Source: Vampirovibrio sp. (GTDB lineage Bacteria > Cyanobacteriota > Vampirovibrionia > Vampirovibrionales > JAJTHC01). Taken from it: 64,000 nucleotides of DNA. Shown here one piece after another: positions 1 to 64,000 of this stretch. The stretch is from contig JACEUU010000002.1 in the NCBI GenBank assembly GCA_024998755.1, forward strand, positions 602,045-666,044, given 5' to 3'. The position numbers and the translations under genes are program-made. Each line of letters starts with the position of its first letter. The first letter of the stretch is position 1. The notes under the pieces are model-generated. The model was not told where the DNA came from and did not search any database. It saw only the letters and a program-made list of their open reading frames with translations.

Positions 1-1490
1 GGCACACCCCACAAGCGTTGTCTGCTAATACACCATTCCGCCCTGTTAGCCACCATGGTGCTAATGCGGGTTTGCCCTCGTTCAGGAATCCACTGGACAG
101 TTTTAATTTCTTGCAAGGCTGTTTCACGAAACGCATTGACGTTAATAAACCATTGTTCCGTCGCACGAAAAATAACAGGCGTTTTAGCTCGCCAACTATG
201 CGGGTAGCTATGCGTGAACAAATAATGATGCACTAAAGCATTTTGAGCCTTGAGGATATCTAAAATGACCCAATTGGCTTTTTCATAAAATTGCCCTTGA
301 ACGGCTTCTGGCACGAACGGTTCTACCATGAAAACGCCTCGACCATCAATAGGCGAAAGAATAGGCAATGGAGCGTGTTGCAAGTGTTCCCGATTCAACG
401 ATTGGACGGCTTGAAAGTCATCAGGTCCATGCCCAGGGGCAATGTGAACAATCCCCGTACCGGCATCTAACGTAACAAATAAGGCGTTTAATACAACAGA
501 TTTTTTCCCTTCAGTAAAGGGATGATTCGCCTGCAAACCAGCCAAATCTGTGCCTTTTAGTGTGCCTAATTTAATGGGCGATCTTTCCTGCTTCAGTAAG
601 TTTTCAACGGGCTCTAGCCTATCGGTTGCCACAACAATCTTCCCAAAGGCTTCGGTTTGAAGCACGGTGTATTCAAACGCAGGATGCACGGCTAACGCCA
701 CGTTAGAAGGCAAAGTCCATGGGGTGGTTGTCCAAATAAGGATAGACGCATCGGTTAATAGCGTAGATTGTTCGGGTGAAAGTGGGTTGCCATAGGCTTT
801 TTCAAGCGTTTTCAGCGGAAACAACACATGAATACTATGGCTTTCAACATCGGCATATTCAATTTCAGCTTCCGCCATGGCAGATTCTGAAACGGGGCAC
901 CAATGCACGGGTTTTAAGCCTTTATAAACGTAGCCTTTTTTAACCATTTCAGCGAATAGTTCAATTTGGCGGGCTTCAAAATCGGCATCAATGGTTAAAT
1001 AAGGGCTTTCCCAATGCCCTGAAATACCTAAGCGTTTGAAGTTGGTTTCTTGCCCTTTGAGATTGCCATGGGCGAAGGCTCTGCATTTTTCACGCAATTC
1101 TAGTGGAGAAACCGCTTTTCTGCCGCCTTTAATTTTCTTTTCAACGGCGGCTTCAATGGGCAGACCATGCCCATCGTACCCAGGAACGTAAGGCGTGTAG
1201 AAGCCTTGCAGGTTTTTGAAGCGAATGACAATATCTTTTAAAATTTTGTTGAGGGCTGTGCCAATATGAATGTTTTCTGAAGACAGGTACGGCGGTCCAT
1301 CATGCAAAATGAATTTTTTAGAGATGCTGCGTTGGGCTAGCACTTGTTTGTAAACGTCGTGTTCTTCCCAGAATGCTTGAATTTCAGGTTCACGCACTGT
1401 AGCACCAGCCCGCATGGGAAAAGTGGTTTCAGGCAGTTGTAAGGTTTGTTTGTAGTTGGGGGTTTCGGGTGGGGAAGGGGTTGTCATCAT
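1..1490 (-). CDS. ileS: isoleucyl-tRNA synthetase, N-terminal part (runs off window edge)
   Basis: Reverse-strand reading from ATGATG at 1490 gives MMTTPSPPETPNYKQTLQLPETTFPMRAGATVREPEIQAFWEE...HDGPPYLSSENIHIGTALNKILKDIVIRFKNLQGFYTPYVPGYDGHGLPIE...; class I aaRS HIGH-type motif and IleRS signatures. Absent from the ORF track because it is open at the edge. Confidence 0.95.
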   Translation of the reverse strand, partial: MMTTPSPPETPNYKQTLQLPETTFPMRAGATVREPEIQAFWEEHDVYKQVLAQRSISKKFILHDGPPYLSSENIHIGTALNKILKDIVIRFKNLQGFYTPYVPGYDGHGLPIEAAVEKKIKGGRKAVSPLELREKCRAFAHGNLKGQETNFKRLGISGHWESPYLTIDADFEARQIELFAEMVKKGYVYKGLKPVHWCPVSESAMAEAEIEYADVESHSIHVLFPLKTLEKAYGNPLSPEQSTLLTDASILIWTTTPWTLPSNVALAVHPAFEYTVLQTEAFGKIVVATDRLEPVENLLKQERSPIKLGTLKGTDLAGLQANHPFTEGKKSVVLNALFVTLDAGTGIVHIAPGHGPDDFQAVQSLNREHLQHAPLPILSPIDGRGVFMVEPFVPEAVQGQFYEKANWVILDILKAQNALVHHYLFTHSYPHSWRAKTPVIFRATEQWFINVNAFRETALQEIKTVQWIPERGQTRISTMVANRAEWCISRQRLWGV

Positions 1491-1643
1491 CACAAAAATA
1501 GAGCCTTTAAATTAAAACAAAATGGGTAGGAATAGTCTAACAATCATACCGCAAACCAACCGGTAAAGTATAGAGAAAACTCTGAAAACTTTTTCAGTGC
1601 TTCCTAGATAGCATTTTTTTAGAACGAGTCGGTTTAATGCTAA

Positions 1644-1814
1644 TAGACCTCTTGCATGACTCGATAGGTGGGTGCAGATTCTAGGGACGAGTAACGCAGA
1701 ACCGGAGTGTATACAGAAATACATGAGGATTCGAGTAACGCAGTAACAACGTAAAACGTTCTACGTTTTCTCGCTCTGCGGATGCCCCAGATATCGAGTC
1801 ATGCAAGAGGTCTA
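1644..1814. repeat. 171-bp MITE-like element with 23-bp terminal inverted repeats (TAGACCTCTTGCATGACTCGATA)
   Basis: TAGACCTCTTGCATGACTCGATA at the left end, exact reverse complement at the right end; no convincing ORF inside. Confidence 0.75.
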
Positions 1815-1854
1815 ATGTGAAATCGGCGTGAATAGGCATTAGGGTTTTTAAAGA

Positions 1855-3516
1855 ATGAACTACTTAAATTACAACCAAATTCAACCGTTGCCAAGCACCT
1901 ATTATGGTATGCCGCAGTCAGCAACTATTCATGCTGCTGTTGCCAATACACTCCATGCCATCGCCATGTCATCTGCTAAATCACCAGTAGCATCTGTGCA
2001 ACCCCCACCCCAGAAGACCAAAGTGGAAGCGAAGTTAGATGAACCTTCTGAACCACGGTTTGTAAAACCTGCCACACCTCAAAGTAAAGCCAACCCCTTC
2101 CCATGGATGCCTGTATTGTTAGGCACAGGGACTGCAGCCGCTGTTGGAACAGGCATTTATGCTTTCATAAACCGTAATAAAGCAACCGAAGTTGCAAACA
2201 AGGCCATTGAAAAAACTCCCTCGGTTATGGAAGCTATGCACAATGTTTTCGCTAACGCTACAGACTTCCTACCCTATCAAGTCAATGTGCTGAATCCTTC
2301 TAAACTGAATGGCAACGAAGCAACAGACGCTATTGGCTACTTAGAAGCGGTAAAAAAACTAAAAACTGCCGACAATCTTTACTTAGGAGATTTACACGGA
2401 GCATGGCAAAAACTACTGCAACACCTTAGCATGGCGGAACTCATTCAAATGCCGGAAGCCACAGCGAAAGAATTTGTAGCTATTCATAAATTATTGGAAG
2501 GGTTAGAAACCATTCCCACAAAGGGGGGTAGTAATCATTATGCTCAACTTTATAGCCAAGCGGATTTACCTAAAGCCGTTCAAGCTATTGAACGCTTTAA
2601 AGTAGCACTAGATCAAGTACAGTTTATTGACGATAAACGAGGCTTGCATCTTGTGGGCGATATTTTAGCAGACCGTGGGCAAAGTGATTTTGCCATGTTA
2701 CTATTACTTGAAAAAATGCAACCTAAAATCAAAAGTATGGTGCTTTCTAATCATGACTTAGATGCGTTGTATGCCTACAGGCAACAAGTGCTATTAAAAA
2801 CAGACCCCAAATTAACGCCATTAAACCGTTGTAATGACCCACAGAGGGTAGAACGAGCAGCGGGGCAAGCACAATCTTCCTCATTGGCTTATCAAGTCGC
2901 AGAAACTAATCCTGCTTTAATGCAGGAATTAACGACTTTAGCGTCCAATCATTTTAAACGCTTAAAGCTAATTCATTACGACCCTGATACAGAAACCCTC
3001 ATGTTACATAGTGCTTTAGCCCCTGCCCAAGCAGAAAAACTGTTAAAAGCCTATATACCTGATGCAAAACAAAGAGCATTGGTGCAAGCACACCTAAAAA
3101 CAGGAACAATGGCAGAATACGCCCAAGCTGTGGATACTTTAAATCAGGGTTTTCAAAAGCATCTACAAGAAAACTGGTTGAAAGACCCGAATGATCAAAC
3201 ACTCGCACAGCATGATAGCGATATTTTCTATAAAATCTATATGCAGGATGCGAGAAGAAAATTTGAGACAGAAGCGTTGGTTACCGATAATGAATTCCCA
3301 TTCCATAACCCCAATGTGGTTAAAAACATTGCCTTTGGGCACGACCATAACGACGATGAAAGCCCTATTGTAGTAGCTAAACAGTTAGCAGGTAGCCCGA
3401 TATTTTACATGCTAGACCAGTATGCTTGCAAACCGAAAGTTGATAAAGCATGGCAGTTTAGCCGGGTGTTTAGCCCTTCACTGGTCAATCAAACACCGTT
3501 TTCAGCGGTAGCTTAG
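1855..3516 (+). CDS. membrane-anchored PPP-type metallophosphoesterase-like protein
   Basis: Ordered motifs GDLHG, GDILADRG, SNHD, GHDH match GDxHG/GDxxDRG/GNHE/H phosphatase motifs; N-terminal low-complexity region and one TM-like segment (MPVLLGTGTAAAVGTGIYAF). Confidence 0.65.
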   Translation: MNYLNYNQIQPLPSTYYGMPQSATIHAAVANTLHAIAMSSAKSPVASVQPPPQKTKVEAKLDEPSEPRFVKPATPQSKANPFPWMPVLLGTGTAAAVGTGIYAFINRNKATEVANKAIEKTPSVMEAMHNVFANATDFLPYQVNVLNPSKLNGNEATDAIGYLEAVKKLKTADNLYLGDLHGAWQKLLQHLSMAELIQMPEATAKEFVAIHKLLEGLETIPTKGGSNHYAQLYSQADLPKAVQAIERFKVALDQVQFIDDKRGLHLVGDILADRGQSDFAMLLLLEKMQPKIKSMVLSNHDLDALYAYRQQVLLKTDPKLTPLNRCNDPQRVERAAGQAQSSSLAYQVAETNPALMQELTTLASNHFKRLKLIHYDPDTETLMLHSALAPAQAEKLLKAYIPDAKQRALVQAHLKTGTMAEYAQAVDTLNQGFQKHLQENWLKDPNDQTLAQHDSDIFYKIYMQDARRKFETEALVTDNEFPFHNPNVVKNIAFGHDHNDDESPIVVAKQLAGSPIFYMLDQYACKPKVDKAWQFSRVFSPSLVNQTPFSAVA

Positions 3517-3522
3517 GTGTTT

Positions 3523-4236
3523 TTATTTCTTTTCTACCAGTAAATATTTCTTTTCTACCAGTAAAGCAGTCTGCCGTTGCTGGCGGAGGGTTTTAAATAC
3601 TTCCACCCAAACACCGGCTTCTAAACTGGCTTGGGCATGGGGTAGCCTACTTAAATAAGGCACTAATAACCCGATTCCCTTTAGCTGATTGAGCGTTAGT
3701 TGTTGTTGCTGGTTTGATGAGCGTTTAGGCAACGCTTTTAGTAACTGGCTTAGCGTTGCTTGGTACGTTTCAACTAGGTTAGTCCACTTTTTTAGCCATA
3801 ATGTGATTGTTTGAATACCCACCGTTTTTGCTAGAGTTTCATCGGTTTGTAGGCTGAATGCTTCTATCTGAACCAGTCTGGTTTTTAAACCGGCTAATAC
3901 CTTATGGCTATAGGGTACTTGGCTTTCTGGTACTAGGGGTAATGCTAGGGTGATGTAGGTACAGGCTTCTTGCAATGAAGCGAGGCTGGCATCTAACCGT
4001 TGGCGTTGGTAGCGGGCTTTGAGCCCTTGGTTTTGCATGAGGGGGGATAGACTTTCGGGCAAGTCTGTTTCTAGCCCGAATAGGGCGGTGGGTAGGGCGG
4101 TTTCATCGTCAAAGATGCCTAGCATATCTGCTTCTACCGAAAAATCATCGCTGGCTAGTTGCTTTTTCAACGATGTTTGATGGATTGTAGCGTACCCGAT
4201 GGTGGGTCGGAAGGTGGAATGAGAGTGGGACGTCAT
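3523..4236 (-). CDS. hypothetical protein, C-terminal 21-nt tandem duplication (YLLVEKKYLLVEKK)
   Basis: Long ORF; tandem repeat ATTTCTTTTCTACCAGTAAA x2 just before the stop. Confidence 0.6.
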   Translation of the reverse strand: MTSHSHSTFRPTIGYATIHQTSLKKQLASDDFSVEADMLGIFDDETALPTALFGLETDLPESLSPLMQNQGLKARYQRQRLDASLASLQEACTYITLALPLVPESQVPYSHKVLAGLKTRLVQIEAFSLQTDETLAKTVGIQTITLWLKKWTNLVETYQATLSQLLKALPKRSSNQQQQLTLNQLKGIGLLVPYLSRLPHAQASLEAGVWVEVFKTLRQQRQTALLVEKKYLLVEKK

Positions 4237-4333
4237 GGTAGATTTTTCCTTATCGTTTTTATCATGGAAGGGTTTTCGGATTTATGCTAGATTTGAAAGA
4301 ATAAACCCCTCCAACCAACGGATGTTATAGCCT

Positions 4334-7300
4334 GTGAAAACTGCCACCCCGACGCCAACAAAAAAAATAACGCACCACACCTGCATTCATGTAGAACAAG
4401 CCTGCACCCACAACCTAAAAAACGTAACGGTGGATATCCCCAAACACCAGCTGGTCGTATTTACAGGCGTTTCAGGTAGCGGAAAATCAAGCCTCGCCTT
4501 TGATACCGTCTACGCCGAAGCCCAACGCCGATTCATGGATAGCTTGAGCGACTACGCCAAGCAATTCATCGGGCATAGCAACCCACCCCCTGTGGCATGG
4601 ATGACGGGGCTTTCCCCCGCCATTGCTATTGAACAAAAAACCGCCAGCTATTCGCCAAGGTCAACCGTGGGTACGGTTACTGAAGTGATGGATTACTTCC
4701 GAGTGCTGTTTGCACGGGCAGGCACGCCCCACTGCTCCAGTTGCGGTGCTAACATTCAGCCCCAATCACCCACACAAATGAAGGAACGCTTACTTGCCTT
4801 AGGCGAAGGCACAAAACTGCAACTCCTAGCCCCCGTAGTCAAAGGCAGAAAAGGCGAATACGGCGTTTTATTTCATCAACTACGAAAAGAAGGCTATAGC
4901 CGAGTTCGGGTAGATGGCGAAGTGCTGGAACTAGACGAATTGCCCGAAACCTACAAGTTAGCCCGCTATAAAATCCATCATGTGGAAGTGGTGATAGACC
5001 GCATTGTGCTGAAAACTACCGATAGTGTGGTGCATCGGTTGGAAGAAGCCATTGCTAAAACGCTCAAAAAAGGCGAAGGCACGCTGATTGCCCTCTATCA
5101 ACAACCCAATACATCTATTTTTACGGAAACGACGTTTTCAAAATTTTTGAGTTGCCTACCCTGTCAGCTGGATTTTGGCGAAATGGCACCCCGTTTGTTT
5201 AGTTTTAATTCGCCGTACGGGGCTTGCCCAACGTGCCAAGGTACAGGGCAAGAAGTGCATTTTAATGCGGATTCTCTCATCACACTACCGCATCTTTCGT
5301 TGGAAGCAGGGGGTATTCCTGTTTTGTTGGAGCTAATGGGTAAACGCTCCTTTAAAGCTTTTATTCCCTTGTTGCAAGAAGCCTTAGCCCCTTACCCGCT
5401 ACCCACCCACTTACCCTTCACCCAATGGACGGATTTTGAAAAAACACTGCTTTTATATGGAAAATCTGCCATAGAAACCACTGAAGAAGAGGACGCCGAA
5501 GCTGAAGGGGCAGGATTTATCAAACCGAAGAAATCCGCCTTAGAAAAAGAACCGCCTCGGCTCAATGCGGATACCCAAGGGGCTTGGGCCATTAGCTTCT
5601 TGGCGGAAACGGATGAAGAAATCGCTTCGTTAGGCGAACTAGATGGGTTATTGGAAAATTTTCAAGGCTTAGTGCCATTATTGAAAGCACGGTTTCAATC
5701 GGGTAGTAACGCCCTAAAAGCTAAGCTAGCCCCTTGTTTCAAAGCCCATACTTGTAATGAATGTAAGGGCGTTCGGCTCAATGCGTTTGCTCGCTCAGTT
5801 ACGTTGGGCAACCCCGCTTTCACAATGGATTATTTGCATACGGCTTCCATAGAAACGCTTTATTCAGGGGTTAAAAATCTTTGGGAACAGCTTTCCCCTA
5901 CGCAATTGCTGATTGTACAAACCCCGCTGAAAGCCGTTGAAACAAGGCTCCAATTTCTGTTGGATGTTGGGCTAAGTTACCTAACCCTTGGACGTAGAGC
6001 AGATACGTTGAGTGGCGGAGAAGCTCAACGCATTCGGTTGGCTAGCCAAATAGGGTCTGGTTTAGTGGGTGTGCTTTATGTGCTGGATGAACCGTCTATT
6101 GGGTTGCATCCGCATAACAATCAGCAGTTGATTGAGAGCTTAAAAACGTTGCGAGATAAAGGTAATTCCGTGTTGGTGGTGGAACATGATGAAGAGATGA
6201 TTCAGCAAGCTGATTGGGTAATAGATATTGGCCCACACGCAGGGCGTTTAGGTGGGCAACTCATAGCCGAAGGCACGGCGGAAACCATCGCCCAAAATGC
6301 GGATTCGGTTACAGGGCAGTATTTGGCTGGTACGAAAAAAATCCCCGTTAACACGAATCATCGTAAGGGCAATGGCAATGCTATCACGCTAAAAGGGGTT
6401 AATCGGCATAATCTTAAGAACTTGACTGTTGCCTTTCCGCTGGGAAAATGGACGACGGTTACAGGGTTAAGCGGGTCAGGGAAAAGCACGCTCGTGTTAG
6501 ATTGTTTGTACCCTGCCATTGAAACCTACCTGAAAACCATGACGCTTTCCTACGGTAGAAAACGGGTGTTGCCTGAAGGCGAAACCTTGCCAGATAATTG
6601 GTTGCCCCCCGAAGGCGTGAAAACCGTTACGGGCTTGGAACACGTTGATAAGCTTGTGGTCGTCGACCAATCGCCCATTGGAAGAACCAGTCGGTCAAAC
6701 CCCGCAACGTATACGGGGTTGTTTGATAGCATTCGCAATTTATATGCCAACACGGCATCCGCCAAACAACGAGGCTTTACACCCGCCCACTTTAGTTTCA
6801 ACGTCAACAAAGGACGATGTGAAACCTGTATGGGAGCAGGCACGGTTACTTATAAAATGGGCTTATTGCCTGATTCCAGCGTGCCATGCCCTGTGTGTGA
6901 AGGTAAACGCTATAAGCCCGAAATTTTGGCGGTCAAATACGAAGGACTCAACATTGCGGAACTCTTGGAAACGCCCATTGAACAGACGTTACCCCTGTTT
7001 GAAAGCCATGTGATTTTACATAAGCAGTTGCAAGTTTTGGTGGATGTTGGCTTGGGATATTTGGCATTGGGGCAGGGGGCTCCGTTTCTTTCGGGGGGGG
7101 AAGCCCAGCGTTTGAAACTGGCGACTGAATTGATGTTACCCTTACGCAGTCGGTCGGTTGTGGGGCAGACGGTTTACTTATTTGATGAGCCTTCCGTAGG
7201 TCTTCACTGGGAAGATTTAGCCACGCTAATTACCGTGATGAATAGGCTGGTGGATGCGGGGCATACGGTGATAGCGGTGGAGCATCAGCTAGATTTTATT

Positions 7301-7447
7301 GCGGCGAGTGATTGGGTGATAGACCTTGGTCCTGAAGCGGGGGAAGCGGGTGGACAGATTGTGGCGGTTGGCACGCCCCAAAAAATTGCAAGCACCAAAG
7401 CCAGCTTGACAGGGCATTACCTACATCCATTTTTGAAAAGTAGATGA
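4334..7447 (+). CDS. uvrA: excinuclease ABC subunit A
   Basis: [88 protein letters not shown], second ATPase half; GTG start. Confidence 0.95.
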
Positions 7448-7463
7448 TTGTTATTCTTCTATT

Positions 7464-8801
7464 TTAAATAACAACCGACCGCAACGTGTCTTCCATCGCA
7501 TTCAGCGTCGCATCAATTTCTGCTTGCTGATGGCAAACCGATGTAAAACTAGCCTCAAACGGCGAAGGGGCTAAATAGATGCCTCTATTCAACATCCCCC
7601 AGAAAAACTGATTGAAAAACGCACGGTCTGTTTTGCAAACATCGGCAAAATTATGCACAGGGGCTTCCACAAAAAAGAGTGAAAACATCGCCCCCACCTG
7701 TTGCGTGGAATGGGGCAACTTAAATTGTTCACACAACCCAGCCATGCCCGCTACTAACTTTTTAGCGTTTGCATCCAAGGTTTCATAGGTATTAGGGGCT
7801 TCCAACAACTGGAGCGTCTTCAACCCAGCCGCCATCCCTAACGGATTCCCCGAAAGCGTGCCAGCCTGATACATCGTGCCTTGCGGAGCGACATTCGCCA
7901 TAATATCGGCTCGTCCGCCGTAAGCACCTACAGGCATCCCCCCACCGATAATTTTCCCCAACGTGGTAATATCGGGGGCTATGTTGTACAACGTCTGCAC
8001 CCCACCTGAATGCACCCGAAAGCCCGTCATCACTTCATCAAAAATCAACAAGCTACCATAAGCATTGCACATTTCTCGTAAGCCTTGTAAAAAGCCATTC
8101 ATCGGCAAGACACAGCCCATATTTCCAGCAACGGGTTCAATTAATACGCCAGCAATATCATCGCCGTAGGCTTCAAACAATGCCATGACGGCTTCTAAAT
8201 CGTTAAACGGAGCAGTCAACGTTTCTTGAGCCACCAACGGAGAAATGCCCGCACTATCGGGAATACCCAAGGTTGCCACGCCTGACCCTGCTTTCACCAA
8301 TAATGAATCTGCATGACCGTGGTAACAGCCTTCAAATTTAATCAGTTTTTTTCGCCCTGTAAAGGCTCTAGCTAACCGAATGGCACTCATCACGGCTTCC
8401 GTTCCCGAAGAAACGAAGCGGACTGTTTCCATTGCGGGGAAGCGATCAATCACGGCTTTTGCCAATAAATTTTCCAGCACGGTGGGGCATCCGAATGAAA
8501 GCCCATTGAGGGCGGTTTCCCGCACGGCTTCTACTACTTGCGGATGGGCGTGCCCTAAAATGGCGGGTCCCCAGCTCAACACATAATCTAAATAGTCGTG
8601 TCCGTCGATATCGGTGATAGTCGCCCCTTTGGCTTTTTGTAGGAAGAGGGGTGTGCCTCCGCCGACAGATTTAAACGCCCGAACAGGGCTATTAACCCCT
8701 CCGGGTAGTAGGGTTTTGGCGGTTTCGAAGGCGGCATCTGAAAGGGGACGTTGGCGTGTGGGTGTGGTGGTCATTTTTAGGGGTCTTTCTAAATGAGTCA
8801 T
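7464..8801 (-). CDS. hemL: glutamate-1-semialdehyde 2,1-aminomutase
   Basis: LLPGGVNSPVRAFKSVGG, PLP-aminotransferase signature IFDEVMTGFRV, TLGKIIGGGMPVGAYGG. Confidence 0.95.
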   Translation of the reverse strand: MTHLERPLKMTTTPTRQRPLSDAAFETAKTLLPGGVNSPVRAFKSVGGGTPLFLQKAKGATITDIDGHDYLDYVLSWGPAILGHAHPQVVEAVRETALNGLSFGCPTVLENLLAKAVIDRFPAMETVRFVSSGTEAVMSAIRLARAFTGRKKLIKFEGCYHGHADSLLVKAGSGVATLGIPDSAGISPLVAQETLTAPFNDLEAVMALFEAYGDDIAGVLIEPVAGNMGCVLPMNGFLQGLREMCNAYGSLLIFDEVMTGFRVHSGGVQTLYNIAPDITTLGKIIGGGMPVGAYGGRADIMANVAPQGTMYQAGTLSGNPLGMAAGLKTLQLLEAPNTYETLDANAKKLVAGMAGLCEQFKLPHSTQQVGAMFSLFFVEAPVHNFADVCKTDRAFFNQFFWGMLNRGIYLAPSPFEASFTSVCHQQAEIDATLNAMEDTLRSVVI

Positions 8802-8828
8802 TTTTTACTTCGGGAAAAGGGTTGGAGG

Positions 8829-9752
8829 CTAACCCCCTATCCAGCAAGAGGGCGGAGAGGATGAGTGTAACATTTTTTTAATTTCATTGAACTCCTGATT
8901 GAAAGAATCCCGTTCGGTAACACTTTGTAAAAGATGTTGTATCCATGCAATGGTATTGCTTACTTTTTGAGCTTCTTTAGGATCTTTATCTACCCACAAT
9001 GGGGGCGATATTCGGAGGTTTTCCCCAACTAACTTGCCTTGATGCACGCAGATGTTTCGCAAATATCTTAATGCGTTAAAAACGGGGTATAAGGTTTTTG
9101 GGCTGTAATTTTTAGGGAAGCCCAGTTCTTGAATGATGGGAAGCCAAATTTTCCGAGGCGTTTTAGCATGTTTCAATAATCCACATAGTGTACCAAAATC
9201 TTGAGATTGCATAACTACCCAAGCGGGTAATTGTGTGTGGCTGGGGTACTGTTGCAGAAATAGCCTTGTGGCTTGTTCCGTATACTTATCATTGTGTTTT
9301 CGGGTTGCAGTGGCTACTAACGCTAGGTTTTCAAAAGCGTTATCGTAACACCAGTAAATATCTTGCGTGGTGGTTATCATTTGTTCGGTTAATAAGGTTT
9401 TAAATTTCAGTTCTAATTTTAGTAAACTGGCAATCAGCAGTAGCCGAAGGCGTTCATTTTGTTGGTAAGTGGTAATAATACTGTTGGCTGGTGTGTTTGG
9501 TTTGATTTTTTTTGAGTTGGGTTGGTAGAAATGTCTAAAATATTGAGATAAGTGGTAGTAGCCGACTGCTTCGATTAGTTTGATGAATCTTGTTTCTTCG
9601 TAATTATCGCTGAACACGAGCCCTCGTTCTTTTAACAGGTTGAGGTGTTGTTGTGGGGTTAAAAAATTTTTGAAACAAAAAGAGCCGCCCTGGTGCACTT
9701 CTTCGAGAGGTGTGGCGACTACGATAAGTTTATTATTACTGTAATCCGCCAA
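8829..9752 (-). CDS. Abi_2 (AbiD/AbiF-like) abortive infection family protein
   Basis: FLTPQQHLNLLKERGLVFSDNYEETRFIKLIEAVGYYHLSQYFRHFYQ... and RYLRNICVHQGKL typical of the Abi_2 family. Confidence 0.8.
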   Translation of the reverse strand: MADYSNNKLIVVATPLEEVHQGGSFCFKNFLTPQQHLNLLKERGLVFSDNYEETRFIKLIEAVGYYHLSQYFRHFYQPNSKKIKPNTPANSIITTYQQNERLRLLLIASLLKLELKFKTLLTEQMITTTQDIYWCYDNAFENLALVATATRKHNDKYTEQATRLFLQQYPSHTQLPAWVVMQSQDFGTLCGLLKHAKTPRKIWLPIIQELGFPKNYSPKTLYPVFNALRYLRNICVHQGKLVGENLRISPPLWVDKDPKEAQKVSNTIAWIQHLLQSVTERDSFNQEFNEIKKMLHSSSPPSCWIGG

Positions 9753-9837
9753 TTTGTCAATCCTTTTTTATTAATCCATCCACTTTGGTTGAGTTGTTTT
9801 TTTATTGTACCCCAAATAGTGTTTTCTCAATAGCGGG

Positions 9838-10722
9838 TTAACTAACGTTTGAAGGCTTATTATCTTGCAGTATCCACACACCCTTATGTTGTTCCCATTG
9901 TCGTAAGCTTTTATAAAGTTCGGTTTGTTGAAAATAGATCAAGTCATAGGCTAATAGCAAACTTTGCTCTATTAAATCAGGGTCTATTTTATTACTTTTA
10001 GTAGCCCACGCTTTTTTGAATGCCAATGCTAGGATATTAACCAAATCATGCCCTGCACAAATTATCCACGGATTATCTGCATCATCTTTTAACTGTTCTA
10101 GTTCTTCTACCAATAAATTCTCAGAAAGATTATGACGACTGGATTTATTTTTAATTTCTTGAATAAGATCAGACCGATTATAGCCCAATGTTCTTTCGTC
10201 TATGAAGTTTGAAAATCCCAAAGAATTAAAGGTTAGATGATACTCTTTTATCTTAGATAAGCACCTCATATAACCTAAATCAAGTCCATTACGCAACAAT
10301 AATTGCCTTAAATCATCGTATCCGTAGCTTTCTTTGAAATCTTTAATCTTTTCTTCGCTACCAATAACCGAAAGTACTTTATCAAAGGCTGGAGAGTTTA
10401 ACATCATTGTTTCTATATCATGGGAGTCGGTATAAAATAAATCGGGATGCTCCACTTTGCACCCTAGTTTAGGGTCTTGATCCAAATCCACAAGATAAAT
10501 CACTTTAGACTCAGTATGGTCGTATCTCTTATCATTGATTAGGTTGTCTAGAACACTTAAAACTGTACTTTTCCCGCTACAGTTTAAAATAAAGACTGTT
10601 TTGTCAAATAATGAGCTATAAAACTTTCTATCGGTAGACCCTTCCACTAAAGCCCAAACTTTTTGAGCTGAACTCATTTTTATTTCGTTGGCTATGTCAA
10701 TGGGTACAATGTTCAGCCTCAT
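9838..10722 (-). CDS. DUF4435/TOPRIM-like protein, candidate PARIS AriB-like effector
   Basis: VWALVEGSTDRKFYSSLF (TOPRIM-like Glu) and VIYLVDLDQDP (DxD); 1-nt overlap (TAATG) with the upstream AAA ATPase. Confidence 0.7.
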   Translation of the reverse strand: MRLNIVPIDIANEIKMSSAQKVWALVEGSTDRKFYSSLFDKTVFILNCSGKSTVLSVLDNLINDKRYDHTESKVIYLVDLDQDPKLGCKVEHPDLFYTDSHDIETMMLNSPAFDKVLSVIGSEEKIKDFKESYGYDDLRQLLLRNGLDLGYMRCLSKIKEYHLTFNSLGFSNFIDERTLGYNRSDLIQEIKNKSSRHNLSENLLVEELEQLKDDADNPWIICAGHDLVNILALAFKKAWATKSNKIDPDLIEQSLLLAYDLIYFQQTELYKSLRQWEQHKGVWILQDNKPSNVS

Positions 10723-12047
10723 TACTTTAGTTCTTCCCCAAGTTCAACGGTTAAATCCCAACTATCGTTAATGAGTTGGGGAGAATGGGTGGCAATAAAC
10801 AGGTCAATTTCTGCTAGCTTGGTAATTCTTTTATAATCGGTTAAAAATTCTCGTTGCCATTCTACATGAAGCGACAGTTCGGGTTCGTCAATCATGACTA
10901 AGGCATTGGGTTTAAGGTTAAACAGAAAATCGAAAAATAGAATCAGCTGGTGTTGTTCCCCTGAAGAAAGGCTTTTTAGGGCAATAACATCGCCTAACTT
11001 ATTCTTAAAGAAAAACCCTTTCTCTTTGTTGAAATAAATTTGTTTATAACTAAACCGTTTATTGACGAGTTCTTTAAACAGTTTTATTTTTTGAGCTAAA
11101 GTGTCAAAAATAACAAGTTTTTTTTCATTATCGGCAATATATTCTTTTAGCATAGCTAGCGTATCAGGAGTAATAATATTCTCAGTTAATTCAAAAGAAG
11201 TTGTCTCTTTTTGTTCTTCTAGTATCCCTAATCCTACATATTCAGACCGTTTAAAATCCAAATCTTTTAAACTTTGTATAACCGTTCCTTCGCTGATTTC
11301 GTTTTCTTGTTTCTTTTTCATAAATCGCAAAGGAAAACTTCTGTCTAATTCTTGAGAGAGAGAGGAGTGTTCTAATAACAATTCCGTTATTTCATTGGAA
11401 AGCTCTTCTGCATATTTATCAACCGTGTAAGAGGTTCTTTCTTTAAAAGACAAAGATTTTACAGTTACAGTTAATCTTTGGGTTTTTATGAATTGGATAT
11501 TAATATCTAAACTTTTATAAATGTTGTTCAATTTCTCTTTGTCTTCCACAGTTGAAAAAAAGAACTTTTCAAATCTTTTTCTGGTTCCCAGTTCTTCTGA
11601 AAGACCTTTTTTTAGACTCTCATAATCTTGAACTGAGATCTTGCCCATTTCAAAATCTCTTACCAATCTTTTTTTCATAGCGAGAACACTACTAGTCCTA
11701 CTCTCCTCCTCTAAATTGTATTCATATGCTTTAGGTATTTTCAACTCTTGTTTCTCTCCATTTTGGGTGGAAAAACAAAAGTTCAAGTAATCATCAGTTT
11801 TTTCTAACATTACATAAGAATTATTGTGAAAAAAAATTTTAATAGATTCAAATTTAACGTCAAAAACTTTCTCAAACGATTGAGTTAAAATATCGTTAAT
11901 TAAGTTTAAAATTACGGTTTTACCCACACCATTTTTACCGTGAATAATGGTAATGCGTTCTTCTAAATTAAAGGGTATTTCATAATCAAACATCCCAAAT
12001 AATTTTTCAATTGTAATGTGCTTAATTCGCATAAAAAATTCCTTCAT
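10722..12047 (-). CDS. AAA/ABC-type ATPase (AAA_15/OLD-like), candidate PARIS AriA-like sensor
   Basis: Walker A IIHGKNGVGKT, LSSGEQHQLILFFDFLF signature, Walker B ALVMIDEPELSLHVEWQ, FIATHSPQLI. Confidence 0.8.
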   Translation of the reverse strand: MKEFFMRIKHITIEKLFGMFDYEIPFNLEERITIIHGKNGVGKTVILNLINDILTQSFEKVFDVKFESIKIFFHNNSYVMLEKTDDYLNFCFSTQNGEKQELKIPKAYEYNLEEESRTSSVLAMKKRLVRDFEMGKISVQDYESLKKGLSEELGTRKRFEKFFFSTVEDKEKLNNIYKSLDINIQFIKTQRLTVTVKSLSFKERTSYTVDKYAEELSNEITELLLEHSSLSQELDRSFPLRFMKKKQENEISEGTVIQSLKDLDFKRSEYVGLGILEEQKETTSFELTENIITPDTLAMLKEYIADNEKKLVIFDTLAQKIKLFKELVNKRFSYKQIYFNKEKGFFFKNKLGDVIALKSLSSGEQHQLILFFDFLFNLKPNALVMIDEPELSLHVEWQREFLTDYKRITKLAEIDLFIATHSPQLINDSWDLTVELGEELK

Positions 12048-12138
12048 CTGCTTAGTTTGTTCAAAAAATCTCTGTTTATATCATATAATGAAATAGCGGC
12101 TTTTGCATAGGCGAAACCTTCATTTGTGTTTTAGTCAA

Positions 12139-12227
12139 CACTTGATTTTCTGGTAGAAATTCAATTGCGTCTTGAAATAATTCCTTAAAATCAAGTGGTT
12201 CTTGAATTGTTGGCAAACAATCAAGTT
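12139..12227 (-). repeat. palindromic element copy (TTGATTGTTTGCC family)
   Basis: Reverse complement aacttgattgtttgccaacaattcaagaaccacttgattttaaggaattatttcaagacgca matches 61558-61620 nearly exactly. Confidence 0.8.
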
Positions 12228-12315
12228 TTAGGGTTCAAAAAACCACCCAAAAAACCTCGGAAACCCTGTTAAATAAAAGCGTTACACCACTTTAAAACCA
12301 GCCAAAAATGACGCA

Positions 12316-12374
12316 AACTTGATTTCTTGCCTTTATTTCAAGAAGCACTTGAATCACTGCCAAACAATCAAGTT
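12316..12374 (+). repeat. shorter, diverged copy of the same palindromic element, opposite orientation
   Basis: acttgatttcttgcc...tttatttcaagaagcacttgaatcactgccaaacaatcaagtt. Confidence 0.65.
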
Positions 12375-12397
12375 TTTGCCAAAAAATAGGGTCAACC

Positions 12398-12787
12398 TTA
12401 TTCAGGTTTAAACGAAAGCGAAGCGGAATTGATGCAATATCGTAAGCCTGTTGGCGGTGGTCCATCGTTAAATAAATGCCCTAAATGGGCATTACACGCC
12501 CCACACACAGATTCCACCCGTTGCATCCCATGGGAAATATCGGTTCTATTGCCCACTGCATCAGGGTTTAGCACCTCAAAAAAACTAGGCCACCCCGTCC
12601 CAGAATCAAATTTGTGAGCAGAAGAAAAAAGGGCTGTATCGCAGCAAACACAATGGTATACGCCTGTTCGTTTGTTGTTCCAAAACGCATTTTGAAATGG
12701 CGGTTCAGTCCCCGAACATTGCGTTACACGGTGCTGTTCAGGGGTTAAATGGCTGATATTACAGGCATTTTCAGGCGTTGTGGTCAT
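12398..12787 (-). CDS. msrB: peptide methionine (R)-S-oxide reductase
   Basis: YHCVCCDTALFSSAHKFDSGTGWPSFFEVL, CGACNAHLGHLFNDGPPPTGLRYCINSASLSF. Confidence 0.95.
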   Translation of the reverse strand: MTTTPENACNISHLTPEQHRVTQCSGTEPPFQNAFWNNKRTGVYHCVCCDTALFSSAHKFDSGTGWPSFFEVLNPDAVGNRTDISHGMQRVESVCGACNAHLGHLFNDGPPPTGLRYCINSASLSFKPE

Positions 12788-12872
12788 TGAAAAAATCTCC
12801 TAAAAGATTGAATTGGCGGGGCATTTGTTCTATTATAAACAAAAAGTTGCCCACCCAATAGCAGGAAAAACA

Positions 12873-13379
12873 ATGATGCCCAATGCTTCCCAAAAACCCA
12901 TTACCGTACTGATGATTTGCATGGGCAATATTTGCCGTTCCCCCTTAGCCCACGGCGTGTTTGAGCAATTGGTCAGCCAAGCCAATTTAACCGATAAAAT
13001 CGCCGTAGATTCGGCAGGGACGCACTTTTACCATAGTGGCTGTTCGCCAGATGAACGCTCCATTGCCGTGGCAAAAACGCATGGGTTAGATATTTCCACT
13101 CAACGAGCGAGACAACTATGCCCGCAAGATTTTCACGATTTTGATTACCTTTGCGTGATGGATAACCGCAATTTGAGAGACGCCACAAGCCTTGCACCTA
13201 CGCCAGAATTATCCCAAAAACTAACGCTATTCATGGATTACAGCCAAGACCCTTGGAACGAAACCGAAATACCAGACCCCTACACAGGCGGCGATGAAGG
13301 CTTTGAACACGTTTACCAATTAGTGTTAAGTGCCAGCAAAGGGCTACTAAAAACAATCCAAGAAACCAACGGAGTTTAG
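12873..13379 (+). CDS. low-molecular-weight protein tyrosine phosphatase family
   Basis: VLMICMGNICRSPLAHGVF (CX5R P-loop) and EIPDPYTGG; start at ATGATG 12873. Confidence 0.9.
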   Translation: MMPNASQKPITVLMICMGNICRSPLAHGVFEQLVSQANLTDKIAVDSAGTHFYHSGCSPDERSIAVAKTHGLDISTQRARQLCPQDFHDFDYLCVMDNRNLRDATSLAPTPELSQKLTLFMDYSQDPWNETEIPDPYTGGDEGFEHVYQLVLSASKGLLKTIQETNGV

Positions 13380-13386
13380 CCTCCCA

Positions 13387-13806
13387 ATGACGATTTTTTT
13401 AACCCCTGAAGCCTTATTAAGTGAAGCGAAAAAAGTTGCTCATTATGCGTATGCTCCGTATTTACCATTCCCTGTTGGGGCGGCGTGTCAGTTGGCGGAT
13501 GGGTCTGTTATTTGTGGTACGAATGTTCAATATGCCAGTACGCCTATTTCGGTTTGTGCAGAAAATGCGATGCTTTCCGCTTATGTGGGTAGCGGGAAAT
13601 ATCCTGTACAGATAGTAGCTGTAGCCGTTTGGGCTGAAAAAACGCCGAACCACTACATTACCCCTTGCGGTAGTTGCAGGCAAGCCTTGGCGGAATTTTT
13701 AAAACCCGATACCCCTATTTATGTGGCTCATCCAACCGAACCTAATGCGGTAAAAACCTTTACGATGGGTCAATTACTTCCCCATCAATTTACGTTAGAA
13801 CAATAA
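13387..13806 (+). CDS. cdd: cytidine deaminase
   Basis: ISVCAENAMLSA and TPCGSCRQALAEF zinc motifs. Confidence 0.95.
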   Translation: MTIFLTPEALLSEAKKVAHYAYAPYLPFPVGAACQLADGSVICGTNVQYASTPISVCAENAMLSAYVGSGKYPVQIVAVAVWAEKTPNHYITPCGSCRQALAEFLKPDTPIYVAHPTEPNAVKTFTMGQLLPHQFTLEQ

Positions 13807-13862
13807 GAATCGTTAAATTTACGAGGAAAACCCTTGCGGATTTTAACCAAATTAGCGATAAT

Positions 13863-13902
13863 AAAAAATAGCCACTCATGCTTGTAACATGAATGACTAT
13901 TT
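13863..13902 (-). terminator. rho-independent terminator of the TisB-like peptide gene (also AT-flanked on +)
   Basis: 15-bp stem AAATAGTCATTCATG / CATGAGTGGCTATTT (two G-U), loop TTACAAG, followed by TTTTTT. Confidence 0.8.
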
Positions 13903-13914
13903 TCCCTTAGCTCG

Positions 13915-13989
13915 CTATTTCAGTAGCTGACTAAGTAGCTCTAGGATGGCTTTAACCAACCTGAGTATCAAAATGATTGTATTAATCAT
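13915..13989 (-). CDS. 24-aa hydrophobic peptide, TisB-like type I toxin candidate (MINTIILILRLVKAILELLSQLLK)
   Basis: ORF below the track's length cut-off; SD AAAGGAG 6 nt before ATG; amphipathic sequence alignable to TisB (ILILKLIVAALQLLDAVLK vs ILILRLVKAILELLSQLLK). Confidence 0.7.
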   Translation of the reverse strand: MINTIILILRLVKAILELLSQLLK

Positions 13990-14025
13990 TTCTAACTCCT
14001 TTCTTTATTGTCGTTTGGTAACACA

Positions 14026-14052
14026 GGGACTGCTCTCAACAGTCCCTTTTTT
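14026..14052 (+). terminator. + strand intrinsic terminator / 5'UTR hairpin of the opposing peptide mRNA
   Basis: GGGACTG CTCTCAA CAGTCCC TTTTTT. Confidence 0.7.
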
Positions 14053-14124
14053 AAACGGTTTATAGCCGTAAGGTCTGTGTAGCGTCCTGCTTACCATACA
14101 TATAAAGAAAGTGAGCTTGTATTT

Positions 14125-14153
14125 ATTCTAAAGTAAACAACTAGAGGGTTCAA
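14125..14153 (-). promoter_or_regulatory. sigma70-like promoter for the TisB-like peptide
   Basis: TTGAAC-N17-TAGAAT on the minus strand, about 135 nt upstream of the peptide ATG. Confidence 0.5.
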
Positions 14154-14158
14154 GCCGT

Positions 14159-17100
14159 TTAATCGATTGAAAGAATGTCTTTCAAATCGGTAATAGAAAG
14201 CTTCTTTTCAATGGTTCTATCGGCAGAAATAATGCTGTCCACCAAACTCCGCTTCCGAGCTTTTAGCTTCATGATTTTTTCTTCAATCGAACTACGAGCT
14301 ATCAGCCTGTAAACAAACACACTTTTGGTTTGCCCAATACGGTGAACCCTATCCGTGGCTTGGTCTTCCGCCGCAGGGTTCCACCAAGGGTCATAATGAA
14401 TAACGCAATCCGCCCCAGTCAAGTTTAAGCCGGTTCCGCCCGCTTTTAAGCTAACTAAAAACACGGAAATAGATTCATCTGTATTAAAGCGTTCAACCGC
14501 TCCTTGCCTATCCACCGTTTGCCCCGTAAGCATTTCAAATTTAATGCCCTTAGCAACAAACCATTTTTTAACAATCTTGAGCATTTCCACAAACTGCGAA
14601 AACAGCAAAATTCTATGCCCATTGGCAATGGCAGATGTTAATAATTCCTTCAACGCCTCAAACTTACCTGATTCATGCAACCCACCATTGAGTTCATCGC
14701 TGAGCAAGCTGGTGTGGTTGACCAATTGACGCAAGCGGGTTAACGCAGAAAAAACGTGTTGCTGGTTCAGTTTTCCGCCTTTTTGAATGGCTTCTTCCAT
14801 CAATTCTTCACGGGCTTTTTCCAAAATATCTAAGTACAATTGCCGTTGATTATCAGTCATATCGCAATAGATAACCTGCTCCATTTTAGGCGGTAAATCT
14901 TTCAATACATCTCGTTTCATGCGTCGAAGAATAAACGGGAATACCTGTTTCTTCAACCGACTTTCAGCGTCTCTGTTGCCTCGTTCTTCAATGGGTTGAA
15001 TAAACCGACGACGAAAATCTTCGAAGGTTTCCAAAAAATCTGGCATTAAAAAGTCAAAAACCGACCATAATTCCGCCAAGCGGTTTTCAATCGGCGTACC
15101 CGAAAGAGCCACACGATGTTGAGATTGCAACTGTTTAGCCGCAATAGCCGTTTGGGCTTGCGGGTTTTTGATGTGCTGAGATTCATCTAAAATGGCAAAG
15201 CGGAAGGGATAATCTTTAATGGCATTAATATCACGCCGTAAAATGGCGTAAGACGTAACCACAATATCCGCATCTTTTAGGGTGGGATAAAGTTCAAATC
15301 GGTCGTTGCCTGTTAAGTTGACTGTTTTTAAATCCGGCGTGAAGCGGGCAATTTCGTTCATCCAGTTAAACACCAACGTCGTTGGGCAAACAATGAGCGA
15401 AGGGAAATGCCCATCCGTTTCTTTGGCTTGTTGAATGGCAACTAAGGCCTGCAAGGTTTTACCTAACCCCATGTCATCCGCCAAAATACCATTTAACCCA
15501 TAAGAATACAAGAACCACAGCCATTGGAAGCCTCGTTCTTGATAAGGGCGAAGTTCCGCATTGACGGAAACAGGCACTTTCAGTTCTTCCATCGGCTTAC
15601 CATCTGCCAAAACATCCCAAAACTGACGGAATTTTTTGCTCATATCCAACCGAACACCCATTTCCTGCAATTCAGCAATTAAGCCGGCTTTATAGGTGGG
15701 TATTTTATAGCGGTCGTTGCCCAAGTCTTCGGCATCAAATGCCTGAATGGTTCGGTTAAACGAAAGTAAGGTGTGTAACGGTACTTCCACAAAGCCCAGT
15801 TTGCCCATGTAGAAGAACTTTTTACCCTGCAGTAAATGTTGTTGCACATCGCCAATGGTCATGAGTTTATTACCCAATTGGGCAGACATCAGCAAGTTAA
15901 AGTGCGTGACGGATTCATCAAATTCCAACCGAGCTACAATTTCTAACGGATGCGGGCAAAGTTGTAGAATCGCCATTCCCGCTTCATTATTTTTAGACAG
16001 TTGCCAACCCGCTTGTTCCAATTTGGGTAGCAAGGCATTGTAAACTTCAACGGCATCATCCCCTTCAGCAGATAACGCCCCGCCTTGGGTTGGGGAAATA
16101 AGTCCGCCATCAACCAAGGCATCAAAGGCTTGTTGTTCAAGCCCAATTTGGCGTTGCAGCCAGTAAACTTTGTCTTTTTTCTTATTAATAACCGTAATAT
16201 ATTGGCTTTCGCTACGAGAACTTTTGGTAAACGCCACCTTGGTTTTTTCATACTGAAATTGTAAAGTAAACCGAAGCCGCAACGCACTTTCATCAATTAA
16301 ATCTATCTGAAGTAGCGGAATGGGGGTAACGGCTTGTTCTTTTAATTGGCGTTGTAAATTGGCGTCATGCACCGTTAACATGGTGCGTAAAACAGGGAGC
16401 TGTTCAAACACAAACCGTCCAGATTCCGCCCCGTTATAATCAAAAAATGTGCGATGAGGCAAGTTAGGAGGCAATTTTGCTAACGGCAAACTAAGCGGAT
16501 AAATCCGTTGATTTCGCAATGCCCACGGCTGGTTTTGCCCTAAATAGGTTAGTTCTTCAATGGGTAGTTCTTCTAAAATTTTAGGCAGTACGGGTTGTTC
16601 AGCCGATTGTTCTGGTTGTTTGGTTAATCCACTACCAATGGGTAAAACGGCTTGTTTGCTTTTCTCATCAGGCAAATAAGTTACCCAGTGCATTGAGCCG
16701 TGAACCGTCCCTGTATTGTTGACATTAACCTGTAGTTCCAAATTCAGTGGCGTTTCTGCAAACGCCAAGCAATGCCCTTCAGGGGTAGATAAATCTTCCA
16801 ATTGCTTCAGCAGGTTGAACGCATCGTTCACCATTGTTAGCGGAATAAACCACCAGCCTTGCCCTCGGTGTGAAGGTTTTCCGCCTTTTTGAAGCAAAAA
16901 CTGAAAAATACCCAGTTCTAATTTTAACGCTCTAGGCATTTCCTGCCCAGCAGCAACGGCATTCCATTGGGTAATAACCTGCTTTAGCATCCGTTCTGGG
17001 GAAGAAACCAATACGTCGTTATCGCGGTCAATCGCTCTAATTTCCAGCCCTTTTGCCGGATGATTCCCTTCAGGCCAAAATAGTTGAAACTGAAACCGCC

Positions 17101-17971
17101 CTGTAAATTGCTCTAGTGGCTGAGGCACATCTTCATCTTCAGGCAAGCCCCAAAAGGCTTCCCATAACTGTTGTTCAACCGTACTTAAAGCCACGGCTAC
17201 AGCGTGTTTACACCACGGATCTTCAATAGGGCAATCGCAAGAAGGCACCACATTATCAACCGAAAAATGAAGTTGCGTGTTGTAAAAATCTTTGAAACGT
17301 CCTTTAACTTTCGCCACAACGCCCGTTGGCGTTAATTCAACTACCCGCACTTGGCGTTGCAAATGGTATTCATAGCCTCTTCGCCAATTACCTTCATTGG
17401 CAATACGTTTAATTAAGCTAAAATTAAAATGTTCTATCACTTCACCTTCAGCAACCGCTCTGGCTGGGGGTAAAACGATGGTAGATTTGGGCTTTTTATT
17501 CTTTGGCGGGGTGGATTTGGGTCTGCTATTATTAGGATGATTGGATTGATTACCGTTAAAATAACCCGATGTTGACGACCCGCCATAATTGCTATTGGGT
17601 GAACTACTGGTGCTACTATTTTTACGCCGATTATTCTTATTCCCCATTTTAGCCGGTGGTTTTCCCCCCGTGCCGACCCCTTTGGGTTGAAACGGTTGTT
17701 GTCCCTGTTTTTTGGGTTTTGCTATGGGAGAATGAACGGTTTCATTAGCAATCGTAGCGTTCGGTCTACCTGTAGCAATAGATGCTCCGGTATTGGGTTG
17801 ATTACTGTTATTAGAGGGTCTTCTGTTACGGCTATTATTATTTCTATTAGCTGGCGGACGGCTGGTTAGGTTAGTTGGCGAAGTACTTTGATTATTACCG
17901 GCTGAATTTGGAGCAGATGGGGCAGAAGAAGCCGAATTCGCTAACGTTGTTTGAGAAGAAGAATTAACCAT
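14159..17971 (-). CDS. SNF2/RapA-family helicase with SWIM zinc finger and low-complexity N-terminus
   Basis: CDCPIEDPWCKHAVAVALS (SWIM), GILADDMGLGKTLQALVAI, LDESQHIKN, GTGLNLTGADCVIHYDPWWNPAAEDQATDRVHRIGQ. Confidence 0.93.
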   Translation of the reverse strand: MVNSSSQTTLANSASSAPSAPNSAGNNQSTSPTNLTSRPPANRNNNSRNRRPSNNSNQPNTGASIATGRPNATIANETVHSPIAKPKKQGQQPFQPKGVGTGGKPPAKMGNKNNRRKNSSTSSSPNSNYGGSSTSGYFNGNQSNHPNNSRPKSTPPKNKKPKSTIVLPPARAVAEGEVIEHFNFSLIKRIANEGNWRRGYEYHLQRQVRVVELTPTGVVAKVKGRFKDFYNTQLHFSVDNVVPSCDCPIEDPWCKHAVAVALSTVEQQLWEAFWGLPEDEDVPQPLEQFTGRFQFQLFWPEGNHPAKGLEIRAIDRDNDVLVSSPERMLKQVITQWNAVAAGQEMPRALKLELGIFQFLLQKGGKPSHRGQGWWFIPLTMVNDAFNLLKQLEDLSTPEGHCLAFAETPLNLELQVNVNNTGTVHGSMHWVTYLPDEKSKQAVLPIGSGLTKQPEQSAEQPVLPKILEELPIEELTYLGQNQPWALRNQRIYPLSLPLAKLPPNLPHRTFFDYNGAESGRFVFEQLPVLRTMLTVHDANLQRQLKEQAVTPIPLLQIDLIDESALRLRFTLQFQYEKTKVAFTKSSRSESQYITVINKKKDKVYWLQRQIGLEQQAFDALVDGGLISPTQGGALSAEGDDAVEVYNALLPKLEQAGWQLSKNNEAGMAILQLCPHPLEIVARLEFDESVTHFNLLMSAQLGNKLMTIGDVQQHLLQGKKFFYMGKLGFVEVPLHTLLSFNRTIQAFDAEDLGNDRYKIPTYKAGLIAELQEMGVRLDMSKKFRQFWDVLADGKPMEELKVPVSVNAELRPYQERGFQWLWFLYSYGLNGILADDMGLGKTLQALVAIQQAKETDGHFPSLIVCPTTLVFNWMNEIARFTPDLKTVNLTGNDRFELYPTLKDADIVVTSYAILRRDINAIKDYPFRFAILDESQHIKNPQAQTAIAAKQLQSQHRVALSGTPIENRLAELWSVFDFLMPDFLETFEDFRRRFIQPIEERGNRDAESRLKKQVFPFILRRMKRDVLKDLPPKMEQVIYCDMTDNQRQLYLDILEKAREELMEEAIQKGGKLNQQHVFSALTRLRQLVNHTSLLSDELNGGLHESGKFEALKELLTSAIANGHRILLFSQFVEMLKIVKKWFVAKGIKFEMLTGQTVDRQGAVERFNTDESISVFLVSLKAGGTGLNLTGADCVIHYDPWWNPAAEDQATDRVHRIGQTKSVFVYRLIARSSIEEKIMKLKARKRSLVDSIISADRTIEKKLSITDLKDILSID

Positions 17972-18238
17972 TAGGGGGAAGAACTTTCAACAATAGCAAC
18001 GACTAAATACGTTCGTCGTTGGATAAATTATGACTAGAAAGGCAATAAAAAAGGTTTGTAATGTTACAACTAACTAAAATCATCTTCAAGATGATGATTC
18101 TATAACCTTGGCACAGCGGTGTTACGGTTTATTGATTTTCGCCAAAGTAAGGACAAAATGATTAGTATGAACTGAACTGGTGCTTTTATTGTTTTGAGTA
18201 AGGTACAAAAATGAAAAAAATTAACAGCATTAATAAGC

Positions 18239-18856
18239 TTAAACGGCTGGCTGGTCGTCTTCAGCAGGGGTAACCGAACTTTGAGATTGAGGGGAAGTAA
18301 ACCCCAATGTTTCCTCTAAGTAGTTAGCCGTAGAACGCAATGTTTCAGACAAGCTTCCATATAAGGCGGTTGGTTTTAAAGATAAAGACATTGGGTTACT
18401 TTCACCCGTTGTAGTTGGAGCAATATTTTTTTTGTTAGGGGCAGTTAAGCCTGAAGGCACTTCCGCTGGTAATGATGTGGCAGAAAACAGAGAAGCCTGC
18501 ACAGTAAAGGCTTCATACGGTTCTTCACACGGAGAAACCGCTTGCTGCTGTAGGCCAGCCCTAGAAAGAAGTTCTAATTCGGTTAATTCCGCTTGTTCAA
18601 TTGTTTTAGCCATACTGACTTTCATATTAAGTTCGTCAAGGTCTCTATCACCCGTCATAAATTCCGTAATAGTAGGCAATGCAATAACCCATTGGGAATC
18701 CAACCGTCCTTGCTCATCGTAGGCTTGAAGGGTTAATGTATCTGGTGTTACTTCTAAAATTTTACCTTCGTAAAACCGATTAAAATACCCCTGACGCAGG
18801 TATATAAACCGATTAACAAAGGGTAATATTTTTTTGTACATCGTCATCATCATCAT
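18239..18856 (-). CDS. hypothetical protein
   Basis: ORF of 205 aa starting with four tandem ATG codons (MMMMTMYKK). Confidence 0.6.
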   Translation of the reverse strand: MMMMTMYKKILPFVNRFIYLRQGYFNRFYEGKILEVTPDTLTLQAYDEQGRLDSQWVIALPTITEFMTGDRDLDELNMKVSMAKTIEQAELTELELLSRAGLQQQAVSPCEEPYEAFTVQASLFSATSLPAEVPSGLTAPNKKNIAPTTTGESNPMSLSLKPTALYGSLSETLRSTANYLEETLGFTSPQSQSSVTPAEDDQPAV

Positions 18857-18951
18857 TATGCTGATTAAGCTTTCAGTTTAGCTGTATCAAAAAAAATGTA
18901 ACTGGTTACTGCATTAAATTAAGCTATGTAATTCAATGATAGCATAAAAAA

Positions 18952-19347
18952 CTACGCTTGGGAAGCCAAGTAGGCATCATATTGTTTGGCTGAAAACCCT
19001 GCAAAAACAGCCTTCGATTCTTCAAAAACAACCACAGGACGTTTAATAAACGTGTATTCAGTTGCCATATGCCCAACCAGTTGTTCTGACGTTAAGGTTT
19101 GTTCATGCAAGCCTAATGAGCGAAATTTAATCGCTCGTTTTGAAAAGAGGGCTTCTGCACCACCAATTTTAGCCACAAGGTCTTTAACTTCGGTTTCAGA
19201 AAGCGGGGCTGCTTTAATATCTCTCACCACAGTGAAGCAAACACCTTTCGCTTCCAAATAAGCTTTCGCTTTTTGGCAAGTAGAACAATGCGGAAGCCAA
19301 TAAATAGATGCTTTTAGCTGGGTTGAAGAATCAGAAGTTGCTAGCAT
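18952..19347 (-). CDS. ArsC/Spx-family reductase
   Basis: YWLPHCSTCQKAKAYLEAKG, DLVAKIGGAEALFSKRAIKFRSLGL, IKRPVVVFEESKAVFAGFSAKQYDAYL. Confidence 0.85.
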   Translation of the reverse strand: MLATSDSSTQLKASIYWLPHCSTCQKAKAYLEAKGVCFTVVRDIKAAPLSETEVKDLVAKIGGAEALFSKRAIKFRSLGLHEQTLTSEQLVGHMATEYTFIKRPVVVFEESKAVFAGFSAKQYDAYLASQA

Positions 19348-19375
19348 AACTTAACCGTATATCTTGGAATGTGGA

Positions 19376-20158
19376 TTAATTTTTTCTTTTTTGAACTTGG
19401 CTAAAGACCAATTCCACTGGGGTTTCACGCCCAAAGATGGAAACGGTTGCCCGTAGTTTTTCTTTGTCAGGCTGCACTTCGGTAACAGTCCCTGTAAAAT
19501 CCGAAAACGGACCTGAAATAATTTGAACCACGTCGCCTGCTTTCAAATCAATTTGAATTTTGGTAGCGGTCGTTTGCTTGTTGCCCATTAGAATCCGCTT
19601 AATTTCAGATTCTCTGGCAGGAATAGGTTTTTTTTCTCCGCCCACAAACTTGGTAACACCTGGTGTATACCGAACGCAGTACCAAGAATCGTCTTCCATA
19701 ATCATCTCAACCAGCACATACCCAGGGAATAAATGCTCGTCTTTCTCTACCCTTTTACCATCTTTAATAGTTGTAACAGGGGTCTGAGGTACTTCAATAC
19801 GAAAAATTTTATGTCCCATATCCATGGTTTCAATGCGTCGTTCAAGGTTAATTTTTACCTTGTTTTCATGCCCTGAATAGGTGTGAATAATATACCATTT
19901 ACGTTTTTTAGGTGCAGATGAAGTAGATACTTCAGGCAACCCTTCAACAACACTGGTGCCTTGAGGCAAGGCTTCTGCTTGATAGGTGGGTGCTACAGGA
20001 CGTTCTTCCTTTGCTGACTTAACATTTTCAACTTTAGTCTTCTTGGCAACAACCTTTTTTTTAGGCTCGCTACCATCTTCCCCTAGCTCGATTATGTGTT
20101 CATTTTCAAAAGCGGTTATTTCGGTACTACCGGCTTCGTTATGGAGTGTCATCATCAT
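19376..20158 (-). CDS. nusG: transcription termination/antitermination protein NusG with N-terminal extension
   Basis: KKRKWYIIHTYSGHENKVKINLERRIE, FPGYVLVEM, FSDFTGTVTEVQPDKEKLRATVSIFGRETPVEL. Confidence 0.95.
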   Translation of the reverse strand: MMMTLHNEAGSTEITAFENEHIIELGEDGSEPKKKVVAKKTKVENVKSAKEERPVAPTYQAEALPQGTSVVEGLPEVSTSSAPKKRKWYIIHTYSGHENKVKINLERRIETMDMGHKIFRIEVPQTPVTTIKDGKRVEKDEHLFPGYVLVEMIMEDDSWYCVRYTPGVTKFVGGEKKPIPARESEIKRILMGNKQTTATKIQIDLKAGDVVQIISGPFSDFTGTVTEVQPDKEKLRATVSIFGRETPVELVFSQVQKRKN

Positions 20159-20223
20159 TATAAATAAAACCTTTATCAAAAGAAGTAAAAAAACTGGTTA
20201 AATTGTCGTTAAAGGGTCAGTAT

Positions 20224-20490
20224 CTAACGCCCCATTTTATCAGGCGTAATGAGGTGAATGCCCCATCTAAAAAAAGTATCAATTAACCACACGAACAAGG
20301 TCATCGCAGTGGTCATAAGCAACACAACAATTACATTGGTTACAAGCTGCATTTTAGTTGGCCAAGTAATTTTCGACCATTCCAACCCCATACCCTTTAC
20401 CCATCCCAACCCCTGTTCTTCAGAAGATTGAGCCACGCTTTCATTGCCCTTAGCGGCAGGTGCGGTATTTGGCGTTGTAGTGATAGACAT
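20224..20490 (-). CDS. secE: preprotein translocase subunit SecE
   Basis: EWSKITWPTKMQLVTNVIVVLLMTTAMTLFVWLIDTFFRW; position next to nusG and rpmG; start set at MSITTT. Confidence 0.9.
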   Translation of the reverse strand: MSITTTPNTAPAAKGNESVAQSSEEQGLGWVKGMGLEWSKITWPTKMQLVTNVIVVLLMTTAMTLFVWLIDTFFRWGIHLITPDKMGR

Positions 20491-20558
20491 AACTGCTTGA
20501 AACTTTCTGTAACGGCAAACCCAATATGCAAATACGTTTGAACAAAAATTTAAAAAAT

Positions 20559-20631
20559 CGCGCCCTGTAGGACTTGAACCCACGACATCCGGTTTTGGAG
20601 ACCGACGTTCTACCAACTGAACTAAGGACGC
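20559..20631 (-). tRNA. trnW: tRNA-Trp (CCA)
   Basis: Cloverleaf gcgtccttagttcagttggtagaacgtcggtctCCAaaaccggatgtcgtgggttcaagtcctacagggcgc. Confidence 0.95.
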
Positions 20632-20664
20632 AAAACAGGTATTTACTAGCTAGTAGGCTTCGTG

Positions 20665-20826
20665 TTATTTGGTTTCTTTATGTAAAGTTTGACCACTGCA
20701 CTTAGGGCAAAACTTTTTCAATTCTAAACGAACAGGATGAACAACTGCGTTTTTGACCGTTGTGTAATTTCTACTTTGGCATTGAGAACACGCCATCACT
20801 ATTTTACGCTTAGACTTTAAACCCAT
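20665..20826 (-). CDS. rpmG: 50S ribosomal protein L33
   Basis: Translated by hand (53 aa, below ORF cut-off): MGLKSKRKIVMACSQCQSRNYTTVKNAVVHPVRLELKKFCPKCSGQTLHKETK; two CxxC. Confidence 0.95.
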   Translation of the reverse strand: MGLKSKRKIVMACSQCQSRNYTTVKNAVVHPVRLELKKFCPKCSGQTLHKETK

Positions 20827-20956
20827 TATAACAAAAACCTTCTAACATTGGTGAAGTTTTTTCAACTTCAAGAAAGCACCCTGTTGTACCTTGGTGTTAT
20901 CCTCCCAAAAGCACGCCGTGGTGTCAAGCAATTGATGTACTTTAATTTTTATTAAA

Positions 20957-22015
20957 TCAGTGTTCATTTATCTGGTACTTAAAGCCCTGCCCTTGTTCCA
21001 TGGCTTTAAGGGCATCCACCACATTCGCTAGCGGAAACGCCCCCGAAATGAGCGGTCGGGGGTCTAGCTTACCTGTAGCTAGCCACTCAAAACTTTTCGC
21101 CACAAACGCCGGCGTATGATGAAACAAGCTATAAAGCGTCAACTCATTGTAATGCACCAATCGGGTATCCACCGCCACGGTGCTTCCGCCACTGCACCCC
21201 GCAAACCAATGCACCACGCCACCTTTGCGGGCTAAGTGCAAACATTTTTCCCACGTTTCAGGCAAGCCTACGGCTTCAATGACCACATCAAACCCCCGCC
21301 CATCAGGCGAAAATGCTTGCTTGATGGCTTGTGGGTCAAAGCCCTCTGCAATGGAAACCGTTTGTACTGCTCCACCAAACGCTGTTGCCATTTCAAGCTT
21401 ATAATCAGACCGAGCAATGGCGGTAACGTTGGCACCCAACAGCGTTGCCACTTTCACCATGAGCTGACCAATTGGGCCCAAGCCAACAATCGCCACGGAT
21501 TGCCCTGCTTTCACGCCAACGCCTTCCACACCTCGCATGGCGACGGCTAGGGGTTCGGTAAAAGCGGCTATTTCAAAGGGCATGGCATCGGGCAATAAAT
21601 GCGTGTTATATTGGGCAATGTTGGCAGGCACTTTGATGAATTGGGCGTATGCTCCGTTAAGCAAAATAAGGTGTTCGCATAGGTTGTGTTGCCCTTGGTG
21701 GCAGTAATAGCAGTCAAAACACGGGGCAGAATTGGCACAGACTACTCGTTGCCCGATTTCCCATTTTGAATCCGTTTCATCCCCGCCGATGCCGACAATC
21801 GTGCCTGCAAATTCGTGTCCGAAGGGGGCGGGTAGTTTATCGCCTAGTAGTACGGGATGCCCTCTTCTGTAGCATTTTAGGTCTGTTCCGCAAGTTAAGG
21901 CACTGCCTATTTGGATGAGCAGTTCACTCTGGGCTAGTTGGGGCATTGGGCAGGCTTCAATGCGGACATCTTTTGGGGCGTAGAATAGGGCGGTTTGGTT
22001 GGTTTTGGGTTGCAT
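20957..22015 (-). CDS. zinc-dependent medium-chain alcohol/polyol dehydrogenase
   Basis: CGTDLKCYRRGHPVLLGDKLPAPFGHEFAGTIVGIG, CFDCYYCHQGQHNLC, VAIVGLGPIGQL; start set at MQPKTNQ. Confidence 0.85.
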   Translation of the reverse strand: MQPKTNQTALFYAPKDVRIEACPMPQLAQSELLIQIGSALTCGTDLKCYRRGHPVLLGDKLPAPFGHEFAGTIVGIGGDETDSKWEIGQRVVCANSAPCFDCYYCHQGQHNLCEHLILLNGAYAQFIKVPANIAQYNTHLLPDAMPFEIAAFTEPLAVAMRGVEGVGVKAGQSVAIVGLGPIGQLMVKVATLLGANVTAIARSDYKLEMATAFGGAVQTVSIAEGFDPQAIKQAFSPDGRGFDVVIEAVGLPETWEKCLHLARKGGVVHWFAGCSGGSTVAVDTRLVHYNELTLYSLFHHTPAFVAKSFEWLATGKLDPRPLISGAFPLANVVDALKAMEQGQGFKYQINEH

Positions 22016-22192
22016 GAGGAGGCGTTTTCTTGATGATTTTGATGGTAAGCCGATACCTTTTATTGTACCATTAATAGAAACGCAACCCCAAAAAATCAAA
22101 TGCCCCTGACGCTTTCAACGAAGAAAACAGGCAGAGGCTACAAAAGCATTCTAGATGATAAGGATGCAAAAGTACAGTGTTAAAACATAAAT

Positions 22193-23350
22193 GAAGTTAC
22201 GGAATAAGGGTGTGCAGGTGGGAGTAGTGAGTGTTTTTTAATAAAATTCAACCAAAAATGCTCAAAAAACAGAACAATACCCCTTGTTTCCACTCTTTTC
22301 GGATCATAATTACCTAAAAACCATACAAGAATCCACTAAAACCTACCCCCCTCCTCACCAAAAAACCATACCGACGACAATTATACCCAAATGCCAAGCC
22401 CAAAATCTCCGCAGAAACACGCACTAACCCACGACAAGACACACGAACCTTCTTAAACACCGTCTTCCAACCCGCAAACACATGCTCCACTCTTGCCCTA
22501 ATCTTAGAAACCAACCCATTAAACCGCTTCTGCGAAGCCGTCAACTCAGGCGTTGGTTCATGCTGCTTACCCCGAACACGACGCTTAATAATCCTCGGCT
22601 GTATCCCCAACGCCTTCAAATCCTTCTCCTTACCCACATACCCACTATCCGCACCAACAGTCTGCTCATCGCCCACCAGTACAGGCAGTAAACTCTGACT
22701 GTCATGCACATTGGCACCAGTAACAACCACCTTGCGAATCAACTTGCTTTTAGCATCCACATTAACCGTGGCACTGTAACCAAAGCCTTTGTAGCCATAA
22801 GTGGCATCAGGGTCGCTCTGGTCTTCAGGCTTTTTTCTCTGTTTGCTATTGGCTTTAATAAAGGTGGCATCTACCAAGTTGCCTTCTTTAAGAATGAGGT
22901 TGTTCTCTTGGAAGAAGGTGTCTAAGGCTAAGAAAAGGGCTTCTTGGGCTGGGGTGTTTTGCAGTTCGTGTTGGAAGTTTTCGAGTGTCGTGGCTTCAGG
23001 GATGGGGGATTCTAAGGAGAAGCCGAGAAACTTTCGGAAGGAGAGTCTGTCGTGGCATTGAAATTCGGTTTGTTCATAGGAGAGATTGAACCATATTTTG
23101 AGGAGGTTCATTTTGAGCAGTAGTAGGCGTTTGTAGGGTGGTCTGCCGTTGGGTTTGTGGTGGATGTGTGTTTTGAGGATGGTTTCAAATAGTTGCCATG
23201 GTAGGGTTTGGTTCATTTCCTCTAGGAATTTGTGAGTCGGTGTGGCTTGTTGAATTTGGATGTCGGCAAAGGTAGTCATGGGGGTGGGGTATCCTATGAG
23301 AGGTGGAATAATGTCCCTTCTATTTTACCTTGCCCTTTTTCCGTAACTTC
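22193..23350 (-). mobile_element. IS5-family element, copy 1 (complete)
   Basis: Terminal inverted repeats GAAGTTACGGAA(A/T)AAGGG; encloses the transposase repeated at 55.6 and 62.8 kb. Confidence 0.9.
22314..23279 (-). CDS. IS5-family transposase
   Basis: DDE transposase (VDATFIKANSK, VGADSGYVGKEKDL, RARVEHVFAGWK), near-identical to two other copies. Confidence 0.9.
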   Translation of the reverse strand: MTTFADIQIQQATPTHKFLEEMNQTLPWQLFETILKTHIHHKPNGRPPYKRLLLLKMNLLKIWFNLSYEQTEFQCHDRLSFRKFLGFSLESPIPEATTLENFQHELQNTPAQEALFLALDTFFQENNLILKEGNLVDATFIKANSKQRKKPEDQSDPDATYGYKGFGYSATVNVDAKSKLIRKVVVTGANVHDSQSLLPVLVGDEQTVGADSGYVGKEKDLKALGIQPRIIKRRVRGKQHEPTPELTASQKRFNGLVSKIRARVEHVFAGWKTVFKKVRVSCRGLVRVSAEILGLAFGYNCRRYGFLVRRGVGFSGFLYGF

Positions 23351-23632
23351 ATTTATTTTAATTTAGGGGCGTAATTTATTACGTCCGTCCTACAATCCTG
23401 GAACGGATGCGTTGCCCTGCATAAACCGCTAGGGCTAGTAAATCGTTCCCCTACAGAGAAATGGGTCGGATAATTTTTTACGCTTCACAACAATAATGCG
23501 GAAGGTTTTGCTGGTAAGGACTAGGGCTTCATGGGGGGTGGTATTTGACCATCCCCCCAACCCCCCCGCAAAAACAAGGGGGCTCCACGCCCCCTTATTT
23601 ATCCCCTCTCAAGGGCTAACTTGTTTCCACAC

Positions 23633-23731
23633 ACGTTGAAAATAGGCTTGAGCGGAAGCTAGAGGCTCCCTAATTGCTCTGCTTCACTACGTTCGCACCA
23701 GCCTATTTCCAACTGCAGATGGTTTGAAGCT
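23633..23731 (-). repeat. ~99-bp interspersed repeat (GCTTCAAACCATA..TTTTCAACGT family), copy 1
   Basis: Reverse complement resembles 33702-33800 and 54846-54944. Confidence 0.75.
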
Positions 23732-23825
23732 AAGAATTTTAGCTTAAACTCAACAATAATAGGTGTTCCGCAATTTTGTTAGGAAGCGGATAATTTTTTA
23801 AAATACTATAACTAACAATAACTTA

Positions 23826-23857
23826 GGAGGGCTCGACAAACCCCTCCTCTTTTTTCT
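23826..23857 (+). terminator. intrinsic terminator-like hairpin
   Basis: AGGAGGG..loop..CCCCTCCT followed by CTTTTTT. Confidence 0.55.
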
Positions 23858-23893
23858 GCTGATTGCGTATTCTCTAGGATGGTGTAGTACTAT

Positions 23894-25444
23894 TTGCTAT
23901 ATAGTGAATCTGGCTTTAACTGGTCATTTGGCTCAACGCATAGGGAGAAAAAAACCACTGTGTCCTTATTATTAACATTAAACCCTGCAACTATCAAACA
24001 AACCTGGCTTTCCAACATACAACCAGATTTACTTTCCGGCTTGCTCATGGCACTAGCCATGATTCCCCAAGCCATTGCCTTTGCCTTAGTTTGCGGGGTA
24101 GACCCCATGGTGGGACTTCACGCTTCTTTTTGCATTTCAGTAACGGGTGCACTGGTTGGTTCTAGGGCGGGTATGTTAACCAGTACATCCGTTGTTACTG
24201 CACTGGTTTTAATTGGTCTTGTTAAAAATTATGGTATTGAATACATGTACGCCGCCACCGTGCTAATGGGTATGTTACAGGTGATATTTGGGTTGTTAAA
24301 AGGCGGAAACCTTATCAGCTTCGTGCCACAAAGCGTGGTATTAGGCTTTGTGAATGCGTTGGCTATTTTACTGTTTATTTCCCAGTTAAAACAGTTTGAA
24401 GGGGCCACTGTTACCGTTTACGCCTTAGTGGCTGCTACGTTGGCTATTATTTACCTTTTTCCCCTGTTTACAAAAGCTATTCCTTCAGGGTTAGTAGCCC
24501 TTGTAGCCATTACGTTGTTCACCATATTTGGGCATATAGATGTTAAAACGGTGGGCGATATTGGGCATATCACCCCAAGCCTACCTTCGTTCCATCTACC
24601 TGTTGTGCCGTTTACATGGCAAACCTTGATGATTATTTTTCCCACCGCTATTTCTTTAGCGATGGTGGGGCTGATAGAATCGCTTATTACGGCGACTTTG
24701 TTAGATGAAATGACCAAAACCACTAGCGATAAAAGCGTGGAATCTAAGGGGCAGGGTATTGCTAGTATGATTGCTGGGTTGTTTGGTGGTATGGGTGGGT
24801 GCGGTATTACGGGCTTATCTGTTATCAACATTAAAACGGGTGGTAAAACACGACTTTCCACACTGAGTGCGGGTGTTTTTATGATGCTGCTGGTGCTGTT
24901 TGGCACTGATTTTGTCAGAGCGATCCCGATTGCGGGCTTGGTGGGGCTGATGATAATGGTTTCTATCAGCATTTTTGAATGGAACACGTTTACGGAACTC
25001 AAAAAAATGACCAAAGGCTGTATGTTAACCTTGGTAGCTACTATGGCAGTTATTATTGGTACGAAGGATTTAGCCTTGGGTACTTATGTGGGCATTTTTA
25101 TTAGTGCCATGTTCTTTACTTGGAATAAAACGAAGATGGATATTGTCCAATCTTTGGTAGAAACGGAAGATGGGCGTAAAAGCATTTATTGCAAGGTGAA
25201 AGGGTCGTTGTTTTTTGCTACGGTTGCTAGCTTTACGGCTTTACTGGCAGAAGAAACCTTCTTGGGCTATAATTTAATTATTAATTTTGAAGATGCCCAA
25301 GTGTGGGACTATTCTGCCGCTTCTGCCCTAATGAAACTGAAAGAAAAACTGGCAGAACAAGGGCATACCTTGGTGTTAAAAGGCTTGAGCGAAGAAAGCA
25401 GAGCGTTTATTCATAAAATGGATAATTCTTTTATTCTGGCTTAA
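23894..25444 (+). CDS. SulP-family anion transporter with STAS domain
   Basis: Polytopic protein: GLLMALAMIPQAIAFALVCGVDPMVGLHASF, GMGGCGITGLSVINIKTGGKTRLSTLSAGVFM, C-terminal STAS-like region. Confidence 0.9.
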   Translation: MLYSESGFNWSFGSTHREKKTTVSLLLTLNPATIKQTWLSNIQPDLLSGLLMALAMIPQAIAFALVCGVDPMVGLHASFCISVTGALVGSRAGMLTSTSVVTALVLIGLVKNYGIEYMYAATVLMGMLQVIFGLLKGGNLISFVPQSVVLGFVNALAILLFISQLKQFEGATVTVYALVAATLAIIYLFPLFTKAIPSGLVALVAITLFTIFGHIDVKTVGDIGHITPSLPSFHLPVVPFTWQTLMIIFPTAISLAMVGLIESLITATLLDEMTKTTSDKSVESKGQGIASMIAGLFGGMGGCGITGLSVINIKTGGKTRLSTLSAGVFMMLLVLFGTDFVRAIPIAGLVGLMIMVSISIFEWNTFTELKKMTKGCMLTLVATMAVIIGTKDLALGTYVGIFISAMFFTWNKTKMDIVQSLVETEDGRKSIYCKVKGSLFFATVASFTALLAEETFLGYNLIINFEDAQVWDYSAASALMKLKEKLAEQGHTLVLKGLSEESRAFIHKMDNSFILA

Positions 25445-26187
25445 TGGATGTTGGATTTATCATGTTGACGCTGGCTAAAAAAATTAAAAAAAGGCTGTTA
25501 CTATCGCTTTTCTTTACGATAGGGTTACTGTCCCTTCCCGCCTATTCGGCTACCCCGCTCGATGAAATTCAATCGGTTGAGGTGTTCAACGCTTCAGGGA
25601 AATTAGGGGGGAAAGATAGCAAGTGGGTGGGGAATTTTCAAGTTCAGGCTCGTATGGGGCGAAATAACAACTTAACGGAAATTAACAGGGTGTTAGTAAC
25701 ACCTATTGTGGGGTATCAGCTAACGCCTCGTGTTTCAGTATGGCAGGGGTATACTTACACCCCTGGGTGGAATGCTCAAACCAATGATAGACGAGATGAA
25801 CATCGGCTATTTCAGCAGGTGTTGGTGGAAAATAAGTGGAAACAAGTAACTTGGTCTAGCCGAAGTCGTTTAGAAGAACGCTTCATTGAAAATACAGATA
25901 GTTCAACAGCTTATAGATTAAGACAATTATTCCGTGCACAAGTACCTATTACTAAAAATAAAAAATGGTCTGTGGTAGCGGCTGACGAATATTTGGTTAA
26001 TCTTAATACCGTGCCTAATGCGGTTAAAGCGGGTTATAATCAAAATATTTTGTTTGTGGGGGTTAATCGTCAATTAAACAAAAATTTCAATGTGGAAGCG
26101 GGTTACGGGTTACAAACTATTAATAGAATTAATATAGCTGACCAATTTAACCATATTATTCAGGTGCAACTTAATTACCGATGGTAG
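25444..26187 (+). CDS. DUF2490-like outer-membrane beta-barrel protein
   Basis: Signal peptide; TPRVSVWQGYTYTPGWN, WSSRSRLEERFIENTDSSTAYRLRQLFRAQVPI, terminal aromatic strand IIQVQLNYRW; 1-nt overlap with SulP. Confidence 0.7.
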   Translation: MDVGFIMLTLAKKIKKRLLLSLFFTIGLLSLPAYSATPLDEIQSVEVFNASGKLGGKDSKWVGNFQVQARMGRNNNLTEINRVLVTPIVGYQLTPRVSVWQGYTYTPGWNAQTNDRRDEHRLFQQVLVENKWKQVTWSSRSRLEERFIENTDSSTAYRLRQLFRAQVPITKNKKWSVVAADEYLVNLNTVPNAVKAGYNQNILFVGVNRQLNKNFNVEAGYGLQTINRINIADQFNHIIQVQLNYRW

Positions 26188-26259
26188 TTTTTTGTTAATG
26201 TTAGAATGAATCTACTGTTAGGCTAATTTTTTATCACAAATTAAGGACGTTTATCAACC

Positions 26260-26703
26260 ATGACCACCTCTCACCCTTCTATTACTGAAATTCAAGCAGC
26301 CATTGTAACGGAACTTTCCGCTATTGCCGATTGGGATTTACGCTACCAACGTATTATTCAATTTGGGCGGGAAATGCCTGCTATCGACCCGCAATATCAA
26401 ACCGAAACCAACAAGGTGCAAGGGTGTCAATCACAAGTATGGATGCACGCCGAACTAACCCCCGAAGGTACCATGCAACTTTATGCAGATAGCGATGCCC
26501 TCATTGTTCGGGGGTTGGTGGCGTTGTTACTCAAGGTTTATCAGCATCAACCGCCTTCGGCTATTATGATTGAACCCCTCACGTTTTTTGATGCGTTAGA
26601 AATGGGGGCTCATTTATCGATGACTCGGAAAAATGGGCTGGCTGCTATGGTGAAACAAATTAAGCAATATGCGTTTGTTTTCCAAATGATGCAAGCTAGG
26701 TAA
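26260..26703 (+). CDS. sufE: SufE-family cysteine desulfuration protein
   Basis: KVQGCQSQVWMHAELTPEGTMQLYADSDALIVRGLVALLLKVY. Confidence 0.9.
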   Translation: MTTSHPSITEIQAAIVTELSAIADWDLRYQRIIQFGREMPAIDPQYQTETNKVQGCQSQVWMHAELTPEGTMQLYADSDALIVRGLVALLLKVYQHQPPSAIMIEPLTFFDALEMGAHLSMTRKNGLAAMVKQIKQYAFVFQMMQAR

Positions 26704-26725
26704 ACTGGCTATATTAAAAATTAAA

Positions 26726-26764
26726 AAAGCCTTCGGTTCAAACAAGAACTGAAGGCTTTTTAAT
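26726..26764. terminator. bidirectional intrinsic terminator between sufE and tRNA-Leu
   Basis: AAAAAAGCCTTCGGTTC aaacaa GAACTGAAGGCTTTTTAAT. Confidence 0.85.
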
Positions 26765-26767
26765 AAA

Positions 26768-26848
26768 TGGGCAAGAAGGGACTTGAACCCCCACGAATTG
26801 CTCCGCTAGTTCCTAAGACTAGTGCGTCTACCATTCCGCCACTTGCCC
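26768..26848 (-). tRNA. trnL: tRNA-Leu (UAG)
   Basis: gggcaagtggcggaatggtagacgcactagtctTAGgaactagcggagcaattcgtgggggttcaagtcccttcttgccc; long variable arm. Confidence 0.93.
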
Positions 26849-27006
26849 ATCTTAGGGTATGCTCTTATTATAAAACGTCCAGCAAAAGAAGCAAGTAGCA
26901 GTTTTCTGGAAAAAAAAGGGTTCAGCTAGCACAAAACCCCCTTGTGCTTGTTTTATGCTACAAGAAAGCAAATACCGTTTCAACTGAATAAAGGGTTTTA
27001 ACCATT

Positions 27007-27732
27007 ATGATGACCATGCAACCTGTGCCAAACCACCAAGCTACCAACGCTTACCCTCAGCAAAAGACTACCGCTTCACAACCCAGAGAAGCCGCTACTT
27101 CAGGAACATCAGCAACAGCACACCCTACTGCACCTGCACCCGTTGCCGGTGGTTCTGCTAGCGATGCCTTCTTCCGTAATGCAGGGGCTACCTTAAAAGG
27201 GGCTACATCCGGTTTTGGTAATTTAGTGGCTGAACCTTTTCGTAAAGTATGGAATTATTCCAAAGAAGGCACCCCCCAAGCACTAGCAGTTGCTGGTGGA
27301 ACGGTTGCCCTTGCATACGGAGCAGTCGTAGCCGCTAGTGCAGGCACATTGTTCCCTATTTTAGCAGGCGGTTTGGCTTTAGGTGCAGGTATTCAGCTTT
27401 TTAGAGGTGGGTATGGGGCATTTTCTGCTGAAAATCCGAAGGACCAGCTAAAAGGGTTTGGTCGGGTAGGGCAAGCTATTACCTTGTCTGTTTTGGCGGG
27501 GGCTTCGGCTTTACATTATAAGCATTTTTGGCACGCCCCAGCTTGGGATAAGTTATTACCAACCTTAGGCAAGGGCATTAAAGAAATTAGTACCAAAGGG
27601 TTTGAGTTTGTGAAAACAATCCCTAAGCAGGCAGATACGGCTTGGACTAAGACCAAAACATGGGTTGGCGGTGTGAAAGATAAAGCGGTTGATTTTTGGA
27701 AAAATTTAACGTCTCCAAAGACAATGCCCTAG
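27007..27732 (+). CDS. hypothetical Ala/Gly-rich membrane protein
   Basis: ORF with two TM-like segments; starts ATGATGACCATG. Confidence 0.65.
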   Translation: MMTMQPVPNHQATNAYPQQKTTASQPREAATSGTSATAHPTAPAPVAGGSASDAFFRNAGATLKGATSGFGNLVAEPFRKVWNYSKEGTPQALAVAGGTVALAYGAVVAASAGTLFPILAGGLALGAGIQLFRGGYGAFSAENPKDQLKGFGRVGQAITLSVLAGASALHYKHFWHAPAWDKLLPTLGKGIKEISTKGFEFVKTIPKQADTAWTKTKTWVGGVKDKAVDFWKNLTSPKTMP

Positions 27733-28589
27733 CTATTTTCGTTTTTAAATTGGGTAAAAATAGCGTTATTGTACCAGTGCTCGTCAAAAATTAAGCTGGG
27801 TTGCGATGTTGTAAAAAGCCCTAACTTTAACGATGCCTCCAGAGCGTGGTGCAGCCATGCTGAATATCCCCCTGTTACCACAATTTTGGTGATAGGCGAT
27901 TTCCAATAATGGGCTAATTGTTGAGCATACGCTAAAATCCCCATGGCATAGGTGTAACCAACACCGTGCGTAATGGCTTCTTCGGTAGAAGTGGGTGGAT
28001 GAAATGAATCTGTATCGTTTAGCGGTAATGGTAATGGTAAATGCGGGGCTTGCTGGGGCAATGCCTGTTGCCAAGAAGCAATAGACGGTAAAATAGCGCC
28101 ACCCCCGTAAGTTTTACCGTTCATGAGGATGTCTATAGTGGTAGCCGAACCGGCATTGATTAAAACACTGGTTTCAGTGGGAAATTGGGAAGCTAACTGA
28201 AGCATATTCAGTACCCTATCAATGCCAATAGTATCCCAACTGGCTTGATAGTAAGTAAAATTTATTCCGCCATTGGTGGCACACTTCAATAAGTGGTGCT
28301 TATTAAGGGGTACAAAATCAGCCGTGTTGATGTGCTGAAATAGGGTTGCTTCAACGGTAGGATTAGTGGAAACCCAAGCCACTAAGGCTTCTTTTGGTAA
28401 GGTTTTTCGCCATAATTGTAGCTTTTTGGCTAACGGTTCAATACCAACATCCGCCAGTAACCACTGGTGTAAGCGTTCAACCTGTTGGGTTTCAGGGTGT
28501 TGGCATAACACCTTTAGGGCGGTGTTCCCTAAATCAATGGCATAATGGGTCAACTTGATTAAATACCTAGTTTTGATTGGCATCTGCAC
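27729..28589 (-). CDS. coaX: type III pantothenate kinase
   Basis: YAIDLGNTALKVLC, INAGSATTIDILMNGKTYGGGAILPSI, VVTGGYS. Confidence 0.88.
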   Translation of the reverse strand: MQMPIKTRYLIKLTHYAIDLGNTALKVLCQHPETQQVERLHQWLLADVGIEPLAKKLQLWRKTLPKEALVAWVSTNPTVEATLFQHINTADFVPLNKHHLLKCATNGGINFTYYQASWDTIGIDRVLNMLQLASQFPTETSVLINAGSATTIDILMNGKTYGGGAILPSIASWQQALPQQAPHLPLPLPLNDTDSFHPPTSTEEAITHGVGYTYAMGILAYAQQLAHYWKSPITKIVVTGGYSAWLHHALEASLKLGLFTTSQPSLIFDEHWYNNAIFTQFKNENS

Positions 28590-29602
28590 GCAGCAGAACC
28601 CGCTGAAACCGTTGTTTTCGGCATGGGTATCGCCATCATTACATCTAACGAATGACGGGCTTTGGCGAAAGATTCAGCATCAATTTCTACGGCGGGAACT
28701 TGCCCCAGCAACGCTTTTTTGATATTTTCTAACCGAGTCATCTTCATATTAGGGCACATGGCTTGAGACCGAGACGGCGTGTAAAAGTTTTTATGTGGGA
28801 ATTCAGCCGTTAGCCTTTGGGCAACCCCTTCTTCCGTACAAATAATAAACGTATCAGCCCCGCATACAGCGGCTTGTTCTAGAATACCTGTGGTGCTGCC
28901 AATATAATCTGCCAAGTCTTTCACGGGCTCATCACATTCAGGGTGAACCAATACTAACGCTTTCGGGTGTTGAGCTTTCAAAGCGGTTAAATCATCTAAA
29001 TCAATGCGTAAATGGGCAGGGCAAAACCCATCCCAGCAGATAATTTCCACGTCAGGCAACTGGCTTTGTACATAAGCCCCCAAGTGCTTATCTGGCACGA
29101 AAAGTACTTGGTTGGTATTTAAACTTTTCACCACGTCTACTGCGTTGGCACTGGTACAACAACTATCACACAAGGCTTTAACCGCTGCACTGGTATTAAC
29201 ATAACCCACCACGGGTACACCAGGGTATTGGGCTTTAAATGTTGTCAGTTGGGCTGGGGTAATCATATCTGCCATAGGGCAACCAGCGTGAGGGTTGGCT
29301 AAGTAGACGGTTTTTTGAGGGCTTAACAATTTCGCCGTTTCCGCCATGAAATGCACGCCGCAGAAAATAATCATATCTGCTTGGGTTGCGGCGGCTTGTT
29401 GGCTTAAGCCTAAGGAATCGCCCCGATAATCTGCCACATCTTGCACTTCCAGCCGTTCGTAAACGTGAGCCAAAATAACGGCATTACGTTCCGCCTTGAG
29501 GGCTTTAATTTCAGCCAACAACGTTTCTTTTCGGTTAGTAGTGGTATTAACGGTGGGAAACATAGCAGTAGTTCCAGTCAAACGGCAAGGTTTTTTAAAC
29601 AT
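28559..29602 (-). CDS. nadA: quinolinate synthase A
   Basis: VILAHVYERLEVQDVADYRGDSLGLSQQAA, IIFCGVHFMAETAKLL, VHPECDEPV, CPNMKM. Confidence 0.95.
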   Translation of the reverse strand: MFKKPCRLTGTTAMFPTVNTTTNRKETLLAEIKALKAERNAVILAHVYERLEVQDVADYRGDSLGLSQQAAATQADMIIFCGVHFMAETAKLLSPQKTVYLANPHAGCPMADMITPAQLTTFKAQYPGVPVVGYVNTSAAVKALCDSCCTSANAVDVVKSLNTNQVLFVPDKHLGAYVQSQLPDVEIICWDGFCPAHLRIDLDDLTALKAQHPKALVLVHPECDEPVKDLADYIGSTTGILEQAAVCGADTFIICTEEGVAQRLTAEFPHKNFYTPSRSQAMCPNMKMTRLENIKKALLGQVPAVEIDAESFAKARHSLDVMMAIPMPKTTVSAGSAACRCQSKLGI

Positions 29603-29708
29603 CCTTTATAGTGTACAAAAAGGATAGACTAGAAGCTAGGGGGTAGCGTAAAAATTTATCAAACCTTTAACAAATCCCTCCTACAATAAAATAAGTGTGA
29701 TTTCTAAA

Positions 29709-29978
29709 ATCGATTGCCGTTCCTAGCTATAGCTGGTGGGTGTTAAGGGGGTTCTTGTTCGAGAACCCCCTTAACAATCCCCCACGAACTTAGGGGTAAA
29801 CCCCTAAGAACCCCCAAAAAGCCACCCCTCTATGCCACAAGGGCATTGACGAGGGGATGTTCTTTTTGCCCCTTCGGTGGACGGAACGCATCGACGACTG
29901 CAGAGCAAACGCGATGGTCGTTCCTACTGGTTGGTATGGTATTTAAACTTTGTATTCGTATAACTTTGAATAGGTATT
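29709..29978. repeat. non-autonomous element copy A (core shared with copies B and C)
   Basis: Shares over 100 bp (ccacccctctatgccacaagggcattgacgagggg...gatggtcgttcctactggttggta) with 36814-37079; right end AACTTTGAATAGGTATTA; contains ttaagggggttct/agaacccccttaa hairpin. Confidence 0.7.
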
Positions 29979-29985
29979 ATTGGTA

Positions 29986-30804
29986 CTAATGCCAACGAAC
30001 ACCCGTATTTATCAAAATTTGACGAATAATAGGTAACAAGCTGGGTAACATCAAGTAAAAAATCATCAACCCTAACAGTGGTTTAATACTAGACCCTAAC
30101 TGAAAAACTGGTATTTGCTGAGCCGTTTTATTCACAATGCCCAACATAATATCTAGCACAATAGTAATCACAAAAAACGGCGCAGCCAAAATCAAGCCCG
30201 TATCTAAAATTTGTTTAGAATAATGCACAATTTCAGGCAAACTTAAATGTAAAAACCAATTACTAGCCACCCCAGAAAGCGGAATCAATTCAAAGGTTTT
30301 AGCCAAGCCCCCAACCAACCATTCAAGCCCCCCAATGGAAAGATATATAAGCGTTGCAATAAAGCCTAAAAAAGGGCCCATCAAGGCGTTTTGCTGTTGC
30401 GTGGTAGGGTCCATAATATTGGCAGCAGAAAGCCCAATTTGGTTGTTGGTCAACGCCCCTGATGAAGTAATAATTTCAAGCAGCCATTTCGTAGTAAACC
30501 CAATAACCGATCCTAAAACTGCATTCAACGTTACAAATAACAAAAATTGAGGTAAGGTAACTTCTTTTAGTAAGCTAGCTTGGGCTGAAACCGAAGGGAG
30601 GTTCATCAACGCTGTGGTCATAGCCATTGCCACAGAAACTTTGAGCGGGTTCGGCATATCTTTTCGGCTAAATAAAGCAGCCTGCATAATAAACGGGAGC
30701 GTTCGGCTAAAGGTCAGCAACCAAACATCTAAAAAGCCGCCCAGTTGCTGGTGTAGCACCCCAAAGCTTTGAAGTAACGGTTGAAAGGTATCAACGGAGG
30801 TCAT
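29986..30804 (-). CDS. fliR: flagellar/type III export apparatus protein FliR
   Basis: FliR-type polytopic protein; gene order FliP-FliQ-FliR. Confidence 0.88.
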   Translation of the reverse strand: MTSVDTFQPLLQSFGVLHQQLGGFLDVWLLTFSRTLPFIMQAALFSRKDMPNPLKVSVAMAMTTALMNLPSVSAQASLLKEVTLPQFLLFVTLNAVLGSVIGFTTKWLLEIITSSGALTNNQIGLSAANIMDPTTQQQNALMGPFLGFIATLIYLSIGGLEWLVGGLAKTFELIPLSGVASNWFLHLSLPEIVHYSKQILDTGLILAAPFFVITIVLDIMLGIVNKTAQQIPVFQLGSSIKPLLGLMIFYLMLPSLLPIIRQILINTGVRWH

Positions 30805-30810
30805 ACTGGT

Positions 30811-31182
30811 TTAAAACCGAAAATTAGCAGGCGGAATAAACTGAAACCGAAACTGTCCTGGGGGTAATGATTGCCTTGAAAACCGACTAGGGGCGGGGGG
30901 TAAAACTCTATTGCCGGCGTGGGGAATGGTTTGAAAGGCTAATTGCATTGATTCACGAATGTAGCCACCCAACATTTGCATCATCAGGCTACCCCCTGCT
31001 ATCAGCAATACAAACACGATAATCAGCTTAGGTACGGCACTAATGGTTTGTTCCTGCACTTGGGTTACGGCTTGCAAAATACCCACTAACAGCCCAATAG
31101 CCGCTGCGGCTAGTACCAACGGCATACTAATCATTAGGCTTAACATAATGCCTTTTCTGACGTGTTCCAGTAAATAATCCAT
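30811..31182 (-). CDS. fliQ: flagellar export protein FliQ with C-terminal extension
   Basis: GIMLSLMISMPLVLAAAAIGLLVGILQAVTQVQEQTISAVPKLIIVFVLLIAGGSLMMQML. Confidence 0.92.
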   Translation of the reverse strand: MDYLLEHVRKGIMLSLMISMPLVLAAAAIGLLVGILQAVTQVQEQTISAVPKLIIVFVLLIAGGSLMMQMLGGYIRESMQLAFQTIPHAGNRVLPPAPSRFSRQSLPPGQFRFQFIPPANFRF

Positions 31183-31265
31183 GGTGTTGGGGGGTAATCC
31201 TTTTGTAAAAAATTCAAAGCGATGTTTTTGTAGGAGCGGATTGCATCCGTCCGTTTTGAGATTGT

Positions 31266-31931
31266 TTAGTTAAAGCTACGAACCAGCCCTCGAACAATCA
31301 GCCCCCATCCATCAACGGCAACAAAGATGAGGATTTTAAAGGGAAGCGAAATAATTGTGGGCGAAAGCATCATCATACCCAGTGCCATTAGGATGTTAGA
31401 AACCACTAAATCCACAATAACAAAGGGTACAAAAATAACGAAACCTATTTCAAACGAGGTGCGTAATTCACTGAGCATATAAGCTGGAGCTACTTCCCAA
31501 ATTTCCAATTCTTTGGGGGAAGCGGGCGGTTTGTCTCGGCTCATTTCCAAGAAAATTTTCACATCTTCTTGGCGGGTTTGCCGAAGCATGAAATTTTTCA
31601 ATGGCACACTACCTTCATCCAAAATTTCAAGAATATTGGCTTTGGGTTTTTTAAGCATCGGGTCTACCACTGTGTAAATTTCCCCAAAAATGGGTCCCAT
31701 AGTATACAGCGTAAGCACCAAGGCTAAGCCAACCAATATAACGGCGGGTGGTACTTGTTGTGTACCCATAGCTTGTTTGAGGATTGAAAACACAATGGCG
31801 TACCGCATGAAACTGGTCATGCCAGCCAGCATGAAGGGAAGCAGGGTCATAGACCCCATCAGTAGAATAAGCTGTAGGGCGGGGTCTATTGAGCCTAGGG
31901 CTATTGAAGCTGCACCAGCAACCATCATCAT
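31266..31931 (-). CDS. fliP: flagellar export protein FliP
   Basis: LLMGSMTLLPFMLAGMTSFMRYAIVFSILKQAMGTQQVPP, PAYMLSELRTSFEIGFVIFVPFVIVDLVVSNILMALGMMMLSP. Confidence 0.95.
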   Translation of the reverse strand: MMMVAGAASIALGSIDPALQLILLMGSMTLLPFMLAGMTSFMRYAIVFSILKQAMGTQQVPPAVILVGLALVLTLYTMGPIFGEIYTVVDPMLKKPKANILEILDEGSVPLKNFMLRQTRQEDVKIFLEMSRDKPPASPKELEIWEVAPAYMLSELRTSFEIGFVIFVPFVIVDLVVSNILMALGMMMLSPTIISLPFKILIFVAVDGWGLIVRGLVRSFN

Positions 31932-32055
31932 AAAGCAGGTGTTTCTCTTAACTTAATGCTTGTACTAATAAGGGTATTTTCAATACTACAAGTCTTATTG
32001 TACAGAGTTCCCTACCGTTGGAAGCCCCCTAATTGAATGATATTATCCGCTTTTT

Positions 32056-33609
32056 CTAAATCCACAAATCAGCCGAAGCTAAGCCCGAAGGGCTCAACGG
32101 ACGTCCGCCTCCACTACTACCAGTTGGTGTTGCGTGGGAATGCCCCCCCTCAGAACAAAAGCCTTTCAACGGCAAAATTTTGTTGGCATTACATAAGCCT
32201 TCAGGGGCTATGGCTTCTTGAACAGCTCGCATCCAGCCGATACTAGCTGATGATAATTCATCGTGTAAATAACCTTGCTTTTCTAAGCCAATCCCGTGTT
32301 CCCCGCTTAGCGTACCGCCCACCTTCACGCAAAGATGCATAATTTCATGCGAAGCCTGTTTGACTCGTTCCATTTGTTCAACATCGGTTGGTTCAAACAT
32401 CAAATGCGGATGCAAATTCCCATCGCCCGCATGAAATACGTTAGCAATAACTAAGTCATATCGCTTTGCAATGGCGTTAATTTCTGTTAGCGTTTCTGCT
32501 AGTTTGCTCCGTGGAATAACGGGGTCCATCACATAAAATGCGGGCGATATATTGCCATAGCTGGCTACTGCTCCCTTGCGGGCTTTCCATAATTGAGTAA
32601 TGCGTTCAGGGCTAGTAGCGGTTTCCACACTTAAGGGGGTGAAGGGTTCAATGGTGCTTTGCAAGGTTGTCAATAAATACGCTAATTCTTCGGGATGAAA
32701 CGCATCTAATTCTGCCAATAAAACGGCTTGAGCCGTTTCAGGTAAGCCAACGCCAAATGCTTTGTTGACGCACTGAACAGTAAGGGCGTCAATCAATTCC
32801 AATGCGGCCGGATTAATGCCTGCTTGAATAATGGCACTGACAGCTTGTGAAGCAGCTTCTAACGAACTAAACGCCATGAATGCCACCGCAACATGGGTGG
32901 GCTTGGGCAGTACTTTGACCCATGCTTCGCAAAGCAACCCTAATGTACCTTCTGAGCCTATCAACAATTGCCGAATATTCAAGCCATTGGGAGCAAAAAC
33001 CGTTTTAGGGGCGTTGCTCCACACAATTTCTGCTTGCGGGGTTACCCAGCATAGCGAAAGGGTATGGTCAGTCGTTACGCCATATTTGGCACAGTGAATG
33101 CCCCCTGCATTTTCCGCCCAATTCCCCCCGAAGGTGCAGGCACTTTGGCTAGAAGGGTCTGGAGCATAGAACAAGCCATGTGGGGCTAATGCTGTGTTTA
33201 GCTTGGCATTGACCAACCCCGCTTGCACTTTGGCACAGCCTTCTTTCGGGTTGATTTCCAATAATTTATTCATTTTAGCAAAACTGATAATGATCCCCGC
33301 TTCTGAAACGGCTAGGCTACCGCCTGAAAGCCCTGTACCAGCCCCTCTGGCGGTGTAGGAAAGCCCCAGTTGGTTACAGGTTTTTACAATCCACTGCACT
33401 TGGGCGGTGGTGCTAGGTAGCACGACGCAAGCAGGTAGGGTGGCTAGCATGAAGTTGGCATCACGTTCATAGGGGAAGCGTTGGGGCAGAGAATCTAAAA
33501 TAGCCTGTTTACCCAGCATTCTTTCTGCCAAAGTTAGAAATTGGGTTAAAGTTGAAGTGGGCATTGATGAAGGCATCCATTTTTCTAAATATTCATTATT
33601 GTAAGACAA
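32056..33609 (-). CDS. glcD: FAD-linked oxidase, glycolate oxidase GlcD-like
   Basis: SYTARGAGTGLSGGSLAV, VFHAGDGNLHPHLMF, GGTLSGEHGIGLEKQGYL. Confidence 0.9.
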   Translation of the reverse strand: MSYNNEYLEKWMPSSMPTSTLTQFLTLAERMLGKQAILDSLPQRFPYERDANFMLATLPACVVLPSTTAQVQWIVKTCNQLGLSYTARGAGTGLSGGSLAVSEAGIIISFAKMNKLLEINPKEGCAKVQAGLVNAKLNTALAPHGLFYAPDPSSQSACTFGGNWAENAGGIHCAKYGVTTDHTLSLCWVTPQAEIVWSNAPKTVFAPNGLNIRQLLIGSEGTLGLLCEAWVKVLPKPTHVAVAFMAFSSLEAASQAVSAIIQAGINPAALELIDALTVQCVNKAFGVGLPETAQAVLLAELDAFHPEELAYLLTTLQSTIEPFTPLSVETATSPERITQLWKARKGAVASYGNISPAFYVMDPVIPRSKLAETLTEINAIAKRYDLVIANVFHAGDGNLHPHLMFEPTDVEQMERVKQASHEIMHLCVKVGGTLSGEHGIGLEKQGYLHDELSSASIGWMRAVQEAIAPEGLCNANKILPLKGFCSEGGHSHATPTGSSGGGRPLSPSGLASADLWI

Positions 33610-33701
33610 AAATGCTCCTTCGAAAGAAGTAGACTACCATGCCTTACCACCTGACACAAAAGATGGGCGTTTAGGATTGTGAGTTTTTACTATGATTTAG
33701 A

Positions 33702-33800
33702 GCTTCAAACCATATGTAGTTGGAGATAGGCTGGTGCGAGCGTAGCGAAGCAGACCAATTAGAAAACCCTCTGGTTTTCGGTCAAGCCTATTTTCAACGT
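33702..33800 (+). repeat. ~99-bp interspersed repeat, copy 2
   Basis: gcttcaaaccatatgtagttggagataggctggtgcgagcgtagcgaagcagaccaattag...tcaagcctattttcaacgt. Confidence 0.8.
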
Positions 33801-34026
33801 ACAAGCAAACCAATTAACCAGTTGTTCCCCTGGGGATTCTTAAGGGGGTGGTGAACTGCCCCTTAAGAATCCACCTTAGCCCGAATCGATTAACCTCTTA
33901 ATATTTTTCAAAAAAGGATAAAATAAATATAGTCAGGTTGAGCTACCACGCATTGTTAATTTTCTGATACAATAGAAACATACTCCTGATTGTTTACTTT
34001 TGGATACAAGAAAGACCCCGAAAATA

Positions 34027-34479
34027 ATGATGACCAACACCATTTCCCCCCAAGAATCAATTCAACTTAAACGCCAAGTAACCATTAAAACCATGGTTAC
34101 GGATTTATTTCGTGAAAAAGCCAACAAAGAAATTACAGAAGAACAAACCCTGCTAAAAGCGGAAGGTGAAGCCTTGGAAAAACAATACCAAGCTAACCTA
34201 AAACAGTTGGAAGATGCTGCCAGACAAGGGCATAACGTAGCGCCGCAATTGGATGGCTTGCACAAAGAAGTGCTTTCTCGTCAGCAACAATTAGGTGAAA
34301 TGCAACAGCAATTAGCCGCCCAATTGGCTGAATTGGAAAAAGTAACCAATGGCACGTTTTTAGTTACTGGGCAAATGGAAAACTATGTAACTATTGCGGT
34401 TGGCGATTCTCTTTACGAAAAATTGCGTAAAGCCGAAGTTCATGTTCAAGATGGCGTTGTAACCGCTATTGTGGGTTAA
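34027..34479 (+). CDS. YlqD-like coiled-coil protein
   Basis: ESIQLKRQVTIKTMVTDLFREK, coiled coil, then FLVTGQMENYVTIAVGDSLYEKLRKAEVHVQDGVVTAI. Confidence 0.6.
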   Translation: MMTNTISPQESIQLKRQVTIKTMVTDLFREKANKEITEEQTLLKAEGEALEKQYQANLKQLEDAARQGHNVAPQLDGLHKEVLSRQQQLGEMQQQLAAQLAELEKVTNGTFLVTGQMENYVTIAVGDSLYEKLRKAEVHVQDGVVTAIVG

Positions 34480-34496
34480 GTAAGGTAGTCTAAAAC

Positions 34497-35030
34497 GTGA
34501 ACAACAAACACTTTATAGTAACCATTGTTTTAGCCTTGCTGGTTGGTTTCGCTTCTGAAAGCTGGGCGGGCTTACCCCAAGGTACGCAAACGTTGGTTCG
34601 GTTTCGGCGAGCTTACTTAATTTCAAACATCACCTTTCCCGGTGGGGTAGGGTACTATCCGCAATTGGAAGACGATGAAGCGGAAGCCAAAGAAACGGTA
34701 TTAGAGGCTCCTGCATTGAAGCCTTCTAAACGATTACCGTTAACAGGCGAACAAAAAGGTACAGAAAAAGCCATTATACAGCCAGAAACTCAAGCCATTG
34801 AAGCTTATAAAAGTAGAAGTGCGTTGCGTAAACGGTTTGGAAATGGCTTGTTTAACCTATTTAACGTGATTGAATTTGGCGATGCTAGCATTGCCAAACG
34901 CATGGAAACCCAGCCGACCAAACTGAAGTTTTTAGACCATTATGATAATGGGGAAGATTACCTTTACTTACCCGCTATTGGTATACCCGTGCCTATTCGG
35001 TTGCAATCAAAAAACACGTTTATACACTAA
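34497..35030 (+). CDS. secreted protein, possible TRL-like family member
   Basis: Signal peptide; YLISNITFPGGV and GNGLFNLFNVIEFGDASIAKRM. Confidence 0.5.
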   Translation: MNNKHFIVTIVLALLVGFASESWAGLPQGTQTLVRFRRAYLISNITFPGGVGYYPQLEDDEAEAKETVLEAPALKPSKRLPLTGEQKGTEKAIIQPETQAIEAYKSRSALRKRFGNGLFNLFNVIEFGDASIAKRMETQPTKLKFLDHYDNGEDYLYLPAIGIPVPIRLQSKNTFIH

Positions 35031-35069
35031 CTTTGACAGGGTTTAATTAAAATTAGAAAGTTTATTATT

Positions 35070-35399
35070 ATGTTCAATTCCTTAAAATCTGCGATTACTT
35101 TGCTTTTGGTTATTTTTGGATTATCCGTTGCCGTTCCTGCTCAAGCAATGGGACTGCTTTATACCAACACGCATTATCCGCTTTTAGCTACAGGTGCTAC
35201 AGCCAAGGAAGGCGTTGCTAAGTTGAAAGTGGGACAGGCGAAAACAATGAATTATTTGTTTTTGGTTGAAAAGGGCGATGCCAGTATTGAACGGATTGTA
35301 AAGGCACAGGGTATTAAGAAAATTCATTTTGTGGATGTGCAGGAACAAAGCATTTTTATTTTCTTTCGGAAGATGACTGTTACCGTCTACGGCGAATAG
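35070..35399 (+). CDS. TRL-like family secreted protein
   Basis: Signal peptide; GLLYTNTHYPLLATG...VEKGDASIERIVKAQGIKKIHFVDVQE. Confidence 0.6.
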   Translation: MFNSLKSAITLLLVIFGLSVAVPAQAMGLLYTNTHYPLLATGATAKEGVAKLKVGQAKTMNYLFLVEKGDASIERIVKAQGIKKIHFVDVQEQSIFIFFRKMTVTVYGE

Positions 35400-35418
35400 G
35401 TTTTTCAACATTAACCTT

Positions 35419-35487
35419 GTAGGGGCGGATTGCATCCGCCCGTTTCTGTCAATTGTTAAGCGGGCGAATGCAAGGGTTCGCCCCTAC
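35419..35487. repeat. GTAGGGGCG...CGCCCCTAC intergenic inverted repeat
   Basis: gtaggggcggattgcatccgcccg...cgggcgaatgcaagggttcgcccctac; related segments near 23345, 31231 and 54978. Confidence 0.65.
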
Positions 35488-35713
35488 GATGAGGCTACTA
35501 TTTTTTATATTAAAACTTAGCTTTTTGAAAACTAAAAAGACTTTATGGTAAAAACTTTATTTTTTATTTAAAATAAACTAGCACACATTCTGGTATTGTC
35601 GGTTTTATCCCATTAAGAACAGGAGCCAATTCAGTGAATGCTTCTATTTCAAGGTTATTTAAGTGTGTGTTACTATTTTAAAAGTAGAAAATAAAAAAGA
35701 GGACGATTTCAGT

Positions 35714-36721
35714 ATGTCTATTTCTCAAATGAATTTAAATGTAGCTAATGATGCGTACGGCGTGAAAGAAGCTAAGAGAAAAACTCCTGCCAATGTGCAA
35801 CCACGGGAAGAAGCCACTGCTACCCTTAACCCTTCAACGCCTGATACGGTTGAGCTTTCGCTTAAAAAAGACGATGCTTCCGCCACACCCCCTTCTGCAG
35901 ATGGGTCAACACCTCCTGCTAAAGCTCCGTTTCCTGTAGTGCCTGTAGCCATTGGTGGTGTTGTCGGTGCTGGTGCCGGTGCAGCTGTTGGTCATGGTTT
36001 CTTCGGTGAAGAGGCTAAAGATGATGGAAAAGCAGATTTAGATGACGGTAAATTCAAACCCAAAGGCGATGATTATAAAGTAACGGGTAAAGAATCCGTT
36101 GAACACAAAGGGTTCACTTACAAAGTTAAGTTAGATTCTGATAACAAGGCCACTATTGATACTATTACAGGTACAATTAAAGGTGACACTATTGACTACG
36201 CTTACAGTAAAAGTGGTTCAGACGCTGTTTTGACCAGAAAAATTGACGCAGCTGATCCTCTCATTTCAAGATTAATTCCCACTGGAGCGGCTGGTACAAC
36301 ACCTCCAGTTGCTGTTGACTACCATGTAGAAGTAAAAGGTGATGTTTTTACCTTGAAACCAGCTGTGGCTGCTAACAGTTCGCATCCGGAGTATAAAGGT
36401 ACGATTAAAGACTGTGCATTAACATTAACAACTGCTGCTGAAGCTGGTAAGCCTCTATTGGAGCAAAATATTCTTGACGATGTTAAAGCCACCTTAACCA
36501 ATCTTAAACTGGGCGAAGCTCATAAAGAATTTAAAGCGTTTTCACCAGCCAAACTGGGTGATATGATTCATATGAAAGAAGCTGGTGGCTTATTTGGAAA
36601 AGAAGTTGGGTTACCACTGTTTCTTGGTGCTGGACTGATCGGTGCTGCCGGTGCGGCGGCTGGTTGGTTCTTCGGTAAGAAGAAACCTGAACCTACCCCA
36701 GAGGCTCCGCCAGCAAGCTAG
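35714..36721 (+). CDS. hypothetical protein with two Gly/Ala-rich membrane segments
   Basis: MSISQMNLNVANDAYG...PFPVVPVAIGGVVGAGAGAAVGHGFF...LPLFLGAGLIGAAGAAAGWFFGKKKPEP. Confidence 0.65.
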   Translation: MSISQMNLNVANDAYGVKEAKRKTPANVQPREEATATLNPSTPDTVELSLKKDDASATPPSADGSTPPAKAPFPVVPVAIGGVVGAGAGAAVGHGFFGEEAKDDGKADLDDGKFKPKGDDYKVTGKESVEHKGFTYKVKLDSDNKATIDTITGTIKGDTIDYAYSKSGSDAVLTRKIDAADPLISRLIPTGAAGTTPPVAVDYHVEVKGDVFTLKPAVAANSSHPEYKGTIKDCALTLTTAAEAGKPLLEQNILDDVKATLTNLKLGEAHKEFKAFSPAKLGDMIHMKEAGGLFGKEVGLPLFLGAGLIGAAGAAAGWFFGKKKPEPTPEAPPAS

Positions 36722-36813
36722 TTTTTTCTCTCTTCTATTTTAATCTTTTGAAATAACTAAAACCATACCTTCCGCCCCGTTGCCTTCAAACCGCACAGGG
36801 GCGGTCGGTTTTT

Positions 36814-37079
36814 ATACCCATTAAACGATTAAATACCCTACCAACCAGTAGGAACGACCATCGCGTTTGCTCTGCAGTCGTCGATGCGTTCCGTCCACCG
36901 AAGGGGCAAAAAGAACATCCCCTCGTCAATGCCCTTGTGGCATAGAGGGGTGGCTTTTTGGGGGGTGTTAGGGGCTTGCCCCTGACTTTGCGGGGGGTGT
37001 CAGGGGGTTGCCAAACTGCAACCCCCTGACAAACCAACCAGCTAAAGCTAGGAATGACATTTAATCGTTTAATGGGTAT
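36814..37079. repeat. non-autonomous element copy B, 266 bp, perfect 21-bp TIRs
   Basis: ATACCCATTAAACGATTAAAT ... ATTTAATCGTTTAATGGGTAT. Confidence 0.85.
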
Positions 37080-37092
37080 AAAACTAAAAGTT

Positions 37093-38511
37093 TTAAGGCC
37101 TATACACACCCATCAATGAAAACGCATAGGCTTCCGTAATGTGAACTTGTATCAACTGCCCCACCAACCCAGCGTGCGGTTGCGGTGCATCAAAATTGAC
37201 CACCTTATTACTACGGGTTCTACCCGTCAACCTGTTGGCGTTCCGCTTACTAGCCCCTTCCACCAACACTTCCACGGTTTGCCCTTCATAAGGCATATTG
37301 TGGGCTAACGCCTGCTTGGTAATAGCGGCATTCAAGGTTTGAAGACGTTCTTGCTTTACTTCATCAGCAATGGCTTCGTCCAACTTCCTGTTTTCCCAAA
37401 CGCCTGCTGGGGTTTGTTTTCTAGCGGAATAAGCTGCCGTATTGGCATAATAAATGCCTGACCGAGCCACGGAAAAAACGGTTTTCATAAACTGTTCATC
37501 CGTTTCACCGGGGAAGCCCACAATATAATCGCCCGAAAGTGCCACGTTGGGGATTTTGGCGTGAATTTTATCGCTCAACCGGAAATAATCATCCGCCGTA
37601 TAGCCTCGCTTCATCCGCTCCAGCACGGTATCATCGCCTGATTGCATGGGGATATGGATGTATTCCATCACCTTGGGTAAATTGGCAATGGCATCAATAA
37701 TTTTATCGCTCAAATCCAGCGGGTGCGATGTCATAAATCGAATGCGTTCAATACCTTCAACTTCGTTAAGCAGTTCAAATAAATCTGCCAAGTCAAAATG
37801 CCTATCGTTAAAATCTTGCCCATAGGCATCAACGGTTTGCCCTAATAAGGTAATTTCTTTATAGCCTTGTTCTGCCAAGCGTTGCACTTCCGCTAAAACG
37901 GATTCTGGCGAACGAGAAATTTGCCGCCCCCTAGTGTAAGGTACGACGCAATAAGTGCAAAAATAATCACACCCTTCAATAATGGTAACCCATGCGGAAA
38001 CCCCATTATCTTGCCGAATTTGCGTAACGTCGTCAAAATAGTCAAAAGTGCTACGGTCTTTTTGTTTATCCACCGCTAAAATGTGTTGCTCGTTTTCGTC
38101 AAATGCCCGCCGTACTAATTGCGGTAGCTGATGAATATTCTGCGTACCAAACACCATATCCACATAATTAGCACGGTCAAAAACAGCCCCTGCCGTTTGT
38201 TGAGCCACACACCCTGCCATCGCAATTTTCATGTGCGGACGCTTCTTTTTCAGTTGAGCCCATCGCCCTAAATAGCTATACGCCTTATCTTCGGCACTAC
38301 CTCGAATTTGACAGGTGTTGATAATGAGCAAATCTGCCTCGGTCGGCTCGGGGGTTGCAGTAAAGCCTTCCCGTTGCAGTAAGCCTAGCATTAGCTCACT
38401 ATCTGCTTCATTCATTTGGCACCCTTGGGTTTCAATAAACACAAGACGTTCTTGCGTTTCAGTGGGTGTTTGTTTTGCTAAGGCTGGTGTTGTAGTCGTA
38501 GACATCATCAT
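37093..38511 (-). CDS. miaB: tRNA-2-methylthio-N6-dimethylallyladenosine synthase
   Basis: FIETQGCQMNEADSE, GCDYFCTYCVVPYTRGRQISR radical SAM CxxxCxxC, TRAM domain; start MMMSTTTT. Confidence 0.95.
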   Translation of the reverse strand: MMMSTTTTPALAKQTPTETQERLVFIETQGCQMNEADSELMLGLLQREGFTATPEPTEADLLIINTCQIRGSAEDKAYSYLGRWAQLKKKRPHMKIAMAGCVAQQTAGAVFDRANYVDMVFGTQNIHQLPQLVRRAFDENEQHILAVDKQKDRSTFDYFDDVTQIRQDNGVSAWVTIIEGCDYFCTYCVVPYTRGRQISRSPESVLAEVQRLAEQGYKEITLLGQTVDAYGQDFNDRHFDLADLFELLNEVEGIERIRFMTSHPLDLSDKIIDAIANLPKVMEYIHIPMQSGDDTVLERMKRGYTADDYFRLSDKIHAKIPNVALSGDYIVGFPGETDEQFMKTVFSVARSGIYYANTAAYSARKQTPAGVWENRKLDEAIADEVKQERLQTLNAAITKQALAHNMPYEGQTVEVLVEGASKRNANRLTGRTRSNKVVNFDAPQPHAGLVGQLIQVHITEAYAFSLMGVYRP

Positions 38512-38542
38512 GTGAAAAGCCGTGTCCTTTGGTTGTTTATTG

Positions 38543-39535
38543 TTACTTTTCCGTAAAAGCCCCAATAGAGCGATATTTTTCGTAGCGTTGGTTTTTGAGT
38601 GCTTCAGCGGAATAATCTTTAAACGTGGCTAAACCGATTTTTAACTGCTTGGCAATTGCTTCAAATGCAGATGCCGTATCATAATGGCTCCCCCCTTGCG
38701 GTTCGGGGATAATAGCATCACAAATGCCAAAGGTTGTTAAATCTTGAGCCGTAATTTTTAGGGCTTCTGCTGCTTGGGTGGCAAAACTAGCCGACCGCCA
38801 CAAAATTGACGCACACCCTTCTGGGGAAATAACCGTATATTGAGCGTGTTCTAACATATAAATATGGTTAGCTACCCCAATACCCAACGCTCCGCCAGAA
38901 CTGGCTTCACCCATGACGACGGAAAAAATGGGTACGTTCATGCGTGCCATTTCCCGAATATTTAACGCAATGGCGTGCCCAATGGCGTGTTGTTCGCCTT
39001 CAATACCAGGGTAGGCACCGGGGGTATCAATTAGCGTTAAAATGGGCATGTTAAATTTATTGGCGTGTTCAAATAACCGCAGTGCTTTACGGTAGCCTTC
39101 AGGGTTCGCCATACCGAAGTTGTGAACGAGGTTTTCCTTCATACCCCGCCCTTTTTGCGTGCCAACCACCATCATTGGTTGCCCTTCAAATTCAATAATA
39201 CCGCCTACAATGGCTCTGTCATCGGCACCCGCACGGTCGCCATGTAGTTCTATCCAACAATCTGGGGAAAGGGCTTGAATTACTTCCAAGGTATTGGGGC
39301 GTTGAGGATGCCGTGCAATTTGCAAGCGTTGGGCAGGTAATAAATTACCGTAAACTTCTTGGCGTAACGATTCCGCCTGTTGTTGGAGGGTTTGCAATTG
39401 GTTAGAAATACCTTCGGAATTATTTTGTGCGGTGGCAAGGGCTTCAATTTGTTTTTGAAGGGCAATCAGCGGTTTTTCAAAATCAAGTGGCTGAATTTTT
39501 TCAGGAGAAACGGCTGAAGGGGTACTCATCATCAT
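38543..39535 (-). CDS. accA: acetyl-CoA carboxylase carboxyltransferase alpha subunit
   Basis: IVGGIIEFEGQPMMVVGTQKGRGMKENLVHNFGMANPEGYRKALRL, TLIDTPGAYPGIEGEQ, SPEGCASILWR. Confidence 0.96.
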   Translation of the reverse strand: MMMSTPSAVSPEKIQPLDFEKPLIALQKQIEALATAQNNSEGISNQLQTLQQQAESLRQEVYGNLLPAQRLQIARHPQRPNTLEVIQALSPDCWIELHGDRAGADDRAIVGGIIEFEGQPMMVVGTQKGRGMKENLVHNFGMANPEGYRKALRLFEHANKFNMPILTLIDTPGAYPGIEGEQHAIGHAIALNIREMARMNVPIFSVVMGEASSGGALGIGVANHIYMLEHAQYTVISPEGCASILWRSASFATQAAEALKITAQDLTTFGICDAIIPEPQGGSHYDTASAFEAIAKQLKIGLATFKDYSAEALKNQRYEKYRSIGAFTEK

Positions 39536-39550
39536 GGAAGATTCTCTTTT

Positions 39551-40540
39551 CTAATGGTTATGAGCCAAGGCCGGCTGTTTATGAAGCGCTATTTCGGCTT
39601 GTAATACGGTATCAGGCACGGTTAAACCGAGCTGTTGATAAGCTTGAGAGTGTGCTAACTTGCCCGAACTGGTGTTATGTAACCGTAAAAGCAAGCCCAT
39701 TTCCGTTTTGATTTCTGAACGTTTTAACACTCTATCCACTTGCCCATATTTTTGCAAATAGCCCGCCGTTTGGAAATCTGCAGGGAGTTTTTGATGGATG
39801 GTTTGTTCAATAACCCGTCTGCCCGCAAAACCAATTCTAGCCCCTTCTTCGGCAATAATAATATCGCCCAGCGTGCCGTAGCTAGCAGTAACACCCCCGA
39901 ACGTCGGTTCGGTTAACAGGGTTAAATAAAGTAAGCCAGCATCATGAAGGCGTGCCAATGCGGCTGAAGTTTTAACCATTTGCATAAGTGAAAACATCCC
40001 TTCTTGCATTCTAGCCCCACCGGATGCGGTAACCACGCAAACAGGCACATTCAAAGCAATGGCTTGTTCAATAGCCCGAGTAATTTTTTCGCCCACAACA
40101 GACCCCATAGAACCGCCCATGTAGGCAAAATCCATCACAGCAAGTGCGATCGGTTGCTCATTAATAGCACCTAAGCCGGTTATAACGGCATCATTTAACT
40201 TGGATTTACGTTGGGCGTCCGCAATACGTTTAACGTAGGGTTCAGTATCGGTGAATAGGAGTGGGTCGGTTGCTGTCATACCAGCGTCCCATTCCACAAA
40301 GGTATCGGTTAGTTGGGCAATACGTTGGTATGCACCTATGCGGTTGTGGTAGCCACAAACGGGGCAAACGTCTAAATTGTCTTCTAAATCTTTTTTGGGT
40401 AGGTTGGTGTTGCAGCTAAAGCATTGGTGCCACAGTTTGGCATACTGTTCATCTGCCACCCGATTCATGCCCTCAGCATCTAACTGTTTTTCGGCTTGGG
40501 TATTTTCTTTGCGTTGAGCGAACCAATCTTTTAAAGACAT
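39551..40540 (-). CDS. accD: acetyl-CoA carboxylase carboxyltransferase beta subunit
   Basis: Zinc ribbon CFSCNTNLPKKDLEDNLDVCPVCGYHNRI, VVTASGGARMQEGMFSLMQMVKT. Confidence 0.96.
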   Translation of the reverse strand: MSLKDWFAQRKENTQAEKQLDAEGMNRVADEQYAKLWHQCFSCNTNLPKKDLEDNLDVCPVCGYHNRIGAYQRIAQLTDTFVEWDAGMTATDPLLFTDTEPYVKRIADAQRKSKLNDAVITGLGAINEQPIALAVMDFAYMGGSMGSVVGEKITRAIEQAIALNVPVCVVTASGGARMQEGMFSLMQMVKTSAALARLHDAGLLYLTLLTEPTFGGVTASYGTLGDIIIAEEGARIGFAGRRVIEQTIHQKLPADFQTAGYLQKYGQVDRVLKRSEIKTEMGLLLRLHNTSSGKLAHSQAYQQLGLTVPDTVLQAEIALHKQPALAHNH

Positions 40541-40642
40541 GAGGTCTGTTTCCTTTCTTTAAAAAGGGCTAATATTATACCCCTTTACAGTAGCACTAAC
40601 AAAGCCGAATGAAAAGAGGGAGTGGTGTTGGTTATTGAACAA

Positions 40643-41296
40643 TTACAAGCTACGCCATTGGTGGGCATCGGTAGCTTCCGCATCATCAGCTTCTTTGGCT
40701 TGTTCTTCTTCTAAGCTAGACTGTTCATCTTCTTTTGGCCATTCCACTTGCGGTGCTAGGAATATACCCCAACCCGTAGGAATGGTTTTTAGCAAAACCA
40801 CTTGCAATGCTTTCGATTGTTCCCATTCAATAATTACGCCCAATTCAGAAGTGTCAGACACGCATTTCAACACGCCCACTTTTTCAGGATAATCCCAATT
40901 GGCTGTTGCCATTTCAGCAGAAGGCTGCCCTAAAACGGGAGCATCAATGGCGGTAAAATGAACCCGACGGTCTCTGTAAAACGAAAATTCTCGAACGGTT
41001 TGCAATTGCCGAAATAATCCCGGTGAACCTACTTCCAAGTTATAAACAGGGGCTTGTAGTTCGGCGAGTGCTTCAATGGCACAATCTACCAAGCGGGTTA
41101 CTTCTACGCATTGGTCAATTGAAATCCAGAAGGTGCGTCCTTCCACAAATAATTGAACGGCGAGTCTACCAAACGCTTGTTCCACAGTGCAACCTATAGC
41201 GATGTAGGGGGTTTCTTCCAAGCAGGTATCTGCTACAGAGAGCACGGCTTTTTCAAGGCGTTTAATTTGATGAGGGGTTAATAAAGCGGGAGGCAT
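40643..41296 (-). CDS. RimP-like ribosome maturation factor
   Basis: DQCVEVTRLVDCAIEALAELQAPVYNLEVGSPGLFRQLQTVREFSFYRDRRVHF resembles the RimP LEVSSPGLdRPL region. Confidence 0.7.
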   Translation of the reverse strand: MPPALLTPHQIKRLEKAVLSVADTCLEETPYIAIGCTVEQAFGRLAVQLFVEGRTFWISIDQCVEVTRLVDCAIEALAELQAPVYNLEVGSPGLFRQLQTVREFSFYRDRRVHFTAIDAPVLGQPSAEMATANWDYPEKVGVLKCVSDTSELGVIIEWEQSKALQVVLLKTIPTGWGIFLAPQVEWPKEDEQSSLEEEQAKEADDAEATDAHQWRSL

Positions 41297-41409
41297 CGGT
41301 GAAAGGCATCGTTTCTAAGTGGTTACAGAAAGATAGAGAGTATTGTTGATACGCCCATCATAAACCACCCGCCATGGTTTTTCAATCCCAATGGTCATTG
41401 AGAGTTCTG

Positions 41410-42390
41410 TTACTTGCACGCTTGAGCCAACGAGGCATCTGTTGCGAAGGGTGATTTTTCCGCTACAGCCTCTGTTTTAGCCGATTCTTTTTTCGTTTCA
41501 GTGTGGGTTACTTCCACCGCTTTGTGGGTGGCTTGGTAAGGTAATACAACCCCTGTACGAACGGCATATTCGTTTCGCATGGTGGCTAGTTGGCGTTGAA
41601 ACATCGCAATATCTTCGTTTGAGGTGCCATCGGCGATAGCTGCTTCTTTCAACCGAACCGCAGAAATCAGCAATTCAAAGGCCAAAGGTTCATGGTGTTC
41701 TTGCCATAAAATCAACCCTAAATTGTAGCGGGCAGGGGTAAAGTTAGGTTGTTGGGCTAACACTTTGCAGAATGCCTGTTTCGCCTTGCCTTCTTTGTGT
41801 AATAAATGCAAAGCGTGTCCATACCCCCACCAAGCAGAAACATCTGTATCATTCAATTTAATCGCTTTGCTGAAGTAATATAACGCCCACCGCAAACACC
41901 ATTGAGATTCTTCAACTTTACCCCTATTGTAAGCCTGTTGGTAAAAATCAAAGTATAGCTGACCTAAATCATGCAAAGCCCCCACATCTTTAGGAGCCCA
42001 TTCCAATACGGAACGGTATTCCCGAATAGCATCGTTGGGGCGATGTTGTGCTACTAACAGACGGGCGAAATTAAATCGGTAAACCCGTGCTGAAGGATTG
42101 AGCCGAAGCCCTATACGATATTCACAAATGGCTTTTTCGGGTTGTTTTTGCTGATGATATTGCGTGGCTAGCTGAAAATGAAACAAGGCTTCTTTGGGGT
42201 GTTGGGTAACGGCGGCTTCTAGCAAAGCTAAGGCTTTTCTGGGTTGGTGTTGGGCAATGGCAGCTTCAACGGCTTTTTCTGTGCGGAAGGCGTCTATTTT
42301 AGCTTGAATATCATCTGCAAAAAGCCACAACACATAGCCTACTATTAGTAGGAATAGCACGATCATTAATTGTATCAGTTTGTTTAACAC
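41410..42390 (-). CDS. membrane-anchored TPR protein
   Basis: N-terminal TM segment; repeated TPR-like helices (EALFHFQLATQYHQQKQPEKAICEYRIGLRLNPSARVYRFNFARLLVAQHRPNDAIREYRSVLEWAPKD). Confidence 0.8.
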   Translation of the reverse strand: MLNKLIQLMIVLFLLIVGYVLWLFADDIQAKIDAFRTEKAVEAAIAQHQPRKALALLEAAVTQHPKEALFHFQLATQYHQQKQPEKAICEYRIGLRLNPSARVYRFNFARLLVAQHRPNDAIREYRSVLEWAPKDVGALHDLGQLYFDFYQQAYNRGKVEESQWCLRWALYYFSKAIKLNDTDVSAWWGYGHALHLLHKEGKAKQAFCKVLAQQPNFTPARYNLGLILWQEHHEPLAFELLISAVRLKEAAIADGTSNEDIAMFQRQLATMRNEYAVRTGVVLPYQATHKAVEVTHTETKKESAKTEAVAEKSPFATDASLAQACK

Positions 42391-42480
42391 GCGAAGAAGA
42401 TATCCTCAACTTGCCCCATTATCTCTCTACTTTACTACTAGAGAATAAGGTAAAATTTAAACGCTTTACCAATTAAGCCT

Positions 42481-43485
42481 TTAAAACCAATCAAATGGTG
42501 AAGTACCCACCCCAGCATCTGCCACCGCTTCTTGAGGTGGCAAGGTGATAGCCACTTCGGGTTGATTTGCTTCTTTCTTCGCTTTTTTTCTCTTGCGGAC
42601 TGGTTTTTCTGGTAATGCCAACAAGTTTAATTGTTCCGTTTCAGCAGGAGCAATGCCACAAATCGTGCCAAACGGGCAATAACTATCAGGGCAAGTGGCG
42701 GGTAAGTCAAACCGTTGTTCCGCCAACATAGCCGTTAAAACGTTCGCTAAATCTGCTTTGGTTTGCCTATGCTGAGCTTCAGAATAAATAACTTCATATA
42801 ACCGAACGGCTTGCTTTCGCTTCGGTTTTACTTCCACATAAACAAAGCCTAGTTGGTCAAAGCTCATGGTGGCAGGCATCCCCAGTTGATGCCGTGCTTC
42901 CCAAATGGCGTACAAATAAAGACGTGTTTGCCAAGCCTGCTTAAAATCTGCAGGTACGGCTGTACCCGTTTTCCAATCTACCACCCAATAAAAAGGCTGT
43001 TTAACAGGGGTGTTAACGACCGTTTCTACCAGTCTATCCACCCTACCCGTCAGCCAAATAACCGGTTGGGGTTCACTCTTAACTTCGATGGAAAACGGAA
43101 TGTTAAAGCTCCATTCGTTGGCTACTACTTTGGCTTGAGCTAAGCTATTAGCTTCCAACGCCAAATAGGTTTCCTGAATATCTTGCCGAACTTCGGTTAA
43201 AATAGGTTCCAGTGGTAGGTTTCTAGCTTGGTAATCCATCAACTTGTGGACTGCTTTACCCAGTTCAAAGTTTTTTTGCGTAGTCAGCCATTGCGTCTTT
43301 AGTACGCTTTTATAGTGGAACTGCTTTTTGCATTTGTCCCATTCCTTCAATTGGCTAGTAGAAACTAGCCATGGTTTTTCAGCAGTAGCAACAATTTTTT
43401 CCATTGAGTACCTGCTACCCCCAAGCTTTAATACCAATAAAGCTAACTTATAATTAAAGAACGGGGACGTACTATCCCGCTTCAA
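42481..43485 (-). CDS. PD-(D/E)XK nuclease-domain protein (RecB/Cas4-like)
   Basis: LVSTSQLKEWDKCKKQFHYK, LTGRVDRLVE, YWVVDWKTGT, QTRLYLYAIWEA, CPDSYCPFGTIC. Confidence 0.82.
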   Translation of the reverse strand: MKRDSTSPFFNYKLALLVLKLGGSRYSMEKIVATAEKPWLVSTSQLKEWDKCKKQFHYKSVLKTQWLTTQKNFELGKAVHKLMDYQARNLPLEPILTEVRQDIQETYLALEANSLAQAKVVANEWSFNIPFSIEVKSEPQPVIWLTGRVDRLVETVVNTPVKQPFYWVVDWKTGTAVPADFKQAWQTRLYLYAIWEARHQLGMPATMSFDQLGFVYVEVKPKRKQAVRLYEVIYSEAQHRQTKADLANVLTAMLAEQRFDLPATCPDSYCPFGTICGIAPAETEQLNLLALPEKPVRKRKKAKKEANQPEVAITLPPQEAVADAGVGTSPFDWF

Positions 43486-43945
43486 CTGAAGGGAAGATAA
43501 GTCGTCGGCGTTCTTTAACTAAAGCGATGATGAAAGTTCTAAATCTGTTGAACAAATGAGTAAAAAATTATTGTTCTAAGGTATTCATGCGTCAAGTTTA
43601 TACACGATACTTTAACCAGTATTCGGTACTTATAACATTAAGACATTATACTAAAAGAACAAAAAACAAGTTAACTTTTGCTACAGTAGCAACGTAAAGA
43701 ACCAGTCGAAATATTTTTTCGGATGCTTTCATGCTTAAAAGCAGTTGATTCTAAACAACAATTCCAATGTGCACGCACTTATGCCATAAAAAATTGTTTA
43801 ACTTTCATTTTCACCCATAACCTTACCACTCCCCTTAATGACACGCAAGAATGAACTCCACCCGTTGGAGGAGTTTTAAACAGCCCTAATTACCCTAAAA
43901 TAAGATGAGTCCTTGATTTAACCCTATTAAAATTATATAAACCTT

Positions 43946-45883
43946 TTGTTACATTTTTATGAAGATGTTGTTACATACCCCATGACACCCCAGCCTCCAT
44001 CCTCCGCATTTTCAACACTTCGTAGTGAAGCTTCACTGGCTAGTGTTAATTTTTGGTTGGGTTGCCAGTTGAATACGGCTTGGCAACAGTGGGTTAATAC
44101 GTTTTCTGTTCAGCCTGTAGGGGGCTTTAAATTAATTGCTTGTGGGTATAAGTTACCCCCCACTTGGCAGATGGATTCTTACTTAACCTACCAGTTCCCT
44201 GTCGAACATTCTGCATTGGAAGGCTTAAAAGTTCATCATGCCATTTCTGAAACAGCGATGGAATTACGACTTTCCTCAGGGTTTCAGCATGCGTGTTTGA
44301 AGGATTGGTTAGGACACCATGCCTCTGGTACATCAATAAAGCAGCCCCACTCCGCTAACCCGATAGCTACTTCACCAACCAGTTTGGAACGGTTTATACT
44401 GAACACCTTTGTTAAGCAGTGTTTTGCAGCCTTGCAACAACAATGGTGCGAACCGGCTTTAACTTATCAGCAGCAACAAGAGGAAAACGGTAGAATGAAT
44501 ACCTTGGGTAACCTAGACGAAACGCTGATTCATTTTGCTTGGGTTTATTCTCCTGTTGAAGCGGGTACGTTATCTGTTGATGCCCAGAATAATGGGGAAT
44601 ATGCCCCGATGGTATTAGATGAAATGCCTGTTTCCTTACCCAAGGTTATTTTATCAATACCGCAATATTATCTTCCAACGCAAAGCCATGCCATTCATCG
44701 ATTTCAGCCAACCGTCGGGCAATCTACTATAACAGAAACTGTCGCCTATTTAGCTGCTCAAGGTATTCCTGCTAGAAGCACCGCCACGCTTTGTGCGGGG
44801 TCTACCCAATTAAGTACGGCAGATTTAAAAGCCCTTGAATACGATGACTTAATTGTGCTGGAAGACAGTCATTTTCAGCAACTATTTTTAAAGCACCCAG
44901 CCTTGGAAGTGTATATGCCGTTTCCTATTTCGGGTATTACCCAATGGCCTTATCAAATACCGACCCCAATACCCGTTTTACCAACCAAAGCACCACCTTC
45001 GGAAAGGGTTCACCCTGCAATGATGATGAGTTCTCCCCATGTGTCGCATAGCCAACAAGCTAACCACCCCCATCTGTCGCCACCAGTTGGTAGTACAGAA
45101 TGGCATAATCTGCCTCAGCAAGCCCAACAATCCTTGTGGGATTCGTTGAAAGTAGATGTTCATGCTGAATTTGCACCCGCTAAAATACCGGTAGGGCATT
45201 TAAAGCAAATGAGCGAAGGCTTAATTGTAGAAGTGGCAGATTTACTAAAAAATCAAGTGCAATTGGTTGTAAACGGTAGCGTGTTAGCCCATGGGCAATT
45301 GGTTATTGTGGGCGATAAATTTGGGGTATTACTAACTAATGTGGTGGGAAAAGAATCGCCCAGTTTACCAGCCTTGGGAGATGGCGTACCAGACCAATTG
45401 GCGGTTCATTCCGCTATCCAACAGGATTCTGGCGAGTTGGGACAGCATGAACATGTATCTGAAGAACAGTATGCCCAGCCTCAACAGCACGTTAAACCCT
45501 ATGAAGGCATTGACCCTAATTTAGTGCAGGCCGCTTTGCAAATGGGTATAGACCCCTTCCTTGCCCAAACAGCCTTGCAATTAGGTATGGATTTACAGCA
45601 AGTATTGGAAGCAGCCCAGCAGCAGGGCATGGAACCGAACCAGTTCTTAACCTTAGTATTTCAGCAACAAGGCATAGAAGTACCTACCCCGCAACAACGT
45701 CAGCAACAATCACAATTTCAAGGCGGTAATGCGGGTATGATGAATCGTCAGCAACAGGAAGGCGAAGCCCCCGAAGAATACGTGCAAGAAGTGAGCCGTG
45801 CGAATGAAATGTTGAGCGAAGTAGATAGTTTGCTAAACGAAGAATTTGAAGATGAGGAATACGAAGAGGAAGAAGACGAATAA
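43946..45883 (+). CDS. FliM/FliN-fusion (SctQ-like) protein with two SpoA-like domains and C-terminal Q-rich repeats
   Basis: SpoA-like AGSTQLSTADLKALEYDDLIVLED and VDVHAEFAPAKIPVGHLKQMSEGLIVEVADLLKNQVQLVVNGSVLAHGQLVIVGDKFGVLLTNV; repeats GIDPNLVQAALQM/GIDPFLAQTALQL/GMDLQQVLEAAQQQ/GMEPNQFLTLVFQQQ. Confidence 0.7.
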   Translation: MLHFYEDVVTYPMTPQPPSSAFSTLRSEASLASVNFWLGCQLNTAWQQWVNTFSVQPVGGFKLIACGYKLPPTWQMDSYLTYQFPVEHSALEGLKVHHAISETAMELRLSSGFQHACLKDWLGHHASGTSIKQPHSANPIATSPTSLERFILNTFVKQCFAALQQQWCEPALTYQQQQEENGRMNTLGNLDETLIHFAWVYSPVEAGTLSVDAQNNGEYAPMVLDEMPVSLPKVILSIPQYYLPTQSHAIHRFQPTVGQSTITETVAYLAAQGIPARSTATLCAGSTQLSTADLKALEYDDLIVLEDSHFQQLFLKHPALEVYMPFPISGITQWPYQIPTPIPVLPTKAPPSERVHPAMMMSSPHVSHSQQANHPHLSPPVGSTEWHNLPQQAQQSLWDSLKVDVHAEFAPAKIPVGHLKQMSEGLIVEVADLLKNQVQLVVNGSVLAHGQLVIVGDKFGVLLTNVVGKESPSLPALGDGVPDQLAVHSAIQQDSGELGQHEHVSEEQYAQPQQHVKPYEGIDPNLVQAALQMGIDPFLAQTALQLGMDLQQVLEAAQQQGMEPNQFLTLVFQQQGIEVPTPQQRQQQSQFQGGNAGMMNRQQQEGEAPEEYVQEVSRANEMLSEVDSLLNEEFEDEEYEEEEDE

Positions 45884-46208
45884 TACCTATTCTAAGGTTG
45901 AATAGCGTGTTTTCTCATCGATTGCCGTTCCTAGCTATAGCTGGTGGGTGTTAAGGGGGTTCTTGTTCGTTGATTGCCCTGCAATCACTCTGCTTCTAGC
46001 AGACCCCCTTAACAATCCCCCACGAATTCAGGGGCAAGCCCCTAAAAACCCCCGAAAAAACACCCCCTATGCCACTACGGGCACTGACGGGGGATGCTTT
46101 TTTCGCCCCTTCGAAAGGACGGAACGCATCGACGACTGCAGAGCAAACGCGATGGTCGTTCCTACTGGTTGGTCAATTTTTTACGCTATTTAATCGTTTA
46201 ATGGGTAT
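45883..46208. repeat. non-autonomous element copy C, IS630-type TIRs
   Basis: ATACCTATTCTAAGGTTGAATAGCGT ... ACGCTATTTAATCGTTTAATGGGTAT; core as copies A/B. Confidence 0.8.
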
Positions 46209-46299
46209 CATGTGGTAAGGTCTCTTCCCTATTTGGTAAAAAAACAGTAAACTAAAGGTATCTTCTCTGTTTTCAACCGTTGGGAGCTTTTTAACCACC

Positions 46300-46911
46300 A
46301 TGCCACACCCTGCTAATTACGCTATGACAGCCGCCACTACCACGCACGTTGCCTCTCATCTGCCCCCTGTACCTGAAACCAATAGCACCATATTACTATG
46401 GAAATACTTAGGCACTGTGGGTAGCTGGACTTTACTAGTAATTGCCGCTTTGTTATGGATGTATTGGCAACTCAAGAAAAACCCTGCATTCTTAAATCGT
46501 ATAAAAAGTATGCTGGGTGCACCTGTTTCACCCGTAGAATACCAAGAAAGTAGAAGTTTGGTGGTAGAAGAAACAATTCAGCTTGATGCGGATAAATTAC
46601 TTCATTTAGTGCGGTGTGAAGGCGAAAAATTTTTAATGAGCAATGGGCCTGATGGCTTGAAATTGCTGACCAAAGTTACCAGTTGGCAAGAAGCGATGCA
46701 GCATTTGCAACACGAAGAACAACAGCAACAAGTCAATCCTCATTCTGGTGTTACAGAACGTACTCAAGCCATGGTGGATGCCCACGGGGATGTGCATTTA
46801 ACCAATACCCCTCAATCAACCGTTCATCCAACCGCTACAGGGGTTTCATTCCCAATGGGTATGCCCAAAACGATTTTGGGGCAAAATGTGCCATGGTTCA
46901 CTAATCGGTAG
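46300..46911 (+). CDS. FliO-like flagellar biosynthesis protein
   Basis: Single TM (LLWKYLGTVGSWTLLVIAALLWMYWQLKK) then SRSLVVEETIQLDADKLLHLVRCEGEKFLMSNGPDGLKLLTKV, FliO-type beta domain; follows the SpoA-domain gene. Confidence 0.6.
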   Translation: MPHPANYAMTAATTTHVASHLPPVPETNSTILLWKYLGTVGSWTLLVIAALLWMYWQLKKNPAFLNRIKSMLGAPVSPVEYQESRSLVVEETIQLDADKLLHLVRCEGEKFLMSNGPDGLKLLTKVTSWQEAMQHLQHEEQQQQVNPHSGVTERTQAMVDAHGDVHLTNTPQSTVHPTATGVSFPMGMPKTILGQNVPWFTNR

Positions 46912-47019
46912 GGTGGTTATGGATGTTACTATTGATCTCCCACGCTAATGCTCTATTTTTCTCTGTCGGGACGACACAGAGGTCGTCCCTTACAAGAGGT
47001 TTTTTTGTTTGTTTAAGCT

Positions 47020-48105
47020 TTACACATGAAACGCATGGTCTATCAACGTTTCAGCATAGGCACTGGCTTTAATAGCCGCTACGCTGTTAAAGGTAACTGA
47101 AGCATTTGCCACATCATAAGCCGTTAACGCATTAGTAACGTTAACTAAATCAGCAGCACTTAAGAAGAAGCCATCGTTGGCTTTAATAGCCCCTAAACCA
47201 TAACCATTCCCTGCAAATTGATTCACCACGGTTAGTTGCCCCTCTTGGTCATCAAAGCCAATTACCAAGTTGTTACCTTGCCGAAGGAAAACAATATCTT
47301 GATGATTATTCTCAATAATTAACGTGTTACTTAAGCCTGTATTAGGCGTTTGGTAAGCGGTTAGCGTGCCGGCATTAGCCCCAGTAAAGCCTACTAAATC
47401 AATGGTATTATTAAACCCTGAAACGCAAACCACATCAGCAGTAGTTGCTTGAATATAGTTACGTCCGCCATTGACTTTTACCACGTCAAAATCCGCTACA
47501 GACCCTGTAAATAACACGTTATTGGAATCGCCCTTAACGGTTAGCTTGTCAAAACCAGCATCGCCATATAGGTTATTGGCTACACCGTTCACGGTTATCA
47601 CATCGTTTCCACCGCCACCGTGCAGTAAATTGTATTTACCAAAAACGGTAATCGTATCGCTACCTACCGTATCTGGTCCCGGTGCGTAATAGGCAGATTT
47701 ATCGCCGAAAATTTCGTTACGTTCACCGTAAACGGTTATTTTATCGTTACCGCCCCAGCCAGCGTAGCCATTCCATTGCCCGTATATAGTAGCCGTGCCA
47801 TTACCTTGCGAATCGTTTAGTTGATTGTAATTCCCTTGCACAAATAGGGTATCGTTACCGGTTTCTTGAAAGGTAACCCACACGCGGTTGCCATCGCCCG
47901 CAATTTGCATATAATCAGACCCATCACCGCCAAACATTGTGGTGTTGTTACCGGAAATGTAGAGTTGGTCGTTACCGCTACCAGCTTCAATGTAAGCGTT
48001 GCTACCGTTTAAAATAACCACGTCATCACCACCTTGGGCAAAAACAGAATCGTTATTACCGGCATAAATTTTGTTATAGTCGTTGTTTCCGTAAAGCGTT
48101 GCCAT
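47020..48105 (-). CDS. RTX/hemolysin-type repeat protein
   Basis: YAGNNDSVFAQGGDDVVILNGSNAYIEAGSGNDQLYISGNNTTMFGGDGSDYMQ...; start taken as MATLYGNN. Confidence 0.75.
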   Translation of the reverse strand: MATLYGNNDYNKIYAGNNDSVFAQGGDDVVILNGSNAYIEAGSGNDQLYISGNNTTMFGGDGSDYMQIAGDGNRVWVTFQETGNDTLFVQGNYNQLNDSQGNGTATIYGQWNGYAGWGGNDKITVYGERNEIFGDKSAYYAPGPDTVGSDTITVFGKYNLLHGGGGNDVITVNGVANNLYGDAGFDKLTVKGDSNNVLFTGSVADFDVVKVNGGRNYIQATTADVVCVSGFNNTIDLVGFTGANAGTLTAYQTPNTGLSNTLIIENNHQDIVFLRQGNNLVIGFDDQEGQLTVVNQFAGNGYGLGAIKANDGFFLSAADLVNVTNALTAYDVANASVTFNSVAAIKASAYAETLIDHAFHV

Positions 48106-48545
48106 AATAAAGTTCCCTTTCAAATTACAGGTACTTGAAGCATGCTCATTCAAATGACAATCCATTTTTTTACTGTTTAGCGGTGGTTGATTGTTTGAAT
48201 GGTAGCCACACAATGTTAACTGCAGTAAAAATTGAACACCAACACAACACAGGTAATACCATATAGTGATACGGCTTAATTAGGTTGTTTTTATTTGTAT
48301 GTCCTTCCAATAAGATACGCTTATTTTCTAAGATAATGCAAGTTAATTTTTATTAAAATGTCCTGATACAGATTCACAGTTTAAATATCGTCAGCGTATA
48401 AGTTGTTACTAGCCAGTCAAAAATCCTCAAAGTACGTCTCTGTACTCCTGCGGTTTTTAACGCTCTTGTGCCTAGTCTCCATCTAACGCTATTCAATCTA
48501 TGAATCGGTATGAATCCCTGTAGAAGAGGGTTTTTTTAAAGGTGT

Positions 48546-48572
48546 AAAAAAAGGGACGCCTTTGGGCGTCCC
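48546..48572 (-). terminator. intrinsic terminator downstream of the duplicated RTX tail
   Basis: GGGACGCCcaaaGGCGTCCCTTTTTTT on the minus strand. Confidence 0.85.
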
Positions 48573-48598
48573 ACAAACAATTAGTGTGTTAACTAACC

Positions 48599-48823
48599 TT
48601 ACACATGAAACGCATGATCTATCAACGTTTCAGCATAGGCACTGGCTTTAATAGCTACTACGCTGTTAAAGGTAACTGAAGCATTTGCCACATCATAAGC
48701 CGTTAACGCATTAGTAACGTTAACTAAATCAGCTGCGGTTAGCAGAAAGCCAACGTTGGCTTTCTGCGAATAAATACGATATAGTATTTTTAATAATAGC
48801 CATGCAAGAGGTCTATTGTCCAT
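48599..48823 (-). pseudogene. duplicated C-terminal fragment of the RTX-like gene
   Basis: AADLVNVTNALTAYDVANASVTFNSVVAIKASAYAETLIDHAFHV is one substitution from the C-terminus of 47020-48105; DNA also nearly identical. Confidence 0.8.
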
Positions 48824-48987
48824 TTGTTACAATATAATAGTTGTTTTTTAAAGTTTAAATAAAATAAGACTATTACTTTATGTAAAAAACTATAAAAAAC
48901 AAAAAAGCAATAGCAAAAATATTATAAAAGTTGTTTGTATTGAATAAGTCTTCATGATATAGTGAAATTATAGATTACTAATATTAT

Positions 48988-50034
48988 ATGTTGAATAGAG
49001 AGAGTGTTGTACCTGCCATGTTGTTTTGGCTTGCCCTACTAGTACCTTTTATATTGTTACTAATGGTTATGCCTAGTTATATTGCTTGGCTTAAACGGCT
49101 TGCATTAGGTCAGTTTATTAGGAAAGACGGCCCTCAATCTCATCAAAAAAAAGCGGGTACACCAACAGCAGGGGGCGGGTTACTTATCCTGCTTTGGCTT
49201 TTAAGTTTAGTACTGGTTGTTTTGGTTTTACCTTCAGAAACCTCTTTTATTGTAACGCCTGTATTGGCATTGTCTGCTGGGGTTACGCTGGTATTGTGGG
49301 GCTTGGGCTTGTGGGACGACCTACTAAAAATATTGAAGAAGCATAACAAAGGCCTAGGCGGTTATGCTAAATTAGCCATTCAAGGGTTAGCGGGTTTAGG
49401 GCTTGGGTATTTTTCGGTGTATCATTTTAACCAAGCCTCCGTTGATTTTTTCGGGTTAACAAGTATCCCATTGGGATGGCTTTATTTGCCCTATGCTGCT
49501 TTTGCGGTAACGGCAACATCTAACGCCGTAAACCTAACCGATGGTTTAGATGGCTTAGCCGGCGGTGGGTTGGTTACTAGCTTTTTATTATTAGCAGGTT
49601 TTATTGGGGTTACTTTGGCTCAAAATGGGTATAGTCTTTATGAAGTACCGATGATGATTTCTATTTTATTAGGATGTCTAGCGGCTGTTTCGGTGTTACT
49701 TGGGTTTTTATGTTTTAATCATCATCCTGCTAAAATATTTATGGGTGATTCTGGTAGCTTGGCTTTTGGTGGGTTACTGGCCTGTTTTTGCTTGCTTTCC
49801 CATCAAGACGCTTGGTTGCTTGGGGTAGGGTTGCTTTATGTGGTTGAAGCACTTTCTGTGGTATTGCAGGTAGGGTATTTTAAATTAACTAAAGGCAAAC
49901 GACTTTTTAAAATGGCGCCCTTGCATCATCATTTTGAATTAGTAGGCTGGAAGGAAACAACCGTTGTTCGTGTTTTTGTTTGGGTTAATTGCCTTGTGGG
50001 TTTGGGTTGCCTCCTCCTTAAGGTTTATAATTAA
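48988..50034 (+). CDS. mraY: phospho-N-acetylmuramoyl-pentapeptide-transferase
   Basis: KKAGTPTAGGGLLIL, LWDDLLKI, NAVNLTDGLDGLAGG, KIFMGDSGSLAFGG, APLHHHFELVGW. Confidence 0.95.
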   Translation: MLNRESVVPAMLFWLALLVPFILLLMVMPSYIAWLKRLALGQFIRKDGPQSHQKKAGTPTAGGGLLILLWLLSLVLVVLVLPSETSFIVTPVLALSAGVTLVLWGLGLWDDLLKILKKHNKGLGGYAKLAIQGLAGLGLGYFSVYHFNQASVDFFGLTSIPLGWLYLPYAAFAVTATSNAVNLTDGLDGLAGGGLVTSFLLLAGFIGVTLAQNGYSLYEVPMMISILLGCLAAVSVLLGFLCFNHHPAKIFMGDSGSLAFGGLLACFCLLSHQDAWLLGVGLLYVVEALSVVLQVGYFKLTKGKRLFKMAPLHHHFELVGWKETTVVRVFVWVNCLVGLGCLLLKVYN

Positions 50035-50140
50035 AGCCTAATTCGTATTTAATTACGACAATAACGTAAACTAATTAAAATACCTTTTGTACCCACATAC
50101 TTCCCTGTGCTGTTTAATTTGTTGTAGGAATTGATATTCT

Positions 50141-50920
50141 GTGAACTTAGAAGACTTCTTATCATTAGACGATAAACTAGATATAACCATTTGGCGTGAT
50201 GCCAGCAAGGTTGGCAGTAGTGGTAGTAGCGATGAATTCTTGTATAAGTCATCTGTTTTAGATGTGCAAGACGGGAAGATTCTTGTTTATTTTCCACCCG
50301 AAGACATGCCTGCTTTTGAATGGGTTCGGCAGGGGCAAAAATTAAGAATTGTGGTAACGCGTCCTAATGGGTTATGGTCATTTTTTCCGACCGTGGGACA
50401 ATTTGTATTAAAGGGTTCTCCAAGATTTTGGTTAAAACTGCCTGAAGATGTAGAACATATTCAACGTCGTAAGCACGTTCGGGTTAAACATACTTTTCCA
50501 TTGCAGTTGCAATTAGAAAACAATGCCTTGCCTAGTAATTCTGCACTAAGTAGTAAGCAGGTAGCTGCTAGCAAGCCAACCGTACCTGTTGTGTTGAAAT
50601 CCGTTGATATTAGTGCGGGTGGCATACGTTTTAAAACAGCTACACCATTAGTACCTGGGCAGATGTTAACGGTTAAATTCACGATAACCCCTGAATTTGG
50701 CGAATTAACCAATTTGGCTAGAATTGTGTATTGTTTTAGCCCTGAAGAAATGCCCGCATCTTCTTCTTATGCTAACAAAGTACCTAGCAAGTTATTGGGT
50801 GCTAAAAAAGAATATATTGCTGCATTGCAATTTATAGAATTACCCAGAGATTCGGAAAAGCGAATTATTCAAGAATGTTTTCATTTGGAATTAGAGCAGC
50901 ATCGTAAAGGTGTACGGTAA
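50141..50920 (+). CDS. PilZ-domain (YcgR-like) c-di-GMP-binding protein
   Basis: IQRRKHVRV and DISAGGIRF match RxxxR and (D/N)xSxxG; preceding YcgR-N-like domain. Confidence 0.85.
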   Translation: MNLEDFLSLDDKLDITIWRDASKVGSSGSSDEFLYKSSVLDVQDGKILVYFPPEDMPAFEWVRQGQKLRIVVTRPNGLWSFFPTVGQFVLKGSPRFWLKLPEDVEHIQRRKHVRVKHTFPLQLQLENNALPSNSALSSKQVAASKPTVPVVLKSVDISAGGIRFKTATPLVPGQMLTVKFTITPEFGELTNLARIVYCFSPEEMPASSSYANKVPSKLLGAKKEYIAALQFIELPRDSEKRIIQECFHLELEQHRKGVR

Positions 50921-50948
50921 GCTTTAGCTTTTTATTTATTAACCTTAC

Positions 50949-50980
50949 CCGCCGACGTTTTATGCGTTGGCGGTTTTTTG
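50949..50980 (+). terminator. intrinsic terminator after the PilZ gene
   Basis: CCGCCGACGttttatgCGTTGGCGGTTTTTT. Confidence 0.85.
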
Positions 50981-51118
50981 TATTTATACATAACAATGCC
51001 CCCTTCTCTCCACCTTTTAAGCGATTCTCCTACGCAAGGGTCTCTCTATAACCGAAAAAATCCTATAGCACTACTTCCCTTTTCTTAGGCTGTTGATGAT
51101 AGGATTATTTACCCTGTA

Positions 51119-54004
51119 ATGGTTGCCCCAAAAGCTTCTACAACATTAACTGATTGGCTTTTCATCTCATCTGCCACCCTAAAAGCAGATTTTGAAACGC
51201 CCGATAGGCACGATTGGCAAAAAATAGCCCCTAGCCTTAAGTTGTTTGCCAAGCCTTCAACGGGTGTATTACCTTTGCAGCTTATTCAATTAGCTATGGC
51301 GGCAACAACCAACCAATATCAACACGAAACCAATGTTTACAAAGTGGAAAGTGAAAACGCCTGCAAAACGATTGAACAATGCTATACGGCTTGTCAGGCT
51401 TTCCGCCCGAAAGATCATGACGCATCTGAAAAATCCTTGGTATTACTTCATTTGGTTGTAAAAGCTTTTCTTCAACTGCAGGAATTACCAAATTTGGAAA
51501 CTTACTGGGAAACCATGACGCCCCACCTACTACAAATGGAAGCTGAAATAGCCACCAATCATGCTTTACACCTCATTGCAAATAAATCTGATGCAGAAGA
51601 GGAGACTAAAAAATTATTAGGCACAGCCGGTAATACAGATTATTCACCACTGTTTCACTATAATCTTTCGCAACTGTTGCTTTGCAAAGTGCTTTACCAC
51701 GTTTGGGGAAATGAGTTAGATTTGGCTCATCAAAGCCTCAGGCTTCTAAAACAAGCGGCTTTAACCTACAGAGGTATTACCGCCAACATCTATCTTGCCA
51801 GCTGGAGTCTAGCCTGTTTAGAAGTGGCTCAAACTTACGCCACCCTTAAAAACACGAGAGACTTACGGCTACTGTATGAAGATATTACCTTAGCGTGTGA
51901 ATCACTTCAAACCAGTGTGCCTGAAGCCCTTGAAGCAAAAGGGAAAACAGCGGAATTATTGCTTTGGTGTTACCGCAACCAACCCACCAGCGAAAAACCG
52001 AAAAAACTGTTTCGGGAACTGTATGATATTGCCCAACAATACCCTGAAAATAAAACGCTGATTATGCAGTATTTAAATGGGGCTATTTCACTTTCGCAAA
52101 CTTACGGTAGTCAGAACGACTTTCCGGCTGCCTACAAGCTATGGCAACAAGCCAAAGGGTTTACTAAAGATGTTATTCATCATACCCACATTCAACAGGG
52201 GTTAATGAAGCTAGGGCTAAACGTTATTTGGACTAATAATGGGGATGATAATTACGAGGATGTTTTAAGCGTTTATGCGGATTTAGTGGGGGCGTTGCAC
52301 TTATTACCCATTAACCAGCAACCCATTATTTTGCAAGAATTTTGTTGGGCAACTGTTAACATCAGTTGGGTTTATGCTCACCGTGAATGTGTATCGGATA
52401 TTTTATTGTTACTGGAACAACTGAGCCATTGGCAAGCCTTGTTGCCCAATTTGCCTTGTTTTGTTGAAGCGAAAGCGGCATTGTACCGTAATGCTCTTTG
52501 GGCTATTAGGAAGTCTTATCGGCAACAAACTAGGACGTTAACCACCTTGCAAAGTTGGATACAACGACGCCTAACCCCTGAAAGTAAAACGGTTTCGCCT
52601 TATGAACGGTTACAACTGGGGTCTAGCTTATTACAATTAGGGCATTTTGCCATAGTGTTAGAAGAATGGGAATCCGTTAAGCAGATACAGCAAACCTTGT
52701 ATACGCTTCATCAAACAGTACCCGAAGAATTGGAATTAGCTAAAGCTTACGCTGAATACTGCACATTGGTGTTGGAACAAGGGTCGCAACCGCACTTACA
52801 CCCCATTTTAGATTTAAGCTGGAAGCATTTAACCGCTCTGCAACAACACTGGCATACGGATGAAACACTGGCTACGTTTACCTTATTGGGTTGTAAATAT
52901 TGGGCTGTAGCATTGCAGTTATTAAACCGTGTGGGGCAATTGTCAAATTTAGTTTCTACGGCGGAAGCTATTGCCCTACAATTTCCTGAAAACAGCAAAT
53001 TGCAATTGGCATTTGTGCAAACCCTTAATGGTGTTATTGAAACTTACTGCAAATTAGGGTTATGGCAACAAGGGATTAAAACCCATAGCTTATTAAGAAA
53101 CACGGTTGACCTATTTACCACCCAATCTGAATTTAAACAACAGTGGGGGCAAGCTTTGCAGGCATTGATTATTGGGTGGCCTAGTCATCGTGATGTAGAA
53201 AAAACGCTTCCCTTGGTGCAAGAATTATTAACCCTAGCCAAGCAAAGTAGCGGAGAAACTTGGTGGTTACCAGTTTTGGCTGCGGTTCGGGCTCATCATT
53301 GTCAAAGCTTTTATTTGCAAGGCTTTCCTGAATATGGGCTGAAAGAACAACAAGCGGTTAACGGGCTTTTGGCTAAAAACCCGACAAATTCGTTGTTAAA
53401 GCAAGCTTCTTTAGCCTGCCTTAGTAGCCAATGTTTATGGTTACAACATAGCCAAGAATTTCAGCAGGCAACGGTTATTGCCAAACAATTATTAACAGAA
53501 GGTTTGGTTTGGCAACTACCTCTAGCAGGGTGGGAAGCTCCGTTACAGGCTTGTTTTGGTGTGTTTGATAGTTTATTGAAAAATAAAGAATGGCAAAAGG
53601 CTGATAGTTTAATACGAACTTTGTTAAGCACTTGCCACCAGTTAAGCAAACAGCCCGCTTTAACAGGTTGGGTAAATGCTAAGGTTAAATTGTTTGGGTT
53701 ACTTTGGTTGCAAACCATTCAGCCGAATCAAGAAACCAGAACATGGCAACAACGCTTTTTGTTGAAACCTAAAATAAAGCAGTTGTTGCAAGCTTGGGGT
53801 ATAACGGCTGAATTATTAAGTCAGCAACCTTCGCAAGTGGCTGGTGGCATTACTATTGAGGGAATCCAATCAACTTATTATGATAGTGAACCCACTTGGT
53901 TGGCTCAAGCGTGCTTTCAGGCTTGCCTTCAGCAAAATACGGCAGAAGCTGAACGGCTTTACCAACGGCATCAGCAGTTGCTAAGCCCCCCTGAAAACGG
54001 ATAA
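51119..54004 (+). CDS. large alpha-helical (TPR-like) protein of unknown function
   Basis: 961-aa ORF with regularly spaced helical repeats; no catalytic motif seen. Confidence 0.65.
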   Translation: MVAPKASTTLTDWLFISSATLKADFETPDRHDWQKIAPSLKLFAKPSTGVLPLQLIQLAMAATTNQYQHETNVYKVESENACKTIEQCYTACQAFRPKDHDASEKSLVLLHLVVKAFLQLQELPNLETYWETMTPHLLQMEAEIATNHALHLIANKSDAEEETKKLLGTAGNTDYSPLFHYNLSQLLLCKVLYHVWGNELDLAHQSLRLLKQAALTYRGITANIYLASWSLACLEVAQTYATLKNTRDLRLLYEDITLACESLQTSVPEALEAKGKTAELLLWCYRNQPTSEKPKKLFRELYDIAQQYPENKTLIMQYLNGAISLSQTYGSQNDFPAAYKLWQQAKGFTKDVIHHTHIQQGLMKLGLNVIWTNNGDDNYEDVLSVYADLVGALHLLPINQQPIILQEFCWATVNISWVYAHRECVSDILLLLEQLSHWQALLPNLPCFVEAKAALYRNALWAIRKSYRQQTRTLTTLQSWIQRRLTPESKTVSPYERLQLGSSLLQLGHFAIVLEEWESVKQIQQTLYTLHQTVPEELELAKAYAEYCTLVLEQGSQPHLHPILDLSWKHLTALQQHWHTDETLATFTLLGCKYWAVALQLLNRVGQLSNLVSTAEAIALQFPENSKLQLAFVQTLNGVIETYCKLGLWQQGIKTHSLLRNTVDLFTTQSEFKQQWGQALQALIIGWPSHRDVEKTLPLVQELLTLAKQSSGETWWLPVLAAVRAHHCQSFYLQGFPEYGLKEQQAVNGLLAKNPTNSLLKQASLACLSSQCLWLQHSQEFQQATVIAKQLLTEGLVWQLPLAGWEAPLQACFGVFDSLLKNKEWQKADSLIRTLLSTCHQLSKQPALTGWVNAKVKLFGLLWLQTIQPNQETRTWQQRFLLKPKIKQLLQAWGITAELLSQQPSQVAGGITIEGIQSTYYDSEPTWLAQACFQACLQQNTAEAERLYQRHQQLLSPPENG

Positions 54005-54105
54005 CTCTCCATCTACGCAAAATTGGGAAACTAGGGTAAAATAGAACGATAAGTTGCTAAACTAATCGCTAAACCATGAAGCCAGAGAAAGAGAGATGTA
54101 TCCTT

Positions 54106-54753
54106 ATGATGATGAGCCAAACCCTCAAGCGTATTTGTATTCACTGGACTGCGGGGGGCGTTAAAGCCAACGATCTTGACCGTAGCCACTACCATTTTAC
54201 CGTAGAACAAGATGCCGATATTATTGCCGGTAACTTACCCCCAGAATCTAACATTCCTCAAAATGGGGTTAGCCTTAGCGGTCAGCCAGAAGGCAGCTAC
54301 ATGGCACATTGCGGAGGTGGTAATTCATTTACCATTGGTATTTCACTTTGTGGTATGACGGGGCAGAATCCTAATAAAACGTGGAAAAACCCCTTGCTAC
54401 GTAGCCAGTGTGAAACGGGTTTTCAGCTGGTAGCTCAGTTGTGTGCTATTTACGGTATCCCTGTAACGCCGGATACGGTTTATTCCCATTATGAATTTGG
54501 GTTGTGTAACCCTAGCACTCCAAGTGCTGGTAAAATTGATATTTCTGTTTTGCCCTTTTTACCTTCTTTGTTGCCTAACCAAGTAGGGGGCTACATACGG
54601 GGGCGGGTTTCGGCTTATTTAGCCCAAATTCAAAAAGTAGGGCAACATAAACCTGCCCCGCAACACGCCCCAACAACAGGAGTTAACAAACCGCCTGTGC
54701 CAGCCAAACCTAGTACTAGTAGGTCTTCTACTTCTGCCCCTGTGCCTCGGTAG
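54106..54753 (+). CDS. N-acetylmuramoyl-L-alanine amidase (Amidase_2/PGRP-like)
   Basis: CIHWTAGGVKANDLDRSHYHFTVEQDADI, SYMAHCGGGNSFTIGISLCGM, SHYEFG; start ATGATGATG at 54106. Confidence 0.8.
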   Translation: MMMSQTLKRICIHWTAGGVKANDLDRSHYHFTVEQDADIIAGNLPPESNIPQNGVSLSGQPEGSYMAHCGGGNSFTIGISLCGMTGQNPNKTWKNPLLRSQCETGFQLVAQLCAIYGIPVTPDTVYSHYEFGLCNPSTPSAGKIDISVLPFLPSLLPNQVGGYIRGRVSAYLAQIQKVGQHKPAPQHAPTTGVNKPPVPAKPSTSRSSTSAPVPR

Positions 54754-54845
54754 TAGGTTGGTTTTGAGAATACTCCATTTTGAGCACCTGAAAAACAGTG
54801 CACAAACGTTGAACGCTCATGATTGCTAATTTTATAGAATTGTTC

Positions 54846-54944
54846 GCTTCAAACCATATCTAGTTGGAGATAGGCTTGTGCGAGCGTAGCGAAGCAGACC
54901 AATTAGGGAGCTTCTAGCCTTCCGGTCAAGCCTGTTTTCAACGT
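54846..54944 (+). repeat. ~99-bp interspersed repeat, copy 3
   Basis: gcttcaaaccatatctagttggagataggcttgtgcgagcgtagcgaagcagaccaattag...tcaagcctgttttcaacgt. Confidence 0.8.
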
Positions 54945-54947
54945 GTA

Positions 54948-55110
54948 ATACCAATTCAAAGATTAAATGGCGTGTTTTTGTAGGGGCGTGATTTATTAGC
55001 CCTAGCGGTCTATGCGTTGCATCAGTCCGTCCCACAAGCCCTAAACGGATGCGATAAATCGCACCCCTACATAGAGAAAGCTATACGCTATTCTAACTTT
55101 GAATTGGTAT
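54948..55110. repeat. non-autonomous element copy D, 163 bp, IS630-type TIRs with a different (GTAGGGGCG-type) core
   Basis: ATACCAATTCAAAGATTAAATGGCGT ... ACGCTATTCTAACTTTGAATTGGTAT. Confidence 0.8.
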
Positions 55111-55112
55111 AA

Positions 55113-55570
55113 ACGCCTGCTGTACTCAAACAAATTCGTAAAATAGACACCACTGCTTGTCGGTTAGAGCCACAGAAAACCACTGTTGTTGAGCTCGATG
55201 AACTCTGCACGTTTCTTACCGAAAAAAACGCAAAATCTGGGTATGGGTGGCTGTTTGTCGAGAAACAAGGCGAATCTTGGACTGGGAAGTGGGTTGTCGT
55301 GGCATTAAAACCTTGAAAAAATTATGGAAACGGCTTCAGTTATTCAAGGTTGAAGTTTATTGTGCTGACCATTGGAAAGCCTACAATGACGTGTTGCCTA
55401 GTGAAAAATTGGTTCAAAGCAAGGCTGAAACGTATACAGCAGAACAGACTTGGAGCGATTTGCGACATTGGTTTGCTCGGTTTAAACGACGAGGTAAAGT
55501 CGTCTCTCGGTGTTTGGGTGATTTGATTCATGCCATAGCCATTTACTTTCACCGAGTTAATTTAAGATAT
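55113..55570 (+). pseudogene. 5'-truncated IS1-family transposase remnant with -1 frameshift site
   Basis: VVELDELCTFLTEKK-RKIWVWVAVCRETRRILDWEVGCRG...YCADHWKAYNDVLP joined by a -1 shift at GAAAAAAAC. Confidence 0.75.
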
Positions 55571-56375
55571 GAAGTTACGGAAAAAGGGCAAGGTAAAATA
55601 GAAGGGACATTATTCCACCTCTCATAGGATACCCCACCCCCATGACTACCTTTGCCGACATCCAAATTCAACAAGCCACACCGACTCACAAATTCCTAGA
55701 GGAAATGAACCAAACCCTACCATGGCAACTATTTGAAACCATCCTCAAAACACACATCCACCACAAACCCAACGGCAGACCACCCTACAAACGCCTACTA
55801 CTGCTCAAAATGAACCTCCTCAAAATATGGTTCAATCTCTCCTATGAACAAACCGAATTTCAATGCCACGACAGACTCTCCTTCCGAAAGTTTCTCGGCT
55901 TCTCCTTAGAATCCCCCATCCCTGAAGCCACGACACTCGAAAACTTCCAACACGAACTGCAAAACACCCCAGCCCAAGAAGCCCTTTTCTTAGCCTTAGA
56001 CACCTTCTTCCAAGAGAACAACCTCATTCTTAAAGAAGGCAACTTGGTAGATGCCACCTTTATTAAAGCCAATAGCAAACAGAGAAAAAAGCCTGAAGAC
56101 CAGAGCGACCCTGATGCCACTTATGGCTACAAAGGCTTTGGTTACAGTGCCACGGTTAATGTAGATGCTAAAAGCAAGTTGATTCGCAAGGTGGTTGTTA
56201 CTGGTGCCAATGTGCATGACAGTCAGAGTTTACTGCCTGTACTGGTGGGCGATGAGCAGACTGTTGGTGCGGATAGTGGGTATGTGGGTAAGGAGAAGGA
56301 TTTGAAGGCGTTGGGGATACAGCCGAGGATTATTAAGCGTCGTGTTCGGGGTAAGCAGCATGAACCAACGCCTGA
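55571..56375 (+). mobile_element. IS5-family element copy 2, 3'-truncated at the IS630
   Basis: Left end GAAGTTACGGAAAAAGGG; transposase identical to copy 1 until EPTP, then IS630 TIR. Confidence 0.9.
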
Positions 56376-56397
56376 TACCAATTCCAAGTTTAAATAG
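55642..56397 (+). pseudogene. truncated IS5-family transposase
   Basis: Ends in TIR-derived DTNSKFK instead of ELTASQKRFNGL... Confidence 0.85.
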
Positions 56398-56441
56398 CGT
56401 ATAATAGAGGGGTATTATTGTTTGTTTGAAAGATTCTGATC

Positions 56442-56891
56442 ATGATTACCCAAGAAGACGTACTCGCCTTTGAAAAAACCTTCACCGACAAGAAAACCTA
56501 TCGCCGATTCCTCTGCATTAAACTCAAAATAATCGACGGTAAAACACAAGCCGAAATAGCCCAACATACGGGTTTCGGCTTTCGACACGTCCAACGCATT
56601 CAAGCCCAAGTTCAACAACACGGACTTTACAGTCTCTATCCTAAAAAAGGGATTGTACGCAATAGCCTACTACCCAGTAAACAAGCCGAAATAGACCTAC
56701 TACAACGCCACAAAGGTAAGGTCGGTATCTACGATTTACACCAGGCACTCAACGCACTGGTGGGCAGACCCGTCATCTTTCAAACTGTTTACAACCTGCT
56801 CAATCGCCACGATTGGAAGGCAAAAGTACCTCGCCCAGTGCATCCCAACCATAATGATGAGGCTCAAACCCTCTTCAAAAAAACTTCCTGA
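56442..56891 (+). CDS. IS630 transposase, N-terminal frame (HTH)
   Basis: KLKIIDGKTQAEIAQHTGFGFRHVQRIQAQ; ends at A7 overlap with the next frame. Confidence 0.85.
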   Translation: MITQEDVLAFEKTFTDKKTYRRFLCIKLKIIDGKTQAEIAQHTGFGFRHVQRIQAQVQQHGLYSLYPKKGIVRNSLLPSKQAEIDLLQRHKGKVGIYDLHQALNALVGRPVIFQTVYNLLNRHDWKAKVPRPVHPNHNDEAQTLFKKTS

Positions 56892-57444
56892 CTTCGTTAA
56901 CTCTGTTACAAAAACAGTAAAAAAGCCAGTTCGGCTATTTTTTCAGGATGAGGCGAGGTTTGGCAAAATTTGCCAAGTTCGTAAAGTATGGTTACCCAAG
57001 GGTGAACGTTCAGTAGTGGAAGCTCAACATATACGGCAATACCTCTATGCGTATAGTACCATGGAACCCAAGACGGGAGAGAGTGTTTCGTTGATTCTTC
57101 CGTATGCGGATACGGCTTGTATGACGTTGTTTTTGCAGGAATTAAGTGAGCGTTACCCTGCAGATGAGATTGTGCTTGTTTTGGATGGTGCAGGTTGGCA
57201 TAGAAGTGGGGGGCTGGTTGTTCCTCCTAACATTCGGTTGGTTTGTTTACCGCCGTATAGTCCGCAGTTGAACCCTGTGGAGCAGTTGTGGAAGGGTATT
57301 CGGACTCGGTTTTTTGGCAATGCTTATTTTGAGACGTTGGATGCAGTGGAAGCTCATTTAGTGAAGACTTTACGCTGGGTAGAGGCTAATACAGCGTGGG
57401 TGAAATCGTTCGCCTATTTCCCCTATATTCAACACGCTATTTAA
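56854..57444 (+). CDS. IS630 transposase, catalytic DDE frame
   Basis: FFQDEARFG, LVLDGAGWH, LPPYSPQLNPVEQLW. Confidence 0.9.
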   Translation: MMRLKPSSKKLPDFVNSVTKTVKKPVRLFFQDEARFGKICQVRKVWLPKGERSVVEAQHIRQYLYAYSTMEPKTGESVSLILPYADTACMTLFLQELSERYPADEIVLVLDGAGWHRSGGLVVPPNIRLVCLPPYSPQLNPVEQLWKGIRTRFFGNAYFETLDAVEAHLVKTLRWVEANTAWVKSFAYFPYIQHAI

Positions 57445-57508
57445 ACTTGGAATTGGTATAAGAAAACCAACCAGCTAAAACGAGGAACGACAATCGATGA
57501 GAAAAAAA

Positions 57509-57943
57509 TTACCCAACAGGCAAACAAACCAAATCCGTGTTCCAAAATTCAGCACTGTTATTTTGGCTTTCCTGCACCTTAATGCCTACTAACGTAATGT
57601 GGGTAGGCAATACCGGCTGAAGCACCCCAAAAAAGACCTTTGCAATGTTTTCCGCCGAAGTAATATGCCCTTCAAACAAGGGTACATCTACATTCAAGTT
57701 TTTGTGGTCTACTCGGTCTAAAATGTGTGTTTCCACTAAGGCATCTAGTTCCACCATGTTAATTAACATGGATGTAGTGGGGTCTACTTCACCCGTTAAC
57801 AACACTTCAAAGGTGTAGTTATGCCCATGGAAATTGGGGTTATTGCACTTGCCAAACACGGCTTGATTTTGCTCGTCTGAAAACGCTGGGTTATACAACC
57901 GATGAGCCGCAGAAAAGGTGTAACTTTTTTTGAAAATTAACAT
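57509..57943 (-). CDS. queD: 6-pyruvoyltetrahydropterin synthase / QueD family
   Basis: FSAAHRLYN, FGKCNNPNFHGHNYTFEV, MVELDALV, DHKNLN. Confidence 0.9.
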   Translation of the reverse strand: MLIFKKSYTFSAAHRLYNPAFSDEQNQAVFGKCNNPNFHGHNYTFEVLLTGEVDPTTSMLINMVELDALVETHILDRVDHKNLNVDVPLFEGHITSAENIAKVFFGVLQPVLPTHITLVGIKVQESQNNSAEFWNTDLVCLPVG

Positions 57944-57949
57944 ACTACT

Positions 57950-58525
57950 TTAACCCTCTACTATTGTGGGCTGAATAAGCCACGGATATCGTTCTACTAA
58001 ACTAGCGGGCAACGCTAGCGGATGTTCACCGGTATCTTCCACGGAAGGTAGGGCAATCGTATCAAACCGATTCACCCCTGTTACAGGTGTGCCAGTGTAA
58101 ATCACTCCCATATCATCGGCTTCATTGAGTTCTAGGCGTTTTAGCGTGAAGCCTAGGGCTTCTACCGCCCCTTGAAGCCTGTGCCACACATAAACCACCA
58201 AGGCTTCTAACGTGGGCTGATTATGCCAGAAAAAGGGGACTTGCAAATTTAAATGCCGAAAATGCAAGGGTGTTAGTACCGCTTGCTGAAGCAAAACTTT
58301 CAGTTCTGTTAGGTTAATGACCATACCCGTTTCAGGGTCTGTAATACCTGATACGGCTACTTTTAGCACATAATTATGCCCATGCCCGAATCGATTTGAA
58401 ACAGGTCCAAAGCTTGATTGATTTTGAGCCGAAGACCACTGGGGCACCCAAAAAAAATGCGACGCTGAAAATTCAATGCGTTTAACCACAGTAACCACTG
58501 TGTTAGAACCAACAAAGGGAGCCAT
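57950..58525 (-). CDS. QueD/PTPS-like paralogue lacking the usual catalytic Cys
   Basis: EFSASHFFW, FGPVSNRFGHGHNYVLKVAV, NLTELK, HFRHLNLQVPFF. Confidence 0.8.
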   Translation of the reverse strand: MAPFVGSNTVVTVVKRIEFSASHFFWVPQWSSAQNQSSFGPVSNRFGHGHNYVLKVAVSGITDPETGMVINLTELKVLLQQAVLTPLHFRHLNLQVPFFWHNQPTLEALVVYVWHRLQGAVEALGFTLKRLELNEADDMGVIYTGTPVTGVNRFDTIALPSVEDTGEHPLALPASLVERYPWLIQPTIVEG

Positions 58526-58539
58526 TATTTAGTACCGCC

Positions 58540-59442
58540 TTAAAAGAAGTAGGTTGGGTAATTTTCCTGATGAGCCGCCCACGCATTATGCCCGTGGATA
58601 GATTCTAGGGCTTCGCATTTAACGGCGAACCCTTTCACTACAGGTACTTCCCGTAGGGCTAGGCTGGCATCACGCACCACGTCCTCTACAAACTTGGCGT
58701 TGGTGTATTGGCGTTCCGTTACCCATTTTTCGTCGGCTCGTTTAAGCAACGGGAACACGGGGCAGGAAGCTTGTTCATCCACCAAGGCAATTAGGTCTTC
58801 AATCCAAAGCGAAGAGGCTTCTGCTGAAGTTAACTGGGTTTCATCTAGTAGTAAATCTAGCGTGGTGATGGCTCGTTGGTTGTGTGCACCAAAATCTGAA
58901 ATTGATTTTGAACAGGGGCAAAGGGTTGCCATGGCGGCTTCTAACCGAACAAAAATGGTTAAAGTTTCACCAACTAATGCTCCTCGTAACCGTACGTTAT
59001 ACGCCATTGGGGCAGACCCATCGGTTACAGGGGCTTTTTTATCGATAAAATATTTGAAGACAATTTCCACTTGGGCGGTTTTTGACTTGAGCCGTTGGTT
59101 TAATTCTTCTAAAAAAGGTTTCATGGCGGAAAATGAAAACACGTTGGTTTCGCTCCAGCTGGCTAGCTGAATAATAAACCGAGACATATGCGTGCCTTTT
59201 TCTTCGGGGGGAAGAGCGACAGACATGCTTACTGTTGCGGTAACGGTTTGTGGTTTTCCGTTTTTTTGAAGCACTTGCAGGGGCATTTCTACTTGGCTAA
59301 CGCCAGCGGCTTCTAGGGGTACGTTGCGGGTATCTGCTTTGCCTTGCACATCTTCTAGGGTTTTGTTTTGTGCTTTTGAAAGAAAGAGGGCTTCGGGGGA
59401 AAGAGCTTCTGGTGGGGCTACTGTTGTGGTGGTGGGTTGCAT
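58540..59442 (-). CDS. folE2: GTP cyclohydrolase FolE2
   Basis: VTATVSMSVALPPEEKGTHMSRFI, CPCSKSISDFGAHNQRA, CPVFPLLKRADEKWVTERQYTNAKFVEDVVRD. Confidence 0.93.
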   Translation of the reverse strand: MQPTTTTVAPPEALSPEALFLSKAQNKTLEDVQGKADTRNVPLEAAGVSQVEMPLQVLQKNGKPQTVTATVSMSVALPPEEKGTHMSRFIIQLASWSETNVFSFSAMKPFLEELNQRLKSKTAQVEIVFKYFIDKKAPVTDGSAPMAYNVRLRGALVGETLTIFVRLEAAMATLCPCSKSISDFGAHNQRAITTLDLLLDETQLTSAEASSLWIEDLIALVDEQASCPVFPLLKRADEKWVTERQYTNAKFVEDVVRDASLALREVPVVKGFAVKCEALESIHGHNAWAAHQENYPTYFF

Positions 59443-59608
59443 AAATTAAGTGCATTCCTTTTGTTGTGAACTAAAAAGACAGCTGGCGTGTTGGGAACGG
59501 TTAGGAAATAAGAACTAATGCAACTTTACCACGGCAAGGGTTTATCACCTTGGGAATCATCATAAAGTTTAATATTTAGTACTTATCATAATAAAACCCT
59601 AAGAATTA

Positions 59609-60447
59609 GAAGCTGTCTTCATAGTGTAGGATTTGTTGTATAATGAAAGGATAGCAAAGGGGAAAGATGATCTATCCAACTGATTTAACAGACAAACAAT
59701 ACAACCTGATTGCCGGTTTATTCAATGTAGGAAACTACGGTCAGGCAAGAAAGCACCTTGTCAGAGACCTACTCAACGCCGTTTTTTATCTCACCAAAAC
59801 AGGGTGTCAATGGGCAATACTACCCAAAACCTATCCACCCAGAAAAGCCGTTGAAAGCTTCTTTTACCGAGCAAAAAAACGAACAACATGGGATGCCATG
59901 CTTGAACGTCTCGTGGTTCTCGACCGAGAAGCCTCTGGTAAAAAAGCCGAACCCACTTACGCCTTGATTGATTCCCAAAGCGTGAAAACCACGCTCAATA
60001 GCGAAGAACGTGGTATTGACGGGAAAAAAAGGTGAAGGGTCATAAACGGCATATTGTAACCGATACGCAGGGACGGCTATTGTTTGTTCAAGTACACGCC
60101 GCTAATATCCACGATATGAAAGGGGGGCGTGGTGTTTTTGAGCAGGCGGTGAAGATATTTCCTAGCTTAAAGGGTGTTTGTGCAGATGCTGGGTATCGTA
60201 AGACATTTGAGGACTTTGTAAAAGGGGGTTTTAGGTAAAACGGTTGAGATTGTTGAGCGAATTAAAGAGGCGGGTTGGGCGGTGATTCCTAAACGGTGGA
60301 TTGTGGAGCGAACGTTTGCTTGGTTGACTGGGTATAGTCGGTTATCTAAAGATTTTGAACGAACAATTAGTTCGGCTGAAGCTTTCGTTAAAATCGCTCA
60401 TTGTAAGCTGTTATTAAATAGACTGTCTAAACTATGAAGACAGCTTC
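59609..60447 (+). mobile_element. IS5-superfamily element (IS427-like), frameshifted
   Basis: GAAGCTGTCTTCATAGT inverted repeats flanked by TTA direct repeat; transposase in three frames. Confidence 0.85.
59667..60437 (+). pseudogene. IS5/IS427-like transposase with two frameshifts
   Basis: MIYPTDLTDKQYNLIAGLF..ALIDSQSVKTT..GIDGKK / VKGHKRHIVTDTQGRLL..VCADAGYR / LGKTVEIVERIKEAGWAVIPKRWIVERTFAWLTGYSRLSKDFE. Confidence 0.85.
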
Positions 60448-60542
60448 TTAAATAACCCTCATGGATAATTGAGCTTGTTTTTGTTACTACTAATAGGTAT
60501 AGTTTAACCGTTTTTCGCTCAAAAACAAAGGATTTAAAATCA

Positions 60543-61559
60543 ATGAACACCCCCACTATCGGCAGATACCCCGCTACACGGTTGAGAAGGCTAAGAAGCA
60601 CCAGCTGGAGCCGTAACCTTGCTAGAGAAACCACCCTAACCCCGCATGATTTAATCCTCCCACTTTTTGTACTACCCGATAGTGGTGTGGTTACTGAAGA
60701 AATCGAAAGCCTACCCAACGTCTACCGCTATTCCATTGAAGCATTATTGCCCGTGTGTCAACAGGCGATAGACCTCGGCATACCGATGGTGGCGTTGTTT
60801 CCCTGCACGCCAACGGCACTAAAAACGCCCGACGCCGTTGAAGCCTTCAACCCCGAAAGCCTTGCGTGCCAAGCCATTAGAGCCATCAAAGCTCAATTCG
60901 GCGATAAAATTGGCGTGATGATAGACGTGGCGTTGGATTTATACACTTCGCATGGGCATGACGGGCTACTTTCCGCCGATGGGCAACGGGTGTTAAACGA
61001 CGAAACCGTTGAAGCCTTGGTGAAACAAGCCCTAAACTACGCAAGGGCGGGCGTTGACGCCGTTGGCCCTAGCGATATGATGGACGGCAGAATTGGGGCA
61101 ATTCGTGCCGCATTTGAAGCAGAAGGCTTTGTGGATACGCAAATTGTGGCGTATTCTGCGAAGTTTGCTTCGGGGTTATATGGGCCGTATCGGTCGGCGG
61201 TGGGGTCTGCAAGCCAGTTGGGTGGGGCTTCTAAGGCTAGTTATCAGGAGGATGCAGGCAACGTGAAAGAAGCCCTGCACGAGGCGTTGTTGGATGTGGC
61301 TGAAGGGGCGGATGTGGTGATGGTGAAGCCTGCTAGCTACTACATGGATGTGATTGCCAAGGTTGAAGAAGCTTGCCTAGTACCTGTTTGGGCGTATCAG
61401 GTTTCTGGGGAATATGCGATGATTATGGCTGCTGGGGAGCGGGGTTGGGTGGATAGTGAACGGGTTTTGCTGGAAGCCTTATTGTGTTTGAAGCGGGCGG
61501 GATGTTCGGGGATTTTGACGTATGGGGCGTTGCAGGTGGCTAAAATTTTGGGGGGCTAA
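60543..61559 (+). CDS. hemB: delta-aminolevulinic acid dehydratase
   Basis: RRLRSTSWSRNLARETTLTPHDLILPLFVL, VMIDVALDLYTSHGHDGL, VGPSDMMDGRIGAIR, VMVKPASYYMD. Confidence 0.96.
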   Translation: MNTPTIGRYPATRLRRLRSTSWSRNLARETTLTPHDLILPLFVLPDSGVVTEEIESLPNVYRYSIEALLPVCQQAIDLGIPMVALFPCTPTALKTPDAVEAFNPESLACQAIRAIKAQFGDKIGVMIDVALDLYTSHGHDGLLSADGQRVLNDETVEALVKQALNYARAGVDAVGPSDMMDGRIGAIRAAFEAEGFVDTQIVAYSAKFASGLYGPYRSAVGSASQLGGASKASYQEDAGNVKEALHEALLDVAEGADVVMVKPASYYMDVIAKVEEACLVPVWAYQVSGEYAMIMAAGERGWVDSERVLLEALLCLKRAGCSGILTYGALQVAKILGG

Positions 61560-61646
61560 CTTGATTGTTTGCCAACAATTCAAGCCCCACTTGATTTTAA
61601 GGAATTATTTCAAGACGCACTTGAATAACTGGCAAACAATCAAGTT
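61558..61646 (+). repeat. palindromic element with perfect 17-bp inverted arms (AACTTGATTGTTTGCCA)
   Basis: AACTTGATTGTTTGCCA...TGGCAAACAATCAAGTT; left arm overlaps the hemB stop codon. Confidence 0.85.
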
Positions 61647-61754
61647 TTGGGTATGAGGATTTTTGAAGATTTATTTTTCAAAAGCCTATTCTACTTTTTC
61701 TAATGATACAATGGTATAGTCGTCAAGTTTAATTCAAAAAAGGACAAAAGAACC

Positions 61755-62630
61755 ATGATGAAAAAATATTCTATTCTTTCTACTTTCACAGGTGCTGGTG
61801 GACTTGATTTAGGGTTTCATGGCGGATTTTCTTTTTTAAACGATTACTTCCCTGCATTGCCTTTTAAAACAGATGTAGCCGTTGAATGGAGTCCGTTTGC
61901 GTGTGGCACATTAACGCATAATACACATTATTTTAATGGTATTGATGTGCGTAATGAAGATATTACCAAGCTGAACAAAAAAGACTTGCCTCAAAAAAAC
62001 TATGACGTTTTGCTGGGTGGTTTTGCTGGGTGGTTTTCCCTGCGTTACGTTTTCAGTGGTGGGTAAGCAATTAGGACTGGCTGATGATACCAATGGGCAA
62101 TTATACGAAAGTTTTGCTTCTTATGTTGAACACTTCCAGCCCAAAGTGTTTTTAGCCGAAAACGTCAAAGGGATTTTGTCTTCCAATAAGGGGGAAGCTA
62201 TTAAAATCATCAAAAAACGGTTTGAAGCTACTGGCTATAATTTAACGGTGCAATTAGTTAATTTTGCAGATTACGGTGTGCCTCAACTACGAGAACGTGT
62301 CATTTTTGTGGGTGTTCGTAAAGATTTAGGCGTTTCATTTAGCTTTCCCGAGCCACTGTTTAAAGAATGTCGCAGAACTGCGGAGGAGGCTTTTCAAAAT
62401 TTATTGCCTTTAACTCCCAATCAAGAATTGATGAATATTGCAAAGAGAACTAAAGAAATGCTAGAACGGATTCCCGAAGGGGGAACTTTGAAACGTTACG
62501 GGGTACAGCCTATGAAGTGAAGGGGTTAATGTCTAACATTTACAGGAAGTTAGACCGTAATAAACCTCCATATACGGTTATTGCTTCAGGCGGTGGCGGT
62601 ATCTGGACGTATAAAACTAAAGTAGCTTAA
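61755..62630 (+). pseudogene. DNA (cytosine-5) methyltransferase, frameshifted and lacking its C-terminus
   Basis: STFTGAGGLDLGF, GGFPCVTFSVVGKQLGL, FLAENVKGI, VPQLRERVIFVGVR, SNIYRKLDRNKPPYTVIASGGGG; 13-bp duplication at 62008-62033 and 1-nt shift near 62500. Confidence 0.85.
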
Positions 62631-62694
62631 TCACATTTAAGGATAGTTGTGGAATGATGCAATATACGATTATAAAAGTCCCAGAAAAAGAGTT

Positions 62695-63856
62695 GAAGTT
62701 ACGGAAAAAGGGCAAGGTAATTTTGGGTTAGAAGAGAAGGGACATTATTCCACCTCTCATAGGATACCCCACCCCCATGACTACCTTTGCCGACATCCAA
62801 ATTCAACAAGCCACCCCCACCCACAAATTCCTAGAGGAAATGAACCAAACCCTACCATGGCAACTATTTGAAACCATCCTCAAAACACACATCCACCACA
62901 AACCCAACGGCAGACCACCCTACAAACGCCTACTACTGCTCAAAATGAACCTCCTCAAAATATGGTTCAATCTCTCCTATGAACAAACAGAATTTCAATG
63001 CCACGACAGACTCTCCTTCCGAAAGTTTCTCGGCTTCTCCTTAGAATCCCCCATCCCTGAAGCCACGACACTCGAAAACTTCCAACACGAACTGCAAAAC
63101 ACCCCAGCCCAAGAAGCCCTTTTCTTAGCCTTAGACACCTTCTTCCAAGAGAACAACCTCATTCTTAAAGAAGGCAACTTGGTAGATGCCACCTTTATTA
63201 AAGCCAATAGCAAACAGAGAAAAAAGCCTGAAGACCAGAGCGACCCTGATGCCACTTATGGCTACAAAGGCTTTGGTTACAGTGCCACGGTTAATGTAGA
63301 TGCTAAAAGCAAGTTGATTCGCAAGGTGGTTGTTACTGGTGCCAATGTGCATGACAGTCAGAGTTTACTGCCTGTACTGGTGGGCGATGAGCAGACTGTT
63401 GGTGCGGATAGTGGGTATGTGGGTAAGGAGAAGGATTTGAAGGCGTTGGGGATACAGCCGAGGATTATTAAGCGTCGTGTTCGGGGTAAGCAGCATGAAC
63501 CAACGCCTGAGTTGACGGCTTCGCAGAAGCGGTTTAATGGGTTGGTTTCTAAGGTTCGGGCTAGGGTGGAGCATGTGTTTGCGGGTTGGAAGACGGTGTT
63601 TAAGAAGGTTCGTGTGTCTTGTCGTGGGTTAGTGCGTGTTTCTGCGGAGATTTTGGGCTTGGCATTTGGGTATAATTGTCGTCGGTATGGTTTTTTGGTT
63701 CGGGGAGGTGTTGAGGGGGTAGTGTGTGGTGTTTAGGTAATTAGGGATTGATATGGGTTGAAATGGGGGTGTTTATTGGTTTTTTGAGCGTTTTGGGTTG
63801 AATTTTATTAAAAAACACTCACTACTCCCACCTGCACACCCTTATTCCGTAACTTC
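62695..63856 (+). mobile_element. IS5-family element, copy 3 (complete)
   Basis: GAAGTTACGGAAAAAGGG ... CCCTTATTCCGTAACTTC. Confidence 0.9.
62777..63736 (+). CDS. IS5-family transposase
   Basis: Nearly identical to copy 1 except for the last residues. Confidence 0.92.
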   Translation: MTTFADIQIQQATPTHKFLEEMNQTLPWQLFETILKTHIHHKPNGRPPYKRLLLLKMNLLKIWFNLSYEQTEFQCHDRLSFRKFLGFSLESPIPEATTLENFQHELQNTPAQEALFLALDTFFQENNLILKEGNLVDATFIKANSKQRKKPEDQSDPDATYGYKGFGYSATVNVDAKSKLIRKVVVTGANVHDSQSLLPVLVGDEQTVGADSGYVGKEKDLKALGIQPRIIKRRVRGKQHEPTPELTASQKRFNGLVSKVRARVEHVFAGWKTVFKKVRVSCRGLVRVSAEILGLAFGYNCRRYGFLVRGGVEGVVCGV

Positions 63857-64000
63857 AACCATATTTTGAGGAGGTTCATTTTGAGCAGTAGTAGGCGTTT
63901 GTAGGGTGGTCTGCCGTTGGGTTTGTGGTGGATGTGTGTTTTGAGGATGGTTTCAAATAGTTGCCATGGTAGGGTTTGGTTCATTTCCTCTAGGAATTTG
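63857..64000 (-). mobile_element. IS5-family element copy 4, fragment in opposite orientation, runs off window
   Basis: aaccatattttgaggaggttcattttgagcag... identical to copy 1 from about 23090. Confidence 0.85.

What the first reader, a model, noticed from the sequence alone, without database searches (positions are those of the whole stretch)
43946..45883. Single-chain FliM/FliN (SctQ-like) protein with a C-terminal ~14-residue repeat
The ORF contains two SpoA-like segments and an upstream region resembling FliM/SctQ, so C-ring functions appear fused as in T3SS SctQ rather than in separate FliM and FliN. It continues into GIDPNLVQAALQM-GIDPFLAQTALQL-GMDLQQVLEAAQQQ-GMEPNQFLTLVFQQQ-GIE and a Q-rich, acidic tail I do not recognise.
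Basis: partly seen in the sequence, partly recalled or inferred. Interest (0 to 1): 0.6.

Follow-up and report, generated by a model that had tools for sequence, protein, structure and literature searches.

The report
C-ring protein of second secretion machine
This gene encodes the ring protein of a second, flagellum-like protein-export machine that these non-photosynthetic relatives of cyanobacteria carry, including gut species that have no flagella at all; earlier papers had counted its genes as parts of flagella, complete or broken.

Summary
In detail: one chain carries a FliM-like middle part, two SpoA domains, a ~13-residue repeat and an acidic tail. The genome has an ordinary fliM/fliN(Y) pair for its flagellum, but this protein belongs to a second complete type III export system (own FliF, FliH, FliI, FlhA, FlhB, FliO/P/Q/R types; sctR-S-T and a fliO-like gene lie in this window). 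It is conserved through Vampirovibrionales and Gastranaerophilales with gene order sctQ-(fliO)-sctR-S-T, has flagellar rod proteins, FliE and a transglycosylase, and occurs in gut genomes lacking FliG, flagellin and any other detected SpoA protein. Two findings bear on mechanism. (1) 77 of 88 family members have an in-frame ATG/GTG with a Shine-Dalgarno core just before SpoA2 (35 of 1822 control windows; 35±4 in synonymous shuffles), so, as for injectisome SctQ, one gene probably makes a FliM-FliN-like long form and a FliN-like short form. (2) FlhA of this system forms its own clade, outside the sampled flagellar FlhA and injectisome SctV groups. The repeat is confined to the window's own family of genomes. 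Best reading: a motor-less, rod-bearing type III secretion machine, a new variant between flagella and injectisomes.

The parts
44786..44926 (+). SpoA1 region (residues about 269-315 from ATG 43982)
   Evidence: family alignment, NCBIfam SctQ match, predicted strands, Foldseek match to FliM(SpoA)::FliN
45001..45028 (+). candidate internal ribosome-binding site GGAAAGGG (45001-45008) and ATGATGATG (45020-45028), in frame; would give a 287-aa SpoA2+repeat+tail product
   Evidence: sequence; conserved start+SD at this place in 77 of 88 family members; the window's own SD-like site is weak, -4.9 kcal/mol
45143..45346 (+). SpoA2 domain
   Evidence: Pfam PF01052 49 bits
45506..45679 (+). four tandem 13-15 residue helical repeats plus a partial fifth
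   Evidence: p = 0.0005 against shuffles; helices predicted with pLDDT about 95; found only in the window's own family of genomes
45818..45880 (+). acidic C-terminal tail
   Evidence: at least 7 D/E in last 15 residues in 80 of 88 family members
46300..46911 (+). fliO-like gene of the same system
   Evidence: Pfam FliO 21 bits (cut-off 22, E 4e-4); orthologs at the same place score 26-27 bits
31266..31931 (-). sctR/fliP of the second system
   Evidence: orthologs lie downstream of sctQ in 74 of 74 loci
30811..31182 (-). sctS/fliQ of the second system
29986..30804 (-). sctT/fliR of the second system

Best explanation
The protein is the cytoplasmic ring or 'pod' protein (SctQ-like) of a second type III export apparatus, separate from the flagellum. 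The apparatus has a FliF-type membrane ring, an export gate (FliO/P/Q/R, FlhA, FlhB type), an ATPase and stator (FliI, FliH type), FliE, rod proteins that could cross the periplasm, and a wall-cutting transglycosylase. It lacks FliG, a separate FliM, flagellin and probably motor stators (the last inferred), so it should export proteins rather than rotate. Two translation products probably come from the one sctQ gene: the full-length chain (a FliM-FliN fusion equivalent) and, from an internal start before SpoA2, a FliN-like short form. As shown for Shigella Spa33 (1 long : 2 short), these would build the ring or pods that dock FliH-FliI at the FlhA gate. The acidic tail, and in this genus the helical repeat, would sit on both products and offer a docking surface. 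Shown by sequence: the components, gene order, absence of FliG and flagellin in gut genomes, and the conserved internal start signal. Inferred: translation from it, stoichiometry, substrates and the role of tail and repeat.
For: Two of each core export gene in the genome: FlhA, FliF (14), FlhB (20), FliI (21), FliP (28). FliF2-K-FliH2-FlhA2 operon, conserved across families f2, f3 and f6, with FliE beside it in several. Gene order Q-R-S-T in 74 of 74 loci holding all four, Vampirovibrionales and Gastranaerophilales. Second set of rod genes, FliE and SLT transglycosylase. FlhA2 is 61-71% identical between the window's genome and families f2, f3 and f6, while FlhA2 against the flagellar FlhA of the same genomes is 36-39%. 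FliG and flagellin absent from 9/9 Gastranaerophilales-type (f6), 3/3 f7 and 3/3 f8 genomes; those of them searched with FlhA2 (6 f6, 3 f7, 3 f8) all have an FlhA of this clade. FlhA2 clade 100/100. Internal start+SD 77/88 vs 35/1822 control windows, synonymous shuffles 35.3 (sd 4.3), maximum 44; the SD core sits in two codon phases; members without Met there use GTG. Two-SpoA fold. Two products of one spa33 gene: PMC4832279.
Against: No expression, interaction or secretion data. The window itself lacks a strong SD core at the internal ATGs; its support is the triple ATG, a weak GGAAAGGG and the family pattern, and internal MMM runs are not very rare (3 in 70,252 aa). The 88 sequences are related, so the p-value overstates independence. 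No outer-membrane exit was identified: the three secretins are not beside any of these genes, and P/L-ring genes were not searched. The FlhA tree does not reject a grouping of this clade with the lineage's own flagellar FlhA (AU p = 0.16). In the window's genome the genes are scattered, so joint function rests on relatives.
Confidence: 0.7

Rival explanations
1. It is a C-ring part of a second true (lateral or alternative) flagellum, or an alternative switch protein in the one flagellum.
For: All export parts score nearer to flagellar than to injectisome models; rod proteins, FliE, a FliK-like and a hook-like protein are present.
Against: Only one FliG per genome in Vampirovibrionales and none in Gastranaerophilales-type genomes, which nevertheless keep the system; no flagellin there; K in the FliG slot has no FliG_C match and only a non-significant resemblance to FliG.
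Confidence: 0.12
2. It is a decaying remnant of a flagellum, as implied by papers that describe Gastranaerophilales as having an incomplete flagellar gene set.
For: Soo 2014 (PMC4040986) and Di Rienzi 2013 (PMC3787301) describe subsets of flagellar genes in gut genomes.
Against: The set coexists with a separate flagellar set in Vampirovibrionales; FlhA2 is strongly conserved across orders; gene order is intact in 74 of 74 loci and the internal start signal is conserved.
Confidence: 0.06
3. It is an ordinary injectisome (non-flagellar T3SS) that delivers effectors into eukaryotic cells.
For: Single-chain SctQ with an internal start signal, sctQRST order, and an unassigned protein K between SctJ- and SctL-type genes, as in injectisomes.
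Against: FlhA2 does not group with SctV; it keeps FliO-like, FliE and rod proteins; SctQ scores half the TIGR02551 cut-off; no linked secretin.
Confidence: 0.07

Closest known systems
SctQ of injectisomes (Spa33, SpaO, YscQ, HrcQ)
   Same: Two SpoA domains in one chain behind a FliM-like part; internal start giving a SpoA2-only form (PMC4832279, PMC8553256); followed by sctRST.
   Different: Below the SctQ model cut-off; has an acidic tail and, in one group, a helical repeat; followed by a fliO-like gene; belongs to a rod-bearing system outside the SctV clade.
Flagellar FliM + FliN/FliY
   Same: SpoA folds; fliN-fliO-fliP-fliQ-fliR-like gene order; rod, FliE and FliO companions.
   Different: One gene instead of two, no FliG partner, no filament; the same genome has a separate FliM and FliY/FliN.
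Myxococcales non-flagellar T3SS (Abby & Rocha 2012, PMC3459982)
   Same: A type III system without motor, filament or linked secretin, read there as an intermediate between flagellum and injectisome.
   Different: Myxo systems lack FlgB, FlgC and FliE; this one keeps them. No direct sequence comparison was made.
Hat-like inner-membrane structure related to the flagellar T3SS (PMC9380563)
   Same: Evidence that flagellar-type export parts can serve another structure.
   Different: Known from cryo-ET in flagellated species; composition unknown; no link to this gene set shown.

Membership tests
SctQ of non-flagellar T3SS | Two SpoA domains in one chain | tested here: met
SctQ of non-flagellar T3SS | Internal start producing a SpoA2-only form | tested here: inconclusive
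   Signal strongly conserved in the family: start+SD in 77/88 vs 35/1822 control windows; weak in the window itself; product not observed
SctQ of non-flagellar T3SS | Score above NCBIfam TIGR02551 cut-off (100.8) | tested here: not met
   48.9 bits
Non-flagellar T3SS | Export gate FlhA homolog in the SctV clade | tested here: not met
   separate 100/100 clade; references few and mostly plasmid-borne
Non-flagellar T3SS | No FliO, no FliE, no flagellar rod proteins | tested here: not met
   FliO-like, FliE and rod homologs present
Non-flagellar T3SS | Dedicated secretin | tested here: inconclusive
   three secretins in the genome, none beside these genes
Non-flagellar T3SS | Needle, tip and translocon | not tested
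   no specific search made
Flagellum | FliG rotor protein for this system | tested here: not met
   one FliG where a flagellum exists, none in f6, f7, f8 genomes
Flagellum | Separate FliM and FliN for this system | tested here: not met
   single SpoA protein found in f6 genomes
Flagellum | Flagellin | tested here: not met
   0 of 9 f6 genomes
Flagellum | FliE and rod proteins | tested here: met
Flagellum | P and L rings, stators | not tested

The most novel reading that the evidence does not exclude
A third lineage of type III secretion system, neither flagellum nor injectisome, spans the class that includes Vampirovibrionales and gut Gastranaerophilales. It pairs a flagellar rod with an injectisome-style single-gene SctQ that makes two products, and secretes proteins toward neighbours, prey or hosts; much of the reported 'partial flagella' of gut Melainabacteria is this machine.
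Probability: 0.45. Interest if true: 0.9.

Novelty: new variant of a known kind. Interest (0 to 1): 0.74.

Why it matters
Common gut bacteria (Gastranaerophilales) and the order of the predator Vampirovibrio appear to carry an export machine that the papers found here read only as flagellar genes. It gives a living case of a rod-bearing, motor-less type III system, complementary to the Myxococcales intermediate, so the order in which flagellar parts were lost on the way to secretion can be tested. It also suggests the single-gene, two-product ring protein exists outside injectisomes, either by shared descent or by convergence. It changes how 'flagellar genes' in gut metagenomes should be read.

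Tried and rejected
(1) Fusion replacing FliM/FliN of the flagellum: rejected, a fliM/fliN(Y) pair exists. (2) Injectisome membership: rejected on FlhA clade, rod proteins and score. (3) Repeat as a known fold: Foldseek of the tail gave nothing below E 0.5; the best were designed alpha toroids. (4) Protein K as FliG or SctK: Pfam and PDB gave nothing significant; profile comparison with FliG E 0.024, probability 2%, over 30 columns of FliG's middle part; left open. (5) That FlhA2 is not a duplicate of the lineage's own flagellar FlhA: not shown, AU p = 0.16. (6) Internal MMM as proof of a start by itself: weak, since 3 internal runs in 70 kaa is near chance.

Full report
What is at the coordinates. 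The ORF is real. Its likelier start is ATG 43982, by comparison with the same-genus ortholog. Pfam finds one SpoA domain, at the C-terminal position. NCBIfam's SctQ model covers both SpoA positions, but at 48.9 bits against a cut-off of 100.8. A 20-sequence family alignment shows both SpoA segments throughout. The AlphaFold model (mean pLDDT 65) has strands at both segments, and its best PDB matches are the FliM(SpoA)::FliN fusion 4yxb/4yxc followed by FliM chains of the flagellar C-ring. The two-SpoA claim therefore stands.

The genome. The window is C2:602045-666044 of a 2.49 Mb genome in three contigs. PF01052 hits three places: this gene, and a fliM plus FliY/FliN-type gene adjacent to each other. 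The flagellum thus has its own ring proteins. But FlhA, FliF, FlhB, FliI and FliP all occur twice. The second FliP is in this window at 31266-31931 (-), followed by FliQ- and FliR-type genes at 30811-31182 and 29986-30804. The gene after sctQ, 46300-46911, is FliO-like: 21 bits against a cut-off of 22, with orthologs at 26-27 bits. The second FliF, a protein K of unknown family, FliH and FlhA form one operon.

Relatives. A scan of named genomes gave 269 relatives; most of the 80 best are labelled Vampirovibrionales, Gastranaerophilales, Melainabacteria or uncultured cyanobacteria/bacteria. All 74 loci that hold Q, R, S and T have them in the order Q-R-S-T on one strand within 4 kb; a FliO-like gene is detected in 31 of them, and where it is not detected the Q-R gap is 0.3-0.7 kb, room for one. 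In the window's genome this operon is split into Q-O and T-S-R. The loci match genomes examined by code: f6 genomes G049 and G053 are Gastranaerophilales MAGs, the Vampirovibrio-labelled MAGs fall in the window's order, and the same-genus genome is a Lake Pavin MAG.

The rest of the machine. A search for rod proteins and the loci fetched from it show a second rod set: two FlgF/G-type, one FlgB-type, one FlgC-type, with FliE and an SLT transglycosylase, next to FliF2-K-FliH2-FlhA2 in several genomes (Pfam). In the window's genome two FlgF/G-type genes and one FlgB-type gene of this kind were found (L146); its FlgC-type and FliE-type copies were not located. Gut genomes also have a FliJ-like, a FliK-like and a hook-like gene together, near the FlhB2 gene in one of them (FliJ and FliK matches are below cut-off). 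FliG and flagellin occur only in genomes with the flagellar set, and are absent from 9 f6, 3 f7 and 3 f8 genomes. Within f2, f3 and f6 FlhA2 stays at 61-71% identity to the window genome's copy, and f5, f7 and f8 genomes have FlhA proteins of the same clade. The system therefore exists without a flagellum and is strongly conserved.

Phylogeny. FlhA2 forms a 100/100 clade apart from sampled flagellar FlhA and injectisome SctV. The flagellar group itself has only 88/88 support, and joining FlhA2 with the lineage's own flagellar FlhA is not rejected (AU p = 0.16). References are few and mostly plasmid-borne. The clade is distinct; where it came from is open.

Internal start. In injectisomes the sctQ gene gives a long and a SpoA2-only short protein (Spa33 FL:C2, PMC4832279; HrcQ, PMC8553256). 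In this family 77 of 88 genes have an in-frame ATG or GTG 5-20 codons before the conserved Trp of SpoA2, preceded by a Shine-Dalgarno core. Only 35 of 1822 control windows in the same genes do, and synonymous shuffles give 35.3 (sd 4.3), maximum 44 of 88. The SD core lies in two codon phases, so the encoded residues differ (GG or KGE) while the DNA signal stays. Six members without Met there use GTG. The sequences are related, so the raw p-value should not be taken literally. The window gene has ATGATGATG at 45020 after GGAAAGGG, a weak site, with GAAAGGG and ATGATG kept in the same-genus ortholog although the surrounding linker differs. Translation from it would give a 287-aa protein.

Repeat and tail. 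The 13-15 residue repeat is above chance (p = 0.0005) and predicted helical with high confidence; no known fold matched, and it was found only in the window's family. The acidic C-terminus is shared by 80 of 88 members. Both would be present on long and short products; a docking role is inference.

Literature. [quoted passage not shown] Soo 2014 (PMC4040986) saw only a subset of flagellar genes in most Gastranaerophilales and inferred loss of flagella. Among the held papers found, none describes a second type III system in this class. The reading proposed here is that those subsets are largely a separate machine. Abby & Rocha 2012 (PMC3459982) describe Myxococcales systems without FlgB, FlgC or FliE as an intermediate; this system is complementary, keeping the rod. 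The literature search covers open papers only, so prior description elsewhere cannot be excluded.

Limits. No protein-level evidence was available; stators, P/L rings, needle and effectors were not searched; no outer-membrane exit is identified; K is unassigned.

Noticed in passing
window and other loci of the same genome (e.g. L038:8017, L053:8288, L037:11571): Many genes begin with reiterated start codons: 34 of 202 ORFs have three or more consecutive Met within the first 40 residues, e.g. MMMMMM-FlhA2, MMMMM-FliM.
   Followed up: partly
L145:1998-2867 and f6 genomes (e.g. G053:C12:12737-13798): Proteins that match only the C-terminal cytoplasmic part of FlhA: a 289-aa one next to FlhA2 in one genome, and ~500-aa ones in all six f6 genomes searched for FlhA.
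   Followed up: no
L037:12635-13765: Protein K between FliF2 and FliH2 (the FliG/SctK slot) is conserved in position across f1, f2, f3 and f6 but matches no family; its motif ALALLL..K.Q.IL..F..EEQ weakly resembles part of FliG (E 0.024).
   Followed up: partly
L052:9686-10807: FlhB2 of this genome has NPIH in place of the NPTH autocleavage motif; the flagellar FlhB and the gut FlhB2 examined have NPTH.
   Followed up: no
L052:10815-12113: A HEAT-repeat protein (102 bits) lies beside FlhB2 on the same strand.
   Followed up: no
window 47020-48213 (-), L037:15952-16845, L053:6764-8152: Proteins rich in glycine-aspartate (RTX-like) repeats lie beside FliO2, FliF2 and flagellar FlhB; possible exported proteins, not tested.
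   Followed up: no
window 50141-50920 (+): PilZ protein with a weak YcgR-type N-terminal match, a possible c-di-GMP flagellar brake.
   Followed up: no
L050:1514-2479, L051:11350-11895, L054:9703-10668, L055:14797-15762: Near-identical copies of one apparent transposase ORF at several places in the genome, one copy truncated.
   Followed up: no
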